Below are positions 1 to 64,000 of a stretch of DNA of 64,000 bases, piece after piece; position 1 is the stretch's first letter; each line of letters starts with the position of its first letter. Where the stretch lies: positions 620,001-684,000 of the forward strand of contig NZ_PVTF01000003.1 in assembly GCF_003002815.1 (NCBI RefSeq), in the 5' to 3' direction. The notes beneath the pieces were generated by a model that was not told the origin of the DNA, searched no databases, and worked only from the letters and a program-made list of their open reading frames with translations. The position numbers were made by a program, and so were the translations under genes. The stretch is from Umezawaea tangerina. Lineage in GTDB: Bacteria > Actinomycetota > Actinomycetes > Mycobacteriales > Pseudonocardiaceae.

Positions 1-582
1 GCGTCGATCGTGACGGAGCGGGAGACGATCCGGCTGGCGCTGGTGGCCGCGTTGCAGTACCTGCCGCCGCGGCAGCGGGCCGTGCTGATCCTGCGCGACG
101 TCCTGAGGTGGAGCGCCAAGGAGGTCGCCGAGCTGCTGGACACCTCGACCCCGGCGGTCAACAGCATCCTGCAACGAGCCCGCGCCCAGCTCACGGAGGT
201 CACCGAGGACGCCGTGGTCGAGCCGTCGGACCACGACCAGCGCGAGCTGCTCGACCGGTACGCGACGGCGTTCGAGGCGAAGGACATCCCGGCGATCGTG
301 GGCCTGTTCACCGCCGACGTGGTGTGGGAGATGCCGCCGTTCAAGTCCTGGTACCGCGGCCCCGACGCCGTCGCCACCCACCTCGCGATCCGCTGCCCCG
401 GCGACATCCGCGTGGTCCCCACCCGCGCCAACGGCCAACCCGCCTTCGGCCTCTACATCGGGGGCGAGCCGTTCAACCTCCAGGTGCTCACGATCGGGGA
501 GAAGGGCATCTCGCACGTCGTCAACTTCCTGGACACCACGCTGTTCGACGTGTTCGGCCTGCCGGCCTCGGTCGCGCCGTGA
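1..582 (+). CDS. RNA polymerase sigma factor with SnoaL-like C-terminal domain, 3' part
   Basis: The reading frame is open from the first base, so the 5' end lies outside the window. The visible part starts in sigma region 4: a helix-turn-helix around AKEVAELLDTSTPAVNS should contact the -35 element. After a linker comes about 115 residues resembling a SnoaL/NTF2-like fold (FTADVVWEMPPF, then HVVNFLDTTLF). This arrangement is known from ECF-type sigma factors of the SigG/SigJ (TIGR02960-like) group, where the C-terminal domain modulates activity and no separate anti-sigma factor is needed. The stop overlaps the next start (GTGA), so the two genes are probably cotranscribed. Confidence 0.85.
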   Translation, partial: ASIVTERETIRLALVAALQYLPPRQRAVLILRDVLRWSAKEVAELLDTSTPAVNSILQRARAQLTEVTEDAVVEPSDHDQRELLDRYATAFEAKDIPAIVGLFTADVVWEMPPFKSWYRGPDAVATHLAIRCPGDIRVVPTRANGQPAFGLYIGGEPFNLQVLTIGEKGISHVVNFLDTTLFDVFGLPASVAP

Positions 583-1112
583 GCCACGTCGGCCTGCTCG
601 AACGGGCCGTCACCTACACCCTGGGCTGCCTGCGGGCCGTCACCCCGGAGGCCCTGTCCCACCCGACCCCGTGCCACGATTGGGACCTGCGCGCCCTGCT
701 GTGGCACCTGGTCGACTCCCTGACCGCGCTGCACGAGGCCGCGGCCGACGGGCACGTCCCGCTCGACAGCGACCTCGCCACCCACGACGACCCGGTCACC
801 GCGGCCCGCGACCGGGCCCGCGACCTCCTCGGCGCCTGGACCGCCCAGGACGGCCGCGCGGTGTCCATCGGCGGCTGCCCGGTGACCACGGACATCGTGG
901 CGCGCGCCGGGGCGTTGGAGGTCGCCGTGCACGGGTGGGACGTCGCCCGCGCGTGCCACGACACCCGGCCGATCCCCCGAGCCCTAGCCGACGAGCTCTA
1001 CCCCGCGGCACTGCTGCTGGTCAGCGCCGCCGACCGCCCGGCCCGCTTCGCCCCACCGCTCACCCCGAAGACCCCGGACGACCGGCTGCTGGCCTACCTC
1101 GGCCGCGGCTAG
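579..1112 (+). CDS. TIGR03086-type metal-binding protein (DinB/maleylpyruvate isomerase-like)
   Basis: The product has 177 residues. The GTG start at 579 overlaps the stop of the sigma-factor gene. The N-terminal motif HPTPCHDWDLRALLWHLVDS is typical of the DinB-like four-helix bundles of the TIGR03086 and mycothiol-dependent maleylpyruvate isomerase families. A second histidine region (EVAVHGWDVARA) provides the usual remaining metal ligands. Many such proteins sit next to sigma factors with a SnoaL tail, as here. The substrate is unknown. The gene converges on rsgA and shares a terminator with it. Confidence 0.75.
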   Translation: MSHVGLLERAVTYTLGCLRAVTPEALSHPTPCHDWDLRALLWHLVDSLTALHEAAADGHVPLDSDLATHDDPVTAARDRARDLLGAWTAQDGRAVSIGGCPVTTDIVARAGALEVAVHGWDVARACHDTRPIPRALADELYPAALLLVSAADRPARFAPPLTPKTPDDRLLAYLGRG

Positions 1113-1148
1113 GGCGTGCACCGAAGTCCCGTTCGACGCACGCCCTAG
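1109..1148. terminator. bidirectional hairpin terminator
   Basis: CTAGGGCGTGC at 1109-1119 pairs perfectly with GCACGCCCTAG at 1138-1148 (11 bp). The hairpin contains the stop codons of both convergent flanking genes, so it can end transcription in both directions. Confidence 0.7.
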
Positions 1149-2158
1149 TCGGGGTGCTCCTCCAGCCCGGCCCGCGACGACAGCAGCCGCCGCAGCGAGT
1201 CCAACCGCCCCGCCGTGGCGGCGCCGGTCGTCACCAGCTCGTCCAGCATGCAGTCCGGGTCCTCGGGCGCCCCCAGGTGCCCGCAGCCCGACGGGCACTC
1301 CTCGGCCATCTCCCGCATGTCCGGGAACGCCGCCACGATGTCGTCCGGCGTGATGTGCGCCAGCCCGAACGACCGGATGCCCGGCGTGTCCACGGCCCAC
1401 CCGCCCTCGGGCAGCGGCAGGGCGACGGTCTGCGTGGACGTGTGCCGCCCCTTGCCGACCCCGCTCACCACTCCCACCGCCCGGTTCGCCCCCGGCACGA
1501 GCTGGTTGATCAGCGTGGACTTGCCGACGCCGGAGTGCCCGATCAGCGCCGACACCTTCGTCGCCAGCCGCTCCCGCAGCGCCTTCGGGTCCTCGTCGGA
1601 CCGCGTCACGACCACCACGAGGTCCAGCTCGGCGTACGCGGCGAGCAGCTCGTCCGGACTTGCCAGGTCCGCTTTCGTCAGGCACAGCACGGGAGTCAGC
1701 CCCCCCGCGTAGGACGCGACCAGGCAGCGGTCGATGAAACCGGTGCGCGGCAACGGGTCCGCGAGCGCCGTGACGATGACCAGCTGCTCGGCGTTGGCGA
1801 CCACCACCCGTTCGAACGGGTCCGTGTCGTCGGCGGTGCGGCGCAGCACGGACGCGCGGTCGGCGACCTTCACGATGCGCGCCAACGTGTCCGGCTGCCC
1901 GGACGCGTCGCCGACCAGCCCGACGCGGTCGCCCACGACGACCGGCGTGCGCCCCAGCTCCCGCGCCCGCATGGCGGTCACCAGCCGCTTCGGGTCGTCG
2001 TCCAGCGCGCACGTCCACCGGCCGCGGTCGACGCCGACGACCATCGCGGGCACGGCGTCCGCGTGCTCGGGACGGCGCTTGCTGCGCGGCCGGGTCCCCT
2101 TCCCCGGCCGCACCCGCACGTCGGACTCGTCGAGCTTGTGCCAGTCGCCACGGCTCAC
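1145..2158 (-). CDS. rsgA: ribosome small-subunit-dependent GTPase A
   Basis: The product has 337 residues and is a circularly permuted GTPase that acts in late 30S subunit maturation. Visible motifs in order are G4 (LTKAD), G1/P-loop (GHSGVGKST), G3 (DTPG) and the C-terminal zinc knuckle CPSGCGHLGAPEDPDC. A basic N-terminal segment precedes the OB-fold. The GTG start at 2158 lies one base after the aroA stop, so rsgA is probably translated from the aroA message. Longer reading upstream of this start would overlap aroA and shows no family similarity. The aroA-rsgA order is the same in mycobacteria. Confidence 0.93.
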   Translation of the reverse strand: MSRGDWHKLDESDVRVRPGKGTRPRSKRRPEHADAVPAMVVGVDRGRWTCALDDDPKRLVTAMRARELGRTPVVVGDRVGLVGDASGQPDTLARIVKVADRASVLRRTADDTDPFERVVVANAEQLVIVTALADPLPRTGFIDRCLVASYAGGLTPVLCLTKADLASPDELLAAYAELDLVVVVTRSDEDPKALRERLATKVSALIGHSGVGKSTLINQLVPGANRAVGVVSGVGKGRHTSTQTVALPLPEGGWAVDTPGIRSFGLAHITPDDIVAAFPDMREMAEECPSGCGHLGAPEDPDCMLDELVTTGAATAGRLDSLRRLLSSRAGLEEHPD

Positions 2159-2159
2159 G

Positions 2160-3425
2160 TCAGCTGACCTCGAGCATCGTTGCCCACATTCCTGGGAAGT
2201 CGGGGATCGTCTTGGTGGTGCAGCCGATGTCGTCGACCTCGACGCCCGGCACGACCAGGCCGATGATCGCACCCGCGGTCGCCATCCGGTGGTCGGCGTA
2301 GGCCCGCCACGGGCCGCCGCGCAGCGGCTTGGGGTCGATCACGAGACCGTCCTCGGTCTCCTCCGCCGCCCCGCCGAGACCGTTGATCTCGGCGACGAGC
2401 GCCGCGAGCCGGTCCGTCTCGTGGCCGCGGATGTGCGCGACGCCGCGGATGTGCGTCGGGCCGTCGGCCAGCGTCGCCAGCGCGGCGACGGTCGGGGTCA
2501 GCTCGCTCTCGTCGTGCAGGTCGATGTCCAGGCCCGCCAGGCGGTCCGGTCCGCGGACGGTCAGGCCGCGCTCGTCCAGCGACACCTCGCACCCCATCCT
2601 GGCCAGGATCTCGCCGACCGCGTCACCGGCCTGCGTCGTCTTCGTCGGCCACCCCGGCACGGTCACCTCGCCACCGGTCACGGCCGCCGCCGCGAGGAAC
2701 ACGGTGGCGTTGGACAGGTCCGGCTCCACGTGCCACTCGCGGCCGCGCACCGGGCCCGGCGCCACCCGCCAGGTGTCCGGCTCGGAGTCGTCCACCTCCA
2801 CGCCCGCCTCGCGCAGCACCTCGACGGTCATCGCGATGTGGGGGAGCGAGGGGACGGGCTTGCCGTCGTGCAGCACCCGCACGCCGTGCTCGTAGCGCGC
2901 GCCGGACAGCAGCAGCCCGGAGACGAACTGCGACGAGCCCGAGGCGTCGATCGTGACGTCGCCGCCGCGCAGCCCGCCGGTGCCGTTGAGCGTGAACGGC
3001 AGCCCGTCGCCGGTGATGTCCGCGCCCAGCGCGCGCAGCGCCTGGAGCACCGTGCCCATGGGGCGGGTGCGGGCGTGCGGGTCGCCGTCGAACCGGATCT
3101 CGCCGCTCGCCAGCGCCGCGGCGGGCGGCAGGAACCGCATCACCGTCCCCGCGAGACCGCAGTCCACGTCCGCCGGTCCGCGCAGCTCACCGGGGCTGAC
3201 CAGCCAGCTCCCGGCCGGGCCGTCGACGACGTCGACGCCGAGCGCCCGCAGCGCGTCGACCATCAGCGTGCTGTCCCGGCTGCGCAGCGGGGCGTGCAGG
3301 ACCGACGGGCCGTCGGCCAGCGCCGCGAGCAGCAGCAGGCGGTTGGTGATCGACTTGGAGCCGGGCACGGGTACCGTCGAGCGCACGGGGCCGTTGGCGG
3401 TGGGAGCGGACCACTGCTGAGTCAT
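2160..3425 (-). CDS. aroA: 3-phosphoshikimate 1-carboxyvinyltransferase (EPSP synthase)
   Basis: The product has 421 residues. It transfers the enolpyruvyl group of PEP to shikimate 3-phosphate, the sixth step of the shikimate pathway. Family motifs are the N-terminal [39 protein letters not shown], the active-site DESELTP, and DHRMATA near the C-terminus. The usual KESDR region reads GHETDR, a variant common in actinobacterial enzymes. I chose the ATG at 3425 (MTQQWSAP) because the family starts about 20 residues before GSKS. The gene diverges from the SRAP gene, with an 86-bp gap. Confidence 0.95.
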
Positions 3426-3511
3426 GGGTCGAATGATTCCGCATGAGGTGGTGGACGGGTCGCACCGGTGCTGACGACGTGCGACTATGGCCACCCCGGA
3501 GGTGATCTGGA

Positions 3512-4276
3512 GTGTGCGGTAGGTACGCCTCCACCAAGGACCCGGCGCTGCTGGCGGCGGAGTTCGACGCGGTGGACGCCACCGAGGGCGACGCGCCCGT
3601 CCCGGACTACAACATCGCGCCCACGAAGTCGGTGCTCGCGGTCGTCGAACGGCACCCGCGCGACGAGGAGGGCACGCCCGACCCGACCGTGACCGAGCGC
3701 AGCGTCCGCGTCATGAAGTGGGGCCTCGTCCCGCACTGGGCCAAGGACCTGTCCGGCGCCGCGAAGATGATCAACGCCCGGTCCGAGAGCGTGCTGGAGA
3801 AGCCGTCCTACCGCGACTCCGCCGCCAAGCGCCGCTGCATCATCCCGGCCGACGGCTGGTACGAGTGGCAGCCGGGCGAGGGCCGCAAGCAGCCGTTCTT
3901 CATCAACCCCAACGACGGCACCAGCCTCGCCATGGCGGGCATCTGGTCGGTGTGGTGGCAGAACGACGAGGAGCTGGGCCGCAAACCGGTCATCACCTGC
4001 GCCGTCCTCACCACCGACGCCATCGGCGAGATGGCCACCGTCCACCACCGCATGCCGCTGGTGCTGCCCCGCGACCGCTGGTCGGCCTGGCTGGACCCCG
4101 ACTCGTCCGACCCGTCGGCACTGCTCGCGCCGTCGCGGGAGGTCGTGGACGGGCTGGAGCTGCGCCCGGTGTCGATGGCGGTGAACAGCGTGAAGAACAA
4201 CAGCCCCGAGCTGATGGACCCGATCCCGCTGACCACGGCCGAGATGCCCGAACCCACCCTGTTCGAGCTGTCATGA
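3512..4276 (+). CDS. SRAP-domain abasic-site processing protein (YedK/HMCES family)
   Basis: The product has 254 residues. It starts with the conserved MCGRY, in which Cys2 becomes the N-terminal catalytic residue once Met is removed. YedK/HMCES proteins use it to crosslink to abasic sites in single-stranded DNA. Other family motifs are [33 protein letters not shown] and HHRMPLVL. The GTG at 3512 is the only start that puts Cys at position 2. The stop overlaps the start of the following hydrolase gene (ATGA). An equivalent gene beside aroA is remembered from mycobacteria. Confidence 0.92.
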
Positions 4277-4887
4277 CCAGCACCCTCGTCGACACACCGC
4301 ACGGGCCCGCACGGGCCGAGCTGCACTGCGCCGCCGAGGGAAGAGCCGCCCTGCTGCTCGGCCACGGCGCCGGCGGCGGCATCGGCGCCCCCGACCTCGT
4401 CGCCGCCACCCGCGCGGCCGTCGAGGCGGGCGTCCACGTCGCCCTGGTCGAACAGCCCTACCGCGTCGCGGGCCGCCGCGCCCCCGCCCCCGCGCAGCAG
4501 CTGGACACCGCCTGGCTGGCCGTCGCCGAGGACCTGGGCGTGCGGTGGTTCGACGGGCTGCCACTGGTGTTCGGCGGCCGCTCCTCCGGCGCACGGGTCG
4601 CCTGCCGAACCTCCTCCGACGGCCAGGCCGTCGCCGTCCTCTGCCTCGCCTTCCCGGTCCACCCACCCGGCAAGCCGGAGAAGACCAGACAACCCGAACT
4701 GGCCGCCGTGGAAGTACCGACCCTCATCGTCCAAGGCCGCGCCGACCCGTTCGGCAGACCCGAGTCGGCCCACCACCGGGAGGTCGTCCTGCTCAAGGGC
4801 GACCACTCCCTCAAGGCCGACGTCGAAGGCCTGCACCGCACCGTCACCGACTGGCTCTCCCGCATCCTCCGCCCCCTCGAAGTCTGA
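4273..4887 (+). CDS. alpha/beta-hydrolase family protein (KANL3/Tex30-like)
   Basis: The product has 204 residues. It is translationally coupled to the SRAP gene by an ATGA overlap. The N-terminal LLLGHGAGGG, the nucleophile region FGGRSSGARVACR (GxSxG-like), the strand VPTLIVQGRADPFG and the final KGDHSLK give the order Ser, Asp, His of a compact hydrolase. The family includes dienelactone-hydrolase-like and KANL3/Tex30-type proteins of unknown substrate. The coupling with an abasic-site repair protein is noted, but no functional link is known to me. Confidence 0.8.
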   Translation: MTSTLVDTPHGPARAELHCAAEGRAALLLGHGAGGGIGAPDLVAATRAAVEAGVHVALVEQPYRVAGRRAPAPAQQLDTAWLAVAEDLGVRWFDGLPLVFGGRSSGARVACRTSSDGQAVAVLCLAFPVHPPGKPEKTRQPELAAVEVPTLIVQGRADPFGRPESAHHREVVLLKGDHSLKADVEGLHRTVTDWLSRILRPLEV

Positions 4888-4960
4888 GTACGACCGCCGG
4901 AGTCCTGGCACGACCGCCAGCGCCGGAAAAGCCCCGCCACCTGCGCCGATCCGGACCTAC

Positions 4961-5408
4961 CAGAATTGTCGGACCCCCTGCGTACTGTTCTGTTCGGGAG
5001 GTTCTCACGACAGGGCGACCCCTGCGAAGCACGCTTTCCGAGCGCCGAGCGCCGAGCGCCGAGCGCCGCAGTGGCCTGGGTCCTTCGGTGCAGCGGCACT
5101 GGCCCACGGGAGCTGGCGATGCCGACCGGGACATGCGCCAAACGGCTCGCCGCACCCGCCCAAGCAACTGCGCTGGCTCCTGAGCACCGCACCGCACCGC
5201 GCTGCACCGCACCTGACCGGGCCGCGCAGCGCTGGACCTGTCCGCGCCGGACCAGACCGCACGTCATGCCCGCCCCGCGCCGAGTCCCTGCACCCAACCT
5301 CACCCCAGCGGCCCCAGGCACACACACCTCACCGCAGGCTCCGCAGGGGTAACCCGACCGTGAGGCCCCCCGAACCGAACACTACCCACGGGGTCCGACA
5401 ATTCCGGG
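4961..5408. repeat. inverted repeat around a gene-less segment (possible decayed mobile gene)
   Basis: A segment at about 4961-5004 (core GAATTGTCGGACCCC, then TGTTCGG) recurs inverted at about 5364-5408. Over 37 aligned bases there are about six differences. The roughly 360 bp between the copies has no credible reading frame and holds short tandem repeats. Together with its flanks it fills the space between the hydrolase and ybaK 3' ends (4888-5419). I recall similar TCGGACCCC-containing stretches beside 13E12-type HNH genes in actinomycetes. That link is weak and untested. Confidence 0.6.
5040..5067. repeat. 7-bp tandem repeat, four units
   Basis: The unit GAGCGCC is repeated four times without change inside the gene-less segment 4961-5408. 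No coding role is visible. Confidence 0.85.
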
Positions 5409-5419
5409 GTTCGTGCAGC

Positions 5420-5896
5420 TCAAGCCGAGATCGGTGCCACCACGGCCCCGGTCAGCCGCACCAGGTCAGCGGGTGCGATCTCCACCTCCAGCCCTCGCCG
5501 CCCCGCGCTGCAGAACACCGTGTCGAACTCCGCGGCGGAAGCGTCGATCACCACCGGCAGCCGTTTCTTCTGGCCGAGTGGCGAGATTCCGCCGGCGACG
5601 TACCCGGTGGCCCGCTCGGCGGCCGCGACCTCGGCCATCTTCGCCTTCTTGCCCTTCAACGCCGCCGCGAGCGCCTTCAGGTCCAGCTGCCCCGTGACCG
5701 GGACCACACCGACGGCGAGGCTGCCGTCGAGGTCGACCACGAGGGTCTTGAACACCCGGCCGGGCACGAGTCCGAGTGCGGTGGCGGCCTCCGTCCCGTA
5801 CGACTCGTGGCGCGGGTCGTGGTCGTAGGAGTGCAGCTTGTGGGCCACGCGCTGCTTGTCCAGCAGGGCAGTGGCGGGGGTCCCGCGTCCGGCCAT
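5420..5896 (-). CDS. ybaK: Cys-tRNA(Pro)/aminoacyl-tRNA deacylase, YbaK/EbsC family
   Basis: The product has 158 residues and matches the single-domain YbaK size. These enzymes hydrolyse mischarged tRNA, classically Cys-tRNA(Pro), as free-standing editing factors. Visible features are the N-terminal [23 protein letters not shown], the conserved lysine in [18 protein letters not shown], and the glycine-rich [21 protein letters not shown]. The ATG at 5896 matches the family N-terminus; further upstream in this frame lies the sigH promoter region. The gene diverges from sigH. Confidence 0.9.
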
Positions 5897-5915
5897 GGGG
5901 CGAACGATATCGGGG

Positions 5916-5941
5916 GGAATGTGCGGCGCGGGCACCGCGTT
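5916..5941 (+). promoter_or_regulatory. SigR/SigH-type autoregulatory promoter
   Basis: GGAAT at 5916-5920, an 18-base spacer, and GTT at 5939-5941 reproduce exactly the GGAAT-N18-GTT consensus of Streptomyces SigR and mycobacterial SigH promoters. It lies 149 bp upstream of the likely sigH start and points toward it, so SigH should activate its own transcription under thiol stress. Transcription would begin near 5948-5952, just upstream of an in-frame ATG at 5967. Confidence 0.8.
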
Positions 5942-6025
5942 TGGACCGTACGTGGTTACTGAGGTGATGGAGCAGCAGCTCAACAGGCGGCCGGTGGGCG
6001 GCCTGGCGGACGGCGTCCGCGTATT

Positions 6026-6041
6026 CTGGGACGCGTCCCAG
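6026..6041. repeat. 16-bp perfect palindrome in the sigH leader
   Basis: CTGGGACGCGTCCCAG is its own reverse complement. It lies between the alternative in-frame ATG at 5967 and the main GTG at 6090, so it could be an operator or could form an RNA hairpin affecting start choice. No known regulator is matched. Confidence 0.6.
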
Positions 6042-6089
6042 CCAGCAGTAGCCGTCGCGCCATCACCTGGTCGGCGGGAGAGGAGCGCG

Positions 6090-6722
6090 GTGCCCGCCAC
6101 CCGTTCGCAGGCCAACCCGACGGATGAGACACCCGCGGACCGCGCCGCTCGGTTCGAGCGCGACGCGATGCCGTTGCTGGACCAGCTGTACGCGGCTGCG
6201 CTCCGGATGACGCGCAACCCGGCCGACGCCGAGGACCTGGTCCAGGAGACCTACCTCAAGGCGTACGCCGCCTTCGCCTCGTTCTCGCAGGGCACGAACC
6301 TGAAGGCGTGGCTGTACCGCATCCTGACCAACACCTACATCAACGGCTACCGCAAGAAGCAGCGCCAGCCGCTCCAGCAGCCGACCGACGAGATCACCGA
6401 CTGGCAGCTGGCGAAGGCTGAGAGCCACACGTCGCGCGGTCTGCGGTCGGCTGAGGTCGAGGCGATGGACCTGCTGCCGGACAACGACGTGAAGGAAGCG
6501 CTGCAGCGGCTCCCCGAGGAGTTCCGCATCGCTGTGTACCTGGCCGACGTAGAGGGCTTCGCGTACAAGGAGATCGCCGAGATCATGGGCACCCCGATCG
6601 GCACCGTGATGTCCCGGCTGCACCGGGGCCGCCGACAGCTGCGCGACCAGCTGTCCGACGTCGCGCGCGAGCGCGGCTTCCTCCGCAACGGCCAGCCCGA
6701 AGAAGAGGTGGCGGGGCGATGA
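6090..6722 (+). CDS. sigH: ECF sigma factor SigH/SigR (thiol-oxidative and heat stress)
   Basis: The product has 210 residues from the GTG at 6090, which has a purine-rich GGGAGAGGAG just upstream. Region 2 ([33 protein letters not shown], written here only in part as [18 protein letters not shown]) and region 4 ([20 protein letters not shown]) closely match M. tuberculosis SigH and Streptomyces SigR as I recall them. The family controls thioredoxin and mycothiol genes and is held inactive by the next gene's product. The frame stays open upstream: an ATG at 5967 would add 41 residues, resembling the unstable longer SigR' isoform of Streptomyces. The stop overlaps the anti-sigma start (ATGA). 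Confidence 0.94.
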
Positions 6723-7024
6723 ACTGCGGCGAACCCCACGACACGGACTGCTCCGAGGTCCTGTCCGAGGTGTGGCTCTTCCTGGACAAGGAGTGCGACG
6801 GGAAGCGCAAGGAGCTGCTCCAGCAGCACCTCGAGGAGTGCCACCCGTGCCTGGAGCAGTACGGCATCGAGGAGCACCTCAAGGCGCTGCTGGCCCGCAA
6901 GTGCGGCGGTGAGCACGCCCCCGAGCACCTCAAGGAGCGGCTGCGCGCCCGCATCCAGGAGACGCTGATCCAGCACGGCTCGGTCGAGGTGCGCACCACC
7001 ACGGTGCAGATCGTCGAGGAGTAG
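6719..7024 (+). CDS. rshA: zinc-binding redox-sensitive anti-sigma factor RshA/RsrA
   Basis: The product has 101 residues and is coupled to sigH by an ATGA overlap. It carries the ZAS-family motif H-x3-C-x2-C as HLEECHPC, plus N-terminal cysteines at positions 3 and 11 ([14 protein letters not shown]). In the family these hold zinc and form a disulfide on oxidation, releasing the sigma factor. The C-terminal half is charged and helical, ending in a short acidic tail. A strong hairpin follows, so sigH-rshA forms a two-gene unit. Confidence 0.93.
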
Positions 7025-7053
7025 CCCCAGCACCCGACGAAGGTCTTCCCACA

Positions 7054-7097
7054 GCGGAAGGGCCCCGGAGAGCACGTGCTCTCCGGGGCCCTTCCGC
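7054..7097. terminator. strong bidirectional hairpin terminator
   Basis: A perfect 44-base inverted repeat with 22-base arms starts GCGGAAGGGCCCCGGAGAGC and is symmetric about 7075/7076. It separates the convergent rshA and bL37 genes. Confidence 0.8.
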
Positions 7098-7107
7098 GTT
7101 GCCCTGA

Positions 7108-7182
7108 TCAGGCGTTGGGGCGCTTCCCGTGGTTAGCGCCACCCTTCTTGCGATCGCGGCGCTTGCGGGCACGCTTCGACAT
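7108..7182 (-). CDS. 50S ribosomal protein bL37, 24 residues
   Basis: The minus strand encodes a 24-residue peptide beginning MSKRARKRRDRKKGGANH and ending GKRPNA. It is very basic and matches the small actinobacterial ribosomal protein bL37 first modelled in mycobacterial ribosome structures. A good Shine-Dalgarno sequence (AAGGAGA) lies five bases upstream of the ATG. It sits between rshA and the PdtaS-like kinase gene, with the 44-base hairpin just downstream. It is short enough to be missed by most gene finders. Assignment is from remembered sequence similarity. Confidence 0.9.
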   Translation of the reverse strand: MSKRARKRRDRKKGGANHGKRPNA

Positions 7183-7278
7183 GGGTGTCTCCTTGAGCAT
7201 TGGTCATCAGGCTTCGCCCCAGTGTGACATGGTGGTGAGTGACGACTGCCGGCGGTCTGAACCGTGGTTGTATGACGC

Positions 7279-8757
7279 GTGTCCACACTCACCGACCTGC
7301 TCGCCGAGCACACCAGGCTGTCCGGTGCGGCCGTCGACCACCTCCAGCTGGTGGTCGCCGAGTGGCAGCTGCTGTCCGACCTGTCGTTCGCGGACTTCCT
7401 GCTCTGGGTGCCCCTCGACGACGCCGCGTTCATGTGCGTCGCCCAGGCCCGGCCCACGACGGCGCCGACCGCGCACCCCGAGGACGTGGTCGGCAGCTCC
7501 GTCCAGGTCGAGGAGCACCCGCAGCTGCGCCGGGCGATCATCGAGTCGCGCATCTGCCGCGAGGAGGACCCGCTGTGGCACCTCGGCGTGCCGGTCCGCC
7601 GCGAGACCATCCCGGTCCGCCTCGGCAAGCAGGTCATCGCCGTGATCAGCCGCAACACGAACCTCGCCGTGCCCCGCGTGCCCAGCCCGCTGGAGATCTC
7701 CTACCTCGGCAGCGCGGCCGACCTGTGCCAGATGATCGCCGACGGCACGTTCCCCACCACCGAGCCGTCGCCGGACGTGCACACCAGCCCGCGCGTCGGC
7801 GACGGGTTCATCCGCCTCGACGCGGCCGGTGCCGTGGTGTTCGCCAGCCCCAACGCCCTGTCGGCCTACCACCGCATGGGCCACGCCTCGGACCTGGTCG
7901 GCGTGCACCTGGCGCCGTTGACCCGCTCGCTCATCGACGACCCGTTCGACGCGACCGAGATCGCGCAGCGCTTCCGGGCGGCCGTGGACGGCAACCCGAG
8001 CATGCGGATGGAGGCCGAGTCCCGCCGCGGTGCGTCCGTGCTGTTCCGCGCCCTGCCGCTGCGGCCGCGCGGCAACCCGGCGGGCGCGCTGGTGCTGTGC
8101 CGGGACGTGACGGAGGTCCGCAGGCGCGACCGGGCGCTGATGTCGAAGGACGCCACGATCCGCGAGATCCACCACCGGGTGAAGAACAACCTGCAGACCG
8201 TGGCCGCCCTGCTGCGCCTCCAGTCCCGCCGGACGAGCAACGAGGAGGCGCGCGAGGCGCTGGCCGAGTCGGTGCGCCGGGTGACCTCCATCGCACTCGT
8301 GCACGAGACGCTGTCGATGTCGGTCGACGAGCGGGTGGACCTCGACGACGTCATCGACCGGGTGATCCCGATGATGTCCGACGTGGCCACCACGGAGACC
8401 CAGGTGTCGGTCCGCAGGGAGGGTCCGTTCGGGGTCGTGGCGGCCGAGCTGGCGACCCCGTTGGTGATGGTGCTGACCGAGCTCGTGCAGAACGCCTTCG
8501 AGCACGCGTACGCCCCTGGCCAGCGCGGGGAGGTCGTCGTGCACGCCGAGCGGTCGGCCCGCTGGCTCGACGTGGTGATCGCCGACGACGGCCGGGGACT
8601 GCCGCCCGGCTTCTCCCTGGAGCGCACCGAGCGGCTCGGTCTGCAGATCGTCCGGACGCTCGTGGAATCCGAACTGAGGGGGTCCTTGAGCTTGCGGAGA
8701 CGGCCCCGAGGCGGTACTGAGGCGGTCCTGCGCGTGCCGCTCCGCGGGCGGCGTTAA
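7279..8757 (+). CDS. pdtaS: PdtaS-like cytosolic sensor histidine kinase
   Basis: The product has 492 residues and no membrane segments. An N-terminal GAF-like domain (about 1-150) and a PAS-like domain (about 170-285) precede a HisKA_2 dimerisation domain. The phosphoacceptor histidine is in REIHHRVKNNLQTVAALL near residue 297. The HATPase_c domain shows N and G boxes (ELVQNAFEHAY, DDGRGLPPGF). In mycobacteria PdtaS (Rv3220c) phosphorylates an ANTAR-type RNA-binding response regulator, PdtaR. No pdtaR is present here, which matches an orphan kinase location. The GTG at 7279 gives the family length. Confidence 0.88.
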   Translation: MSTLTDLLAEHTRLSGAAVDHLQLVVAEWQLLSDLSFADFLLWVPLDDAAFMCVAQARPTTAPTAHPEDVVGSSVQVEEHPQLRRAIIESRICREEDPLWHLGVPVRRETIPVRLGKQVIAVISRNTNLAVPRVPSPLEISYLGSAADLCQMIADGTFPTTEPSPDVHTSPRVGDGFIRLDAAGAVVFASPNALSAYHRMGHASDLVGVHLAPLTRSLIDDPFDATEIAQRFRAAVDGNPSMRMEAESRRGASVLFRALPLRPRGNPAGALVLCRDVTEVRRRDRALMSKDATIREIHHRVKNNLQTVAALLRLQSRRTSNEEAREALAESVRRVTSIALVHETLSMSVDERVDLDDVIDRVIPMMSDVATTETQVSVRREGPFGVVAAELATPLVMVLTELVQNAFEHAYAPGQRGEVVVHAERSARWLDVVIADDGRGLPPGFSLERTERLGLQIVRTLVESELRGSLSLRRRPRGGTEAVLRVPLRGRR

Positions 8758-8834
8758 ACTACCCCGGTGCACACGTGGTGACCCGCCTCAGCGGCGCCTC
8801 GTGGTCATGCGGGAGGGTGTGCAAACAGTAGAAG

Positions 8835-8874
8835 ACGTAGAGCCCGACACCTGGCACGGTGTCGGGCTCTACGT
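8835..8874. terminator. bidirectional hairpin terminator
   Basis: ACGTAGAGCCCGACACC (8835-8851) and its exact complement (8858-8874) form a 17-bp stem with loop TGGCAC, placed between the convergent kinase and whiB1 genes. Confidence 0.85.
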
Positions 8875-8933
8875 TCGAAATCCAGCGCTTGCGCTTTTGT
8901 CCTTGTTGCGGGGCTAACAGCCGGTCTTGCGAC

Positions 8934-9188
8934 TCAGGCGTTGCTCCGGGCCCGCGTGCGGGCGTTGCGCCGCTTGAGTGCGCGGCGTTCGTCTTCGCTC
9001 ATCCCGCCCCACACGCCGGCGTCCTGGCCGCTCTCGAGTGCCCACGCGAGGCAGTCGGAGACGACGGGGCAGCGGCGGCAGACGGTCTTCGCCTCGGCGA
9101 TCTGCAGGAGCGCAGGACCGCTGTTCCCTACGGGGAAGAACAGCTCGGGGTCCTCGTCGCGGCAGATTGCGCGGTGGCGCCAGTCCAT
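8934..9188 (-). CDS. whiB1: WhiB1 iron-sulfur transcription regulator
   Basis: The product has 84 residues. Four cysteines in Wbl spacing (Cys9, then CRRCPVVSDC) bind a [4Fe-4S] cluster, followed by the turn GVWGG and a basic, DNA-binding tail (RRALKRRNARTRARSNA). WhiB1 of mycobacteria is essential and nitric-oxide sensitive, and binds the primary sigma factor. A strong ribosome site (GAGGAG) precedes the ATG at 9188. The downstream neighbour (kinase) and upstream neighbour (lipid kinase) are the same as in the M. tuberculosis locus. Two palindromes lie in the promoter region. Confidence 0.95.
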   Translation of the reverse strand: MDWRHRAICRDEDPELFFPVGNSGPALLQIAEAKTVCRRCPVVSDCLAWALESGQDAGVWGGMSEDERRALKRRNARTRARSNA

Positions 9189-9288
9189 TGGAAATACTCC
9201 TCAGCTAGGCGCGCTCGAAGGCACGCCGATCGTCAGCGGTCGTTTTGGGGTGCTTGTGAATGCTTTCACGAACGGCGGGGATGTCAAG

Positions 9289-9320
9289 GGGTTAGCACTA
9301 ACCCGGTGAGTGAACTCACC
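9289..9320. promoter_or_regulatory. twin palindromes upstream of whiB1, one CRP-like
   Basis: GGGTTAGCACTAACCC (9289-9304) is directly followed by GGTGAGTGAACTCACC (9305-9320). Each is a 16-base inverted repeat with a two-base centre. The second contains GTGA-N6-TCAC, the core of CRP/GlxR operators. They lie about 100-130 bases upstream of the whiB1 start. CRP control of whiB1 is known in M. tuberculosis, so this is a plausible conserved operator; the first palindrome is unassigned. Confidence 0.65.
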
Positions 9321-9413
9321 CGAAAGATCGACAGCGTTCACCAGCGGTTTCACTCTCCGAAGTTCGCATCCGATCGAACATCGCAGGTGGATCGCAAGAT
9401 CATCACGCGCTGG

Positions 9414-10370
9414 TCACACCGCTACGGTGAGCGCCTCTCGCACGGACGTGAACTCGACTTCGGTGCAGTCACCGAGCAGGTCGCCGTCCACCTGGAGGTT
9501 GACCGGTTCCCTGCTCGTCACCCGAACATATTCAACGTCGTCGCGCCGCAGGAGGTTCCCGCCTTTGGGATTCCCCTCCCGCACGAGCAGGTGGCCGACG
9601 TACCGGAGCACCGTCGGCAGCCCGAGGTCGTGCAGCGCGAACAGCCCGAGGTCGTTGTCGAACGACGTGCTCGGGTTCAGCCGGATCGCCTTGCCGCCCA
9701 GGTAGGTCCACGGGTCGGTGTTCGACACGAACGCCATCCGCATGCCGGTCATGAGCTCCTCGCCGGGGATCTGCACCGTCAGCGAGGGCGGGCGCCTGCG
9801 TTGACCGACGTAGCTGGCCAGCGCGGTGCGCGCGTACAGGTAAGGGCTGGCCTCGCGCCCCTTGGCGCGCTGGCTCTCGACGTTCGCCACCACGTCGGCG
9901 TCCCAGCCGACCCCGGCGTTGAACGTGAACCAGCGGTCGTTGTCGGCCGTAGTGGAGGAAGGAGGGCCGCTGGAGGCGACCTTGCCGAGCCCGACCCGTC
10001 GGCTCGTCCCGTGCTCGATGGCCTGCAGGAGGCGGTAGGTGGCTTCGACCGGGTCGCGCGGCAACCCCAGCGCGCCCGCGAACACGTTGGCCGACCCGCC
10101 GGGCACGACCCCGAGCATGGGCAGGTCCGGCGACCGACCGGCGCGCAGCATCCCGTTGACGACCTCGTTCACGGTGCCGTCGCCACCGTGCGCGACGACC
10201 ATGCCGTACCCGTCGGCGACGGCCTGCGCCGCCACGTCGCCCGCGTGGCCGCGGTACTCCGTCTCGACCACGTCCAGCTTGACGGCGCTCGCCAACGCGT
10301 GGGCCAGCACGTCACGGCCTCCGGCCGTGGTCGCTGTCGCCTGTGGGTTGACCACCAGAAGTGCGCGCAC
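9414..10370 (-). CDS. diacylglycerol/sphingosine kinase-family lipid kinase
   Basis: The product has 318 residues from the GTG at 10370 (VRALLVVNPQAT), where family similarity begins. The nucleotide-binding motifs VVNPQATATTAG and VVAHGGDGTVNEVVNG, followed by GVVPGGSANVFAGALG, define the DAGK catalytic fold, which phosphorylates lipid hydroxyls with ATP. The C-terminal part (LQVDGDLLGDCTEVEF) carries the usual VDGE-type region. The closest remembered relative is Rv3218, in the same place next to whiB1. The lipid substrate is not evident. Confidence 0.85.
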   Translation of the reverse strand: MRALLVVNPQATATTAGGRDVLAHALASAVKLDVVETEYRGHAGDVAAQAVADGYGMVVAHGGDGTVNEVVNGMLRAGRSPDLPMLGVVPGGSANVFAGALGLPRDPVEATYRLLQAIEHGTSRRVGLGKVASSGPPSSTTADNDRWFTFNAGVGWDADVVANVESQRAKGREASPYLYARTALASYVGQRRRPPSLTVQIPGEELMTGMRMAFVSNTDPWTYLGGKAIRLNPSTSFDNDLGLFALHDLGLPTVLRYVGHLLVREGNPKGGNLLRRDDVEYVRVTSREPVNLQVDGDLLGDCTEVEFTSVREALTVAV

Positions 10371-10630
10371 CCCTGAAGAGTAGGACAGCGCGTGACCAGG
10401 CGCGGCCCGCGTGTCCCTCGTCCGAGGAGGTCTGAGCGCACGGAAGTGGTCCAAATCTCCTTTCCGCCGCGTAGTAGCCCCGCCTACGACAAGTGCACCC
10501 CAGCAGACCGCCGGCTCGCCGAAGACCCCTTGATCTTCGCGCCTCCGGACGCCGGATGGGAGGTCCGACCGGGTGGCCTACGATCCGTGACGACCACAGT
10601 CCGTTATGCAGCGTTGTGAGGGGCCCGCAC

Positions 10631-11038
10631 GTGGCCATGAAGACCCACGTCCCACCAGCCGCGCGCCTGGCAGGCGCGCTGACCGCGCTGCAGGGACTGG
10701 CGGGCATCGCCTTCGCCGTGGCACTGGTCTTCCGCGCCTTCGGCGGCGCCGAGTCCACCGGCAAGGTCCTGGGCGAGGCGGGCTACTTCACCGTGCTGTG
10801 CGCGGGCGTGCTCGCCGCCGGTGTCGGGCTCGTGCTCGGCAGGCGCTGGGCGCGCACGCCGTCGATCGTCGTGCAGCTCCTGCTGCTCGGGGTCGCCTGG
10901 TACATGTACGGGCCGTCCGGGCAGCAGCTCGTCGGGTCGCTGATCGGGCTGTACTGCGTCGTCGTCATCGTCCTGCTGTTCACGAACCCGGTGCGCGAGT
11001 GGACGCTCGGGCTGGGCGAACCGGATGCCGAGGAATAG
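10631..11038 (+). CDS. small integral membrane protein (Rv3217c-like position)
   Basis: The product has 135 residues with about four hydrophobic segments (LAGIAFAVALVF, YFTVLCAGVLAAGVGLVL, SIVVQLLLLGVAWYMY and LIGLYCVVVIVLLF). The GTG at 10631 follows GAGGGG with seven-base spacing; an ATG six bases later is also possible. It diverges from the lipid kinase gene, as a membrane protein gene does in the mycobacterial locus. Function is unknown. Nothing else is seen in the 260 bp upstream. Confidence 0.7.
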   Translation: MAMKTHVPPAARLAGALTALQGLAGIAFAVALVFRAFGGAESTGKVLGEAGYFTVLCAGVLAAGVGLVLGRRWARTPSIVVQLLLLGVAWYMYGPSGQQLVGSLIGLYCVVVIVLLFTNPVREWTLGLGEPDAEE

Positions 11039-11210
11039 GCCCTTCGCCCCATTTCGCCGCGCGTTCGCCCGATAAGGGCGATTGGCGCGTTTGGTAACCC
11101 TTCGAACGTCTGGTTCGCCGCCAACCAACGGCGGGTGTGGTGGGTCACTAGAAAGCGTGACGCTGAGAGTGGTGAATTCACCACTCCCTGCGTTCGTTAG
11201 GTGACCATCA

Positions 11211-11954
11211 ATGCGATTCAAGCGCACCCTGTCCGCGCTGATCGGCGCGGCTACCGCCCTGGTGGCGTTCGCCTCCCTGGCGCCCGCCGCCTCGGCCGAG
11301 CCGGTCGACAACGGCGTGACCCCGTTCATCATCGGCGGCGGCAACGCCTCCAACGCCCCCTGGGCGGCCCGCCTCTTCGTCAACGGCCGCGAGAACTGCT
11401 CGGCCAGCATCATCGCGCCCACCTGGATCCTGACCGCGCAGCACTGCGTGGCCGGTGCGGGCACGTACACGTTCCGGGTCGGCAGCCTCGACCAGTCCTC
11501 CGGCGGCACCCTGGTCAACGCCGTCAGCATCACCCAGCACCCGTCGGTCGACCTGGCCCTGGTGAAGATCGACCGGTCGGTCTCCACCACCTACGCGCCG
11601 CTGGGCACCACCACGGCCGTGCGCAACGGCCAGACCGTGCAGCTCTACGGCTGGGGCGCCACCTGCACCGACCAGCCCGAGATCAACTGCCAGTCGCGGC
11701 TGCTGAAGGTCGCCGACACCACGGTGACCAACGTCAACGGGCGCGACTACCGCGGCGGCATCGCCGTGTCGGTGCGCCGGGTGAACGGCATCGCGGCCGG
11801 TGGTGACTCCGGCGGCCCGATGTTCGCCACGAGCCCGGTCGACGGCCGCTACTACCAGGTCGGCGTCGCCTCGACCAGCGACCGCGCGAACGTGTCCAAC
11901 TACACGAACGTGACCCGCTACCGGCCCTGGATCCAGTCCCTGGCTGGCGTCTAG
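11211..11954 (+). CDS. secreted trypsin-like serine protease (S1 family)
   Basis: The product has 247 residues with a Sec signal peptide (basic start MRFKR, hydrophobic core, likely cleavage after PAASA). The mature protein starts near FIIGGGNAS, close to the IVGG of chymotrypsin-like enzymes, so a short propeptide is likely. The catalytic triad is His in LTAQHC, Asp in DLALVKID and Ser in GGDSGGP. Four cysteines could pair as two disulfides. The usual TAAHC reads TAQHC here. The protein is extracellular and its physiological substrate is unknown. A hairpin terminator follows directly. Confidence 0.92.
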   Translation: MRFKRTLSALIGAATALVAFASLAPAASAEPVDNGVTPFIIGGGNASNAPWAARLFVNGRENCSASIIAPTWILTAQHCVAGAGTYTFRVGSLDQSSGGTLVNAVSITQHPSVDLALVKIDRSVSTTYAPLGTTTAVRNGQTVQLYGWGATCTDQPEINCQSRLLKVADTTVTNVNGRDYRGGIAVSVRRVNGIAAGGDSGGPMFATSPVDGRYYQVGVASTSDRANVSNYTNVTRYRPWIQSLAGV

Positions 11955-11960
11955 CCCGTT

Positions 11961-11989
11961 CCCGGCCGAGGGGACTCCCCTCGGCCGGG
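11961..11989 (+). terminator. rho-independent terminator after the protease gene
   Basis: CCCGGCCGAGGGG and its exact complement form a 13-bp stem with loop ACT, followed by TTT. Confidence 0.85.
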
Positions 11990-12125
11990 TTTGGCCGGAA
12001 GGCCGTCACCAGTAATAATCACCCTACGTGTTCACTTTTGGCGGATGGACACGAACGGAGTAGCCGGATACCGTGCGAACACGAGTTCGCGCTGCTCCGG
12101 GACTTTCCAGGGTGAGGTGTGTGCG

Positions 12126-12923
12126 GTGCAAGAACGCCCGATGTGGGTGTCGACCAACGGCCATGCCGAACGCCCGAACGTGGCCCGGCTCTTCGACTTC
12201 TACCTCGGTGGCGCGCACAACTTCGCCGTCGACCGCGAGTTCGCCGCCCTGTCCGTCAAGTCGTTCCCGGTGGACGAGGCCGCCCGCACCTCCCGCTCGT
12301 TCCTCCAGCGCGCGGTGCGGCACTGCGTCGCGCGGGGCATCACCCAGTTCCTCGACCTCGGTTCGGGCATCCCGACCGCGGGCAACGTCCACGAGGTCGC
12401 CGAACGGCTCCTCCCGTCGCCCCGCGTCGTCTACGTCGACAACGACCCGGTCACCGTCGCGCACGGCCGCACCATGCTGAAGGGCCACCGCTCGGTGGCG
12501 ATCGTGGGCGCCGACGTCCGCGACCCCGACGCTGTGCTGGCCGCGCCGGAGACCGTGCGCCTGCTCGACCTCGACGAACCCGTCGCCCTGCTGATGGTCG
12601 GCATCCTCCCGTACCTGTCGGCCGAGGACCGGCCCGCCGACCTGGTCGCGAAGTACCGGGAGGCCATCGCGCCCGGCAGCCACCTGGTCGTCTCGCACCT
12701 CACCGCCGACCGCGAGCCCGCGCTCGTGGACGGCCTCGCCGAGATGGTCCGGCTCACCGGCACGTCCCTGACACCGCGCGACGCGGCCGAGGTCGCCGGG
12801 CTGTTCACCGGGTTCGACCTGGTCGATCCGGGTCTGGTCATGGCGGGCCAGTGGCACGCCGACACCGAGGACACCGGTCGCGCCTCCGCCCTGGCCTACG
12901 GCGCCGTGGGCATCAAGCACTGA
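12126..12923 (+). CDS. DUF574/Methyltransf_19 SAM-dependent methyltransferase
   Basis: The product has 265 residues. The family hallmarks are the N-terminal NVARLFDFYLGGAHNFAVDR, the glycine-rich FLDLGSGIPTAGN that binds SAM, and the acidic strand VVYVDNDPVTVAHG. This group is greatly expanded in actinomycetes, usually as solitary genes beside membrane proteins or regulators, and substrates are unknown. I chose the GTG at 12126 because GTGAGG lies at ribosome-site distance; an ATG at 12141 is the alternative. A TTG-started membrane protein gene follows 68 bases later. Confidence 0.88.
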   Translation: MQERPMWVSTNGHAERPNVARLFDFYLGGAHNFAVDREFAALSVKSFPVDEAARTSRSFLQRAVRHCVARGITQFLDLGSGIPTAGNVHEVAERLLPSPRVVYVDNDPVTVAHGRTMLKGHRSVAIVGADVRDPDAVLAAPETVRLLDLDEPVALLMVGILPYLSAEDRPADLVAKYREAIAPGSHLVVSHLTADREPALVDGLAEMVRLTGTSLTPRDAAEVAGLFTGFDLVDPGLVMAGQWHADTEDTGRASALAYGAVGIKH

Positions 12924-12991
12924 TCGGACTATTGGCCACTGCTCCTGGCGGACCTACGATCGCGCTGGTCGGCGCATCCGGGGAGGGCGGC

Positions 12992-13552
12992 TTGGACGCA
13001 GCGATTCCGCTGAGGGTGCACGTCGTGTCCACCCAGGCCGGGCTGCTGTCGGTGCTCCTCGGCCTCCAGGCCGCCGTGCAGGTCGTCTCGATCGCCGTGC
13101 CGGTGCTGCGCTTCTTCGTGGCCCTGCTGTTCCTGTGCACCGTGCCGGTGCTGCTCGTGTGGCTGCACCGCGTCCGGCTCAACGCCGAGGTGCCCGGCCG
13201 CGTCCACCGCTGGGGTCCCGGCTGGGTCGTCGGGATGTGGTTCGTGCCGGTGCTGAACCTGTGGGCGCCCTACCGGGCGGTCGCGGACATCGCGGCGGCC
13301 GGTGTGCCGCGGGCGCGGCGCGAGGAGGTGACCAGGCAGGTGCTCGCGTGGTGGCTCTCGTGGCTGGTGGGTCTGGTCACCACCGCCATGGCGACGCGCG
13401 TGTGGCTGTTCGGCCACCACGTCTGGGCGCCGCTGCTGCCCGCGTGGGTCGGCGCCGTGTTCTTCGCGTTGGCGAGCGCGCTGCTCATCGCGGTGGTGCG
13501 GCGGCTGTCCGCCCTGCACCCGGTCGACGAACGGCTCGTCGGGTACTCGTAG
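12992..13552 (+). CDS. DUF4328-type membrane protein
   Basis: The product has 186 residues and four predicted membrane helices. Between helices 2 and 3 is the signature RWGPGWVVGMWFVPVLNLWAPYRAV, seen in DUF4328 proteins. The TTG at 12992 is preceded by an excellent ribosome site (GGGGAGG, about 8 bases away), which decides the start. The function of the family is unknown. A hairpin terminator follows. Confidence 0.75.
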   Translation: MDAAIPLRVHVVSTQAGLLSVLLGLQAAVQVVSIAVPVLRFFVALLFLCTVPVLLVWLHRVRLNAEVPGRVHRWGPGWVVGMWFVPVLNLWAPYRAVADIAAAGVPRARREEVTRQVLAWWLSWLVGLVTTAMATRVWLFGHHVWAPLLPAWVGAVFFALASALLIAVVRRLSALHPVDERLVGYS

Positions 13553-13571
13553 CCGGGCCGGGAGCGGGCGC

Positions 13572-13598
13572 CCCGCACGTGTTGCCCCCACGTGCGGG
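13572..13598. terminator. bidirectional hairpin terminator
   Basis: CCCGCACGTG and CACGTGCGGG form a 10-bp stem with a 7-base loop between two convergent membrane-protein genes. Confidence 0.75.
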
Positions 13599-13612
13599 AC
13601 GCCTTCCGGTGA

Positions 13613-13996
13613 TCAGGCGCGCGCGGCGGCCGGGCCGTGGTAGTTCGCGTTGCCGAAGGCGAGCATGAGGTAGCCGATGATGCTGAACATCCACAGGCCG
13701 AAGAACCCGAAGACGCCGCTCTTGCCGAACGACTTCGCCAGGTCGATCGCCACGACGATCGAGATGATGATGTTCACGATCGGGATGATGTACAGGATCA
13801 GCCACCAGCCGGGACGGCCCGCGACCTTCAGCATCGTGTAGATGTTGTAGAACGGGATGATCGCCGCCCAACCGGGCTTGCCCGCCTTGGTGAAGATCTT
13901 CCACAGCGCCACGATGGCGAGGATGCCGAAGAGGCCGCCGACGATCGTCGGGAAGACGAAGGCCGAGCTGTCGACGCTGGTGTTGTCGTAGTTCAC
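13613..13996 (-). CDS. DUF5684-type small membrane protein
   Basis: The product has 127 residues with three or four hydrophobic helices. The loop KIFTKAGKPGWAAIIPFYN followed by KVAGRPGWWLILYIIPIVNI is the recurring GKPGW/IPFYN pattern of DUF5684 proteins, sometimes noted near signal peptidases. The GTG at 13996 follows a strong GGAAGGAC ribosome site. Its cellular role is unknown. Confidence 0.8.
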   Translation of the reverse strand: MNYDNTSVDSSAFVFPTIVGGLFGILAIVALWKIFTKAGKPGWAAIIPFYNIYTMLKVAGRPGWWLILYIIPIVNIIISIVVAIDLAKSFGKSGVFGFFGLWMFSIIGYLMLAFGNANYHGPAAARA

Positions 13997-14065
13997 GAAA
14001 GTCCTTCCACCCTACGGCCGCGGGTCCGCGTGCGACTGCCGCACGCGATCGGGGTCCCGCCGCCG

Positions 14066-14100
14066 GAAGTCCGGGACGCTGCCAGAACGTCCCGGACTTC
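14066..14100. terminator. hairpin downstream of the GNAT gene
   Basis: GAAGTCCGGGACG and CGTCCCGGACTTC form a perfect 13-bp stem with a 9-base loop. It lies beyond the 3' end of the minus-strand GNAT gene and upstream of the DUF5684 promoter, fitting a terminator. Confidence 0.6.
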
Positions 14101-14203
14101 GCCGGGGAAACATGCTTTCGTGAGGATTTCGAGACATACGAGGGTCACCGGTCATCCGATGTTCACCCCACCGTGGTGTTCCGGTCCGGTGTGGACGGAC
14201 CGG

Positions 14204-14689
14204 TCAGTCCTGCGCGCCGAGCTCGGCGAGGGCCCGGTCGTCGAGCCGGAACACCGTCCACCCGTCCATCGGCCGCGCGCCGAGCGACTTGTAGAACCCG
14301 ATCGCGGGCTCGTTCCAGTCGAGCACGGACCACTCGAGGCGCCCGTACCCGTTCGCGACGCACTCGCGCGCGAGCGTCACCAGCAGCGCCTTGCCCAGAC
14401 CGGACCCGCGCTGCGTCGGCCGCACGTAGAGGTCCTCCAGGTAGACGCCGTGCGTGCCGCGCCAGGTGGAGAAGTTGAGGAACCACAACGCCACCCCGAC
14501 GACCTCACCGTCCACTTCGGCCACGTGGCCGAACAGCTTCGGTTCGGGGCGGAACAGCACGTCGTGCAGCTGCTCCCCGGTCAGGTGGCAGTCCTGCGGC
14601 GCCCGTTCGTACTCGGCCAGCTCGTGCACCAGCGCCACCATCGCGGGCACGTCGGTCTCGCGCGCCCGCCGGATCCGCTCGTCGCCCAT
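14204..14689 (-). CDS. GNAT-family N-acetyltransferase
   Basis: The product has 161 residues. The acetyl-CoA binding motif A is VRPTQRGSGLGKALLVTLA, preceded by the strand GVYLEDLYV and followed by LDWNEPAIGFYKSLGARPM. The overall pattern resembles diamine (spermidine/spermine) acetyltransferases, but the substrate cannot be assigned safely. The ATG at 14689 overlaps the stop of the upstream phosphatase gene (TGATG), so the two are translationally coupled. Confidence 0.85.
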   Translation of the reverse strand: MGDERIRRARETDVPAMVALVHELAEYERAPQDCHLTGEQLHDVLFRPEPKLFGHVAEVDGEVVGVALWFLNFSTWRGTHGVYLEDLYVRPTQRGSGLGKALLVTLARECVANGYGRLEWSVLDWNEPAIGFYKSLGARPMDGWTVFRLDDRALAELGAQD

Positions 14690-15300
14690 CAGTCCCAGTC
14701 CCACGGCGGCACGTTGAGGTGGCGCACCTGCGCGTCCCCGCGCTCGTCGCCCAGCACCGACGTCCCCGCCGGGTCGAGTCCGAAGTGGACCCCGTCGCGC
14801 GGCCCCATGCCCAGCCAGGTCGCGATCAGCACGCGGCTGAAGTGCCCGTGGCCCACCAGCACCACGTCACCACCCAGCAGTGCCGTCCGCACCCGCGCCA
14901 CCACGGACGCCGCGCGCTTGCCGATGTCGTCCGCCGACTCGCCGTTCGGGATCTCGTGCGTCCACACGGTCCAGCCCTCGGCGGTCTCCCGGATCTCCGG
15001 CGTGGTCTTGCCCTCGTAGTCGCCGTAGTCCCACTCGGCCAGGTCCTCGGTGATCTCGTCCACCGCCAGCCCGGCCAGCTCCGCGGTCCGCAGGGCCCGC
15101 TGCCGCGGACTCGTCAGCACCAGCGCCGGCGGCACCGACGTGCCGCGCAGCCTCGCCAGCACCGCCCCCGCCCGCCTGGCCTGCTGCTCGCCCTTGGCGG
15201 TCAGCGGAACATCGGTGCGGCCGGTGTGCTGCCCGCTCTCGGACCACGCGGTCTGCCCGTGGCGCAGCAGGTAGACGGAGTAGCGCCCGTTTGTACTCAC
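14689..15300 (-). CDS. histidine phosphatase family protein
   Basis: The product has 203 residues. The N-terminal YLLRHGQTAWSESGQHTGRTDVPLT contains the phospho-accepting histidine of the RHG motif, and GHGHFSRVL supplies the second catalytic histidine. The central EWDYGDYEGKTTPEIR is typical of phosphoglycerate-mutase-like acid phosphatases of actinobacteria. The GTG at 15300 gives the family-typical N-terminus. It is the first gene of a two-gene unit with the GNAT gene. The substrate is unknown. Confidence 0.88.
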   Translation of the reverse strand: MSTNGRYSVYLLRHGQTAWSESGQHTGRTDVPLTAKGEQQARRAGAVLARLRGTSVPPALVLTSPRQRALRTAELAGLAVDEITEDLAEWDYGDYEGKTTPEIRETAEGWTVWTHEIPNGESADDIGKRAASVVARVRTALLGGDVVLVGHGHFSRVLIATWLGMGPRDGVHFGLDPAGTSVLGDERGDAQVRHLNVPPWDWD

Positions 15301-15423
15301 CCCGTCGAGCGTAGTGGGCTCGGCATGACCTGCACCTATGGGAAAACCCACTGTGATGTCACTCGTTCGTGTTTGGCCCGTGGAGCGCTGGGTATCCACC
15401 TCTCGAGACACATGGAGGTTGTG

Positions 15424-15579
15424 ATGATCGTTCTTGGTTTGATCCTGCTGGTGGTCGGCTGGTTGGCCGGGATTTCGATCCTGACGACCATCGGCGTAAT
15501 CCTGCTGGTGATCGGCGCCATCCTCGCCGTGCTCGGCGCGGTCGGCCGTCCGGTCGGCGGCCGGAGCCACTTCTTCTAG
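15424..15579 (+). CDS. DUF6131-type 51-residue membrane protein
   Basis: The product has 51 residues and is almost entirely two hydrophobic helices (MIVLGLILLVVGWLAGI and a second helix), ending GGRSHFF. Similar tiny proteins are widespread in actinomycetes. The ATG at 15424 is set by GGAGG five bases upstream; an in-frame ATG at 15412 would overlap that site. A perfect hairpin terminator lies 18 bases after the stop. Confidence 0.8.
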   Translation: MIVLGLILLVVGWLAGISILTTIGVILLVIGAILAVLGAVGRPVGGRSHFF

Positions 15580-15597
15580 AGCCCACCACACAAGCTT

Positions 15598-15633
15598 GCG
15601 AGGGGCGCCTCCCACCTGGGAGGCGCCCCTCGC
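15598..15633 (+). terminator. perfect hairpin terminator
   Basis: GCGAGGGGCGCCTCCCA (15598-15614) and TGGGAGGCGCCCCTCGC (15617-15633) form a perfect 17-bp stem, 18 bases after the small membrane protein gene. Confidence 0.85.
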
Positions 15634-15711
15634 GGGCGTCCACCCAAAAGTCGAAATTCCCGCGAAACGCGGATGCTCATCCAACGCGGAAGTGACACGG
15701 ACCGCCAATGA

Positions 15712-16010
15712 GCGAAGCCCGCCAGCGCCCATCCGGCGCGGAGCGCCTGGGGCCTTGTCCGCCGCGCAGCAAGGATGCTCTGTCCGCAGCGCAGCAAGGA
15801 TGCTTTGTCCAACGGCGAAGCCGAGGATGCCTTGTCGGGCGGAGCCCGATGCCCTGTCGAGCGCAGCTCGATGCTGGCGAAGCCAGATCCCCTCCCGCCC
15901 CCGATAAACAGCGCCCTCCTGCCCTGCCCTAGTTTGTCAAGACAGCTCTATCGTCTTGACAAACTAGGGCAGGGCATTGAGACAATCGCGCGCCGGGGGC
16001 CGGGCTTCGC
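15712..16010 (+). repeat. dispersed GNA-triloop hairpin-array element, copy 1
   Basis: This 299-bp non-coding element has a second, inverted copy at 58371-58620. It starts GCGAAGCCCGCCAGCG and contains a row of small hairpins with GNA triloops: GGCGC-GGA-GCGCC, GGC-GAA-GCC, GGGC-GGA-GCCC, GAGC-GCA-GCTC, TGGC-GAA-GCCA. They are separated by spacers resembling GATGCnnTGTC. It ends in a 24-bp perfect hairpin (15920-15976, loop AGCTCTATC) and the conserved tail TTGAGACAATCGCGCGCC. It fills most of the 443-bp gap between two genes. I see no open frame with coding character. Confidence 0.8.
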
Positions 16011-16022
16011 GCAGTGGTCCCC

Positions 16023-16646
16023 TCACTCCAACGGCCCCCTCAACTGCCCCGCCACGTACCTCCGCAGGCTCCCCACCAGATCCACCCGCCCCCGGTCCGA
16101 CAACCACTGCACCTGCAACCCGTCCATCAACGCCACCAGCGTCAACGCCGCGTACTCCGGATCAACCCCCTCCCGAAGCCGTCCCTCCGCCGCCAACGCC
16201 CGGAACGACTCCGCCGCGTACTCCCGCGCCATCCGGTAGTGCTGTTCGAAGTACTCGTGCGCCGGGTGGTCCGCCGCCACCGCTTCCGCCGCCAGCCGCG
16301 AGTACAGCTCCACGATCCCGGGGTGCCGCACGTTGTAGGCCGCCAACCCGATCAGCCTGAGCAGCGCTTCGAGTCCCGGCGGCCCGGTCAGGTGCTCCCG
16401 TTCGCCGTCTTCGGCGTCCCGCCGTTCCAGCACCGCCGCGAGCAGCGCTTCCTTGCTCGGGAAGTAGTACAGCAACCCGGCGTGCGTGATCCCGACCCGC
16501 CGCGCGATCTCCCGCAGCGACGACCCGTGGTACCCGGCTTCGGCGTACATCGCCACCGCCGCCCCGAGGATGTCCTCCCGCCGGATGCGCCCTTTCGAAT
16601 ACCCGCCGGTCGTCGGACTGCGTTCAGCGGCTCGCACGCCGCCCAT
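16023..16646 (-). CDS. TetR-family transcriptional regulator
   Basis: The product has 207 residues. The N-terminal helix-turn-helix is EDILGAAVAMYAEAGYHGSS followed by LREIARRVGITHAGLLYYFPSKEALL, a clear TetR signature. The C-terminal ligand domain is of the larger TetR_C type (RHPGIVELYSRLAAEAV). The start is ATG 16646 or the adjacent ATG 16649, with no obvious ribosome site. It diverges from the phosphotransferase gene with only a 64-bp gap, so it may regulate that gene. Its stop lies 13 bp from repeat copy 1. Confidence 0.88.
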   Translation of the reverse strand: MGGVRAAERSPTTGGYSKGRIRREDILGAAVAMYAEAGYHGSSLREIARRVGITHAGLLYYFPSKEALLAAVLERRDAEDGEREHLTGPPGLEALLRLIGLAAYNVRHPGIVELYSRLAAEAVAADHPAHEYFEQHYRMAREYAAESFRALAAEGRLREGVDPEYAALTLVALMDGLQVQWLSDRGRVDLVGSLRRYVAGQLRGPLE

Positions 16647-16710
16647 CATGCCGCAGCGCACGTCAAGCAGGGGTTGCTTGGTACGTTGGCCGCGGGGAAC
16701 GGGGGCGGGG

Positions 16711-17577
16711 ATGCACGAGTCGGAGTCGGTCCGCGCGATGGCCGCGGCCACGCACGTCGCCACCTCACTGGGTCTGCCGGTCGACGACGTGGTCGTCCTC
16801 CACGACTCCAACAAGCTCACCGCCCGCCTGCTGCCCTGCGACGTCGTGGCCAGGGTGGCCCCCGCGGCGCACCGGGTGGCCCAGTTCGAGATCGACGTCG
16901 TCCGGCGGCTGGCCGGAAGCCCGGTCGTCCCCGTCGAGCCGCGGGTCGAGGCGCGCGTGCACGCGCACGACGGCTTCGAGATCACCTTCTGGACCTACCG
17001 CGAACCCGTGCCACCCCACGAGGTCCCACCGGCCGACTACGCCTCGGCCCTCGAACGGCTGCACGCCGGCATGCGGGGGCTCGACATCCCCGTGTCGCAC
17101 TTCACCGACCGCGTCGAGCACGCCCGCCGCCTGGTCGCCGACCACTCCCTGACCCCGGCCCTCACCGGCGCCGACCGGACGCTCCTCGCCGACGCGCTGC
17201 GGGACCTCGGCCAGGCGATCGTCGCGCGCGGCGCCGCCGAGCAGGTCCTGCACGGCGAACCCCACCCCGGCAACCTGCTCGCCACCAGCGACGGCCCGCT
17301 CTTCGTCGACTTCGAGACCTGCTGCCGCGGCCCCGTCGAGTTCGACCTCGCCCACGCCCCCGATGAGGTCGCCCAGCACTACCCCGACCTCGACCAAGCC
17401 CTCCTCCGCACCTGCCGCCTCCTCGTCCTGACGATCATCACCACCTGGCGCTGGGACCGCGACGACCAGCTACCGAACGGCCGCGCACGCGGCCTGCAAG
17501 GCCTCGCAGACCTCCGCACCGCACTCACCGACCCGACCGTCCTACCTGCTGTCACACGGCCCCCGCAGCCCGCTTAG
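16711..17577 (+). CDS. aminoglycoside phosphotransferase (APH)-family kinase
   Basis: The product has 288 residues. The catalytic loop LHGEPHPGNLL (HxDxxxxN-like, with Glu for the usual Asp) and metal-binding FVDFETCCRGPVEFDLAH are the APH/choline-kinase hallmarks, and EPVPPHEVPPADY resembles the linker region. Proteins of this group phosphorylate small molecules and are often self-resistance or salvage enzymes. The ATG at 16711 follows a G-rich ribosome site. It diverges from a TetR gene. Antibiotic resistance is possible but not shown. Confidence 0.78.
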   Translation: MHESESVRAMAAATHVATSLGLPVDDVVVLHDSNKLTARLLPCDVVARVAPAAHRVAQFEIDVVRRLAGSPVVPVEPRVEARVHAHDGFEITFWTYREPVPPHEVPPADYASALERLHAGMRGLDIPVSHFTDRVEHARRLVADHSLTPALTGADRTLLADALRDLGQAIVARGAAEQVLHGEPHPGNLLATSDGPLFVDFETCCRGPVEFDLAHAPDEVAQHYPDLDQALLRTCRLLVLTIITTWRWDRDDQLPNGRARGLQGLADLRTALTDPTVLPAVTRPPQPA

Positions 17578-17954
17578 CGAGTCCGCCCGGACCACTCGCA
17601 AGCGCGGTCCACGGATACCAGGACTGGGCCGAACTACCACCGGACCGCGAGCACGCCGTCCACAGTGGACCTCCCCGAGCCGTCGAACGACACCCGCAGA
17701 CGCGGAACGGCGCCGACCTGCGGAAGATCATCCGCTGGCCAGTGCCGTTCCCGGTGCCATACCGCCACGCAGCCCACAGCGGCCAGATCGCCTCACAGCG
17801 AGACTGCGTTACGACGTTCGGGACACTCAGCCAACCGCAACTTGCCCGGCGCGATCTACGACGAACCCGGTTGCCGCGACGAGTGGCGGCCGCGGTAACG
17901 CCTGCACAGGCTGTCGCGACAGGGCCGTTAGCCATCGACCGACGGAGCCGCCCC
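17578..17954. other. intergenic stretch without a convincing gene
   Basis: There are 377 bases between the phosphotransferase stop and the lipoprotein start. A minus-strand frame of about 46 codons (roughly 17780 down to 17640, reading VWHRERHWPADDLPQ) has G/C-rich third positions but no recognised family. It may be a remnant or chance. No hairpin terminator is obvious. Confidence 0.4.
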
Positions 17955-18581
17955 GTGTCGCACAGATCGTTCCTTGCCGCCTGCGTCCTGGTGGGCCTGA
18001 CAGCATGTGGGGCCGGAGCCCGGCAAGCCGCATCCACCCCGTCGGCGACAACCGCCACGACCACGACAACCGCCACGACCACGACCACCACACCAACCAC
18101 GGTCGCGCCAGACATGTCTTTCGATGCGTCGGCGAACGACGTGCTCACCGCCCTGAACGTGCAGTTGCCGATCCTTCACGACGGAGCGCAACCCCTCCCG
18201 ACGAGCGTCCAGCCGGGAGGCGTGTTCGGCGGCCGCGTGTCGCCTGATGTCGAGATCTACGTTCTCCCGCAGACCAGTGCCCTCAGCAAGGTTCGAGCCG
18301 TCACCGTCCACGTGACCGGGTCCGGTGGCGCGTTCCAGACCCCGGCTCGTCTGCTCAGCGGTGTTGGAACCTCGCTCTACGGGCTTTCGGCTGATGTCGC
18401 GGACGGATTCCGTACGGACGCGTTGCCGAAGCTCTCGTCGATCACGCGGACGCGCACCACGCTGACGGTCAAGAACTTCTACGAGCTGACCGTGGTGGTC
18501 CGCGACTCTTCCTCGCTCGCGTTCGTGTTCACGCCGATCGGTGTGACATCGCAGGCCGCGTACGAGTCGCTGGGCAAATAG
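17955..18581 (+). CDS. putative lipoprotein with threonine-rich linker
   Basis: The product has 208 residues. A basic start MSHRS, a hydrophobic stretch and the lipobox LTAC predict lipid attachment at Cys17 or nearby. A Thr/Ala-rich tether encoded by near-tandem ACC/ACG/ACA triplets follows (about 18049-18096), then a soluble domain of about 150 residues that I do not recognise (FDASANDVLTALNVQL, VTVHVTGSGG, FYELTVVVRDSSSLAFVF). It is probably anchored on the outer face of the membrane. No neighbour suggests its role. Confidence 0.7.
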   Translation: MSHRSFLAACVLVGLTACGAGARQAASTPSATTATTTTTATTTTTTPTTVAPDMSFDASANDVLTALNVQLPILHDGAQPLPTSVQPGGVFGGRVSPDVEIYVLPQTSALSKVRAVTVHVTGSGGAFQTPARLLSGVGTSLYGLSADVADGFRTDALPKLSSITRTRTTLTVKNFYELTVVVRDSSSLAFVFTPIGVTSQAAYESLGK

Positions 18582-18789
18582 CGGTCGAACCGCCGCTTCG
18601 TGAGCGCTGGCCCGCGGCGCACCTTGACCATGTCGACCAGGTCGCTCTTGCTGCTGTCGGGCGCTTGCTTCACCTGGCCGTCAAGGCCGGTAGCGCGTTG
18701 CGCCTGGAGACCGGGCGGCGCTGCTGCAATCGTCCGAATAGGACGGACTTGGGCCATCTGGGGGCCGTCGGACACTGTCCGAAGACGCA

Positions 18790-18846
18790 AAACGACGCTG
18801 ACCAACGGATGTTGTTTCCGCTGGTCAGCGTCGTTTCTAGCATCCT
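18790..18846 (-). terminator. hairpin terminator for sodN
   Basis: AAACGACGCTGACCA (18790-18804) pairs perfectly with TGGTCAGCGTCGTTT (18832-18846). It lies just beyond the sodN stop on the minus strand and ends in a run of T in that direction. Confidence 0.75.
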
Positions 18847-18850
18847 GGAC

Positions 18851-19267
18851 TCAGGCTGCCTTCGTCTCCCAGAAGATCTTGTCGATCTGGGCGATCAGGT
18901 CGAGCAGTTCCTGTCCCTTGGCCGGGTCCATGGAACCCTTAGTGCCGCTGGCACCGGCTGCCTTGGTGGCGCGGTTGAACAGGTCGTGCAGCTCCGCGTA
19001 CTTCTCGAAGTGCGGCGGCTTGAAGTAGTCCGTCCACAGCACCCACAGGTGGTGCTTGACGAGCTCGCTGCGCTGCTCCTTGATCAGGACGGCGCGTTCC
19101 CGGAACTCCGGGTCCTCGTTCGCCTGGTACTTCTCCTGGATGGCCTTGACGGACTCCGCTTCGATCCTGGCCTGGGCCGGGTCGTACACACCGCACGGAA
19201 GGTCGCAGTGAGCGGTGGCCTCCAGCAGTGGGCGGCGGAGTTCGCGGATGCGCGACAGCAGTCGCAT
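18851..19267 (-). CDS. sodN: nickel superoxide dismutase
   Basis: The product has 138 residues. After a 19-residue propeptide (MRLLSRIRELRRPLLEATA) comes the nickel hook HCDLPCGVYDPAQARIEAES. Its histidine, freed by cleavage before His20, and Cys residues bind nickel. The rest is the four-helix bundle KHHLWVLWTDYFKPPHF. The enzyme converts superoxide to peroxide and oxygen in the cytoplasm. A GGAGGC ribosome site precedes the ATG. The maturation protease gene diverges 78 bp away, the standard actinomycete arrangement. Nickel-dependent control by Nur is known in Streptomyces, but no clear Nur box was seen. Confidence 0.97.
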   Translation of the reverse strand: MRLLSRIRELRRPLLEATAHCDLPCGVYDPAQARIEAESVKAIQEKYQANEDPEFRERAVLIKEQRSELVKHHLWVLWTDYFKPPHFEKYAELHDLFNRATKAAGASGTKGSMDPAKGQELLDLIAQIDKIFWETKAA

Positions 19268-19345
19268 CTTGCCTCCCTGACAGTGAATGCTCCGACGTGG
19301 AGGACCCTACTCCGGACACGATCGTGCGGCAGGTGGAGGTGATCG

Positions 19346-19663
19346 TTGGCACCGCGTGACGGGAACCCGTTGCCGCTGCTCCGGGTGCGCGGTCCGTCGA
19401 TGGTCCCGGCGGTCCGGGACGGCGACGTGGTCGTGGTGAGGTACGGGGCCGTCCCGAAGGCGGGGGACGTGGTGCTGGTCCGGTGGGCGGCGCGGCCGGG
19501 TCAGCTGTCGGTCAAGCGCGCCCGTGAGCAGCGCGGAAGTGGCTTGTGGCAAGTACTTGGCGACAACCAGTTCGGGTCGACCGACTCGCGGACGCTGGGG
19601 CCCGCGGAGGTGCTGGGGGTGGTGCGGTGGCGGCTGTGGCCCAGGCCCGGACGGCTCAGGTAG
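19346..19663 (+). CDS. sodX: nickel-type SOD maturation protease (S26 family)
   Basis: The product has 105 residues and is a minimal signal-peptidase-fold enzyme. The catalytic Ser is in VRGPSMVPAVRDGD and the general-base Lys in QLSVKRARE. It is thought to remove the SodN propeptide and expose the nickel-binding histidine. The TTG at 19346 is supported by GGAGGT six bases upstream. It is paired head-to-head with sodN. Its 3' end overlaps the 3' end of the convergent epimerase gene by 8 bp. Confidence 0.92.
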   Translation: MAPRDGNPLPLLRVRGPSMVPAVRDGDVVVVRYGAVPKAGDVVLVRWAARPGQLSVKRAREQRGSGLWQVLGDNQFGSTDSRTLGPAEVLGVVRWRLWPRPGRLR

Positions 19664-20258
19664 CGCGGAGCCGCTCGTAGTGGGCGAGGCACTCGTCGTA
19701 GTCCGGCAGGATGCCCGCGGCGAGCGCCTCGGACAGGCCGGGGGCGGTGCGGTCCTTGGCGGACAGGACCGGGGTGAGGTCGGCGGGCCAGGGGATCGCG
19801 AGCTCGGGGCACAGCGGGTCGAGGCCGCGTTCGGCGGTGGGGTTGTAGGCCTCCGAGCACAGGTAGGCCATCGTCGTGTCGTCCTCGAGCGCGATGACCG
19901 CGTGCCCGATGCCCTCGGCCAGGTACACCGCGTTCAACGCGGTCGAGTCGAGCCGCACGACGTCGTGCTGCCCGAACGTGGGCGAGCCGACGCGCAGGTC
20001 GACGATCACGTCGAGCAGGGAGCCGCGCGGGCAGTAGACGTACTTGGCCTGGCCGGGCGGCACGTCGGCGAAGTGGACGCCGCGCAGGGTGCCGCGCCGG
20101 GAGGTGCTGTGGTTGGTCTGCGCGAGGCGCAGCGGGTGGCCGACCGCCTCGACGAACGCGGCCTCCTGGAACGGGGAGGCGAACACGCCGCGGTCGTCCG
20201 GGAACGCCTTTGGGGTGAATTCCCAACTCCCGGAAATCTTCGTCTCGCTGACTCGCAT
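19656..20258 (-). CDS. rfbC: dTDP-4-dehydrorhamnose 3,5-epimerase-family protein
   Basis: The product has 200 residues. RmlC-type cupin motifs include FPDDRGVF, AQTNHSTSRRGTLRGVHFA with the catalytic His, GSLLDVIVDLRVGSPTFG and EGIGHAVIALED. The reaction epimerises C3 and C5 of dTDP-4-keto-6-deoxyglucose. No other dTDP-sugar genes are nearby, so it may serve cell-wall rhamnose or a secondary-metabolite sugar. The ATG at 20258 (MRVSETKISG) matches the family N-terminus. Confidence 0.88.
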   Translation of the reverse strand: MRVSETKISGSWEFTPKAFPDDRGVFASPFQEAAFVEAVGHPLRLAQTNHSTSRRGTLRGVHFADVPPGQAKYVYCPRGSLLDVIVDLRVGSPTFGQHDVVRLDSTALNAVYLAEGIGHAVIALEDDTTMAYLCSEAYNPTAERGLDPLCPELAIPWPADLTPVLSAKDRTAPGLSEALAAGILPDYDECLAHYERLRAT

Positions 20259-20543
20259 GCCCCCTATCGTAAAGCGCGAGGTGATCTTGACCGATTCTGC
20301 CTGCGGAAACAGACCAGGTGGTCTTGTAAACCGGACGGACGTCTTGGTAAACCCCCTCTGACCTGCGACGGAAGTGTGACGCGCGCCGCAGACACAATTG
20401 CCGAACACTGTCATGCTTGCCCGACCGCTTCACCCGGTCGACGCGCGAAACGCACTCGGCCGCACTATTCAGGCCCCGTGGATCGAGCGTGACAACGCTG
20501 GTCGCGGTGCGCCCCCAGGCCCGCACCGCAGGAGGACCACGCC

Positions 20544-21731
20544 GTGACCGCTTTGAACGACCAGCCCATGACCGATACCCAGCCGACCGACGAGGAGATC
20601 TTCGAGGCGCACGTCGGCGGCAAGCTCAGCCTCGGCGTGACGGCGTCGCTGGCGGACCCGCGCGCCCTGTCCATCGCCTACACCCCCGGCGTGGCCAAGG
20701 TCAGCAGCGCGATCGCCGAGGACCCCTCGCTGGCCGCGAAGTACACGTGGGCGCACCGCCTGGTCGCCGTGGTCAGCGACGGCACGGCCGTCCTCGGGCT
20801 CGGCGACATCGGCCCGTCGGCGTCGCTGCCGGTGATGGAGGGCAAGGCCGCGCTGTTCAAGACGTTCGGCGGCCTCGACTCCATCCCGCTGGTGCTGAAC
20901 ACGACCGACGTCGACGAGATCGTCGAGACGCTGGTCCGGCTGCGGCCGTCGTTCGGCGCGGTGAACCTGGAGGACATCTCGGCCCCGCGCTGCTTCGAGC
21001 TGGAGGCCAAGGTCATCGAGGCGCTGGACTGCCCGGTCATGCACGACGACCAGCACGGCACCGCCGTGGTGGCGCTGGCCGCGCTGCGCGGCGCGAACAC
21101 CGTGCTGGGCAAGAACATCGCGAACCAGCGGGTCGTCGTCTCCGGTGCGGGCGCCGCGGGCATCGCGTGCGCGAAGATCCTGCTGGCCGCGGGCATCGGC
21201 GAGGTCACGCTGGTCGACTCGCGCGGCATCGTGCACGCCGGTCGCGAGGGCCTGAACCCCGTCAAGGAGGGCATGGCCGGGCTCACCAACGGCAGCGGCC
21301 TGCGCGGCGGCATCGCCGAGGCGCTGCGGGGTGCCGACGTCTTCCTGGGCGTCTCGTCGTCGCAGGTCGGCGAGGACCTGATCGCGAGCATGGCGTCCGA
21401 CTCGATCGTGTTCGCCCTGTCCAACCCGCACCCCGAGGTGCACCCGGACGTCGCCAACCGGCACGCCGCGATCGTCGCCACGGGGCGCAGCGACTTCCCG
21501 AACCAGATCAACAACGTCCTCGCGTTCCCCGGCATCTTCCGCGGCGCGCTGGACGCGGGCGCGCGCCGGATCACCGAGGGCATGAAGCTCGCGGCGGCGG
21601 ACGCCATCGCCGCCGTGGCCTCGGACGACCTGGCCGCGGACCGCATCGTGCCGAGCGCCCTCGACCCGCGGGTCGGTCCTGAAGTCGCGGCCGCCGTCGC
21701 CGCCGCGGCGAAGGCCGACGGCGTAGCCTGA
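20544..21731 (+). CDS. NAD(P)-dependent malic enzyme
   Basis: The product has 395 residues, the short bacterial form without a phosphotransacetylase domain. The catalytic Tyr/Lys regions (LSIAYTPGVAKVSSAI and MEGKAALFKTFGG), metal-binding VMHDDQHGTAVVALAALRGA and the Rossmann GAGAAGIACAKILL are present. It decarboxylates malate to pyruvate at the node between the TCA cycle and pyruvate pools. The GTG at 20544 follows GGAGGACC. Two short TCTTG-GTAAACC-like direct repeats lie in the upstream gap near 20320-20350. A terminator follows at 21859. Confidence 0.93.
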   Translation: MTALNDQPMTDTQPTDEEIFEAHVGGKLSLGVTASLADPRALSIAYTPGVAKVSSAIAEDPSLAAKYTWAHRLVAVVSDGTAVLGLGDIGPSASLPVMEGKAALFKTFGGLDSIPLVLNTTDVDEIVETLVRLRPSFGAVNLEDISAPRCFELEAKVIEALDCPVMHDDQHGTAVVALAALRGANTVLGKNIANQRVVVSGAGAAGIACAKILLAAGIGEVTLVDSRGIVHAGREGLNPVKEGMAGLTNGSGLRGGIAEALRGADVFLGVSSSQVGEDLIASMASDSIVFALSNPHPEVHPDVANRHAAIVATGRSDFPNQINNVLAFPGIFRGALDAGARRITEGMKLAAADAIAAVASDDLAADRIVPSALDPRVGPEVAAAVAAAAKADGVA

Positions 21732-21858
21732 TCAGGCAGGAAACAGGACGAATCAGGCCTGGGTCTCGTCGTTCGACGCTTTCGGGGAAAACGAATCCAC
21801 TTTCGTGGTGGGTCGTTACCTCGTCAGGGGGTGGGCGATGACGCTCCGAAGCGCTACC

Positions 21859-21894
21859 GTCCCTCTCCTCGGGTGAATGTCCGAGGAGAGGGAC
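21859..21894 (+). terminator. rho-independent terminator after the malic enzyme gene
   Basis: GTCCCTCTCCTCGG and CCGAGGAGAGGGAC form a 14-bp stem with an 8-base loop, followed by GCGTTTT. Confidence 0.85.
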
Positions 21895-21982
21895 GCGTTT
21901 TGCCGCAAATCGGGTGCAGCCAGGTCCGCCGGACTGATCACCCCTGCGCCGCGACAGGCGTCGACGCGGGAAGGGTGGGGCC

Positions 21983-24900
21983 GTGCCCAAGCGGGACGGG
22001 AACGCTTCGGTGGCGCTGGAACCTGCCCTGCGACCGGCCGTCACACTGGACGGCGTGACGCTCCCCGACGCCCCCTCGCTGCTCTGCGACACCAAGGGTG
22101 TCGTGATGAAGGCGAACGCCGCCGCGGTCGAGCTCGCGCAGGCCGAGTCATCGGACGACCTGGTCGGCCGCAGCCTCAGCGAACTGCTCCTCGGTGACCA
22201 GTCCGACCTGCGCCTGCGTAGGTCCTCCGGCACCCCCTTACCCGTGCGCGTCGTGCGCAGCCCAGTACCCGGCACCGGCCTGCAGGCCGTGCTGCTGGTG
22301 GACGTGTCGGACCTGTCGGCCGTGGCGGACGAGCTGCGCGACGAGCAGCGCAGGCTGCGCACGGTGCAGCGGGTCGCGGAGATCGGCTCCTGGGAGTACG
22401 ACCCGAGCACCGGGGTCACCGTCTGGTCGGACTCGCACTACGAGCTGCTCGGCCTCGCGCCCGGCTCGGTGGTGCCCGGCGCGCAGGCCGTGCTGGACGT
22501 CGTGCACCCGGACGACTACGAGATGGTCGCCAGCTACTGGACCAACCGGGAGCTGTCGGGCGACTCCATAGACATCGAGTACCGGGTCGTCCGGCCCGAC
22601 GGGGAGCTGCGGCACATCCGCGGTGTGGCCGAGGCGAAGCTGGGCGCGGACGGCAGCGCGCAGCTGATCACCGGGTACATCCGCGACATCACCGCGCAGT
22701 GGCGGGCCGACCAGGAGCTGGCCCTCGAACGCGGCAGGCTGCTGGAGGCGCAGCGGATCGCCCGGATCGGCAGCTGGGCGTTCGAGCTGAACACCAAGTC
22801 GATGCACCGCAGCGAGGTCCTCGTCGAGATGTACGACGAGATCGAGTACGAGCCCGGCGCGAAGCTGCTCGACGGCGTCCACCCGGACGACATGTTCCTG
22901 CTGGACGAGATGCGCGACCAGCTGCTCAGCGCGGTCGACGAGACGACCGTCGAGGTCGAGGTCCGCAGCAAGCACAACGACAAGGTGTTCATCTGCCGCG
23001 CGCGCCCGGAGTTCGGGCCCGGCGGGAAGAGCATCGAACGCCTCCAGGGCACGGTGCAGGACGTCACCGAGGCCCGGCGGCTGGAGCGCCAGCTCAACGA
23101 GGACCGGCGCAGGCTCGTCGACGCCCAGCGCGCCGCCCGGCTCGGCGTGTGGGAGTGGGACCTCGGGTCCGACGACGTGGTGTGGTCGGAGATGCTGTCC
23201 GACCTGCTCGGCGTCCCCTACGACGAGCAGATCAGCTACCAGACGTTCCTGGACCTCGTGCACGTCGAGGACCGCCCGTGGGTGGACGAGCTGTGGCGGC
23301 AGCTGGTCACCGACCAGACGCCCGTGCAGTGCGAGCACCGGATGGTGCGGCGCGACGGCAAGGTCCGGGTGTTCCGCTCCTACGGCGTGCTCGTCGACGA
23401 CGGCGCGGGCCTGCGCGCTGTCGGCACCGCGCAGGACATCACCGAGCAGCGGGCCGCCGAGACGCGGATGAAGCGGTCCAGCCAGCGCTTCGCCGACCTG
23501 GTGTCGCTGACCCCGGTCGGCATCGGCCTGTTCGACGAGGGCGAGCGGCTGGTCGACGCGAACGACGCCCTGTGCGACCTGCTCGGCATGGAGCTGGAGG
23601 AGCTGCGCGGGATGACCGCGGAGCAGCTGACGCACCCGGACGACAACCAGTCGCGGCTGCGGTCGGTCGACAAGATGACGGCGCTGGGCGCGGACCGCAC
23701 GCACAAGATCCCGCAGCGCATCCTGATCCGCCCGGACGGCGAGCGGGTGTACTGCGAGCTGCACATCGCGCTTTCCGTGCAGGACGACGGCCGCCGGTTC
23801 TGGCTGATCGTGTTCCAGGACATCACCGAACGCCGCCGCACCGCCGAGGCGCTGCGCCACCAGGCCACCCACGACGAGCTGACCGGCCTGCCCAACCGCG
23901 CGCTGGTGAAGGAGATCCTCGGCGAGCTGCTGGACGGCCCCGACCGCGCCAAGGTCGGCGTGCTGTTCTGCGACATCGACAACTTCAAGCGGGTCAACGA
24001 CTCCCTTGGCCACGACGCGGGCGACGAGCTGCTGGTGGCGCTCGCCCGGAGACTCGAGGACGGCCTGCCCGAGGGCTGCACGGCGGCCAGGCTCTCCGGC
24101 GACGAGTACGTGATCATCTGCGAGGACCTGGAGGTCGCGGGCGGCGTCGACGTGCTGGCCACCAAGGTCGCCGGCCTGCTCAAGACCGCCGTCCCCGTGC
24201 ACGGGCAGCTGGTCCGGGTGTCCGCGTCGATCGGCGCGTCCATCCCGAACGGCACCCGCACGACCGGCGCGGATCTGCTGCGCTTCGCGGACGCGGCGAT
24301 GTTCGAGGCCAAGAGGCGCGGCGCGGGCCGGGTGTCGCTGGCCAGCGCCGCGCTCATCGCGTCGGCCGACCGCCAGGTCCACCTGGAGGGCCAGCTGCGC
24401 GAGGCGCTGGCCAACGACGGCCTCCAGCTGCACTACCAGCCGGTCGTCGGCGTCGACGGCACGGTGCTGACCGCCGAGGCGCTGGTCCGCTGGCCGCACC
24501 CCGACCGCGGCCTGCTGCCGCCGGACGTGTTCCTGCCGGTCGCCGAGCAGGGCGACCTCATGCGCGACCTCGACCGCTGGGTGCTGCGCACCGCCCTGCG
24601 CGAGGCGTCGGGCTGGCCGTCGCCCAACGGCAAGCCGGTCTCGATCGCGGTGAACCTGTCCGGCCTGGTGCCGGGCGACTCCGAGTTCGTCGACATCGTG
24701 GCCGACACGATCGCCGAGGCCGGGATCCCGTGGAACCGGGTCGTGCTGGAGCTGGTCGAGACGGCACTGGTCGACCTGCCCTCACGGGTGCGGCAGTCGA
24801 TGGACGAGCTGGTGCAGCGCGGTGTGCAGTTCGCCGTGGACGACTTCGGCACCGGCTACTCGTCGCTCGCGCGGCTCAAGGACCTGCCCGCGCAGATCAT

Positions 24901-25159
24901 CAAGGTCGACCGCCGGTTCGTCTCCGGCGTGGGCAACGACTCGTCCGACTTCGCCGTCGCACGGGCCGTCGTCGACATGGCGCGGGCCATGGGCCGCAAG
25001 TGCGTCGCCGAGGGCGTCGAGACCGCGACCCAGTTCCACGTGCTGCGCGGCGTCGGCGTGGACGCCTACCAGGGCTGGCTGTTCTCCCGCCCGGTCCCGG
25101 CCAAGGAGTTCCGCGCCATCCTCGCCCTCGGCCCGCTGCACATCCCGCGCGCGGGCTAG
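21983..25159 (+). CDS. multi-PAS GGDEF-EAL cyclic-di-GMP enzyme
   Basis: The product has 1058 residues and no membrane helices. An N-terminal PAS-like part (about 20-110) is followed by at least four PAS/PAC repeats, each ending in a variant of RDITAQWR, VQDVTEARR, AQDITEQRA or FQDITERRR. Then come a GGDEF domain (about 628-790, LTGLPNRALV) and an EAL domain (about 800-1050). The diguanylate-cyclase signature reads SGDEY, a tolerated variant, and the PAS-proximal inhibitory RxxD site is not obvious. The EAL domain keeps AEALVRW, DDFGTGYSSL and KVDRRFV, so phosphodiesterase activity is plausible. It probably senses several cytosolic signals. Its stop overlaps the convergent bpsA-like stop. Confidence 0.9.
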   Translation: MPKRDGNASVALEPALRPAVTLDGVTLPDAPSLLCDTKGVVMKANAAAVELAQAESSDDLVGRSLSELLLGDQSDLRLRRSSGTPLPVRVVRSPVPGTGLQAVLLVDVSDLSAVADELRDEQRRLRTVQRVAEIGSWEYDPSTGVTVWSDSHYELLGLAPGSVVPGAQAVLDVVHPDDYEMVASYWTNRELSGDSIDIEYRVVRPDGELRHIRGVAEAKLGADGSAQLITGYIRDITAQWRADQELALERGRLLEAQRIARIGSWAFELNTKSMHRSEVLVEMYDEIEYEPGAKLLDGVHPDDMFLLDEMRDQLLSAVDETTVEVEVRSKHNDKVFICRARPEFGPGGKSIERLQGTVQDVTEARRLERQLNEDRRRLVDAQRAARLGVWEWDLGSDDVVWSEMLSDLLGVPYDEQISYQTFLDLVHVEDRPWVDELWRQLVTDQTPVQCEHRMVRRDGKVRVFRSYGVLVDDGAGLRAVGTAQDITEQRAAETRMKRSSQRFADLVSLTPVGIGLFDEGERLVDANDALCDLLGMELEELRGMTAEQLTHPDDNQSRLRSVDKMTALGADRTHKIPQRILIRPDGERVYCELHIALSVQDDGRRFWLIVFQDITERRRTAEALRHQATHDELTGLPNRALVKEILGELLDGPDRAKVGVLFCDIDNFKRVNDSLGHDAGDELLVALARRLEDGLPEGCTAARLSGDEYVIICEDLEVAGGVDVLATKVAGLLKTAVPVHGQLVRVSASIGASIPNGTRTTGADLLRFADAAMFEAKRRGAGRVSLASAALIASADRQVHLEGQLREALANDGLQLHYQPVVGVDGTVLTAEALVRWPHPDRGLLPPDVFLPVAEQGDLMRDLDRWVLRTALREASGWPSPNGKPVSIAVNLSGLVPGDSEFVDIVADTIAEAGIPWNRVVLELVETALVDLPSRVRQSMDELVQRGVQFAVDDFGTGYSSLARLKDLPAQIIKVDRRFVSGVGNDSSDFAVARAVVDMARAMGRKCVAEGVETATQFHVLRGVGVDAYQGWLFSRPVPAKEFRAILALGPLHIPRAG

Positions 25160-26757
25160 TCGACCGAGCCCTCCACCAGCGGCAGCAGCGCGGCGATCCG
25201 GTGCCGCGGCAGGTCGACCAGCCGCAGGTCCAGGTCCGGGTGGTCGCCGACGGCCGCGTCGATGCGCTCCCGCGCCTCCCGCTTGGTCAGCTCACCGCGC
25301 GAGGCGGTGACCAGGGCTTCGCGCCACACGTTGCCGAGCTTCCCGTGGGCCCGCAGCAGCACCTCGCGGACGACCAGCTTGCCGGGTGGCAGCTCACCGG
25401 CCGGCACCTGCTCCGCGACGACGACGGTGTGCTTGTTGTCGGGGGTGCCGCGGAGGAACTTGAGCCGGAACCGGCTGTCCACCAACGAGGTCAGCTCCCG
25501 CTGCCCCTTCTCGCTGGACACGTTGGGGTGGTTGTTCGGCACCAGCGCCGCCAGCCGGGCTGGGACGCTCGCGAGGAGGGTGCGCAGCAGCCACGGGCCG
25601 GGGTCGCCGGTCAGGTCCACGGCCAGCGACGCGGCCCCCTTGCCGATCGGCTCGTACCAACCGGGTTTGCGGGGCTTCGGCGGCGGTGAGGACTCCGGGC
25701 GCGGGGCCAGGTCGGACAGCACCTCCAGCGCGTCCCGGCTCGGCCCGGACGACTCCAGCGACTGCGGGCCGTGGGTGTAGATGCCGGTCTTGCCGTGCGA
25801 GCCGCCGCCCTTGCGGGAGGTCGGACGGCACACGTACAGGTCCGCCGCGCTGCCGATCGCCTGGGCGCCGTCGAACCGGTTGAACGCGGGCAGGATCGCC
25901 TCGAACACCAGCCCGAGCCGCTGCAGCTCCTGCTGCACCTTCAGCCCGAGCGCGGGCGTCCGGTCGCTGAACCCGTAGGCCAGCAGCACCCGGCCGCGGG
26001 CGGGGTCGGCGAGGCAGTCGACCGCCCGGCCCGCGAACAGGCCCATGCCCTCCGGGGTGTAGGGCGGGTCGCTGAACACGAGGTCGGCGGACTCCAGCAC
26101 CGACGGCGGCAGGCCGAAGCGGAAGTCGGCGTGCAGGCAGCGGATGCTCCAGCCGCGTTCGGCGGCCAGGGTGTCGATGAACTCCAGCAGCCGGTCGTCC
26201 AGGTCGACCACGGTCACCTCGACGTCCGGGTTGACCGCGCACACGGCCAGCGACGTGAGGTCGTGGTCGCCCAGGCAGAGCAGCTTGCGCCCGGTGAGGT
26301 CGTAGGTCGAGTCGAGCCACAGCGACCGCTTCAGCGCCGTGTCGGCGGTGGCCTGCACGTGGTCCAGCGCGGCCAGCGGCGGCGGGACGTTCGCGATGTC
26401 GGCGAGGATCGAGCGCAGCTGGTCGGTGTGCCGCGACACCAACGCGTTCACCGGATCGGTGAGCCCCTCGTCCACGCCGAACGCCTCGGCGTACGCCGCC
26501 GCCCGGTAGGGGGCGATCCGGTACCGCTCGCCCTGGGTCTCCAGGTCCTCCTCGGCCGCCGCCAGCAGCTCCTGCACGGTGCGCCGGGGCACTGCGGGAA
26601 GCCGCACCAGCTCGGCGAGTGTGTGCCAGTCCTGACCCAGCAGCGTCAGCACGGGCCGCAGCTTGCGCGCGTGCACCCCCCGTTCGGCCAGGAGGGCTCG
26701 TACGCGGTCGATCGGCTCGTTGGTGCCCACAAGGGGAGGAGAGTAGTGACCGGTCAC
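25156..26757 (-). CDS. bis-aminopropyl spermidine synthase (BpsA)-family protein with C-terminal extension
   Basis: The product has about 533 residues. After a winged-helix-like N-terminus (DWHTLAELVRLPAVPRRTV), the catalytic part shows LCLGDHDLTSLAV and FSDPPYTPEGMGLF. These correspond to the GD(D/H)D and DPPYT motifs of BpsA/DUF43 aminopropyltransferases, which make branched polyamines in thermophiles. Archaeal enzymes are about 350 residues. This one adds about 170 residues after a Pro-rich linker (ESSPPPKPRKPGWYEP), with an unfamiliar globular domain. The start is uncertain: GTG at 26757 or 26730. Confidence 0.72.
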   Translation of the reverse strand: MTGHYSPPLVGTNEPIDRVRALLAERGVHARKLRPVLTLLGQDWHTLAELVRLPAVPRRTVQELLAAAEEDLETQGERYRIAPYRAAAYAEAFGVDEGLTDPVNALVSRHTDQLRSILADIANVPPPLAALDHVQATADTALKRSLWLDSTYDLTGRKLLCLGDHDLTSLAVCAVNPDVEVTVVDLDDRLLEFIDTLAAERGWSIRCLHADFRFGLPPSVLESADLVFSDPPYTPEGMGLFAGRAVDCLADPARGRVLLAYGFSDRTPALGLKVQQELQRLGLVFEAILPAFNRFDGAQAIGSAADLYVCRPTSRKGGGSHGKTGIYTHGPQSLESSGPSRDALEVLSDLAPRPESSPPPKPRKPGWYEPIGKGAASLAVDLTGDPGPWLLRTLLASVPARLAALVPNNHPNVSSEKGQRELTSLVDSRFRLKFLRGTPDNKHTVVVAEQVPAGELPPGKLVVREVLLRAHGKLGNVWREALVTASRGELTKREARERIDAAVGDHPDLDLRLVDLPRHRIAALLPLVEGSVD

Positions 26758-26790
26758 AGCTGCTCTTCGCCCGCCTCGCCGGCTCCGCCC

Positions 26791-26893
26791 GCGAGGCCGC
26801 GTCGGTAGGTCGGCCCCGGTTTTCCGATGCCGGCGACGCTGTCCCCGGCGTCGGAAAACCGGGGCCGAACTGCCGACTCCCCGGCGGCCTCGC
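26791..26893. repeat. nested palindromic element upstream of the osmoprotectant operon
   Basis: Inner arms TCGGCCCCGGTTTTCCGA (26810-26827) and TCGGAAAACCGGGGCCGA (26851-26868) are perfectly complementary. Outside them GCGAGGCCGC (26791-26800) pairs with GCGGCCTCGC (26884-26893), and a third inner stem GCCGG/CCGGC lies near the centre. Together they fill most of the 276-bp gap between two divergent genes. Confidence 0.75.
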
Positions 26894-27033
26894 CCGGAGT
26901 CTCCGGAGGAGCGACCATCCACACAGTGGAACGACCTGCCGATGTCAACCGTTCGGGCTAGGGTCGTTTCTCCTGAACTTCGCTTTCTGTGAGAGCGGCC
27001 GACTGGCGGCCGTCCCTACCGGAGGGATCCCGT

Positions 27034-28119
27034 GTGATCGAGTTCCGAGCCGTGACCAAGCGGTTCGACGACGGGACGATCGCCGTGAACAACCTGGACC
27101 TCGTGGTCGAGGCGGGCACGATCACCGTCTTCGTCGGACCGTCCGGTTGCGGGAAGACCACGTCGTTGCGGATGGTCAACAGGATGATCGACCCGTCGTC
27201 GGGCACGATCCTGGTGGACGGCAAGGACATCCTGTCCGTCGACCCGCCGATGTTGCGCCGGGGGATCGGGTACGTGATCCAGCAGGCCGGGTTGTTCCCG
27301 CACCGGACGGTGCTGGACAACGTGGCGACGGTGCCGCTGTTGTCGGGCTGGAGCCGGAGCAAGGCCCGTGGGCGGGCCGCTGAGCTGCTGGAACTGGTCG
27401 GGCTGCCCGCCGAGCTCGGCAAGCGGTATCCGGTGCAGCTCTCCGGTGGCCAGCAGCAGCGGGTGGGGGTGGCGCGGGCGCTCGCCGCGGACCCGCCGGT
27501 GCTGCTGATGGACGAGCCGTTCAGCGCGGTCGACCCGGTCGTCCGGGAAGGACTCCAGGACGAGCTGCTGCGCCTCCAAGCCGAGCTGGACAAGACGATC
27601 GTGTTCGTCACGCACGACATCGACGAGGCCGTGCGGATCGGCGAGAAGGTCGCGGTGTTCCGCGAAGGCGGCATCCTGGCCCAGTACGACCGGCCCGCCG
27701 AGCTGCTCGCGCGTCCCGCGGACGACTTCGTCGCTCACTTCGTCGGCAAGGACCGCGGCTACCGCAGCCTGTCCTTTGTGGATGCCTCCGGCGTCGAGGT
27801 CGGCGCGGTGCCGCTGGTGCAGGTCAGCGAGGCCGTCGAGCCGTCGGGGGAGTGGCGGCTGGCCGTGGACGACCGCAGGCACCCGCGCGGCTGGCTCGCG
27901 CCGGGGACCACTGTGGACGGACCGCTGGTCGAGGACGTGCTGAAGCCCGGCGGGTCGCTGTTCGAGGTGGGGCAGTCGATCCGCGGCGCGCTGGACGCGG
28001 CGCTGTCCTCGCCGTCCGGGCTCGGGGTGGCCGTCGACGCCGAGGGCGCGGTGGTGGGAGCGGTGACCGCGACCCAGGTGCTCGCGGTGATCGAGGGCCT
28101 GCGCGAGAGCAGGGGCTGA
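27034..28119 (+). CDS. proV: osmoprotectant ABC transporter ATP-binding protein
   Basis: The product has 361 residues. Walker A (GPSGCGKTTS), Q-loop (VIQQAGLFPHRTV), signature (LSGGQQQRVGVARAL), Walker B (VLLMDEPFSAVD) and the H-loop (VFVTHDIDEA) are intact. This is the OpuCA/ProV type for glycine betaine, carnitine or choline uptake. The C-terminal 100 residues form a CBS-like regulatory region ending ATQVLAVIEGL. The GTG at 27034 follows GGAGGG. It is the first gene of a four-gene operon; the next starts 4 bp after the stop. Confidence 0.93.
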   Translation: MIEFRAVTKRFDDGTIAVNNLDLVVEAGTITVFVGPSGCGKTTSLRMVNRMIDPSSGTILVDGKDILSVDPPMLRRGIGYVIQQAGLFPHRTVLDNVATVPLLSGWSRSKARGRAAELLELVGLPAELGKRYPVQLSGGQQQRVGVARALAADPPVLLMDEPFSAVDPVVREGLQDELLRLQAELDKTIVFVTHDIDEAVRIGEKVAVFREGGILAQYDRPAELLARPADDFVAHFVGKDRGYRSLSFVDASGVEVGAVPLVQVSEAVEPSGEWRLAVDDRRHPRGWLAPGTTVDGPLVEDVLKPGGSLFEVGQSIRGALDAALSSPSGLGVAVDAEGAVVGAVTATQVLAVIEGLRESRG

Positions 28120-28123
28120 CCTC

Positions 28124-28789
28124 GTGGGAGACCTCGTCAAGTACCTCGGCGACGCGGGCACCCGCGGGCTGATCCTGGACATGCTGCTGGAGCACATCTA
28201 CCTGTCGCTGCTGCCCCTGGTGATCTCCGTCGTGCTGGCCGTCGCGCTCGGCTGGGTGTGCCACCGGTTCGGCTGGTTCCGCGGCGCGCTGCTCGGCGCG
28301 GCCAACATCGTCTACACGGTGCCGTCGCTGGCGCTGTTCGCGATCATCCCGGCGGTGATCGGCACCCAGGTGCTGGACATCAACAACGTGGTCATCGCCC
28401 TCACCGTCTACACCACGGCGCTGCTGACCCGCCCGGTCAGCGACGCCCTGGACGCGGTGCCGGTGCAGATCACGGCGGCCGCGACGGCGATGGGCTTCCG
28501 GCCGCTGCGCCGGTTCCTGACCGTGGAGCTGCCGCTGGCGGTGCCGGTGCTGTTCGCCGGGCTGCGGGTCGGGTCGGTCAGCAACATCAGCCTGGTCAGC
28601 GTCGGCGCCCTGATCGGCACCGGCGGGCTGGGCGTGCTGTTCACCGACGGGTTCCGCAGCCGCTACCTCGCGCCGATCATCGTCGGCATCGTGCTGACCC
28701 TGCTGCTCGCGCTGGTGGTGGACGGCCTGCTGGTCGCGCTGCGCCAGTGGCTGACGCCGTGGAACCACATCCGGGGGGTGAAGTCGTGA
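28124..28789 (+). CDS. proW: osmoprotectant ABC transporter permease 1
   Basis: The product has 221 residues and about six membrane helices. It has the BPD-transporter inner-membrane motif EAA-like loop around MGFRPLRRFLTVELPLAVPVLFAGLR and the OpuCB-like start HIYLSLLPLVISVVLAVALG. It forms the translocation pore together with the second permease, with ProV as the motor. The GTG start lies 4 bp after the ATPase stop, and the stop overlaps the next start (GTGA). Confidence 0.92.
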   Translation: MGDLVKYLGDAGTRGLILDMLLEHIYLSLLPLVISVVLAVALGWVCHRFGWFRGALLGAANIVYTVPSLALFAIIPAVIGTQVLDINNVVIALTVYTTALLTRPVSDALDAVPVQITAAATAMGFRPLRRFLTVELPLAVPVLFAGLRVGSVSNISLVSVGALIGTGGLGVLFTDGFRSRYLAPIIVGIVLTLLLALVVDGLLVALRQWLTPWNHIRGVKS

Positions 28790-29535
28790 TCTTCGCCGAC
28801 GCGTTCGCCTGGCTGTTCGACCCGGTCAACTGGAGCGGTGCCAAGGGGATCCCGCTGCGCACCGGCGTGCACCTGCTGTACTGCCTCGGCGCCGTGCTCG
28901 GCGCGAGCGCGATCGCGGTGCCGCTGGGCCTGTTCGTCGGGCACACCGGCCGCGGCGGCACGTTCCTGGTGGGCGGCAGCAACGCGTTGCGCGCGCTGCC
29001 GACGCTCGGCCTGGTCACGTTCCTGTACCTGATCGCGGGAGGTGGAACAGGCCCGGTGCTGATCGCGTTGGTCGTGCTGGCCATCCCGCCGATCCTGGCG
29101 GGGACCTACGCGGGCATCCAGGACGTCGACCGCGGCGTCGTGGACGCGGCCAAGGGCATGGGCATGACCGGCGGGCAGGTGCTGTGGCAGGTCGAGCTGC
29201 CCAACGCGCTGCCGCTGCTCATCGGCGGGCTGCGCAACGCGACCCTCCAGGTCGTGGCGACCGCGTCGGTCGCCGCGTACGTGGGGATCGAGACGCTCGG
29301 CCGTCCGCTGCTCGACGGCCTGCGGGTGCTGGACTACGGCCAGTTCGTCGGCGGCGCGGTGCTGATCGCACTGCTCGCCGTCGTGCTCGACCTGGTGCTG
29401 GCGGGCGCGCAGAAGGCCATCGTCCCGCGTGGACTGCGGCTGGTCGGTCAACCGACCGGTCCGAAGAAGGGCAAACGCTCGCAGAAGCTGGTGGCACTCG
29501 CCGCTCAGCCTGATTCAGGAGGAAGCACGGCATGA
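28786..29535 (+). CDS. proZ: osmoprotectant ABC transporter permease 2
   Basis: The product has 249 residues with six or so membrane helices. The cytoplasmic EAA-type loop is AAKGMGMTGGQVLWQVELPNALPLLIGG, and the N-terminal half has HLLYCLGAVLGASAIAVPLG. It pairs with the preceding permease. It is coupled at both ends by 4-bp overlaps (GTGA with proW, ATGA with the binding protein). Confidence 0.92.
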   Translation: MIFADAFAWLFDPVNWSGAKGIPLRTGVHLLYCLGAVLGASAIAVPLGLFVGHTGRGGTFLVGGSNALRALPTLGLVTFLYLIAGGGTGPVLIALVVLAIPPILAGTYAGIQDVDRGVVDAAKGMGMTGGQVLWQVELPNALPLLIGGLRNATLQVVATASVAAYVGIETLGRPLLDGLRVLDYGQFVGGAVLIALLAVVLDLVLAGAQKAIVPRGLRLVGQPTGPKKGKRSQKLVALAAQPDSGGSTA

Positions 29536-30419
29536 AGCGCTCCTTGGCCGTGGTCGTCGCGGCGGCCGCACTGCTGGTGTCGGCCTGCGGTTCGGCGGAA
29601 GACCTCAGCGGCAGCAACCAGCAGGCCGCGTCGGGTGAGGTCGTGGTCGGCTCGGCCGACTTCACCGAGAACAAGATCCTCGCGGAGATCTACGCGGGCG
29701 CGTTGAAGAACGCGGGCGCGAAGGTCACCGTCAAGTCCGGCATCGGCGCCCGCGAGCTCGTGGTGAAGGCGTTGCAGGACAAGTCGTTGGGCGTCGTGCC
29801 GGAGTACACCGGCAACCTGCTCAACTACTTCGACAAGACCAACGCCACCACGACGTCCGAGGACGTCTACACCGCCCTCAAGTCCAAGACCCCGTCCGGT
29901 CTGTCGGTGCTGGAGAAGTCCGCCGCCGAGGACAAGGACGTGCTCGTCGTCACGAAGGCGACCGCCGACTCCGGCGTCAAGTCCGTGGCCGACCTCGCGT
30001 CCAAGCCGGACTTCGTCCTCGGCGCGGCGGGCGAGTGGGCCCAGCGCTGGCAGGCGAAGATCAAGGAGGTCTACGGGGTGACCTTCAAGGAGATCAAGAC
30101 CACCGACGCCGGCGGCCCGGTCACCGTCGACGCCCTCAAGGGCGGCACCGCCCAGGTCGTCAACCTCTACACGACCTCGTCCGACATCAAGGCGAACGAC
30201 TTCGTCGAGCTGTCCGACCCGAAGAACCTGTACCCGGCGCAGAACATCGTGCCGCTGTTCCGCTCGGACGCGCTGGACGACAAGGGCAAGGCGGCGCTGA
30301 ACAAGGTGTCCTCCGCGCTCACCACCGAGAAGCTGGCCGAGCTGGTCAAGCGGGTGGACGTCGACAAGGAGACGATCGCGAACGTCGCGGCCGACTTCCT
30401 GTCCACCGAGAAGATCTGA
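29532..30419 (+). CDS. proX: osmoprotectant ABC transporter substrate-binding lipoprotein
   Basis: The product has 295 residues. The signal sequence ends in the lipobox VSACGS, so it is lipid-anchored outside the membrane. The OpuAC-type domain follows: VVVGSADFTENKILAEIYAGAL, GLGV-like KSLGVVPEYTGNLLNYF, and SDIKANDFVELSDPKNLYPAQNIVPLF. It captures the quaternary-amine substrate for ProVWZ. It overlaps the permease stop by 4 bp. A UUCG-loop terminator follows immediately. Osmotic induction is likely from family knowledge but no operator is assigned. Confidence 0.92.
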   Translation: MKRSLAVVVAAAALLVSACGSAEDLSGSNQQAASGEVVVGSADFTENKILAEIYAGALKNAGAKVTVKSGIGARELVVKALQDKSLGVVPEYTGNLLNYFDKTNATTTSEDVYTALKSKTPSGLSVLEKSAAEDKDVLVVTKATADSGVKSVADLASKPDFVLGAAGEWAQRWQAKIKEVYGVTFKEIKTTDAGGPVTVDALKGGTAQVVNLYTTSSDIKANDFVELSDPKNLYPAQNIVPLFRSDALDDKGKAALNKVSSALTTEKLAELVKRVDVDKETIANVAADFLSTEKI

Positions 30420-30436
30420 CGCACCACCGGTTCGAC

Positions 30437-30470
30437 GAGGGGCCGTCCCGGTTCGCCGGGGCGGCCCCTC
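30437..30470. terminator. UUCG-loop bidirectional terminator
   Basis: GAGGGGCCGTCCCGG and CCGGGGCGGCCCCTC form a 15-bp stem with one wobble pair and the stable TTCG loop, between proX and the convergent IclR gene. Confidence 0.85.
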
Positions 30471-31251
30471 ATCTCGTGGCGCGCCCGCCGATCCGCCCGG
30501 TCAGCCCGTCCGCCGCGGCCCTGATGTCCTCGGCCAGGTCCGGCCACTTCTCGCCGCACTCGACCTCGCACACGTGCCGGAACGTCACCGTGATCGCCGC
30601 GATGGGCCGCTCGCCGTGGTCGAACACCGGCGCCGCCACCGACGCGAACCCCGCCGTCACGTACCCGTCCTCGACCGACCACCCCCGCCGCTTCTCGGTC
30701 CCCAGCAGCGCCCGCAGCGCGGGCAGGCTGTGCGGCCCCCGCCCGGTCCGGTCGACGAAGCTCCCCGCCGACGGGAACAACGCCCTGACCTGCGCCGCGG
30801 GCAGCCGCGCCAACATCGCCCGACCGGACGCGGTCAGGTGCGCGGGCAGGCGGACACCGACGTCGGACACGATCGACTGCGGCTGCCGGGGCTGCTCGCG
30901 CACCAGGTAAAGGGCCTCGGGTCCGTGCAGGACCCCCAGGTGCGCGGGCTGGTCGACCTTGTCGACGAGCCTGCGCAACAACGGCCTGGCGAGGCGTTCG
31001 AGCGGGTCGTGGCGGAGGTAGGCGGACCCCAGCTCGAAAGCGGCCACGCCGAGGCCGTAGCGGCGCTCCTCGGGGAAGTGGGTGGCGAAACCGGCCTCGG
31101 CGAGCTCGGCCAGGAGGTGGTAGGTGGTGGAGCGGGGGATGGCCAGTTCGCGGGCCACGGCGGTGGCGGAGACGGGGCCGGGTTTGCCCGCGAGGAACTG
31201 GAGGACGGCCAGGCCGCGGCGGAGGGCGGGGACGTCGCTGCTGGTGCCCAT
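30469..31251 (-). CDS. IclR-family regulator, candidate hut regulator (HutR-like)
   Basis: The product has 260 residues. An N-terminal winged helix (SATAVARELAIPRSTTYHLLAELAEAGF) is followed by the IclR effector domain (PAHLTASGRAMLARLP, then SVAAPVFDHGERPIAAITVTF). The histidine-utilisation regulator HutR of Corynebacterium is an IclR protein. A near-match to its operator lies in front of hutH, 4.7 kb away. Between them sit only unrelated or broken genes, so this regulator may once have been adjacent to the hut operon. It could instead act on the neighbouring transporter operon. Confidence 0.85.
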   Translation of the reverse strand: MGTSSDVPALRRGLAVLQFLAGKPGPVSATAVARELAIPRSTTYHLLAELAEAGFATHFPEERRYGLGVAAFELGSAYLRHDPLERLARPLLRRLVDKVDQPAHLGVLHGPEALYLVREQPRQPQSIVSDVGVRLPAHLTASGRAMLARLPAAQVRALFPSAGSFVDRTGRGPHSLPALRALLGTEKRRGWSVEDGYVTAGFASVAAPVFDHGERPIAAITVTFRHVCEVECGEKWPDLAEDIRAAADGLTGRIGGRATR

Positions 31252-31326
31252 GGTTGAAGGCTAGGTGTTGGGTGGGGTTGGGTGTTCGAACTGCTGTGTG
31301 TGTCGGTGAGCTGGTCCCTCAAAACC

Positions 31327-31374
31327 GGGTATCGCTACAGCCGTCTCCGGGGGTGTCGCTACCACGGACTCCGG
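31327..31374. repeat. 24-bp tandem duplication
   Basis: Two abutting 24-bp units share GGGT(A/G)TCGCTAC at the start and CTCCGG at the end (19 of 24 identical). They lie in the IclR upstream gap (31252-31624) and directly abut the 120-bp palindromic element. Confidence 0.75.
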
Positions 31375-31494
31375 GTGCGGTCGGCTTGACTTGGGGCCCC
31401 TTTTTTGGGCTTCGTCGGGCGAAAAAGGGCAGGTGGTAGAGCCTGCCCGCCGACCAATTTTAAGCCCAAAAACCCCAAGTCAAGCCGACCGCAC
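31375..31494. repeat. 120-bp palindromic element (MITE- or REP-like)
   Basis: The outer arms of 22 bp (GTGCGGTCGGCTTGACTTGG, then GG) at 31375-31396 and 31473-31494 are perfectly complementary. An 11-bp inner arm TTTTTGGGCTT/AAGCCCAAAAA and a central GGGCAGG/CCTGCCC stem extend the fold. A and T tracts give it a base composition unlike its surroundings. No coding frame is inside. It resembles a miniature transposable or repetitive extragenic palindrome. Confidence 0.75.
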
Positions 31495-31624
31495 TAGCGG
31501 ACGAGCACCGCTCGCTTCCAGCGTCGTTGGGTAGGGCGGCTTGGCTTGTCGCTTCCAGCGTTGTTGGGCCGTTGGCTTTGGCGCCGTCGTTGTTGGGCAG
31601 ATCGGTGGTTCGGTTGGCGTGTGT

Positions 31625-32539
31625 TCAGGGGGATGGGGGGAATGTTTCGTGGATCGTGGTCTCGATCGAGCGTGGGGTCTCGATGTCCAGGAACAGGTTT
31701 TGGAGCATGAGGTCTGCGAGTTTCGAGGGCACCAGGCCTGATTGCTTTCCCTGGAGGCTGTGCGCGAGGCCGGTGATTTTCAGGGCTGTGCGGACCACGC
31801 CGGTCGGTAGTTTTCGGACTGGGCGGGGGTGGCCTGTGGCTGTGGCGATTCGGCTGATCATGGTGGCCCAGGTCATGTTCTCCTCGACGACCGGGATGTC
31901 CGCGCCGGACGCGTCCTCCAGTGCTTGGACCGCGGTCTCGGCTACTCGGCGGGCTGTTGTGGTGGCGCTGCCGCCGGTCGGGGCGAGTAGGGGTGATCGT
32001 GAGCGGACCCATTTGTCGAGGGGGCCGGACCAGTTGGGGAGGCGGTTGGCGGCGCGGCCGAAGACGAACGGTAGTTCCAGGACCGCTACGGGGAGGTTGG
32101 GGCCCGCGGCTTCGCGGCCGGCGCGGGCTTGTTCGACGCGGCTGCGGATGTAGGGGTGGGTGACCGCCAGGTCCCAGTCGGGGTGGAGGCGGTTGAAGTG
32201 GGTGTAGTACGAGCCCAGCACGACGGCGCGGGTGGCGCCGGCGGTGCGGGCGGCGGTGAGCAGGCGGACCACCGGGCGCACGTTGCCCTGGTGGAAGAGC
32301 GGGTAGACGGGTTTCCGGGGGATGTCGCGGTCGTCGGCCCCGGCCGCGAACACGACGCCGTCGTGGCCCGCGACGAGGTCGCGCCAGTCGGCCTCGGTGG
32401 CCGTGACTGCGTCCACGGCGTGGTCGACGCCGGCGCGCGCGGTCCTGGCGACCGCGGTCGCGGAGTGCTCCCGTTCGCGCAGCACCTCGACGATGTGCTG
32501 CCCCACCAACCCGCTAGCGCCCACCACCAGGATCCTCAT
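31625..32539 (-). CDS. NAD(P)-binding epimerase/reductase family protein
   Basis: The product has about 304 residues. The N-terminal Rossmann motif MRILVVGASGLVGQHIVEVL marks an extended or atypical SDR. A YxxxK-like element is hard to place; the region SYYTHFNRLHPDWDL may hold it. Several ATGs (32539, 32545, 32551) are possible starts. The function cannot be narrowed beyond nucleotide-sugar epimerase or NAD(P)H-binding reductase. The 3' half appears slightly less G/C-rich than the 5' half. Confidence 0.72.
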   Translation of the reverse strand: MRILVVGASGLVGQHIVEVLREREHSATAVARTARAGVDHAVDAVTATEADWRDLVAGHDGVVFAAGADDRDIPRKPVYPLFHQGNVRPVVRLLTAARTAGATRAVVLGSYYTHFNRLHPDWDLAVTHPYIRSRVEQARAGREAAGPNLPVAVLELPFVFGRAANRLPNWSGPLDKWVRSRSPLLAPTGGSATTTARRVAETAVQALEDASGADIPVVEENMTWATMISRIATATGHPRPVRKLPTGVVRTALKITGLAHSLQGKQSGLVPSKLADLMLQNLFLDIETPRSIETTIHETFPPSP

Positions 32540-32575
32540 GGGCATGATCATGCCGGACTGCGCGCCCGCGGGGGC

Positions 32576-35002
32576 TCAGAGCTGGCTCAGGATCGTGGGG
32601 TCGGTGATCTTCGTGTCGTCGGCCAGCAGCATCGCCTTGCTCAGGATCACCGTCAGCGTCCGGTCGCCGTCGAACGGCAGGTAGGACTCCGTGCCGGGGC
32701 CCGCTTTCGGGACGATGCAGAGGTAGCGGTTGTCCGGGGCGATCATGATGTTGCCGGAGCCGAGGTGGATCCGGTAGGTGTGGCGGGTCCCCTTCACCTG
32801 GAGGAACCGGTCCTCGACGGTGCACCGGCCGCCGATCGCCAGTCGGGGCAGCAGGCGGGTGAGCAGGTCGCGGCGGGTGCGGGCGGTCTCGGTCAGCTCG
32901 CCGAAGCCGTAGGACTGCCAGTACGTCGCGAACCGGCCGCCCGGACCGCCGTCCTGCCACGTCGGGTCGTTGCCGACGCTGGCGACGCCGACGAACAGGT
33001 CGACGTCGCGCAGCACCTCGCTGAGCACCAGGTCCGGGACCTCGGTCAACGGCAGCGGCTCGGCCTGGCGACCGCGCACCGGCGCGTACCCGCCGCCGGA
33101 GGCGTGGGCGTGGTTGGGGGCGGCGTCGACCGGGTAGAAGCGGACCTGGTCGGTGCGCAGCCGCAGGTAGCTGCCGGACGGGGCGGTGTCGACGCCGTAC
33201 TCGTGGCCGTCGCCCTCGATCCAGTACTCGGCGCGCAACCCCCACAGCGGCAGGTCGCGGACGGCGGGCTCGTAGGTGTCGTCCACGGCCAAGCGGAGCT
33301 TGTTGCGCCAGCCGCGGACCGCGGCGAGCGAGTGGAACTGGTGCTGGCGCAGGACGTGCGCGGCGAAGCGGTTGGAGTAGGTGCCGGTGTCGCGTTCCGC
33401 GTCGGTCAGCAGGTACACCTCGCGGTGCGCCTGCTTGAACGGCTGGGTGATCCCGTGCTCCTCCAACCGGTCGCGCCACGCCAGGACCTCCGCGGTCGGG
33501 TGGCCGATCGGGTGCCACAGCGCGACTTCGCCACCGGTGACGGGTTCGCCCGCGAGGTCGCGCAGCTCCCCGTCGGTGAACGCGCACGCCACGCCGTCGA
33601 CCGTCCACAGCAGACGCCGGGCGATGGTGCCGACCAGCGGGTGGTCGAGGTACCGCTCGCGCCACACGGTGAACGGCCACCGCCGTTGGGCCAGGAACTG
33701 CCGGTCGAGCCGTTCGACCTGCGCGGTCAGCATCTTGTCGACGTCCTTGACCGTCGCCTTGAGCGCCTTCAGCTCCTCGGCGTGGTCGCGCTTCACCGAC
33801 GCGGGCGGGCTCTTCACGGGTTTGCCGGCGGCCGAGCGCCAGCCGAGCACGGCCGTGCTGCCCACGACGGCGACCTCTGCGGTGGCCTCGCCGAGCACGA
33901 CGGTCGACCGGCCGACCCCGGTCAGCCCGTAGGAGGGCACGGCCAGCTCCTCGATCTCCTCGCGGCGCAGCCCCAGCTCGGCGGCCTTGGCCTCCAGGGC
34001 CGCGTCGACGAGCTTGAGCGTGCCCTTGTACGTCAGCCGGGTCGCGAGCCGCGCCAGCTCGGCGAGCACGGCCTCGCCGCTGAGCCTGGCCAGCACCCCG
34101 ACGGCCGCGTTGGCGACCTTCGGGTTGCGCGGGCCGAGCCCGTCGACCTTCCGCAGCGACGTCTCCACCAGCGCGCCCAGCACGCGGGCCGACCTCGGGT
34201 CCGCGGGCAGCAGCGCCAGGAACCACGTGAGGCCGCGCACCGCGTTGGCGTTGAACGGGTCGTAGGCGTTGGTGACGTCGTAGTCGTACCTGTTGCGCTC
34301 CAACGGGATCGTGCGCGGCCTGCCCACCAGTTCGAGCCACGCCAGCATCGTCCCGCGCACGGCCTCCTCGCCGATCTCGGCCACGAGCGCCCGCGCGGGC
34401 TCCTCCCACTTGGCGTTCGGCTTCGCCGTCGTGGCCGCGGTCGCGAGCGCCAGCAGCCGCCGCCACGGTTCCGGCAGCGAGTCGAGGTCGGCCAGCGCCC
34501 GGTCGGCCCACAGCTCGCCGACGTTGAGCACCGGCTCGGTGAGCCGCTTGGCGAACGCCGCCGTCTCGGGCACCTGGTAGGTCTCCAGCGCCAGCCGCCG
34601 CAGCAGCGCCACGACCGGCGCCTCCAGCGCGCGGCCCGCGGCGAGCTCCGCCTCGGCCAGCAGCCTGGCGTCCGGCCCCCAGGCGCCGTAGTGCCGGGCC
34701 AGCTCGTCCAAGGCGGCCCGCCGTTCGGCGACCAGCACGTCGTCGGCCACCGCGCCCGTCGGCACGACCGCCACCACCGGCAGGATCGGCCCGCCCTTCT
34801 CCGGCGCCGCCCGGTACCGCGCGGCCAGCCCGTGCAGGACGTGCGCGCCCTTCGCCGCCGGCAGCGCCCGAAGCCGCTCCAGCACGTCGCCCCAGATCGG
34901 GTTCACCAGCCCGTGCCCGGCCTTGTGGGCCGCCAGCACCGCGTCGGCCAGCGCGTCCGGGTCCTCGACGGCGCCCTTGGCCTGGTTCGCGTACCCGGAC
35001 AT
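32576..35002 (-). CDS. DUF4132-domain protein
   Basis: The product has 808 residues. The N-terminal two thirds is a helical repeat-like region (many LxxLA and RALxxL stretches). The C-terminal third contains the DUF4132 core, LAGEPVTGGEVALWHPIGHP, then QPFKQAHREVYLLTDAE and YSNRFAAHVLRQHQFHSLA. The family (relatives include E. coli MolR) has no settled function. The ATG at 35002 overlaps the stop of the upstream small gene (TGATG), so the two proteins are coexpressed. Confidence 0.85.
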   Translation of the reverse strand: MSGYANQAKGAVEDPDALADAVLAAHKAGHGLVNPIWGDVLERLRALPAAKGAHVLHGLAARYRAAPEKGGPILPVVAVVPTGAVADDVLVAERRAALDELARHYGAWGPDARLLAEAELAAGRALEAPVVALLRRLALETYQVPETAAFAKRLTEPVLNVGELWADRALADLDSLPEPWRRLLALATAATTAKPNAKWEEPARALVAEIGEEAVRGTMLAWLELVGRPRTIPLERNRYDYDVTNAYDPFNANAVRGLTWFLALLPADPRSARVLGALVETSLRKVDGLGPRNPKVANAAVGVLARLSGEAVLAELARLATRLTYKGTLKLVDAALEAKAAELGLRREEIEELAVPSYGLTGVGRSTVVLGEATAEVAVVGSTAVLGWRSAAGKPVKSPPASVKRDHAEELKALKATVKDVDKMLTAQVERLDRQFLAQRRWPFTVWRERYLDHPLVGTIARRLLWTVDGVACAFTDGELRDLAGEPVTGGEVALWHPIGHPTAEVLAWRDRLEEHGITQPFKQAHREVYLLTDAERDTGTYSNRFAAHVLRQHQFHSLAAVRGWRNKLRLAVDDTYEPAVRDLPLWGLRAEYWIEGDGHEYGVDTAPSGSYLRLRTDQVRFYPVDAAPNHAHASGGGYAPVRGRQAEPLPLTEVPDLVLSEVLRDVDLFVGVASVGNDPTWQDGGPGGRFATYWQSYGFGELTETARTRRDLLTRLLPRLAIGGRCTVEDRFLQVKGTRHTYRIHLGSGNIMIAPDNRYLCIVPKAGPGTESYLPFDGDRTLTVILSKAMLLADDTKITDPTILSQL

Positions 35003-35388
35003 CAGCCACCCACCAGCGCGACGAGCTTCAGGAACGTGACCTCGGTGCCGAGCGGCAGCTCGACCACCTCGTCGAGACCGGTCACCTGCCGCTCGCCGAC
35101 CAGCACCACGAAACCGTTGCGCCCGAACGCCTCCAGCGCCGCCGCGGTCTGCGCCTCCGGGTCGATCCGCTGCCGCACGCGGAACCCGTTCAGCTCGACC
35201 TCCGCGTCCGTCGGCCGCACGAGCCCCCGGAACACCCCGCCGTCGCGCGCGTTGAACTCCGCGACCTCCTGGAAGACCCGCCGCCGGATCACCTCCCGCA
35301 GCGGCAACCGCTCCTCGACCACGTCGAGCACCCACTGCTCGGTCGCCTTCCCGGATGTCGTCTCGTCCACGACCGTCACCGTTGCCAT
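35002..35388 (-). CDS. hypothetical protein coupled to DUF4132
   Basis: The product has 128 residues (start ATG 35388; GTG 35394 possible). It is soluble and acidic, with a central EVIRRRVFQEVAEFNARDG and the C-terminal VTGLDEVVELPLGTEVTFLKLVALVGG. I do not recognise a named domain. Similar small genes upstream of DUF4132 genes occur in streptomycetes as far as I recall. Translational coupling implies a shared function. Confidence 0.65.
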   Translation of the reverse strand: MATVTVVDETTSGKATEQWVLDVVEERLPLREVIRRRVFQEVAEFNARDGGVFRGLVRPTDAEVELNGFRVRQRIDPEAQTAAALEAFGRNGFVVLVGERQVTGLDEVVELPLGTEVTFLKLVALVGG

Positions 35389-35424
35389 GGGCACAGGGTA
35401 GGGAAGGGCACCGACAGGATCGGC

Positions 35425-35918
35425 TCGACAAATCCGGCGGCGCTGGACCGGCCCGCCGCCTACGTGAAGAAGATGATCACGAACGAGTACCTCTCGTGGC
35501 GACGGCGGCCGTCGTCGGTGTGCTGGTGGTCGCCGCAGGCGTCTTCACGGTGCAGCGCCAGCACCTGACCGAGCCCGCGACGCCCCACCGCTCCCGCTCC
35601 GCTACTCGCCGCACTGGCTGCCCGAGGGGTTCTCCGAGCAGTCCCGCGCCTACACCCGCGACGGCGTCGTGAACCGGACCTGGATGCCCGCTCCCGCGGC
35701 CGCTACTCGGCGGACGCGGGCCGGGAGTCGGTGCCGTACACCTGGACCCCGGACCCGGCGCAGGGCGTCACTGTCCAGCTCGTACCCGGCCGCTGGCTCG
35801 TCGTCCGACCGGCGGGCACACCGGGAAGCGCGCGATCCCCACGGCCGACCTGGTCGACATCGCCAACACCGCGCAGGTCGACCTCCACCCGGACGTGTCC
35901 TGGCTCGGCAACCGCTGA
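35425..35918 (+). pseudogene. decayed ECF sigma factor / anti-sigma pair, frameshifted
   Basis: Bases from about 35425 encode PAAYVKKMITNEYLSWRRR, typical of SigE-family ECF sigma factors just after region 2. This runs out of frame into a membrane segment (VATAAVVGVLVVAAGVF, 35496 on), as in membrane-anchored partner proteins. Later fragments lie in different frames: RYSPHWLPEGFSEQSRAYTR (frame of 35600), RYSADAGRESVPYTWTPDP (frame of 35701) and DLVDIANTAQVDLHPDVSW ending at the TGA of 35918. A deletion plus at least three frameshifts have destroyed the locus. Confidence 0.75.
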
Positions 35919-35938
35919 CCCCGGCGGCACCCGGCACT

Positions 35939-35954
35939 GTCTGGGATACCAGAC
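35939..35954 (+). promoter_or_regulatory. candidate HutR operator upstream of hutH
   Basis: GTCTGGGATACCAGAC is an inverted repeat, 6-bp arms around GATA, 54 bases upstream of the hutH start. Its inner 14 bases TCTGGGATACCAGA agree with the motif TCTGwwATwCCAGA, remembered for IclR-type HutR of Corynebacterium, except that both first w positions are G. Confidence 0.6.
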
Positions 35955-36008
35955 GGAGTCGGGTGGTCCGGGGTCGTGGAAAACGGTTCGGCGGGTTGTG
36001 ATGGGGGC

Positions 36009-37517
36009 ATGGTGCAACCCGTGCAGCTGGGTCCGAAGCCGCTGACCCGCGAGGACGTGCAGGCCGTCGCACGAGACGGCGTGCCGGTGGAGATCCCGGA
36101 GGCCACCAGGGAGCTGGTGACCGCGGCGAGGGAGCACGTCGAGCGGCTGGCCACCGCCGAGACGCCGACCTACGGCATCTCGACGGGGTTCGGGGCGCTC
36201 GCGGTGCGGCACATCCCGCCGGACCGGCGGACCGCGTTGCAGCGGTCGCTGATCCGGTCGCACGCGGCGGGCGCGGGGCCGGAGGTGGAGCGGGAGGTCG
36301 TGCGGGCGCTCCAGCTGCTGCGGTTGCGCACGCTCTCGTCCGGCCACACGGGGGTGCGGCCGACGACGGTGGACGCGATGGCGGCGATGCTGAACGCGGG
36401 CATCACGCCGGTGGTGCACGAGTACGGCTCGCTGGGCTGCTCGGGCGACCTGGCGCCGCTGGCGGCGTCCGCGCTGGCGCTGATGGGCGAGGGGCGGGTC
36501 CGCGACGCCGACGGTCTCCTGGTGGACGCCGGGGTGGCGCTGCGCAAGGCGGGCATCGAGCCCGTCGTGCTGGCGGAGAAGGAAGGCCTCGCGCTGATCA
36601 ACGGCACGGACGGCATGCTCGGCATGCTGGTGCTGGCGACCAGCGACCTGCGCGCCCTGCTGGACCTGGCCGACCTGACCGCCGCGATGAGCGTCGAGGC
36701 GCTGCTGGGCACGGACCGGGTGTTCGCGGCGGACCTGCACGCGCTGCGCCCGCATCCGGGCCAGGGCGCGTCGGCCGCGCGGATGGCGGCGCTGCTGGAG
36801 GGCTCCGAGATCATGGCGAGCCACCGCGGCCCGGACTGCACCCGCGTCCAGGACGCCTACTCGCTGCGCTGCTCGCCGCAGGTGCACGGCGCCGCGCGCG
36901 ACACCGTCGCCTACGCCGAGACGGTCGCCGACCGCGAGCTGGCGTCGGTGATCGACAACCCGGTCGTGCTGGCCGACGGCCGGGTCGAGTCGAACGGCAA
37001 CTTCCACGGCGCCCCGGTCGCCTACGTGCTGGACTTCCTGGCCATCCCGGTCGCGGACGTCGCCAGCATCGCCGAGCGCCGCACCGACCGGATGCTCGAC
37101 GTGAACCGGTCGCACGGCCTGCCGCCGTTCCTCGCCGACGACCCCGGCGTCGACTCCGGCCACATGATCGCCCAGTACACGCAGGCCGCGATCGTGTCCG
37201 AGCTGAAGCGCCTGGCCGTGCCCGCGTCCGTCGACTCGATCCCGAGCTCGGCCATGCAGGAGGACCACGTGTCCATGGGCTGGTCCGCGGCCCGCAAGCT
37301 GCGCAAGGCCGTGGACGGGCTGACCACCGTGCTGGCCGTCGAGCTCCTGACCGCCGCCCGCGCGCTCGACCTGCGCGCGCCGCTCAAGCCCGCGCCCGCC
37401 ACCGCGGCGGCCGTGGCGAAGCTCCGCGAGACCGTCCAGGGCCCCGGCCCGGACCGCCACCTCGCCCCCGAAATCGCGGCCGCCGAGGCCCTGATCCGAA
37501 GTGGAGCCCTCCGTTGA
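36009..37517 (+). CDS. hutH: histidine ammonia-lyase
   Basis: The product has 502 residues. It deaminates L-histidine to urocanate. The MIO electrophile forms from the tripeptide in [13 protein letters not shown], with Cys in place of the more common Ala of ASG; I recall the same in streptomycete enzymes. Other motifs are [11 protein letters not shown] with the catalytic Tyr, [11 protein letters not shown] and [16 protein letters not shown]. The ATG at 36009 follows GGGGG at ribosome-site distance. It is the first gene of the hut operon; the stop overlaps the hutU start (TTGA). Control probably acts through the operator at 35939. Confidence 0.97.
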
Positions 37518-39163
37518 CCGAGATTCGGGCCAAGCGCGGCCCAGAACTGACTGCCAAGAGCTGGTCCACCGAGGCCGCCCTCCGGATGTTCCACAACAAC
37601 CTCGACCCCGACGTCGCCGAGCGCCCCGAGGACCTGGTGGTCTACGGCGGCACCGGCAAGGCCGCCCGCGACTGGCCGAGCTTCCACGCCATCACCCGCG
37701 AGCTGGAGAACCTGGCCGACGACGAGACGCTGCTGGTCCAGTCCGGTCGCCCGGTCGGCGTCATGCGCACCCACGAGTGGGCGCCGCGGGTGCTGATCGC
37801 GAACTCCAACCTGGTGCCGGACTGGGCCAACTGGCCGGAGTTCCGCAGGCTGGAGGCCGCGGGCCTGACCATGTACGGCCAGATGACCGCCGGGTCGTGG
37901 ATCTACATCGGCACCCAGGGCATCCTCCAGGGCACCTACGAGACGTTCGGCGCCGTGGCGGACAAGCGCTTCGGCGGCACCCTGCGCGGCACCCTCACGG
38001 TGACCGCGGGTCTCGGTGGGATGGGCGGCGCGCAGCCGTTGGCCGTCACGATGAACGAGGGCGTCGCGCTCTGCGTCGACGTCGACCCGCACCGCGTCCA
38101 GCGCAGGCTGGAGACCCGGTACCTGGACGAGGTCGCCGACGACCTCGACGACGCCGTCGCACGGGTGCTCGCCGCGAAGTCCGAGGGTCGCGCGCTGTCC
38201 GTCGGCGTCGTCGGCAACGCGGCCGAGGTGCTGCCGGAGCTGTTGCGCCGCGACGTGGACGTCGACATCGTCACCGACCAGACCTCCGCGCACGACCCGC
38301 TGGCGTACCTGCCCGCGGGGGTGGCGCTGGAGGACTGGCAGGACTACGCGGCCACCAAGCCGGAGGAGTTCACCGACCGGGCCCGCACGTCGATGGCCGC
38401 GCACGTCGGGGCCATGGTCGGGTTCCTCGACCGCGGCGCCGAGGTGTTCGACTACGGCAACTCCATCCGCGGCGAGGCCAAGACCGGCGGCTGCGAGCGG
38501 GCGTTCGACTTCCCCGGTTTCGTCCCCGCCTACATCCGCCCGCTGTTCTGCGAGGGCAAGGGCCCGTTCCGCTGGGCCGCGCTGTCCGGCGACCCGGCCG
38601 ACATCGCCAAGACCGACAAGGCGATCCTGGAGCTGTTCCCGGACAACGAGAAGCTGGCCCGCTGGATCAAGATGGCCGGTGAGCGCGTGGAGTTCCAGGG
38701 CCTGCCCGCCCGGATCTGCTGGCTGGGCTACGGCGAACGCCACCTCGCCGGCCTGAAGTTCAACGAGATGGTCGCCAGTGGCGAGCTGTCGGCGCCGATC
38801 GTCATCGGCCGCGACCACCTCGACTGCGGCTCGGTGGCCTCGCCGTACCGGGAGACCGAGGCGATGGCCGACGGCTCCGACGCCATCGCGGACTGGCCGC
38901 TGCTCAACGCCATGGTCAACACCGCGTCCGGCGCCACCTGGGTGTCCATCCACCACGGCGGCGGTGTCGGCATCGGCCGGTCGATCCACGCGGGCCAGGT
39001 CACCGTCGCGGACGGGACGGCGTTGGCGGCGAGGAAGATCGAGCGCGTGCTGACCAACGACCCCGGCATGGGTGTGCTCCGGCACGTCGACGCCGGGTAC
39101 GACCGGGCCGCCGAGGTCGCCGACGAGCGGGGCGTGCGCATCCCCATGTCCGCCGGTGAGTGA
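37514..39163 (+). CDS. hutU: urocanate hydratase
   Basis: The product has 549 residues, the normal family length. It converts urocanate to imidazolonepropionate with tightly bound NAD. Recognisable regions are [33 protein letters not shown] (NAD binding), [16 protein letters not shown] with the catalytic Cys, and [20 protein letters not shown]. Translation starts at TTG 37514, which overlaps the hutH stop. Its stop overlaps the start of the M20 amidohydrolase gene by 8 bp. Confidence 0.97.
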
Positions 39164-40334
39164 CCTGCTCGCCGACATCGCAGATGTCGGCCGGGACGCC
39201 AAGCGTGGCGGCTACTCCCGCCACGGGTTCGCGCCCGCGGAACTGGAGCTGCGCCAGTGGTTCACCGCCGAGGCGGGCAAGCGCGGACTCGACGTGCGGG
39301 CCGACCGCAACGGCAACCTCTGGGCGTGGTGGGGCAAGCCGGGGCGGAACGCGGTCGTGACGGGGAGCCACCTGGACTCCGTGCCGGGTGGTGGCGCCTT
39401 CGACGGGCCGCTGGGCGTCGTGTCGGCGTTGCAGGCCGTGGACGTGCTGCGGGCCAAGGGGTTCGTCCCCACCCGGCCGTTCGCGGTCGTCGTGTTCGTG
39501 GAGGAGGAAGGCGGCCGGTTCGGCGTGGCCTGCCTGGGCTCCCGGCTGATGACCGGCGCCATCTCCCCGCAGGCGGCGGCGAAGCTGACCGACCCGGACG
39601 GCGTGACGTTCGGCGAGGCCGCCCACAAGGCGGGCTTCGACCCGTTGCGGATGGGCCGCGACGAGCGGGCCCTGTCGATGATCGGCGACTTCGTCGAGCT
39701 GCACGTGGAACAGGGCCGCGGGCTCGACGTCCCCGTCGGTGTCGCGTCCTCGATCCTGGCGCACGGCCGGTGGCGGTTCAGCTTCACCGGCGAGGGCAAC
39801 CACGCCGGCGCGACGCTGATCGAGGACCGCCGCGACCCGATGCTCCCGGCGTCGCGGATGGTCCTCGCCGCCCGCCGCGCCGCGACCGGGGGCGCACGGG
39901 CCACGGTCGGCCGGTTGATCCCCAATCCCGGTGGCACCAACGTGATCGCCTCGTCGGTCGACGTCTGGCTGGACGCGCGCGCCGCCGAGGACGAGCGGAC
40001 CCGCGAGGTCGTCGCCGAGATCACGGCGGCTGCTTCGCGGGCCGCGGAGGACGAAGGCTGCTCGCTCAAGGTCACCGAGGAGTCGTACGGCGACACCGTG
40101 CACTTCGACCCGGACCTGCGCGACTCCCTCGCCGCCGTGCTGGGGGGCGTTCCCGCGCTCCCCACGGGTGCGGGTCACGACGCAGGCATCCTCGCGGCCC
40201 ACACCAGGACCGCGATGCTGTTCGTCCGCAACCCCACCGGTGTCAGCCACGCGCCGGAGGAGTTCGCCTCGTCCGACGACTGCGCGGCCGGTGTCGTGGC
40301 GCTGGCGACGACCGTGGAGCACCTGGCGACGTGA
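39156..40334 (+). CDS. M20-family amidohydrolase (AllC/HyuC-like) in the hut operon
   Basis: The product has 392 residues from the GTG at 39156. It has the binuclear-metal motifs [36 protein letters not shown] and [12 protein letters not shown], plus [14 protein letters not shown] in the dimerisation domain and [10 protein letters not shown]. By sequence it resembles allantoate amidohydrolase or N-carbamoyl-amino-acid hydrolase. No hutG-type formylglutamate amidohydrolase is present. Its place directly before hutF suggests it removes the formyl group from N-formylglutamate, the HutF product. That is inference. Confidence 0.88.
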
Positions 40335-41563
40335 CGAGCTACTGGTGCGAGCAGGCCTGGCTGCCGGAGGGCGTCGTCCCCGGTGTGCTGATCGACGTCG
40401 CGGACGGCCTCGTGGTCCACCTGTCCACAGCGGACGGTCCGGGTGACGCCGTCCGACTGCCCGGTGTGGTGCTGCCGGGGTTCGCCAACGCCCACTCGCA
40501 CGCGTTCCACCGGGCGCTGCGCGGTCGGACGCACGACGACGGCGGCACGTTCTGGACGTGGCGCGAGGCCATGTACGCGGTCGCGGCCGAGCTGACGCCC
40601 GAGAGCTACCTGGAGCTGGCCACGTCGGTGTACCGCGAGATGGCGGTCACCGGCGTGACGGCCGTGGGGGAGTTCCACTACCTGCACGACCGGTCCAACG
40701 AGATGGGCGAGGCCCTTCGCCAGGCCGCGGCGAACGCGGGCATCCGGCTGACGCTCCTGGACACCTGCTACCTGGCCGGTGGTATCGACATCCCGGTGCA
40801 GGGCGTCCAGCGCAGGTTCAGCGACGGCACCGCCGAGGCCTGGGCCGCCAGGGTCGAGGAGCTGCGCCCCGACCCGATGACCAGGATCGGCGCCGCCATC
40901 CACTCCGTCCGCGCCGTGCCCCGCGCCCAGCTCGCCGAGGTCGCCGCCGCCTTCCCCGACAACCCCCTGCACGTCCACCTCTCCGAGCAGCCCGCCGAGA
41001 ACGAGGCCTGCCTCAACGCCTACGGCCTGACGCCCACCGAGCTGCTGCACGAGGCGGGCGCGTTGACCGCGCGCACCACCGCCGTGCACGCCACGCACCT
41101 GTCCACAAAGGACATCAAGCTGCTCGGCGCCGCCCGCACCGGCGCGTGCTTCTGCCCCACCACGGAAGCCGACCTGGCCGACGGCATCGGCCCGGCCCGC
41201 GACCTGGCCGACGCCGGAAGCCCTCTCTCGCTGGGCAGCGACCAGCACGCCGTCATCGACCCGCTGCTGGAGTCGCGCGCGCTGGAGCACGGCGAACGCC
41301 TCCGCACCGGCAAACGCGGCCGCTTCTCCCCGCGGGAACTCCTGGCTGCGCTGACGAACCACACCTCCATCGGCTGGCCGGAAGCGGGGAGGATCGGCGT
41401 CGGTGCCCCCGCGGACTTCGTCGCCATCAGGCTGGACTCCGTGCGCACAGCCGGTTCGAGGCCCGAACAGGTGGTCTTGACGGCCACGGCCTCGGACGTG
41501 GCAACGGTTGTCGTGGCGGGCAAGGTCATCGCCCAAGATGGTGTTCATTTCTCGAACGGGTGA
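40331..41563 (+). CDS. hutF: formimidoylglutamate deiminase
   Basis: The product has 410 residues. It is an amidohydrolase-superfamily enzyme that converts N-formimidoyl-glutamate to N-formylglutamate and ammonia. The metal site motif is LPGFANAHSHAFHRALRG, followed by ATHLSTKD, LSLGSDQHAVID and GEFHYLH. Possession of hutF defines the five-step histidine route. The GTG start overlaps the stop of the M20 gene (GTGA). After its stop the hut operon is interrupted by the XRE/toxin cassette before hutI. Confidence 0.94.
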   Translation: MTSYWCEQAWLPEGVVPGVLIDVADGLVVHLSTADGPGDAVRLPGVVLPGFANAHSHAFHRALRGRTHDDGGTFWTWREAMYAVAAELTPESYLELATSVYREMAVTGVTAVGEFHYLHDRSNEMGEALRQAAANAGIRLTLLDTCYLAGGIDIPVQGVQRRFSDGTAEAWAARVEELRPDPMTRIGAAIHSVRAVPRAQLAEVAAAFPDNPLHVHLSEQPAENEACLNAYGLTPTELLHEAGALTARTTAVHATHLSTKDIKLLGAARTGACFCPTTEADLADGIGPARDLADAGSPLSLGSDQHAVIDPLLESRALEHGERLRTGKRGRFSPRELLAALTNHTSIGWPEAGRIGVGAPADFVAIRLDSVRTAGSRPEQVVLTATASDVATVVVAGKVIAQDGVHFSNG

Positions 41564-41606
41564 TGGGATTCCCGCCTCCGGAATTCCCGAAGGTCATCAT
41601 GACCCC

Positions 41607-42431
41607 ATGCAACGGCCACCGTTTCGCCGCCGGAAGTTGGGACGCCGCCTCCGCCAGATGCGGGAGCAGGCAGGGATGACCATCGAGGAGGCAGCGCTCG
41701 CCCTCGACAAGAAGCGCACCTCGATGTACCGGATCGAGGCGGGCGAGTCGCGGGTCGACGTGCACCTGGCCCGCTCGATGATGGACATCTACGACGTCTA
41801 CCTGCCCAAACTCCTGGATGAGGTGCGCGATGCGCTGGAACCGGGCTGGTGGGCCAAGTACGGGTTGGCCGGGCTCGGATACGCCGACCTGGAGAGCGAG
41901 GCTGCCGCAGTGCGGGAGGTGACCCTTTCCTATGTGCCGGGGCTGCTCCAGACTCCGGCTTACATGCAGGTGGTGTTCGAGGCCGACCAATTGCGGCGGA
42001 CCAAGTCCGAACTCGCCAAGCAGATGGAGATCCGCCAGATCCGCCAGGGCCGCCTGACCGATGAGGAGCGCCCACTGCACCTGACCGGGCTGATCGATGA
42101 ATCGGCCCTGCTCAGGCTTGCGCCGTCCTCGGCTCTCATGGCCGAGCAGTTGGAGCACTTGGTCATCATGTCCGAGTTGCCTTCGGTCAGCCTTCGGGTG
42201 CTGCCTGCCGACCTCGGCATCCATGGAGGCCTGACCGGAGCCTTCACCCTGCTTGAGTTCACCGACCCCGAAGATCCGGACATGCTGTACATCGAATACC
42301 CGACCGGCTCGGCGCATTTCGAGGAGAAGGCCGATGTCCAGCGGGCTAGGGTGCTGTTTGAACACTTGTGCACCAAGGCGATGAGCCATGACGAGTCGGT
42401 GGCGCTGGTCGAACGGATGCTTACCGGGTGA
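41607..42431 (+). CDS. XRE-family regulator with DUF5753
   Basis: The product has 274 residues. The N-terminal helix-turn-helix LRQMREQAGMTIEEAALALD followed by KKRTSMYRIEAGESRVDV is the XRE type. The remainder (YVPGLLQTPAYMQVVFEADQ, RVLPADLGIHGGLTGAFTLL) is DUF5753, which in actinomycetes is nearly always followed by a DUF397 gene, as here. Such pairs control development or nearby genes by direct interaction. It starts 43 bp after hutF. Base composition looks lower in G+C than the hut genes (37 of 60 in 42121-42180), consistent with insertion. Confidence 0.9.
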   Translation: MQRPPFRRRKLGRRLRQMREQAGMTIEEAALALDKKRTSMYRIEAGESRVDVHLARSMMDIYDVYLPKLLDEVRDALEPGWWAKYGLAGLGYADLESEAAAVREVTLSYVPGLLQTPAYMQVVFEADQLRRTKSELAKQMEIRQIRQGRLTDEERPLHLTGLIDESALLRLAPSSALMAEQLEHLVIMSELPSVSLRVLPADLGIHGGLTGAFTLLEFTDPEDPDMLYIEYPTGSAHFEEKADVQRARVLFEHLCTKAMSHDESVALVERMLTG

Positions 42432-42443
42432 GAGGGGTTTGCG

Positions 42444-42605
42444 GTGGAGTGGCGCAAGAGCAGCTACAGCGGTGGTGGCAATGAAGGCAACTGCGTCGAG
42501 GTCGCCTTCACCGGACCGGCGGTCGCCGTCCGCGACTCCAAGAACACCGGGGTGCGGCTGGCGATTCCGGCCGACCGGTGGAGGGCGTTCGTGGCCGCGC
42601 TGTAA
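42444..42605 (+). CDS. DUF397 small protein
   Basis: The product has 53 residues: MEWRKSSYSGGGNEGNCVEV at the start and VRDSKNTGV in the middle are textbook DUF397 features. The GTG at 42444 lies 12 bp after the XRE stop, preceded by GAGAGGGG. DUF397 proteins work with the adjacent DUF5753 regulator as an apparent antagonist or co-factor. It is followed within 6 bp by the deaminase toxin gene, so all four cassette genes are probably cotranscribed. Confidence 0.93.
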   Translation: MEWRKSSYSGGGNEGNCVEVAFTGPAVAVRDSKNTGVRLAIPADRWRAFVAAL

Positions 42606-42611
42606 GCGGCC

Positions 42612-43295
42612 GTGCTGGGGGAGGTGGTAGCGCGAATCCAGGCGGCGTTGGCCAAGTCAGCCGCCGCTATCGCAGCATTGGGTCGTGCGGCGGACCACTT
42701 GGACGACGCCCACGCCGGGATCGCGGCGACGCCGGCCGGTTCGGGCGACTCCGAAGGGGCGGAACTCGTTGCCGCTTTCGAGGGGATCCGACCAAGGGGC
42801 ACCGACCTCCAGGCGTTGCTGGGCAACGCCGACGACACGGCGCGTCGCTACCTCGACGGTGTCATCGCCGATGCGGTGCCGGTGGACCGGTTGCGTGCGG
42901 ACCTGCCACCGGATGTCCCCGCGATGAGGCGCGGGGCAGGCACCTCGCGCCCGAAGACCCACGGTCGCTGGGTGGGGCCGAGCGGGCGGTCGGAAGTGAT
43001 CGTGAGCGGCAAGGACGAGCTGTACGACCAAGCCGTCGAGGTGTTCCGGGGAATGAAGTCGCGGCACATTCTCCAGCGGGTATCGGACGTCGAGATGAAG
43101 CTCGCGGCGCACATGCGCAAGAACGGGATCCGCTCCGCGACCGTGGTCATCAACAACCAGCCGTGCGGGGGTCCCATGGGGTGCGACGAGCTGGTGCCGG
43201 TCGTTCTGCCACCGGGCTATCGTCTTGTCGTGCACGGGACCAACGGGTTCTTTCGGGTGTACGAGGGAGGCGGGAAGTCGTCTTGGGTTCCCTGA
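42612..43295 (+). CDS. DddA-like (SCP1.201-type) deaminase toxin
   Basis: The product has 227 residues. The N-terminal part (1 to about 105) is helical and Ala-rich (ARIQAALAKSAAAIAALGRA), reminiscent of WXG100-like delivery segments but unassigned. The C-terminal domain holds VSGKDELYDQAVEVFRGM, then SDVEMKLAAHMRKNGI, VVINNQPCGGPMGC and LPPGYRLVVHG. This is the order of double-stranded-DNA cytosine deaminase toxins. Zinc would be bound by Cys185 and Cys191. The first ligand position reads Asp159 (D-x-E) instead of His (HxE). An Imm1 gene overlaps its 3' end. No signal peptide is seen. Confidence 0.82.
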   Translation: MLGEVVARIQAALAKSAAAIAALGRAADHLDDAHAGIAATPAGSGDSEGAELVAAFEGIRPRGTDLQALLGNADDTARRYLDGVIADAVPVDRLRADLPPDVPAMRRGAGTSRPKTHGRWVGPSGRSEVIVSGKDELYDQAVEVFRGMKSRHILQRVSDVEMKLAAHMRKNGIRSATVVINNQPCGGPMGCDELVPVVLPPGYRLVVHGTNGFFRVYEGGGKSSWVP

Positions 43296-43699
43296 ACGCT
43301 TACTACGCCCGCGACCACGCTGCCGAGCCCGTCACGCTGTCGACCAGCGCTGACGTGGCGGCCTTCGTGGAGCGGCTGCGTGCGCGGTCATTGGAGACCG
43401 GGCCGCTCCTGGCGCAGGTGTACCTGACCGACGACGTGCACGCGCAGGAGCTGTCGGCCGGTGTCGACGGTGATCGCGGAGTGCTGCGCTACGCGGGCCG
43501 TGAGTGGTTCGAGGGCGTTTACAGCCTCGGTGACGAAGCCGGTTCAGATGAGGCGCTCGTCTACTACTACATGGACAACGACACGGAGTTCCCGCCCAAC
43601 TCGCAGGTGTCCGTCGACGTCGTCCGGCGCGCTGTCGAGGAGTACCTGCGCACGAACGGTGAAAGGCCCACCGGTGTTCGTTGGCAAGCCGACCGCTGA
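43283..43699 (+). CDS. Imm1-family immunity protein
   Basis: The product has 138 residues from the TTG at 43283, overlapping the toxin gene by 13 bp with GGGAAG five bases upstream. ADVAAFVERLR, AQVYLTDDVHAQELSAGVDGDRGVLRY and the C-terminal DNDTEFPPNSQVSVDVVRRAVEEYL (given in part as FPPNSQVSVDVVRRAVEEYL) match the Imm1 pattern found beside deaminase toxins. It should bind and neutralise the preceding toxin in the cytoplasm. hutI follows 12 bp later. Confidence 0.85.
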   Translation: MGSLNAYYARDHAAEPVTLSTSADVAAFVERLRARSLETGPLLAQVYLTDDVHAQELSAGVDGDRGVLRYAGREWFEGVYSLGDEAGSDEALVYYYMDNDTEFPPNSQVSVDVVRRAVEEYLRTNGERPTGVRWQADR

Positions 43700-43711
43700 T
43701 CTGGAGACGTT

Positions 43712-44854
43712 GTGACGAGCACCCTGATCACCGGTATCGGTGAGCTGACCACGAACGACCCCGAGGTGTCCGGTACGGCGCTGGTGGTGGAGGGCGACCG
43801 CGTCGTGTGGGTCGGGGACGGGGAGCCGGCGGCGGACAGCCGTGTCGACGTGCAGGGGCGGGCGGTGTTGCCGGGGTGGGTGGACAGCCACACGCACCTG
43901 GTGTTCGCGGGTGACCGGACGGCCGAGTTCGGTGCGCGGATGGCGGGGAAGCCGTACACGGCGGGTGGGATCGCGGTGACGGTCGGGGCGACCCGTGCGG
44001 CGAGCGACGACGAGCTGGCCGCGAACCTGAAGCGGCACATCGCGGAGGCGCTCAGCCAGGGGACGACCTGCGTCGAGACCAAGACCGGGTACGGGCTCAA
44101 CGTCGCCGATGAGGTGCGGTCGGCGAAGCTGGCGGCAGAGCACGTCGACGAGGTGACGTTCCTGGGGGCGCACCTGGTGCCCGCCGGGAGCGATCCCGAC
44201 GAGTACGTGGACCTGGTGTGCGGCGAGATGCTGGACGCCGTCGCCCCGCACGTGCGGTGGGCGGACGTGTTCTGCGAGAAGGGCGCGTTCGACGAGGACC
44301 AGTCGCGGGCGGTCCTGCGGGCGGCCGCGGCGAAGGGGCTCGGGCTGCGGGTGCACGGCAACCAGCTCGGCGAGGGCCCCGGTGTCCGGTTGGCCGTGGA
44401 GCTGGGAGCGGCGAGCGTCGACCACTGCACGTACCTGTCCGCTGACGACATCGACGCGCTGGCGGGCTCCGACACCGTCGCCACGCTGCTGCCCGCGTGC
44501 GACCTGTCGACCCGCCAACCACTCCCGGACGTCCGCCGCCTGCTCGACGCGGGCGCGACCGTCGCGCTGGCGAGCAACTGCAACCCCGGCTCGTCCTACA
44601 CGTCCTCGATGGCGTTCTGCGTGGCCATCGCCGTCCTCCAGATGCGGATGAGCGTGGAGGAGGCCGTGCGGGCCGCGACCCTGGGTGGTGCGCGGGCACT
44701 GCGCCGGGACGACGTCGGCGTGCTGCGGCCCGGCGCACGTGCTGACCTGCACGTGCTGGACGCGCCGTCGACCACTCACCTCGCCTACCGGCCCGGTGTC
44801 CCGCTCACGCACGCGGTGTGGCGAGCAGGGGTCGAGGTGCACCCGAGCACGTAG
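43712..44854 (+). CDS. hutI: imidazolonepropionase
   Basis: The product has 380 residues. It opens the ring of imidazolone-5-propionate to formimidoyl-glutamate. The metal-binding amidohydrolase motif is [21 protein letters not shown]; further motifs are [19 protein letters not shown] and SVDHCTYLS. The GTG at 43712 has GGAG upstream. It belongs with hutH-hutU-hutF but is separated from hutF by the 2.1-kb regulator/toxin cassette, so its expression may depend on the cassette promoter or on read-through. Confidence 0.95.
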
Positions 44855-44890
44855 GGTTCGTCCTCGTGGCGGAGGACTTCGGGAACGCGC

Positions 44891-45038
44891 TCACGCGTGC
44901 GATCGAGCCAGCTGCTGGAGGAGATCCTCGCGGTCGACGACCTGCTGGGCAGTTCCGGTGTCGATGACGTAGGTGGTCGCGTTCGACGCCGTGTTGTCGT
45001 ATTCGAACCCAATACTGTCAATTCTGTGGAAACCCCGT
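44891..45038 (-). pseudogene. possible 3' remnant of a gene (kinase/ATPase-like)
   Basis: On the minus strand a frame runs into this gap from within the MFS 3' end. It reads GFHRIDSIGFEYDNTAS, then NATTYVIDTGTAQQVVDRED and LLQQLARSHA before a TGA at 44891. The sequence looks like real protein with GC-biased codons but has no start of its own. It could be the tail of an AAA/P-loop kinase whose front was replaced by the MFS-P450-NTase operon. Confidence 0.4.
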
Positions 45039-46271
45039 TCAAGGGGTGGGTACGTCTTCGAGCGTCCGCAACGGCGACAGCAGCAGCCACAGCACCGCGA
45101 GCGAGAGGCCGGTGCTGCCGACCCACAGGCCGGTGCGGGCGTCCGCGGCCTCCGCGACCAGCCCCGCCAGGACGCCGCCGAGCGGCATCGTGCCCCACAC
45201 GACGACCCGGTTGGAGGCGTTCATCCGGCCCAGCAGCCGGTCGGGGCACACCGCCTGGCGGAAGGTCACCTGCGCGATGTTGTAGACGGTGGACCCGAAG
45301 CCGACGACGAACCAGCCCACCACGAACAGGCCGATCCGCCAGTCGGGCCGGGTCATCGGCAGCAGCAGCGCGAACGGCTGGGTCAGCAGCAGCGACAGCC
45401 ACGACGACCGCGCCCGCCCGACCGCGGACACCACCGCCCGACCCGTGACGGCGCCCAGGAAACCGCCGACGCCGGAGGCCGCCAGCACCAGGCCCGTCGC
45501 GCCCGTGGACAGGCTGAGCTCCCGGTTCAGGAAGAGGACGTTGAGGGTGACCAGGAAGGTGAGGAACAGGTTGGCGGTGGCCGTGCAGCAGGCGATGGCG
45601 CGCAACGTCGGCACGCCGAAGACGAGCCGCAGTCCCTCGCCGATCTCGCCGAGCAGGTGGCGGGTCCCCGGCTGTTGCGGCGTCGGCTCGACGGAGGTGA
45701 TCCGGTTGAGCTGCGACGCCGACACGACGAACCCGATGCTGGTGGCCAGCATGGTGTTCGCCGCCCCCAGCACGGCGACCGCCCAGCCGCCGAGCGCGGG
45801 ACCGGCGGTCGTGGCGACGGACTGGCTCGTCTGGAGCTTCGCGTTGCCCTCCAACAACTGGTCCCGGCCGACCAGCACGGGCAGGTAGGCCAGGTGCGCC
45901 ACGTCGAAGAACACCGTCGCCACGCCCACGGCCAGCGTGACCACGAGCAGCTGCGCCAGGGTGAGCACGCCCGCCCAGCCCGCGACCGCGATCGTGGCCA
46001 GCAGCGCCGCCCGGCACAGGTCCATCGAGATCATCAGCCCGCGCTTGCGCATCCGGTCCACCCACGCGCCCGCGGGCAGCCCGATCAGCAGCAGGCCGAC
46101 CGTCTGGGCGGCGTTGAGCAGACCGACCTCGAACGGGCTCGCGGCCAGCACGCCGACCGCCAGCAGCGGTGCGGCGACCCCGCCGATCCTCGTGCCGAAC
46201 TGGCTGACGGCGTTGCCCGCCCACAACATCCGGAAGTCGGAGTGCTCCTTGAGCGACCCCGTGGTGGTCAC
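45039..46271 (-). CDS. MFS efflux transporter
   Basis: The product has 410 residues with 12 predicted membrane helices. The MFS loop 2-3 motif appears as GAWVDRMRKRGLMI, and the N-terminal HSDFRMLWAGNAVSQFGTRI is typical of the EntS/macrolide-exporter branch (DHA3). The GTG at 46271 overlaps the P450 stop, so it is the third gene of an operon with the NTase-like and P450 genes. It probably exports the product of that cluster. Confidence 0.88.
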   Translation of the reverse strand: MTTTGSLKEHSDFRMLWAGNAVSQFGTRIGGVAAPLLAVGVLAASPFEVGLLNAAQTVGLLLIGLPAGAWVDRMRKRGLMISMDLCRAALLATIAVAGWAGVLTLAQLLVVTLAVGVATVFFDVAHLAYLPVLVGRDQLLEGNAKLQTSQSVATTAGPALGGWAVAVLGAANTMLATSIGFVVSASQLNRITSVEPTPQQPGTRHLLGEIGEGLRLVFGVPTLRAIACCTATANLFLTFLVTLNVLFLNRELSLSTGATGLVLAASGVGGFLGAVTGRAVVSAVGRARSSWLSLLLTQPFALLLPMTRPDWRIGLFVVGWFVVGFGSTVYNIAQVTFRQAVCPDRLLGRMNASNRVVVWGTMPLGGVLAGLVAEAADARTGLWVGSTGLSLAVLWLLLSPLRTLEDVPTP

Positions 46272-47491
46272 CACGTGACGGGGAGCGCCCGCGGCCCGCG
46301 GACGGTCAGGCCGAGCTTCCAGGGCACCTCGTCGAGCGGGACGGCCAGTCGCAGACCAGGGATCCTGCTCACGACCGCGGCCAGCGCGACCCGCAGCTCG
46401 ACCCTGGCGAGCACCGCGCCGAGGCACAGGTGGGCGCCGTGGCCGAACGCCAGGTGGCCCGTCGCCCTGCGGTCGAAGTCGATGCGGTCGGGGTCGGCGA
46501 AGGCGTTCGGGTCGTGGTTGGCCGACGGCAGCGACGCGAAGACGGCCTCACCCCGGCGGATCAGCACCCCGGCGATCTCCACGTCCTCGGTGGCGACGCG
46601 GGGAGCGCTCACGCCGAGCCCGGACATGGCGTAGCGCAGCATCTCCTCGACTGCGTTGGGCACCAGCTCGGGCTGGGCCCGGAGCCTCGCCATCAGGGAC
46701 GGGTCCTCGGTCAGCAGCACGGTGAAGTTGGCGATGGCGTTGGCGACGTTCTCGTAGCCCGCGCCGAGCAGCGTGCCGCACAGCGTGACCAGCTCCAGCT
46801 CGCTGAGCCGGTCGTCCACGTCCCGCGCGTGCACGAGCTCGCTGAGCAGGTCGTCGCCGGGGTCGGCGCGGCGTTCGGCGATCACGTCGGCGAGGTAGTC
46901 CGACAGCTCGTCGACCGCGTCCTGGACCTGGTCCCTGGTGTAGGCCGTGGAGGACAGCAGCCTGCTCGCCAGCCCGGTGAAGTGGTCCCGGTTCCCCTGC
47001 GGCACACCGAGGAGCTCCCAGATCACGGTGATCGGCAACGGCAGTGCGAACGCCTCCAGCAGCTCGGCGGGCGGCCCGGTCTCCAGCATCGCGGTCAGCA
47101 GGTCGTCGGTGAGCCGGTCGATCCGGGGGCGCAGCCGTTCGATCCGGCGGACGGAGAACGCGGGGGCGACGAGCCTGCGGAGCCTGGCGTGCCCGGCACC
47201 GTCCATCATGGACAGCGCCGACCCGCCCGCGGGTTCGACGGTCAGCCGTGGGACCGCGGGACCCGCCGCGGCCGCCCGGCTGAACCGGCGGTCGGTGAGC
47301 AGCGCCCGGTTGTCGGCGTATCTGGTGAGCAGCCAGGCGTCCCCGCCGTGGGGGAGCCGGATCCGGGACACCGGCTCGTTCTCGCGCAGCTCGGCGAAGA
47401 CGGGGTCGATCGCGAGTCCGACGGGGGCCGAGAAGGGGAACGTCCTCGGTCCGGTGACGGCCGTCGTCGCGACCTCCAGGGGCTCGGTCAT
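46268..47491 (-). CDS. cytochrome P450
   Basis: The product has 407 residues, a typical soluble bacterial class I P450. The heme-binding loop is FGHGAHLCLGAVLARVE with the axial cysteine. The ExxR motif lies in EEMLRYAMSGLG and nearby, weaker than usual. The I-helix reads LLGAGYENVAN: the usual acid-threonine pair (AGxDT) is replaced by Glu and Asn, which may alter oxygen activation. The ATG at 47491 overlaps the stop of the upstream NTase-like gene (ATGA). No ferredoxin gene is nearby. Confidence 0.92.
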   Translation of the reverse strand: MTEPLEVATTAVTGPRTFPFSAPVGLAIDPVFAELRENEPVSRIRLPHGGDAWLLTRYADNRALLTDRRFSRAAAAGPAVPRLTVEPAGGSALSMMDGAGHARLRRLVAPAFSVRRIERLRPRIDRLTDDLLTAMLETGPPAELLEAFALPLPITVIWELLGVPQGNRDHFTGLASRLLSSTAYTRDQVQDAVDELSDYLADVIAERRADPGDDLLSELVHARDVDDRLSELELVTLCGTLLGAGYENVANAIANFTVLLTEDPSLMARLRAQPELVPNAVEEMLRYAMSGLGVSAPRVATEDVEIAGVLIRRGEAVFASLPSANHDPNAFADPDRIDFDRRATGHLAFGHGAHLCLGAVLARVELRVALAAVVSRIPGLRLAVPLDEVPWKLGLTVRGPRALPVTW

Positions 47492-48507
47492 CCCGCGCGC
47501 ACCAGCCGGACCCGGTCGACGGCTGCCCGGTGCAGGTCCTCCGGGATGTCCGGGTCGTCCACCAGCAGGCAGGTGCCGATCGGGGTCGTCATCAGGTGCG
47601 TGCCCTCGAACCCGTGCAGCTCCAGCGAGTCCGACGCGACGTCGTCGAGCGGGAAGCCGAAGCGCAGCCGGGGGATCCCGGTGGGCTCCTTGCGCCGCCG
47701 CTTCTCCTGCGCCGCCACGGGGACGAGGGCGGACGCCACGTCGTCCCACACGTCCGGGAGGTCGACCCACCGGGTGGTCCTGCGGTGCAGCGCCAGCAGC
47801 TCCGGCGCGAGGTTCAGCGCGCGGGCGGTGTCCGCGACCAGGTCGGGCAGGTCCTCCCTCGCGGCCAGCGCCTCGGCGAGGACCACCAGGTCCAGCATGT
47901 CCTTGCGCCGGAACTTGCGCTGGAACCGCTCCTCGGCGACCGCGAACAGCGAGCGGACGTCGTCGTCGGCCGGGAGCCCCGCGCGCACCGGGACGTCGGA
48001 CATGTTGCCGCAGAAGGCGCACGTGGCGATGTCCGCGCCCATCGGCTTGTCCAGCTCGGGTTCCTCGGCGGGCCACTTCACCGCCACCACCACGTGCAGC
48101 TCGCCGCCGGTCTCCAGGACGTTGACGCCCTGCGGCACGGCGTCGAACCGCTCCCGCAGGTCCAGCACGCAGGCCCAGAGCGACTCCTGGTCCGGGGCGA
48201 CCACGTCGGTGTCGCCCGAGTTGCGCAGCAGGCCCGCGGGCATCCGCCGCGCGATGCGGGCCCCCTTGATCACCTCGACGCCGTGCGCCGCGGCCAGCGC
48301 CTCCCCGGTCGCGTGCAGCGCGTCCACCCGGCGCCGGACCCGGTCGAGGTACCCGGCCGCCCGATCGGTGACGGGCTCACCCCTGGCGACCACCGAGGAC
48401 AGCCACGTCGGCAGGATCCCGGCCCGGTTGGCCATGTCCGCGACCCGCCAGCGCGGATAGCCGGGCGGAACCCCGAGAAGGCTTTCCACCACGGTGAGTT
48501 CGGCCAT
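47488..48507 (-). CDS. nucleotidyltransferase-fold-like protein
   Basis: The product has 339 residues. The segment VEVIKGARIARRMPAGLLRN followed by SGDTDVVAP resembles the KG...R..GDxD pattern of the minimal nucleotidyltransferase fold found in some RiPP clusters. RKFRRKDMLDLVVLAEAL is similar to the C-terminal part of that family. The ATG at 48507 has GAGGAG upstream. An in-frame ATG at 48564, also with a strong AGGGG site, would add MPNWFTHHRLTRTAPRSSR. It is the first gene of the NTase-P450-MFS operon. The assignment is tentative. Confidence 0.5.
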   Translation of the reverse strand: MAELTVVESLLGVPPGYPRWRVADMANRAGILPTWLSSVVARGEPVTDRAAGYLDRVRRRVDALHATGEALAAAHGVEVIKGARIARRMPAGLLRNSGDTDVVAPDQESLWACVLDLRERFDAVPQGVNVLETGGELHVVVAVKWPAEEPELDKPMGADIATCAFCGNMSDVPVRAGLPADDDVRSLFAVAEERFQRKFRRKDMLDLVVLAEALAAREDLPDLVADTARALNLAPELLALHRRTTRWVDLPDVWDDVASALVPVAAQEKRRRKEPTGIPRLRFGFPLDDVASDSLELHGFEGTHLMTTPIGTCLLVDDPDIPEDLHRAAVDRVRLVRAG

Positions 48508-49008
48508 TCGGCTGCTCCTCGGGGCTGTGCGGGTTAATCGGTGGTGGGTGAACCAGTTCGGCATCGTTCCCCTTTCCCCGATCGCTGTCAACGTCGCCCA
48601 TTTGATTTCTTTATCGTTGTTGACGCTCGCCCGAAGTCGAGTCTACGATTCCGCTTCGCCCTCTCGGAGAGGGTTTATTCGTAGCGGAACCGGAGGGTAA
48701 TCATGCGCCATCTCGCGACTGCCGAATTTCGGGTGAAGAAGGCCGGCACGAAGTAAGTGCTGGTCAGGCGGTTGACCTGGATGACCGGTCGTCCCGGTCA
48801 GCCGCCATCAGCGGCCAATTGCCGCTGGCGTGATTCACCCGGATGTGCCAATTGCCTACTTCGGTGAGCCCGATCGCGGTGTTCGACCGCGGCATTCCTT
48901 TGTGGAGCGAATACCGCGGGTGGCCGGTCGAATTCGAGAACTGCCACGCGCAGCGTGCTGGAGCAGCTCCACGTGGCACGGCCGCGTTTCACGGTGCAGG
49001 CTTGGGGC
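48508..49008. other. A/T-richer divergent promoter region of the P450 cluster
   Basis: This 500-bp gap is visibly richer in A/T than its surroundings (for example 48598-48625). It holds the possible 17-codon peptide gene at 48703, the likely promoters of the NTase-P450-MFS operon (leftward) and of the aldo/keto reductase (rightward), and short CCAATTGCC-like repeats near 48815-48855. No other gene is evident. Confidence 0.6.
48703..48756 (+). CDS. possible 17-residue peptide gene (candidate RiPP precursor)
   Basis: An ATG preceded by CGGAGGG with five-base spacing opens a 17-codon frame encoding MRHLATAEFRVKKAGTK, then TAA. Its position in the A/T-rich region beside a P450, an NTase-like gene and an exporter suggests a minimal ribosomal-peptide system, but it lies on the opposite strand. 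The peptide lacks the Tyr-x-His/Trp pattern of biarylitide precursors. It could instead be a regulatory leader peptide or chance. Confidence 0.35.
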   Translation: MRHLATAEFRVKKAGTK

Positions 49009-50001
49009 ATGGAGTACACGCAACTCGGTCGTTCCGGTCTCTCCGTGTCCCGCCTGTGCCTCGGCACGATGAACTTCGGTCCGGAGACGACCGAACCCGA
49101 CAGCTACACGATCATGGACCGCGCCCACGAGCACGGCATCAACTTCTTCGACACCGCCAACGTCTACGGCTGGAAGGCGGGGGAGGGCGTCACCGAGCAG
49201 ATCATCGGCCGCTGGTTCGCCACCGGCGGCGGCCGCCGCGAGAAGACCGTGATCGCCACCAAGCTCTACGGCAGCATGGGCGACTGGCCGAACGACAACC
49301 TGCTGTCCGCGCTCAACATCCGGCGCGCCGCCGACGAGTCGTTGCGCCGCCTCAAGACCGACTACATCGACCTCTACCAGATGCACCACGTCGACCGCGC
49401 GACCCCGTGGGACGAGATCTGGGAGGCGTTCTCCGTCCTGCGCCAGCAGGGCAAGGTGCTCTACTTCGGCTCCTCCAACTTCGCGGGCTGGCACCTCGCC
49501 CAAGCCCAGGAAGCCGCGCGCGCCAGGCACTTCCTCGGACTGGTCAGCGAGCAGTCCATCTACAACCTGCTCAACCGCTGGGTCGAGCTGGAGGTCCTGC
49601 CCGCCGCCCAGCACTACGGCATCGGCGTCATCCCGTGGTCCCCGCTCGGCGGCGGCCTGCTCGGCGGTGTGCTGCGCAAGCAGCGCGAGGGCGGCGGCTC
49701 CCGCGGCAACTCCGACCGAGCCAAGGGGAACCTCGCCAAGCACCAGGACGCCATCGAGGCCTACGAGAAGCTCTGCGCCGACCTCGGCGAGGACCCGGCC
49801 AACGTCGGCCTCGCGTGGCTGCTGCACCAGGACGGCGTGACCGCCCCGATCATCGGGCCGCGCACCGCGGAGCAGCTGGACGGCTCACTGCGGGCCGCCG
49901 AGCTGAAGCTCGACGACGAGGTCCTGACCAAGCTCGACGAGCTGTTCCCGGCACCGGGCCCGAACGGCTCCAAGCCCGCCCCGGAGGCCTACGCCTGGTA
50001 A
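49009..50001 (+). CDS. aldo/keto reductase
   Basis: The product has 330 residues, a (beta/alpha)8 NADPH-dependent oxidoreductase. The catalytic tetrad is Asp and Tyr in FFDTANVYG, Lys in VIATKLYG and His in LYQMHHVD. SNFAGW and IPWSPLGGGLL are typical of the AKR11/YajO-type branch. The ATG at 49009 gives the canonical start MEYTQLGRSGLSVSRL. The physiological substrate is unknown. A strong hairpin follows. Confidence 0.92.
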   Translation: MEYTQLGRSGLSVSRLCLGTMNFGPETTEPDSYTIMDRAHEHGINFFDTANVYGWKAGEGVTEQIIGRWFATGGGRREKTVIATKLYGSMGDWPNDNLLSALNIRRAADESLRRLKTDYIDLYQMHHVDRATPWDEIWEAFSVLRQQGKVLYFGSSNFAGWHLAQAQEAARARHFLGLVSEQSIYNLLNRWVELEVLPAAQHYGIGVIPWSPLGGGLLGGVLRKQREGGGSRGNSDRAKGNLAKHQDAIEAYEKLCADLGEDPANVGLAWLLHQDGVTAPIIGPRTAEQLDGSLRAAELKLDDEVLTKLDELFPAPGPNGSKPAPEAYAW

Positions 50002-50008
50002 GTGGGAA

Positions 50009-50034
50009 CGGGGCCCCGGACTTCCGGGGCCCCG
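50009..50034. terminator. bidirectional hairpin terminator
   Basis: CGGGGCCCCGG and CCGGGGCCCCG form an 11-bp stem with loop ACTT between the convergent reductase and DUF6104 genes. Confidence 0.85.
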
Positions 50035-50036
50035 CC

Positions 50037-50213
50037 TCACTCCTCGTCCTCGTCGTCACGCGCCAGGAACGTCGCCAGGCGTTCGATCGGGGTCTCGAAG
50101 TCGGGGTTCAGGTCGACGAACGCGCGCAGGCGGTCGGCCAGCCAGGCGAAGCTGACCTCCTCGTCGCCCCGGCGGGTTTCCAGTTCCTCGATGCCGCGGT
50201 CGGTGAAGTACAT
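50037..50213 (-). CDS. DUF6104-type small protein
   Basis: The product has 58 residues: MYFTDRGIEELETRRGDEEV at the start, AWLADRLRAFVDLNP in the middle, and an acidic tail RDDEDEE. Small proteins of this pattern accompany kgd in actinomycetes, and kgd lies just upstream here with a 70-bp gap. A GGAGGAC ribosome site precedes the ATG. Function is unknown; a regulatory role toward 2-oxoglutarate metabolism is only a guess. Confidence 0.8.
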   Translation of the reverse strand: MYFTDRGIEELETRRGDEEVSFAWLADRLRAFVDLNPDFETPIERLATFLARDDEDEE

Positions 50214-50283
50214 CGGAGTCCTCCGTGAACGGCCGAGCCGCCGGAACCCACGTGCTCGGTTCCGGCGGCTCGGGGCGTGAAAC

Positions 50284-53200
50284 CTAGTCGAACGCCTTCT
50301 TGATGATCTCGCGCTGCTCGACCTCGTGCACCTTGCTCGACCCCGCCGACGGCGCGGCCATCGGACGGCGGCTGACCCTGGTGGCGCGGAAGCGCTCGGG
50401 CAGCAGGTCAGGCAGTGCCAGGCCGTAGAACGGCCACGCACCCTGGTTGGCGGGCTCCTCCTGGGTCCAGCGGACCTCGGTGGCGTTGGGGTACTGCTCC
50501 AGCGCCTCGGTGAGCTTGCGCGCGGGCACCGGGTACAGCTGCTCGACCCGGACGACGGCGGTGTCCTTGACCTCGCGCTTCTCCTGCTCGGCCGCGAGCT
50601 CGTAGTAGATCTTGCCGCTGCACAGCACGACCTTGGTGACCTTCGACGGGTCCGGCTTCGTCGGGTCGGGGATGACCGACTGGAAGCGCTCCTCGGTGAA
50701 GTCCTCGACCGGGCTGGTCGCGGCCTTCAGGCGCAGCATCGACTTGGGCGTGAACACCACCAGCGGCCGGTTCACGCCGTCGAGGGCGTGGCGGCGCAGC
50801 AGGTGGAAGTAGTTCGCGGGCGTCGACGGCACGGCGATCGTCATCGACCCCTCCGCGCACAGCTGGAGGAACCGCTCGATGCGACCCGACGTGTGGTCGG
50901 GGCCCTGGCCCTCGTGGCCGTGCGGCAGCAGCAGCACGACGTCGGAACGCTGCCCCCACTTGGCCTCGCCGGACGAGATGAACTCGTCGATGACCGGCTG
51001 GGCGCCGTTCACGAAGTCGCCGAACTGCGCCTCCCACAGCACCAGCGCGTCGCTGTTGGCGACCGAGTAGCCGTACTCGAAGCCGAGCGCGGCGAACTCC
51101 GACAGCACCGAGTCGTAGACCATGAACTTGCCCTGGTCGTCGGACAGGTTCTGCAGCGGCGTGTACTCCGCGCCGGTCTTGCGGTCGACCAGCACCGCGT
51201 GGCGCTGCACGAACGTGCCGCGCCGCGAGTCCTGACCGGCCAGGCGGACCAGACGGCCCTCCAGGGTCAGCGAGCCGAACGCCAGCAGCTCCGCGAACGC
51301 CCAGTCGATGCCGCCCTCGCGGGCCATCTTCGACCGGCGCTCCAGGACCGGCTTGACGCGCGCGTGCGGCGTGAAGCCCTCCGGGAGGTTGACGTGCGCG
51401 TCGGCGATCTTCTCCAGCACCTCGATGCTCACCCCGGTGGGGAGCTTCGCGGGCACCTGCTGCTCGGACTCGACCGACGGGCTGGCCTTGGCCGGGTGCT
51501 TCTCCAGCTCGCGGACCTCGTTGAAGACGTGCTCCAGCTGGCTGGAGAAGTCCTGCAACGCCTTCTCGGCCTCCTCGACGGAGATGTCGCCGCGGCCGAT
51601 CAGCGACTCGGTGTAGGTCTTGCGCACCGAGCGCTTGGTGTCGATCACGTCGTACATGGCGGGCTGCGTCATCGAGGGGTCGTCGCCCTCGTTGTGGCCG
51701 CGGCGCCGGTAGCAGACCATGTCGATCACGACGTCCTTGTTGAACGCCTGCCGGTAGTCCACCGCCAGCTTCGCGACCCAGTAGCACGCCTCCGGGTCGT
51801 CGCCGTTCACGTGGAACACCGGGGCGCCGATCATCTTCGCCACGTCGGTCGAGTACTTCGACGACCGCGAGTTCTCCGGCGCCGTGGTGAAGCCGACCTG
51901 GTTGTTCACGACCACGTGCACCGTGCCGCCGGTGCGGTAACCGCGCACCAGCGCCAGGTTCAGCGTCTCGGCGACCACGCCCTGACCCGCGAACGCGGCG
52001 TCGCCGTGCATCGCGACCGGCAGCACGGAGAACCCGTCGCCGCCCTTGTCGAGGATGTCCTGCTTCGCCCGCACAATGCCTTCGAGCACCGGGTCGACCG
52101 CTTCGAGGTGCGACGGGTTCGCCGTCAGCGACACCTTCGTCTCGCCGTCGCCGAACATCCGGAAGTACTTGCCCTCGGCACCGAGGTGGTACTTCACGTC
52201 ACCGGAGCCGTGCGCCTGGCCGGGGTCGAGGTTGCCCTCGAACTCGCGGAAGATCTGCGAGATCGGCTTGCCCACGATGTTCGCCAGCACGTTCAGGCGG
52301 CCGCGGTGCGGCATGCCGATGACGACCTCGTCCAGCTCGTGCTCGGCTGCCTTGTCCAGCACCGCGTCCAGCAGCGGGATGACCGTCTCGCCGCCCTCCA
52401 GCGAGAACCGCTTCTGGCCGACGTACTTGGTCTGCAGGAACGTCTCGAACGCCTCGGCCGCGTTCAGCTTCGACAGGATGTACTTCTGCACGGTGGCCGG
52501 CGGCTTCTCGTGCGGGACCTCGACGCGCTCCTGGATCCAGTTGCGCTCCTCCGGCTCCAGGATGTGCATGTACTCCACGCCGACGGTGCGGCAGTAGGAG
52601 TTGCGCAGCACGCCCAGGATGTCGCGGAGCTTCATCCGCTCCTTGCCCGCGAACCCGCCGACCGGGAACTCCCGCTCCAGGTCCCACAGCGTCAGGCCGT
52701 GCGACAGGACGTCGAGGTCCTTGTGGCTGCGCTGGCGGTAGTTCAGCGGGTCCGTGTCCGCCATCAGGTGGCCGCGGGTGCGGAACGCGTCGATCAGCTC
52801 GATCACGCGGGCGGTCTTGTCGACCGAGCCCTCGGGGATGTCGGCGACCCAGCGGATCGGCTCGTAGGGCAGCCGCAGCGACGTGAACACGTCGTCGTAG
52901 AAGCCGTCCTCGCCCAGCAGCAGCTGGTGGATCCGGCGCAGGAACTCGCCCGACTCGGCGCCCTGGATGATCCGGTGGTCGTAGGTGGAGGTCAGCGTGA
53001 TGACCTTGCTGACGCCCATGTCCGTCAGGGCCTGCTCGCTGCTGCCCTGGAAGTGCGCCGGGTACTCCATCGCGCCGACGCCGACGATCGTGCCCTGGCC
53101 CGCGGTGAGGCGGGGGACCGAGTGGTTCGTGCCGATCGTGCCGGGGTTGGTCAGCGAGATGGTCGTGCCCGAGAAGTCCTCCGACCCGAGGCCGCCGGTG

Positions 53201-53988
53201 CGGGCCTTGCGGATCAGGTCCTCGTAGGCCTGCCAGAACTGCGTGAACGTCATGTCCTCGCAGCCCTTGATGGAGGCCACCACGAGGGTGCGCGCGCCGT
53301 CCTTGCCGGGCAGGTCGATCGCCAGGCCGAAGTTGACGTGCTCGGGGGTCACCACGAACGGCTTGCCGTCGACCGACGCGTAGTGCCGGTTCATGTTCGG
53401 GTACGCCTGCAGCGCCCGCACGACCGCGTAGCCGATCAGGTGCGTGAAGGAGACCTTCCCGCCCCGCGTCCGCTTCAGGTGGTTGTTGATCACGATGCGG
53501 TTGTCGGCCAGCAGCTTCGCGGGCACGGCGCGCACGCTCGTCGCGGTCGGAACGGTGAGCGAGAGCTCCATGTTCTTCGCGATGGCGGCCGAGGCACCCC
53601 GGAGCTGCTTCTGCTCCTCGCCCTCGGCGGGCTTCACCGGCGCCGCCTTCGCGGCCTGCTGCGGCGCGGGCTTGCTCGCGCTCGGCGGCGTCGCCTTGGC
53701 AGCGGCGGGCGCGGGCGCCTTGGCGGCGGGTGCGGCCTGCTGGGGAGCGGGCTTCGTGGCCGTCGCAGCCTGACCGTTGGTGGTGTCGGCCGCACGGGTG
53801 GTGGTCGAGCCGGCCGCGGGGGCCGCGACGCTCCCGTTGCCGGATGCCCGCTGCGTCGGCTTGTAGTCGGCGAAGAAATCGTGCCACGCCGGGTCTACGG
53901 ACGACGGGTCGGCGAGGAACTGCTCGTACATCTCCTCGACCAGCCACTCATTGGGGCCGAACTGTGACGCAGGACTACTGCTGGACAC
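50284..53988 (-). CDS. kgd: multifunctional 2-oxoglutarate dehydrogenase/decarboxylase (Kgd/SucA)
   Basis: The product has 1234 residues and fuses an E1o start ([16 protein letters not shown]), an Ala/Pro-rich linker, an E2-like acyltransferase domain ([15 protein letters not shown]) and the thiamine-dependent E1 domain. ThDP/metal motifs are [14 protein letters not shown] and [28 protein letters not shown] lies in the transketolase-like part. It links the TCA cycle to succinyl-CoA or succinic semialdehyde and is controlled by GarA in mycobacteria. The GTG at 53988 starts MSSSSPASQ. Confidence 0.96.
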
Positions 53989-54426
53989 GGCTGCCGCTCG
54001 CCTCTATCCATCTCGCTCTTGGTGTCGACATAACTCCCTGCCAGGTTAGTCCCCCGCGTATGCCACTTCATACGGAGGATGCGCCTGCCAACGAGTGCTC
54101 CATCACAGGATCGGTCACGACCCCGCTCGTGTTGCACCCACTTGAGCATTGCTTGATGTGATCTCGCCGTCGACCTGGACCAACCCCGTTCCGGAGCCCC
54201 TCCTCGCGGCTCGACGAGGGCGCCGGAGGTTCCAGGATGTGAACCTCCGACTCCCACTTGGCGGACCGCCGCCGGGGTGACGGCAGCCCTTCCCGTAGCC
54301 CGGTGTCACCGGGCATTCCCCTCCGGGTGTACCCCGAAAGGGGGGCGGTTCACGCCCGCACCGCGAACGTGACCACGGGTCCATGCTGACTGCTCCCGCC
54401 CTCCCGCGGGGGACGGATCCCGATTC
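53989..54426. other. intergenic region upstream of kgd
   Basis: This 438-bp gap should hold the kgd promoter. It contains the short inverted repeat GTATG-CCACTT-CATAC (54058-54073). Near the 3' end of the exporter gene are two small hairpins, CCCC-GAAA-GGGG (54332-54343) and GGGCG-GTTCA-CGCCC (54343-54357), that may terminate the exporter transcript. No gene was seen. Confidence 0.5.
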
Positions 54427-57400
54427 TCAGGCCGCCTCCTCGGCGGGCAGGCCGAAGCGCCACAACCTGGCATACGTGCCGCCCGCCTCCAGGAGTTCAC
54501 CGTGCGTGCCCTGTTCCACGATCCGACCGCCCGCCAGCACCACGATCCGGTCGGCTCGCGCCGCCGTCGCGAGCCGGTGCGCGACGACGAACGTGGTCCG
54601 CCTGCCCGCCAGGTGGTCGCTCGCGGCCAGCACCGCCGTCTCCGTCGCCGGGTCGAGCGCCGCCGTGGCCTCGTCGAGGAGCAGCAGGTCGGGGGCCACC
54701 AGCTCGGCCCGCGCCAGCGCCACCAGCTGGCGCTGCCCGGACGACAGGCCCTGGCCGCGCTCGCCCACCTGCTGGTGGAACGCCGACGGCAGCGCCGCCA
54801 CGACCGGCAGCGCCCCCACCGCGCGGACCGCCCGCTCCACCTCGGCGTCGGTGGCGTCCGGCCGCCCGTACCGGACGTTGTCCGCGACGTCGCCGCCGAA
54901 CAGGTGCGCCTCCTGCGGCACGACGCCCAACCGCTGCCGGAACTCCGGCAGGTCGTAGGACCGCACGTCCACCCCGTCCACCAGCACCGTGCCCTCGGTG
55001 GCGTCGTAGAACCGGGCGACCAGCTTGACCAGCGTCGACTTGCCCGCACCGGTCGCACCCACCAGCGCGACCGTCTCACCCGCCGCCACGTGCAGGGACA
55101 CCCGGTCCAACGCGGGCTCGTCGGTGCCCTGGTAGCGGAACGTCACGTCCCGCAGCTCCACCTCGCCGCGCAGCGCCACCACGTGCACCGGCTCCTCGGC
55201 GGGCGGCACCGTGCTCCGGGTCGCCAGCAGCTCACCGATCCGCTTCAGCCCCACCCTGGCCTGCTGGTACCCGTCGAACACCCCGGACAGCTGCATCACC
55301 GGCGCGAAGAACAACCCCAGGTACAGCAGGAACGCCAGCAGCACACCCGGCGTCAGCGTGCCCGCCGCCACCCGGTACGCGCCGACCGCCAGCACGGCCG
55401 CCTGCGCGACCCCCGACAGCATCGACACGAACGGGAAGTACGTCGCGATGTACCTCTGCGCCCGCAGCCTGGACACCCGGTAGGCGTCGCTGCGCTCGGC
55501 GAACGCCTTCGCCGACCGGCCCTCGCGGGTGTAGGCCTGCGACACCCGCAGCCCGGACACGTTCTCCTGGAGGTCGGCGTTGACCACGCTGACCCGTTCG
55601 CGCGCCTCTGTGTACGCCCGCGACGACAGGCGCTGGAACAGCACGGTCGCGACCAGCAGCACCGGCAGCACGGTCAGCGCCACCAGCGCCAGCGCCGGGT
55701 CGGTCAGCACCAGCGCGACGGCGATGCCGCCCACCGTCAGCACGCTGATCACCGCCGTGGTCAGCCCCGTCTGCAGGAACGTGGACAGCGCGTCCACGTC
55801 CGTCGTCATCCGGGTCATGATCCGACCGGCCATCTCGCGCTCGTAGTAGTCCAGGCCGAGCCGTTGCAGGTGGGCGTAGCTGCGCACGCGCAGCACGTAG
55901 AGCAGCCGCTCGCCGACCCGCGAGGTCAGCACGGTGTTCCACGCGGTGCTGAACCAGTTGAGCCCGACCAGCAGCAACCCGACCCCGGCGGCCGCCCACA
56001 GCGCGGTGGTCGACCGGCCCAGCACCCCGTGGTCGATGCCGTACCGGACCAGCGTCGGCAGCCCGATCGCCAGCCCCGCGTCCACCACGATCAGCAGCCC
56101 CACCAGCGCCATCGCCCACCGGGCGGGCCGCAGCAGACCGCGCAACCGGAAACCGGGGTCGGGCGCGGTCGGGTCCTCACCGGACAGCCTGGGCACCTCC
56201 GACGCGGGCGGCAACGCCTTGACCTGCGCCAACAGCTCCGGTGTCGCGGGAAGACCACCGGCCAGCGCCGACGTCGAGGCACCCCGCCCGGACACCGTCA
56301 CCGGCTTCACGGTCCGGTTCTCCGACGCCAGCCGCGACACGTCCTCCGGGTCGAACGACGGCCACAGCGCGGGCGTCGTCCCGTCCGGGCCCGGCTCCAG
56401 CACCGCGTCCGCACGGGTGTCGACCTGCTCGATCGCGTCGGTCGGCCCGGCCAGCAGCTCCCGGAACAGCGCGCACCGCCCGTCCAGCTCCTCGCGCGTC
56501 CCCACGTCCACGACCCGGCCGCGGTCGAGCACCGCGATCCGGTCCGCCAACGCCAGCGACGACCGGCGGTGCGCGATCAGCAACGTCGTCCGCCGCGCCG
56601 TGACGGCCGCGAGCGTGCGGTGGATCGCGGACTCGGTCGCCGTGTCCACCGCGGAGGTCGCGTCGTCCATGACCAGCACCCGCGGGTCGGTCAGCAGAGC
56701 GCGCGCCAACGCCACCCGCTGCCGTTGGCCACCGGACAGCGTGAGCCCGCGCTCGCCGACGACCGTGTCGTAGCCCGCGGGCAGGGCGAGGATGAACTCG
56801 TGCGCCTCGGCGGCCTTCGCCGCGGCGACGACCTGCTCGTCGGTGGCGTCCGGGCGGCCGTAGGCGATGTTGGCGCGCAGGGTGTCGGAGAAGAGGAACG
56901 CCTCCTCGAACACGACGCCGACGGTGCCGCGCAACGACGACAGCCGCAGGTCGCGCACGTCCACACCGCCGACGGCGATCGAGCCGGCGTGGACGTCGTA
57001 GAAGCGGGGGAGCAGCAGCGACACCGTGGACTTGCCGGAGCCCGCCGTGCCGACCAGCGCCAGCGTCTCGCCCGGCCGGACGTCCACGGTGACGTCGGAC
57101 AGGACCGGTTCGCTGCGGGTGTAGCCGAAGGTCACACCGGACAGGGAGATGCCGACAGGCCCGTCCGGGACGTCCTGGGCACCTTCCTTGTCGACCACGT
57201 CCGGCTGCGAGTCGATCAGCTCGTAGACCCGCTCGACACCCGCGCGGGCCAGCTGGGCGTTGACCACCAGACCGGACAGGAGCCGGGTCGGGCCGACGAG
57301 GTTGGCCACGTAGGTCGCGAACGCCAGGAACGTGCCGAGGCTGACCTGCCCGTGCAACGCCATCCAGCCGCCCAGCGCGAGCACCGCCACCTGGCCCACC

Positions 57401-58197
57401 GCGGGCAGCGCCGTCAGGGTCGCCGTGGGCTGGGCGGTCAGCCGGGCCGCCCGCATCCGCTCGGCGAACAGCGACCGGGCCTGCCCCTCCAGCTTGGCGA
57501 CCTCCCGCACCTCCTGGCCGAAGCCCTTGACCACCCGCACCCCGGTGACCGTCTCCTCGACGTGCTGCGCGAGGTCGGCCGCCCGCTGCTGGGCGGACCA
57601 GGTGGCCGGGAACAGGACCAGCCTGCTGCGCGTCGCGATCCACGCCACCGCCGGGACGACGACCAGCGCGATCACGGTGAGCAGCGGCGACAGCCACAGC
57701 ATCGCGACGATCGCGGCGGCGGTGAACACCACCGTCCCCACGGCCAACGGGACCATCGACAGCAGGCCCTGCACCAGCTGGAGGTCGGTGATCGAACGCG
57801 AGACGACCTGACCGGTGCGCAACACGTCCTGCTTGGCGCCGTCGAGACGCTGGACAGCGCCGAAGACGCCCTGGCGGAGGTCGTGCTGGACGTCCAGCGC
57901 CAGGCGACCGCCGAGGTAGCGGCGGAGGAACGCGGTCGCGAAGGTGAGCAGCTCCATGCCCACGAGGACCGCGACCAGCAGGGCTAGGCGTTCGGTGCGG
58001 CCGATCACGGCGTCGTCGACGGCGAGCTTGACGAGCAGGGGACCGGCGGCCTGGAGACCGACGCCGAGCACGGCCGCCACGACGGAGAGGAGCACCAGGG
58101 AGGGGTGCTGCCAGCAGGCGCGGGTGAGCTTGCGGATCCAGCCGGGGGTGTCTGGTGTGTCGGGGGTGCTGGATGTGTCGGGGTCGGAGGTAGTCAC
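54427..58197 (-). CDS. tandem (fused) ABC exporter, Rv0194-like
   Basis: The product has 1256 residues: TMD-NBD-TMD-NBD in a single chain. NBD1 has Walker A LVGTAGSGKST, signature LSGGQRQRVALARALL and Walker B VLVMDDATSAVD, in which the catalytic Glu is Asp. NBD2 has LVGATGAGKST, LSSGQRQLVALARAEL and the intact LLLLDEATAALD. The two ATP sites are therefore asymmetric, as in heterodimeric exporters. A remembered relative is the M. tuberculosis multidrug exporter Rv0194. The ATG at 58197 follows a Thr/Pro-rich start. Confidence 0.92.
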   Translation of the reverse strand: MTTSDPDTSSTPDTPDTPGWIRKLTRACWQHPSLVLLSVVAAVLGVGLQAAGPLLVKLAVDDAVIGRTERLALLVAVLVGMELLTFATAFLRRYLGGRLALDVQHDLRQGVFGAVQRLDGAKQDVLRTGQVVSRSITDLQLVQGLLSMVPLAVGTVVFTAAAIVAMLWLSPLLTVIALVVVPAVAWIATRSRLVLFPATWSAQQRAADLAQHVEETVTGVRVVKGFGQEVREVAKLEGQARSLFAERMRAARLTAQPTATLTALPAVGQVAVLALGGWMALHGQVSLGTFLAFATYVANLVGPTRLLSGLVVNAQLARAGVERVYELIDSQPDVVDKEGAQDVPDGPVGISLSGVTFGYTRSEPVLSDVTVDVRPGETLALVGTAGSGKSTVSLLLPRFYDVHAGSIAVGGVDVRDLRLSSLRGTVGVVFEEAFLFSDTLRANIAYGRPDATDEQVVAAAKAAEAHEFILALPAGYDTVVGERGLTLSGGQRQRVALARALLTDPRVLVMDDATSAVDTATESAIHRTLAAVTARRTTLLIAHRRSSLALADRIAVLDRGRVVDVGTREELDGRCALFRELLAGPTDAIEQVDTRADAVLEPGPDGTTPALWPSFDPEDVSRLASENRTVKPVTVSGRGASTSALAGGLPATPELLAQVKALPPASEVPRLSGEDPTAPDPGFRLRGLLRPARWAMALVGLLIVVDAGLAIGLPTLVRYGIDHGVLGRSTTALWAAAGVGLLLVGLNWFSTAWNTVLTSRVGERLLYVLRVRSYAHLQRLGLDYYEREMAGRIMTRMTTDVDALSTFLQTGLTTAVISVLTVGGIAVALVLTDPALALVALTVLPVLLVATVLFQRLSSRAYTEARERVSVVNADLQENVSGLRVSQAYTREGRSAKAFAERSDAYRVSRLRAQRYIATYFPFVSMLSGVAQAAVLAVGAYRVAAGTLTPGVLLAFLLYLGLFFAPVMQLSGVFDGYQQARVGLKRIGELLATRSTVPPAEEPVHVVALRGEVELRDVTFRYQGTDEPALDRVSLHVAAGETVALVGATGAGKSTLVKLVARFYDATEGTVLVDGVDVRSYDLPEFRQRLGVVPQEAHLFGGDVADNVRYGRPDATDAEVERAVRAVGALPVVAALPSAFHQQVGERGQGLSSGQRQLVALARAELVAPDLLLLDEATAALDPATETAVLAASDHLAGRRTTFVVAHRLATAARADRIVVLAGGRIVEQGTHGELLEAGGTYARLWRFGLPAEEAA

Positions 58198-58304
58198 GGG
58201 GTTCAGGTTAGGGCGGTGCGGGGGAGGGGGTCGGGTTGTTTGCCCTCCCGCTGTGGGAGGCTCTCGGCCCTCTCACTCCGCGAGTTCGGCTCTTGGTCCT
58301 CCTA

Positions 58305-58380
58305 CCCCTGGGGAAGCCCTGCCCTGCCCTCCCACCGTGCGAAGCCCGGCCCCCGGCCGTTTCACCCCCTGGGGAAGCCC
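58305..58380. repeat. 61-bp-spaced direct repeat next to repeat copy 2
   Basis: CCCCTGGGGAAGCCC occurs at 58305-58319 and again at 58366-58380. The intervening DNA repeats CCCGGCCCCCGGC-like sequence that also ends repeat copy 1, so the element is extended on this side. A CTCCC/GGGAG hairpin lies near 58250. Confidence 0.7.
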
Positions 58381-58620
58381 AGCCCCCGGCGCGCGATTGT
58401 CTCAATGCCCGATCTTCGTTGTCAAGACGATAGAGCTGTCTTGACAACGAAGATCGGGCAGGAGGGCGCTGTGGATCGGGGGCAGAGGGGAAGTCTGGCT
58501 TCGCCAGCATCGAGCTCCGCTCGACTCAAGCATCGGACTCCGTCCGACACTGCATCCTCGCTGCGCGTCGGACAAGGCCCCAGGCGCTTCGCGCCGGATG
58601 CGCGCTGGCGGGCTTCGCCC
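58371..58620 (-). repeat. dispersed GNA-triloop hairpin-array element, copy 2
   Basis: Read on the minus strand, this matches copy 1 (15712-16010) closely from GGCGAAGCCCGCCAGCG to TTGAGACAATCGCGCGCC, but has about two fewer modules. The GNA hairpins read GGCGC-GAA-GCGCC, GGAC-GGA-GTCC, GAGC-GGA-GCTC and TGGC-GAA-GCCA. The terminal 23-bp hairpin (58406-58460) keeps the loop AGCTCTATC and the inner TTGTCAAGAC stem, but its outer stem differs from copy 1 with matching changes on both arms. It begins 34 bp beyond the permease stop and lies upstream of the exporter gene. Confidence 0.8.
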
Positions 58621-58653
58621 GTCGTGGTGGGGTGGGTGGTGGGTATCGGCTTC

Positions 58654-59529
58654 TTAGGTGATGTCCTTGCGTTGGGTTGCGGCCCAGCCGCCCAGGAAGA
58701 AGACGGCGGTCCACACGAGGAAGATGAGGCCGCTGAGCCACCAGTCGAAGGCGCCGAGGGCGCCCGCGATGCCGCGGATGACCTCGACGAGTTCGTCGGG
58801 GACCACGCCGGCGGTGGAGAGGAAGATGGTGGCGGCGACGGAGCCGGTGAGGCCGTTGACGGAGCCGTTCGGCAGGAAGCCGATGACGGGGACGAGGTCC
58901 TGGGCGGCGAGGACCAGTTGGATGCCGTTCTCGAGGATGAGCATGTAGAGCAGCAGCACGATGGTGGTGCCGATCGGGCTGGTCATCAGGGCGCCGACGC
59001 CGACGCCGAGCATGGTCATGAGGATCGAGGAGAGGACGCCGACGGCGGCCATGGCGATCCAGCCGGCGGGGTCCGGGAGGGCGGCGGAGTCGGAGGTGAA
59101 GGCGATGCCGATGCTGACGGCGGCGACGATGGCGATGCCGTAGATGGCGCCCCAGGCGATGTAGACGATGAGCTTCGCCGACAGCGCGCCGACCCGGTTG
59201 GGGGCGGTGAGGAACGTGGTGGTGATGGTGCGCCGGTTGATCTCGTTGGAGATCGCGAGACCGCCGAAGATCATCGGGAAGACGGTGGCGATGTTGATGC
59301 TGCGGGCCATCCCGAACACCGACACCTGCCACTGCGACGAGTCGATGCCGAGCAGCTGGGTCAGCTCCTCGGCGTCGGCGCCGTTGACGACGTCCATGAC
59401 GCTCTTGCCGATGGCACCGGTGCCCAGCGCCCAACCGAGCGCCAGCAGGACCGTGGGGATCATCAGACCCCACCACAGCCCGGTGGTGGTGGTCTTGCGG
59501 AACTCCGCCTTGACGAGGTTCATCAACAT
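58654..59529 (-). CDS. ABC-2 type transporter permease
   Basis: The product has 291 residues and six predicted membrane helices, with the N-terminal NLVKAEFRKTTTTGLWWGL typical of ABC-2 permeases. A conserved NRRTITTTFLTAPNR cytosolic loop and the C-terminal LSGLIFLVWTAVFFLGGW are visible. The ATG at 59529 overlaps the stop of the ATPase gene (TGATG), so the two subunits are coupled. Its substrate is unknown. Confidence 0.9.
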   Translation of the reverse strand: MLMNLVKAEFRKTTTTGLWWGLMIPTVLLALGWALGTGAIGKSVMDVVNGADAEELTQLLGIDSSQWQVSVFGMARSINIATVFPMIFGGLAISNEINRRTITTTFLTAPNRVGALSAKLIVYIAWGAIYGIAIVAAVSIGIAFTSDSAALPDPAGWIAMAAVGVLSSILMTMLGVGVGALMTSPIGTTIVLLLYMLILENGIQLVLAAQDLVPVIGFLPNGSVNGLTGSVAATIFLSTAGVVPDELVEVIRGIAGALGAFDWWLSGLIFLVWTAVFFLGGWAATQRKDIT

Positions 59530-60746
59530 CAGACGCCGCCCCCGTATCCACCCTGGCCCGGCTGCTGGTAGCCCGGAGGAGGTGTTTGCTGCTGTTGCTG
59601 TTGGTAGTCCTGCGGTGGGTACTGCGCGGGCGGGTAGCCCTGCGGCGGGTACTGCTGCGCCGGGAACTGCTGGGACGGGAACTGCTGGGACGGGAACTGC
59701 TGGGACGGGGTCGGCGGGGCGTAGTAGCCGCTCTGGTTCGGCGGGCCCGCGTACGGGTTCGGGGCGCCGTAGGGGTTCGGGTTCGGGCCCGCGCCGGTGT
59801 ACTGGCCGTTGGTCAGCTGGAAGAACAGCTGCTCCAGGTCGACCCGCTCCTCCTGGATGCCGTAGATCGACACCCCGGCCTTCAACGCGCTGTCCGCGAC
59901 CTGCTTGGCGTCGATGCCGCTGATCGCGAGCCTGCCGTCCGGCACCTGCTCGATCCCGGTCACACCGTCCGCCTGCAACGCCGTGACCAGCGCGGACGCG
60001 TCCGACGGCTGGACCAGGACGCGGCTGCGCTGCGACCCGCGGAGCTGGTCGAGGCTGCCGTAGTACATGGTCTGGCCGCGGCTGACGATCACCACCTGGT
60101 CCACGGTCTGCTCGACCTCGGCCAGCAGGTGGCTGGAGATCAGCACCGTGCGGCCCTGGCGGGCGTAGCTCTGCAGGAACGTCCGCAGCCACGCGATGCC
60201 CTCGGGGTCGAGGCCGTTCGCGGGCTCGTCGAGCACCAGCACCTGCGGGTCGCCGAGCAGCGCGGTCGCGAGCGCGAGCCGCTGCTTCATGCCCAGCGAG
60301 AACGCGCCCGCCTTGCGGTGTGCGGCCTGGCCGAGGCCGACCAGCTCCAGCACGTGGTCGGCGGCCTGGTCGGGCACGCCGATCGCCGCCGCGTACACCC
60401 GCAGGTGGTTGCGGGCGGAGCGCTTGGGGTGGAACCCCTGCGCCTCCAGCACCGCGCCGACCACCCGACCGGGGTTGCCCAGGTTCCCGAACGGCTGCCC
60501 GTTGATCAGCCCGATGCCCGCCGTCGGCGTGACCAGGCCGAGCAGCATGCGCAGGGTCGTCGTCTTCCCCGCGCCGTTCGGACCCAGGAAGCCGGTGACC
60601 GAACCCGGTTCCACCGTGAAGCTCAGGTTCTGCACCGCGGTGACCGGACCGAACTGCTTGGTCAGGTTCTGCACCACGATGCGCCCACTGCCGTCGTGCA
60701 CGCGTTCCCTCCCGATGGCGGGTGTCGTGGCCCCGCTCGGGGTCAT
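59529..60746 (-). CDS. ABC transporter ATP-binding protein with Pro/Gln/Tyr-rich tail
   Basis: The product has 405 residues. Walker A GPNGAGKTTTLR, signature FSLGMKQRLALATAL, Walker B VLVLDEPANGLDPEG and H-loop ISSHLLAEVE identify the ABC-2 drug-export ATPase class. After about residue 310 comes an 85-residue low-complexity tail with repeated PSQQF units and PPQGYPPAQYPPQ, ending QGGYGGG. The tail is encoded by a visible 15-bp tandem DNA repeat near 59656-59712. It may mediate membrane or protein interactions. The ATG at 60746 is preceded by AAGGCAGG. Confidence 0.9.
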   Translation of the reverse strand: MTPSGATTPAIGRERVHDGSGRIVVQNLTKQFGPVTAVQNLSFTVEPGSVTGFLGPNGAGKTTTLRMLLGLVTPTAGIGLINGQPFGNLGNPGRVVGAVLEAQGFHPKRSARNHLRVYAAAIGVPDQAADHVLELVGLGQAAHRKAGAFSLGMKQRLALATALLGDPQVLVLDEPANGLDPEGIAWLRTFLQSYARQGRTVLISSHLLAEVEQTVDQVVIVSRGQTMYYGSLDQLRGSQRSRVLVQPSDASALVTALQADGVTGIEQVPDGRLAISGIDAKQVADSALKAGVSIYGIQEERVDLEQLFFQLTNGQYTGAGPNPNPYGAPNPYAGPPNQSGYYAPPTPSQQFPSQQFPSQQFPAQQYPPQGYPPAQYPPQDYQQQQQQTPPPGYQQPGQGGYGGGV

Positions 60747-60783
60747 CCTGCCTTAACGGGAACGCCCGCCCCGGACGATCGGG

Positions 60784-61311
60784 TCAATCCGGCAGGGCGT
60801 GGCGCGGCCTGCCCGCCACCGGGGCGCGGTGCACGGCCCGTTCCGCCATGTCGGGGATGGGCGGCAGCTCGGTGGTGCGCTCCGTGAGCGACTCGGGCGG
60901 CACGACCTCCTCATCGGGGTGGTAGCCGTGCTCGTCGTACTCCGTCGTGGGGAACGCGGGCTCCTCAGCCGCGGATGGCCCGGACGTGGACTCGGACCCT
61001 CCCGATCGGGTGAACGGGTTGCGCAGCGGCCTGCGCCGGTCGCGGTGCGCCACGCCCTCGCCGATGAGGTGCTGGTGCGCCATCGTCCAGATCTGGCAAG
61101 GCCACCGCCTGCGCCGCAGCCAACCGGGGCACGCACGGCAACGGCTGTCCTCGTCGGGCTGGTGCACGGTCAGCAGCAGCCGCCAGCCGTCCGCGAGCCG
61201 GTGGATCTCCGCGCGCGCGAGCGGCACGAGCGACTCCGCTTCGCCCTGTTCAGCGACCTTGTCGAGCAGCGCGAGCCGTTGCAGCACGGCCTTGCGCAGA
61301 GCCTCCTCCAC
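60784..61311 (-). CDS. hypothetical protein with Cys-rich centre
   Basis: The product has 175 residues from a GTG at 61311. The N-terminal half is helical (LRKAVLQRLALLDKVAEQGE). A central CRACPGWLRRRRWPCQIW could bind metal, and the C-terminal half is acidic and probably disordered (EYDEHGYHPDEEVVPPES). Similar proteins occur in Pseudonocardiaceae as I recall, with no known function. It precedes the ABC transporter genes with a 37-bp gap and follows the small gene upstream by 6 bp, suggesting one operon. Confidence 0.65.
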   Translation of the reverse strand: MEEALRKAVLQRLALLDKVAEQGEAESLVPLARAEIHRLADGWRLLLTVHQPDEDSRCRACPGWLRRRRWPCQIWTMAHQHLIGEGVAHRDRRRPLRNPFTRSGGSESTSGPSAAEEPAFPTTEYDEHGYHPDEEVVPPESLTERTTELPPIPDMAERAVHRAPVAGRPRHALPD

Positions 61312-61317
61312 CCCGTC

Positions 61318-61518
61318 TCACCCCTCCGCTGACGAGGCGCTGCTCGCCGCGGCCTGGTCGAGCAGCCGGTGCAACCGCCGGGTCTGCGTGGCGGACATCA
61401 CAGCCGATTCTCCGGGCGGCGCGACCAGCAGAACACGGTCGTTCTCGACCAGAACGGTCATCGACCGGTCGCGACCGAAGGGGTCGTGGCAGTCGATCCA
61501 GCCCTGTGGTTCAGCCAT
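61318..61518 (-). CDS. conserved 66-residue hypothetical protein
   Basis: The product begins MAEPQGWIDCHDPFGRDRSM and continues VLVENDRVLLVAPPGESAV, then a helix TQTRRLHRLLDQAAA. I recall near-identical small proteins across Pseudonocardiaceae, but no function. GGAGAG lies 3 bases before the ATG. It is the first gene of the proposed four-gene operon ending in the ABC-2 permease. Confidence 0.65.
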   Translation of the reverse strand: MAEPQGWIDCHDPFGRDRSMTVLVENDRVLLVAPPGESAVMSATQTRRLHRLLDQAAASSASSAEG

Positions 61519-61955
61519 GTGCTCTCCGATCGGAGTGTGCCTGGGCTTCCTGGGTTGACGGGGTGAGAGCGGTCGAACCCGCTGCGTAACGATGTCGCCC
61601 CCTGCTAGGTGCATCGGTTCCCGAGGTCCCGAGGCGTACTGGTCCAGGGGGAATTCACTCGTTTGTTTGAGGGCCGAACACGGGCAGTGGTCCACCACCC
61701 CGAAGTTCCAAGTCTCGAATCGGTGGGGCAACTGGGCACAACGCCCTGTTGTTGTCTAAGCTTGTGCTCGGCGACCCGCTCCCAGTGACCCCCAGGCTGG
61801 TTGAGCGGGTCGCCTCTTTCGTCCCCCGGCTCCTCGTGGGCACAACACCCGAGGGCACGCCATCTCCCCGGACGGCCTCCACCACGTCATCGAGGGCAGC
61901 AAAACGCGAACCGGGCGGCTACCTCGGTAGCCGCCCGGCCCGCTGCGCAACGCGA
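61519..61955. other. intergenic region with a long hairpin
   Basis: The gap holds a hairpin with a 12-bp stem (GGCGACCCGCTC at 61770-61781 and GAGCGGGTCGCC at 61803-61814). Its loop can form an additional CCAG/CTGG stem, but it lies well away from either gene end. TCACTCGTTTGT at 61655-61666 nearly repeats 15359-15370. No gene is visible; a structured RNA or a shared promoter is possible. Confidence 0.45.
61911..61938 (-). terminator. hairpin terminator for ald
   Basis: CCGGGCGGCTAC and GTAGCCGCCCGG form a 12-bp stem with loop CTCG on the minus strand, followed in that direction by GTTTTGC. It lies 17 bases past the ald stop. Confidence 0.85.
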
Positions 61956-63068
61956 TCAGACGACCTGGTCCAGCGGCGTGGAGGCAAGCTCGTGCGCTTG
62001 CGCCACCGGGAGGTTGACGAGCTGACCGTCGTGGACGTTCAAGCCCGGCGCGAGCGACCTGTCCGCGCGCAGGGCGGGCAGCCAGCCCTTGTCCGCCAAC
62101 GCCGCCGCGTAGGGCAGCGTGACGTTCGTGAGGGCGTAGGTGGACGTGCGCGGCACGGCACCGGGCATGTTCGCGACGCAGTAGAAGACGGTGTCGTGCA
62201 CCGCGTACGTCGGGTCGGCGTGGGTCGTGGGCCGCGAGTCGGCGAAGCAGCCGCCCTGGTCGATCGCGATGTCGACGAGCACCGCGCCCGGCCTCATCCG
62301 CGACACCAGCTCGTTGCTGACCAGCTTCGGGGCCTTGGCACCGGGCACCAGCACCGCGCCGATCACCAGGTCGGCCTCGCGCACGGCCTGGTCGACGGCG
62401 TAGCTGTTGGACGCGACGGTGCGCAACCGGCCGCCGAACTGGGCGTCGATCTGCCGCAACCGGTCCACGTTCGTGTCCAGGATCTCCACGTCCGCCCCCA
62501 TGCCGACGGCGATCGTCGCGGCGTTCAGACCCGCGACACCACCACCGATGACGACGACCCGCGCCGGAGCCACACCGGGCACACCACCGGGCAGCACACC
62601 ACGCCCACCGGACGGCTTCATCAGCGCGAACGCGCCGACCTGCGGGGCCAACCGGCCCGCCACCTCCGACATCGGGGCCAGCAGCGGAAGAGCGCCGTTC
62701 GCGGTCTGCACCGTCTCGTAGGCGATCGCGGTCGTACCGGACCCCAGCAGCGCCTCGGTCAACGGCCGGTCCGCAGCCAGGTGCAGGTAGGTGAACAGCA
62801 CCTGACCCGCCCGCAACCGCGGGTACTCCTCCGCGATGGGCTCCTTCACCTTGAGCACCAGCTCACCCTCGGCCCACACCTCGTCGGCCGTGGCCAGCAC
62901 CTTCGCCCCGGCCGCCGCGTACTCGGCGTCCGCGATCGCGGAACCGAGACCGGCACCCGCCTCGACGAACACGTCGTGCCCGCGACCGGTCAGCTCGTGC
63001 GCACCGGCCGGCGTCAACGCGACGCGGTACTCGTGGTTCTTGATCTCGCGGGGGACGGCGATCCGCAC
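61956..63068 (-). CDS. ald: alanine dehydrogenase
   Basis: The product has 370 residues, the normal size. It interconverts alanine with pyruvate and ammonia using NAD. Motifs are MRIAVPREIKNHEYRVALTP, VFVEAGAGLGSAI, KVKEPIAEEY with catalytic Lys, FTYLHLAAD with catalytic His, the Rossmann VVVIGGGVAGLNAA and CVANMPGAVPRTSTYAL. It diverges from the glycine riboswitch/gcvH transcript, so pyruvate, alanine and one-carbon metabolism meet here. No clear operator was assigned in the shared 476-bp gap. Confidence 0.96.
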   Translation of the reverse strand: MRIAVPREIKNHEYRVALTPAGAHELTGRGHDVFVEAGAGLGSAIADAEYAAAGAKVLATADEVWAEGELVLKVKEPIAEEYPRLRAGQVLFTYLHLAADRPLTEALLGSGTTAIAYETVQTANGALPLLAPMSEVAGRLAPQVGAFALMKPSGGRGVLPGGVPGVAPARVVVIGGGVAGLNAATIAVGMGADVEILDTNVDRLRQIDAQFGGRLRTVASNSYAVDQAVREADLVIGAVLVPGAKAPKLVSNELVSRMRPGAVLVDIAIDQGGCFADSRPTTHADPTYAVHDTVFYCVANMPGAVPRTSTYALTNVTLPYAAALADKGWLPALRADRSLAPGLNVHDGQLVNLPVAQAHELASTPLDQVV

Positions 63069-63223
63069 GGTGACTCCTTCGACCTAGGAGAGCGGGAGCT
63101 GGGCTGTTGACTCCAAAGGTCCGGCAAGGCCGCGGCACTGTCATCGTGCCGACCGCACCATCGGGTAGGGGGTCGCTTGTGTGAACAGCACAACACCTCG
63201 GGGTTTGCGCGTCCGTACGCGCG

Positions 63224-63252
63224 TTGACACCCGTCCGACGGCGACATAGCTT
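63224..63252 (+). promoter_or_regulatory. sigma-A type promoter for the glycine riboswitch transcript
   Basis: TTGACA (63224-63229), a 17-base spacer and TAGCTT (63247-63252) match a housekeeping promoter. It is oriented toward the riboswitch and gcvH, with a start site expected near 63259. Confidence 0.6.
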
Positions 63253-63307
63253 TCAGCCGTTCGCCAACTGAAGAACGGCCGAGGCGCCCACCGGGCGCCG
63301 CACCCCG

Positions 63308-63483
63308 AGCGGGAGAGCCCCCGGCAGCAGCCGAGGCGCCGAAGGAGCAAGCACCCCGCACACTCTCAGGCACCAAGAACCGCTCGGGCGAGGCGACTCT
63401 GGAAAGCGTGCTCCGGCGCGCACCCACGGTGCAAGCCGCGCCCGCGCGGTGAAGCTCTCAGGTCCCATGACAGAGGGGGAGTC
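63308..63483 (+). ncRNA. tandem glycine riboswitch
   Basis: The conserved glycine-aptamer signatures occur twice. Aptamer 1 has GGGAGAG, then GGCGCCGAAGGAGCAAGC and CTCTCAGGCACC. Aptamer 2 has GACTCTGGAAAGC, CGGTGCAAGCC, GTGAAGCTCTCAGG and a closing AGAGGGGGAG. They are joined by a short linker and lie 62 bases upstream of gcvH. In other bacteria this RNA turns on glycine-cleavage genes when glycine is high, the expected role here for gcvH and the adjoining serine dehydratase gene. Confidence 0.92.
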
Positions 63484-63544
63484 GGACCGACCCGAGCGTC
63501 GGCGCGGTTGACGCGCGCCGGCCACGAGCCCGTGGAGTGCCGCT

Positions 63545-63925
63545 GTGGAGTTCCCCGAACACCTCCTCTACACCCCCGAACACGAATGGGTCGACTGGAC
63601 GCCCGGCACCCAGGAACCGGTCACCGTCGGCATCACCGCCTACGCCGCCGAGTCCCTCGGCGACCTCGTCTACGTGCAGCTGCCCGAGGTCGGCGACCGC
63701 GTCACCTCCGGCGCCGTGTGCGGCGAACTGGAGTCGACCAAGTCCGTGAGCGACCTGTACGCACCGGTCAGCGGCGAGGTCGTGGAGACCAACAAGGCCG
63801 TCGCCGACGACCCCGCACTGATCAACACCGACCCCTACGCGGCGGGCTGGCTCTTCCGCGTCCGCGTCGAGAACGCCGAAGGCCTCCTCACCGCCGCGAA
63901 GTACGCGGAACTGACGGTCAGCTGA
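63545..63925 (+). CDS. gcvH: glycine cleavage system H protein
   Basis: The product has 126 residues. The lipoyl-lysine sits in [20 protein letters not shown], and the fold is the hammerhead barrel of lipoyl domains. It carries the aminomethyl intermediate between GcvP and GcvT. It starts at GTG 63545 downstream of the glycine riboswitch. The serine dehydratase gene follows with no gap. Confidence 0.96.
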
Positions 63926-64000
63926 ATGGCCATCAGCGTCTTCGACCTCTTCTCCGTCGGCATCGGGCCGTCCAGCTCCCACACGGTCGGCCCGATGCGC
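63926..64000 (+). CDS. sdaA: L-serine dehydratase, 5' end only
   Basis: The 25 visible residues MAISVFDLFSVGIGPSSSHT, then VGPMR, are the well-conserved start of iron-sulfur L-serine dehydratases, which convert serine to pyruvate and ammonia. The rest lies outside the window. The ATG at 63926 directly follows the gcvH stop, so the two are cotranscribed. Linking serine breakdown to glycine sensing makes metabolic sense because glycine cleavage plus serine hydroxymethyltransferase yields serine. Confidence 0.9.
   Translation, partial: MAISVFDLFSVGIGPSSSHTVGPMR

Follow-up and report, generated by a model that had tools for sequence, protein, structure and literature searches.

A dispersed palindromic repeat of Umezawaea tangerina and its likeness to the first hairpin of a conserved non-coding leader in pSAM2-like AICEs

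A stretch of 64,000 nucleotides from Umezawaea tangerina (contig NZ_PVTF01000003.1, positions 620,001 to 684,000; referred to hereafter as the window) carries two inverted copies of a non-coding element. Copy 1 occupies about 15710-16008 on the plus strand, and copy 2 about 58620-58374 on the minus strand. The flanking ORFs were judged by eye to be phosphoglycerate-mutase-like, TetR-like and ABC-transporter-like; no AICE genes were seen among the ORFs beside either copy, which places neither within an AICE. The initial annotation had described copy 1 as simply downstream of a gene in its own orientation. The ORF list puts it between convergent genes: a plus-strand frame ends at 15579 and a minus-strand frame at 16023, the latter 14 nt from the element.

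The modular layout proposed for the two copies, GNA-triloop mini-hairpins followed by a long hairpin, was present at both places. In copy 1 (all features on the plus strand), a 5' block composed of a mini-hairpin, a CATCCGGCGCGGAGCGCC hairpin and a TTGTC linker (15710..15759) is followed by an array of c(GNA)g mini-hairpins with GATGCnnTGTC-like linkers between them (15760..15887). This array has nine c(GNA)g sites, five with at least four contiguous pairs and four with one or two. The 5' arm of a closing stem, GCCCCCG (15897..15903), precedes a long perfect hairpin (15920..15976) with a 14-bp outer stem, a 10-bp inner core (TTGTCAAGAC/GTCTTGACAA) and the loop AGCTCTATC, 24 bp in all. A putative promoter-like sequence, TTGACA-N19-GACAAT, spans 15956..15986, and the 3' arm of the closing stem, CGGGGGC, together with the element end GGGCTTC, lies at 15994..16008. 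Copy 2, on the minus strand, has its 5' block and array at 58495..58620, with six c(GNA)g sites, five of at least four contiguous pairs and one of three. Its closing stem has the 5' arm at 58477..58483 and the 3' arm, with the element end, at 58374..58388. The long perfect hairpin (58406..58460) has a 13-bp outer stem and the same 10-bp inner core, 23 bp in all, with a 9-nt loop identical to that of copy 1. A putative promoter-like TTGACA-N18-GACAAT preceded by TG was found by promoter scan at 58396..58425. The folding energies of the two copies (z = -6.4 and -5.2) lay beyond those of 100 dinucleotide shuffles.

The element is dispersed far beyond the two copies of the window. A 29-bp core was matched at 166 places in the genome with up to three mismatches, and a reversed-pattern control at 0. 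With the core written as TTGTCAAGAC-N9-GTCTTGACAA and up to two mismatches, the 10.7-Mb U. tangerina genome (G000) gave 177 matches and two congeners 74 and 134, while the remaining 57 genomes of the sample had none. When named genomes were scanned, at least 103 stretches were returned, and the 80 listed were all from Amycolatopsis, Umezawaea endophytica or Actinokineospora. Genome G001 is taken as U. endophytica from the likeness of L091 and L129 around the core. Further copies thus occur both in the U. tangerina genome and in relatives. A GGC form of the core was present in 15 of 80 genomes of Amycolatopsis (the genus of genome G150, assigned by locus identity); ten of the 80 had at least 20 such cores, which points to bursts in some of them. 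In six contigs of G150 (C6, C26, C30, C36, C41 and C51) cores lay less than 100 bases from the contig start, as though the hairpin breaks assemblies.

The general plan of the repeat is a 5' block with a c(GNA)g array, closing stem, long hairpin, ACAAT or ACACT, and closing stem. The 5' block with its array is known from genomes G000 and G002; at up to one mismatch the block was found 207 times in G000, 84 times in G002 and 0 times in G001. Across 90 arrays, c(GNA)g hairpins of at least four pairs numbered 16.0 per kb on the element's own strand; the window had 0.2 per kb. The 90 copies fetched from G000 form classes with a common inner core and distinct frames and stems, and none of the 90 cores overlapped a gene predicted by a home-made gene finder. 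The loop, thought to be invariant from the two copies of the window, varies: it is mostly AGCYYYAYC in the U. tangerina genome and ATCTTTCCC elsewhere. No known RNA family matched the element at the Rfam gathering score, in keeping with the earlier failure to name one, and matches below that score were mostly microRNA look-alikes on the hairpin. Carriage of the repeat by plasmids or phages was likewise rejected, no match to it being found there.

The gene context of the copies was analysed with the same kind of home-made gene finder, which misses small genes and miscalled copy 1 as divergent. Of the 86 copies flanked by a gene on each side, 46 lay between convergent genes, compared with 15 of 112 other gene pairs (p 1.5e-9), and four lay between divergent genes, compared with 25 of the 112 background pairs. 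At codirectional sites there was no bias of orientation (21 same, 15 opposite). The proposed association with gene 3' ends was therefore borne out as to site, and the proposed tie to the orientation of the upstream gene was not.

The outer stem changes in sequence and stays self-complementary, as had been noted from the two copies. With 14 outer-stem positions scored in 197 distinct copies, Watson-Crick pairs filled 2654 of 2758 cells; 22 were G.T and six A.C. The covariation score was 0.544, compared with 0.132 in shuffles, and was reached by 0 of 500; the number of paired cells also exceeded all 500 shuffles. Two other measures did not stand out, the number of pairs with two-sided change (reached by 54 of 500 shuffles) and the number of pair types (261 of 500), as expected because the columns are nearly saturated. 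Taken with folding energies beyond those of shuffles, the covariation would fit an ordinary functional RNA in all copies, a small RNA or 3'UTR element under compensatory evolution. Such a molecule should leave G.U intermediates, and these are nearly absent: positions 1-13 have 14 G.T and six A.C among 2561 cells, an excess that is not significant (p 0.12), and one core pair is G-C in 34, A-U in 32 and G-U in none of 66 sequences. Since G.T and A.C are both rare in the dispersed stems, this is not ordinary RNA covariation, and we consider a functional RNA in all copies rather improbable. Covariation by itself is thus no proof of RNA; here it is strong and comes without strand asymmetry.

Orthologous sites were compared for 26 copies picked at random from the 90, and sites were counted where both flanks were found. 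In G002, 24 sites had both flanks, of which ten hold the element in an identical position and orientation and 14 do not; in G001, it was present at two of 18 such sites, once inverted (L084), and not at 16. Two G002 comparisons and eight of those made with G001 yielded a single flank or none, and a few of the sites scored as absent show odd gaps that make them uncertain. Outer stem and loop both differed at all ten sites shared with G002. Between fetched loci there were 16 pairs with two flanks, and 13 of these differ at 2-9 of the 12 innermost outer-stem bases while their flanks are 81-97% alike, which also argues against an ordinary functional RNA. In the other three the stem was unchanged (L142/L147, L157/L193 and L201/L203). 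The element was inverted in four of the 16 pairs, at two sites. In Amycolatopsis, 30 orthologs of nine query loci were fetched; the hairpin had seemingly been lost and the frame kept in three (L371, L375 and L376), and at one site the entire element was inverted in four genomes (L353, L356, L358 and L360). These comparisons indicate that sites are often inherited, that copies come and go, and that stem sequence often turns over more quickly than the flanking sequence. Two element-free Amycolatopsis sites, L359 and L363, were occupied by another palindromic repeat, CCAATGTGGCATTGG-like.

The search for a target-site duplication suggested in the initial annotation gave none by eye at the empty sites examined, where the flanks are of low complexity. 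Like MITEs, the repeat is short and non-coding, has inverted terminal segments and is present or absent at orthologous sites; unlike them, it has yielded no parent transposase and no target-site duplication. An autonomous parent found no support: among the 25 largest clusters of ORFs within 2.5 kb of 197 copies there was no recurrent transposase-like cluster, three large clusters being apparent translations of the repeat itself and the others comprising at most seven loci each. The repeat also resembles the REP/BIME elements of enterobacteria and pseudomonads, which are extragenic palindromes in modular arrays, present in many copies and seldom between divergent genes. It differs from them in its much longer perfect hairpin, its variable outer-stem sequence and its kinship with an AICE end, described below. 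Movement of such an element by a RAYT (Y1 HUH) transposase would account for its palindromic arrays and high copy number. The genome-wide transposase search, which covered Y1_Tnp (PF01797) only, gave 0 matches in G000 and matches in five of 14 control genomes; this origin was set aside on that absence, and we hold it to be improbable.

A covariance model of the repeat was built from 66 sequences. With up to eight candidates scored per genome, it matched 131 of 390 genomes of the family, in 16 of 46 genera. Thirty genomes were chosen among those with matches, mostly with one to three each, and their best E-values ranged from 4.7e-6 to 1e-18. A second motif, CTTGATCCCATAGAG, was first noticed when five of their loci were inspected; 16 wider regions from six genera were then fetched, and the motif (up to three mismatches) was on the hairpin's strand in all 16. 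The distance from core to motif was 233-367 nt in 14 loci and 987 nt in L325; in L328 the core pattern gave no match. In these regions the homologous hairpin is the first hairpin of a conserved non-coding leader of about 420 nt at one end of pSAM2-like AICEs, and is followed by about 330 nt more of conserved sequence and then by cargo. There are one to a few copies of this form per genome.

In eight of the 16 regions a direct repeat 25-61 bp long begins 203-267 nt before the core and is found again 7.4-10.7 kb further downstream. In L320 a 46-bp repeat recurs at 3.5 kb, L324 and L331 have repeats of only 16 bp, and in five of the 16 regions none was found within the stretch covered. At the far repeat lies a gene for tRNA-Lys in L323 and in L332 and one for tRNA-Met in L329; in L326 a tRNA-Lys gene is found at roughly 4.7 kb. 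Profile search identified RepSA (PF20199, E 7.6e-101) and FtsK in L332, and Nudix and HTH proteins in L320; RepSA with FtsK was identified by profile in L332 only, and the remaining backbones were assigned by eye from the likeness of their ORFs. AICEs organised with Nudix, RepSA and FtsK are already known, as is the presence of defence genes close to AICE genes (PMC11706625, PMC3218068). A term search of the accessible part of PMC3218068 found no mention of non-coding or hairpin. The literature found, from a coverage that leaves out most subscription journals, contained no description of the repeat or of the AICE leader, and both appear to be undescribed there. No plasmid matched the leader; among phages, a single record without annotation matched it over 48 nt.

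The CTTGATCCCATAGAG motif itself (up to three mismatches) occurs in 233 of the 390 genomes. At 12 motif loci picked without the model, the downstream sequence had at most 56% GC in five and there was a core-like hairpin upstream in three, so that the motif is more widespread than the hairpin and cargo is not always next to it. Across loci L335-L346, a GC-rich hairpin with a CTTGATCC motif can also stand where the long hairpin is missing, and low-GC cargo does not always accompany it.

The stem of the AICE form differs from that of the dispersed copies in its wobble pairs. At positions 2-16 of 15 loci (L328 left out, and two of the 15 sharing one stem), 43 of 225 cells were G.T and one was A.C, which indicates that the plus strand folds. 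The proposal of a structured RNA or single-stranded DNA under selection is thus upheld by strand asymmetry in the AICE leader and lacks that support in the dispersed copies. An alignment of 15 leaders, omitting L325 for its long insert, showed two-sided changes in 19 of 70 pairs, with several C-G, U-G, U-A series. Beyond the first hairpin, G.T exceeded A.C by 28 to 4 and by 21 to 0, an excess that counts for less because the pairs were picked by a folding program that favours G.U. Core, closing stem and ACGCTTTCCC loop are common to the AICE form and the dispersed repeat, and the dispersed copies L351 and L366 have this loop. Among the best loci of the 30 chosen genomes (28 parsed), stems ranged from AICE-like with a first-pair mismatch through to perfect. 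Intermediate stems with a first-pair mismatch occur at L273, L278, L283 and L288, which are taken as dispersed copies on the assumption that genomes with at least eight matches carry these.

The leader marks a change in base composition, with 64-70% GC upstream and 48-60% downstream. A low-GC ORF on the leader's strand comes next at 15 loci; at L333 an opposite-strand ORF comes first, and the cargo gene there was left out of the scan. PADLOC assigned ten of the 15 first cargo genes to known or candidate anti-phage families, namely DRT UG22, PtuA, PD-Lambda-5, Type IIG RM, NsnA, NsnB, SoFic, ThsB and ApeA, with a partial match to pAgo models for L325. The first cargo genes of L320, L322, L329, L330 and L332 had no PADLOC match. 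Those of L320, L322, L329 and L332 matched neither PADLOC nor Pfam and are candidate new defence genes. With five of 15 first cargo genes unmatched by PADLOC, the leader module offers a handle for finding new defence genes. Conserved and non-coding, this module marks a slot of mobile elements that holds defence genes, and an unexplained chromosomal repeat is now linked to it.

The promoter-like sequences suggest another role for the hairpin. It may be a promoter or initiation site that works on single-stranded DNA, comparable to Frpo of F and to the sso of rolling-circle plasmids, in which the folded right arm supplies a double-stranded -35 (TTGACA) and RNA polymerase starts just past the hairpin base, making a primer or early mRNA for AICE cargo; the dispersed copies would be derived from it. 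PMC10085688 cites Frpo as a hairpin from which both transcription and priming start, and RepSA is discussed as a rolling-circle initiator in the accessible part of PMC3218068. Like Frpo and single-strand origins, the hairpin carries a -35-like box within its stem and has a -10-like site at its base, and TTGACA-N17 to 19-nACAAT/nACACT was present in 194 of 197 dispersed copies. Copy 2, with its TG, scored 10 of 12 with the promoter scanner (mean 0.0 in 50 shuffles), but copy 1 received no score, its N19 spacing falling outside the 16-18 that the scanner covers. The c(GNA)g loops, a motif that is very stable in DNA, are confined to one strand, and at the 15 scanned loci the cargo genes, as well as RepSA and FtsK of L332, are on the leader's strand. 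However, the -10-like site is poor in AICEs, the AICE stem is rich in G.T, and among the 84 5' blocks along the G002 chromosome neither a replication-strand bias nor a strand switch is visible. Unlike Frpo and single-strand origins, the repeat has very many chromosomal copies, and the likeness is one of sequence signals. A firm claim of promoters for the dispersed copies was dropped because the majority (61 of 86) point antisense into the next gene. We regard a single-strand promoter as possible though unlikely; it is the main rival to a leader hairpin or terminator.

The explanation that we favour, and to which we give about an even chance, is that the element of the window derives from the AICE leader hairpin as a miniature, amplified form, which sits strand-symmetrically at gene ends and is either tolerated or acts as a two-way terminator. 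The plus strand of the AICE form would fold, most likely as the leader RNA of the cargo transcript or as a small RNA. Its first hairpin may have escaped, been miniaturised and then amplified in some Pseudonocardiaceae, where the copies would behave as strand-symmetric hairpins at gene 3' ends, tolerated as REP or MITE elements are and, at the very most, terminating transcription from both sides. Perfect pairing could be retained either if both strands must fold or if template switching lets one arm correct the other. An RNA hairpin first and a strand-symmetric palindrome later would be the simplest history, and AICE ends do share hairpin, closing stem and loop with the repeat while differing from it in being G.T-rich, in having one to few copies and in the conserved sequence and cargo that follow. 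Points against this derivation are that no mover was found, that no target-site duplication was seen and that the stem was unchanged in three of the 16 orthologous pairs. Against the terminator role in particular, an intrinsic terminator scan found no stem followed by a T run at copy 1 or copy 2, and the hairpin was seemingly lost from L371, L375 and L376. A terminator at copy 1 would also be redundant, since the gene upstream has its own GC-rich hairpin at 15598-15633.

More tentatively, and with less confidence than in the derivation itself, we propose that a new AICE leader RNA heads the anti-phage slot in Pseudonocardiaceae and that the escaped first hairpin is a genome-wide selfish palindrome, whose arms are rewritten together by hairpin-templated copying, with paired replacement and without wobble intermediates. 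The difference between a G.T-rich AICE form and a G.T-poor dispersed form makes the upkeep of perfect palindromes testable.

The window holds other structured sequences. A glycine riboswitch aptamer was identified at 63300-63392 on the plus strand (48.1 bits). An inverted repeat of 37 nt with a 3-nt gap (26801-26877) is 89% complementary, and a pair of inverted repeats at 4960-5001 and 5366-5407 is 86% complementary. A GGGTCCGACAATTCCGG stretch near element L007 resembles the latter pair, which is perhaps another dispersed repeat.
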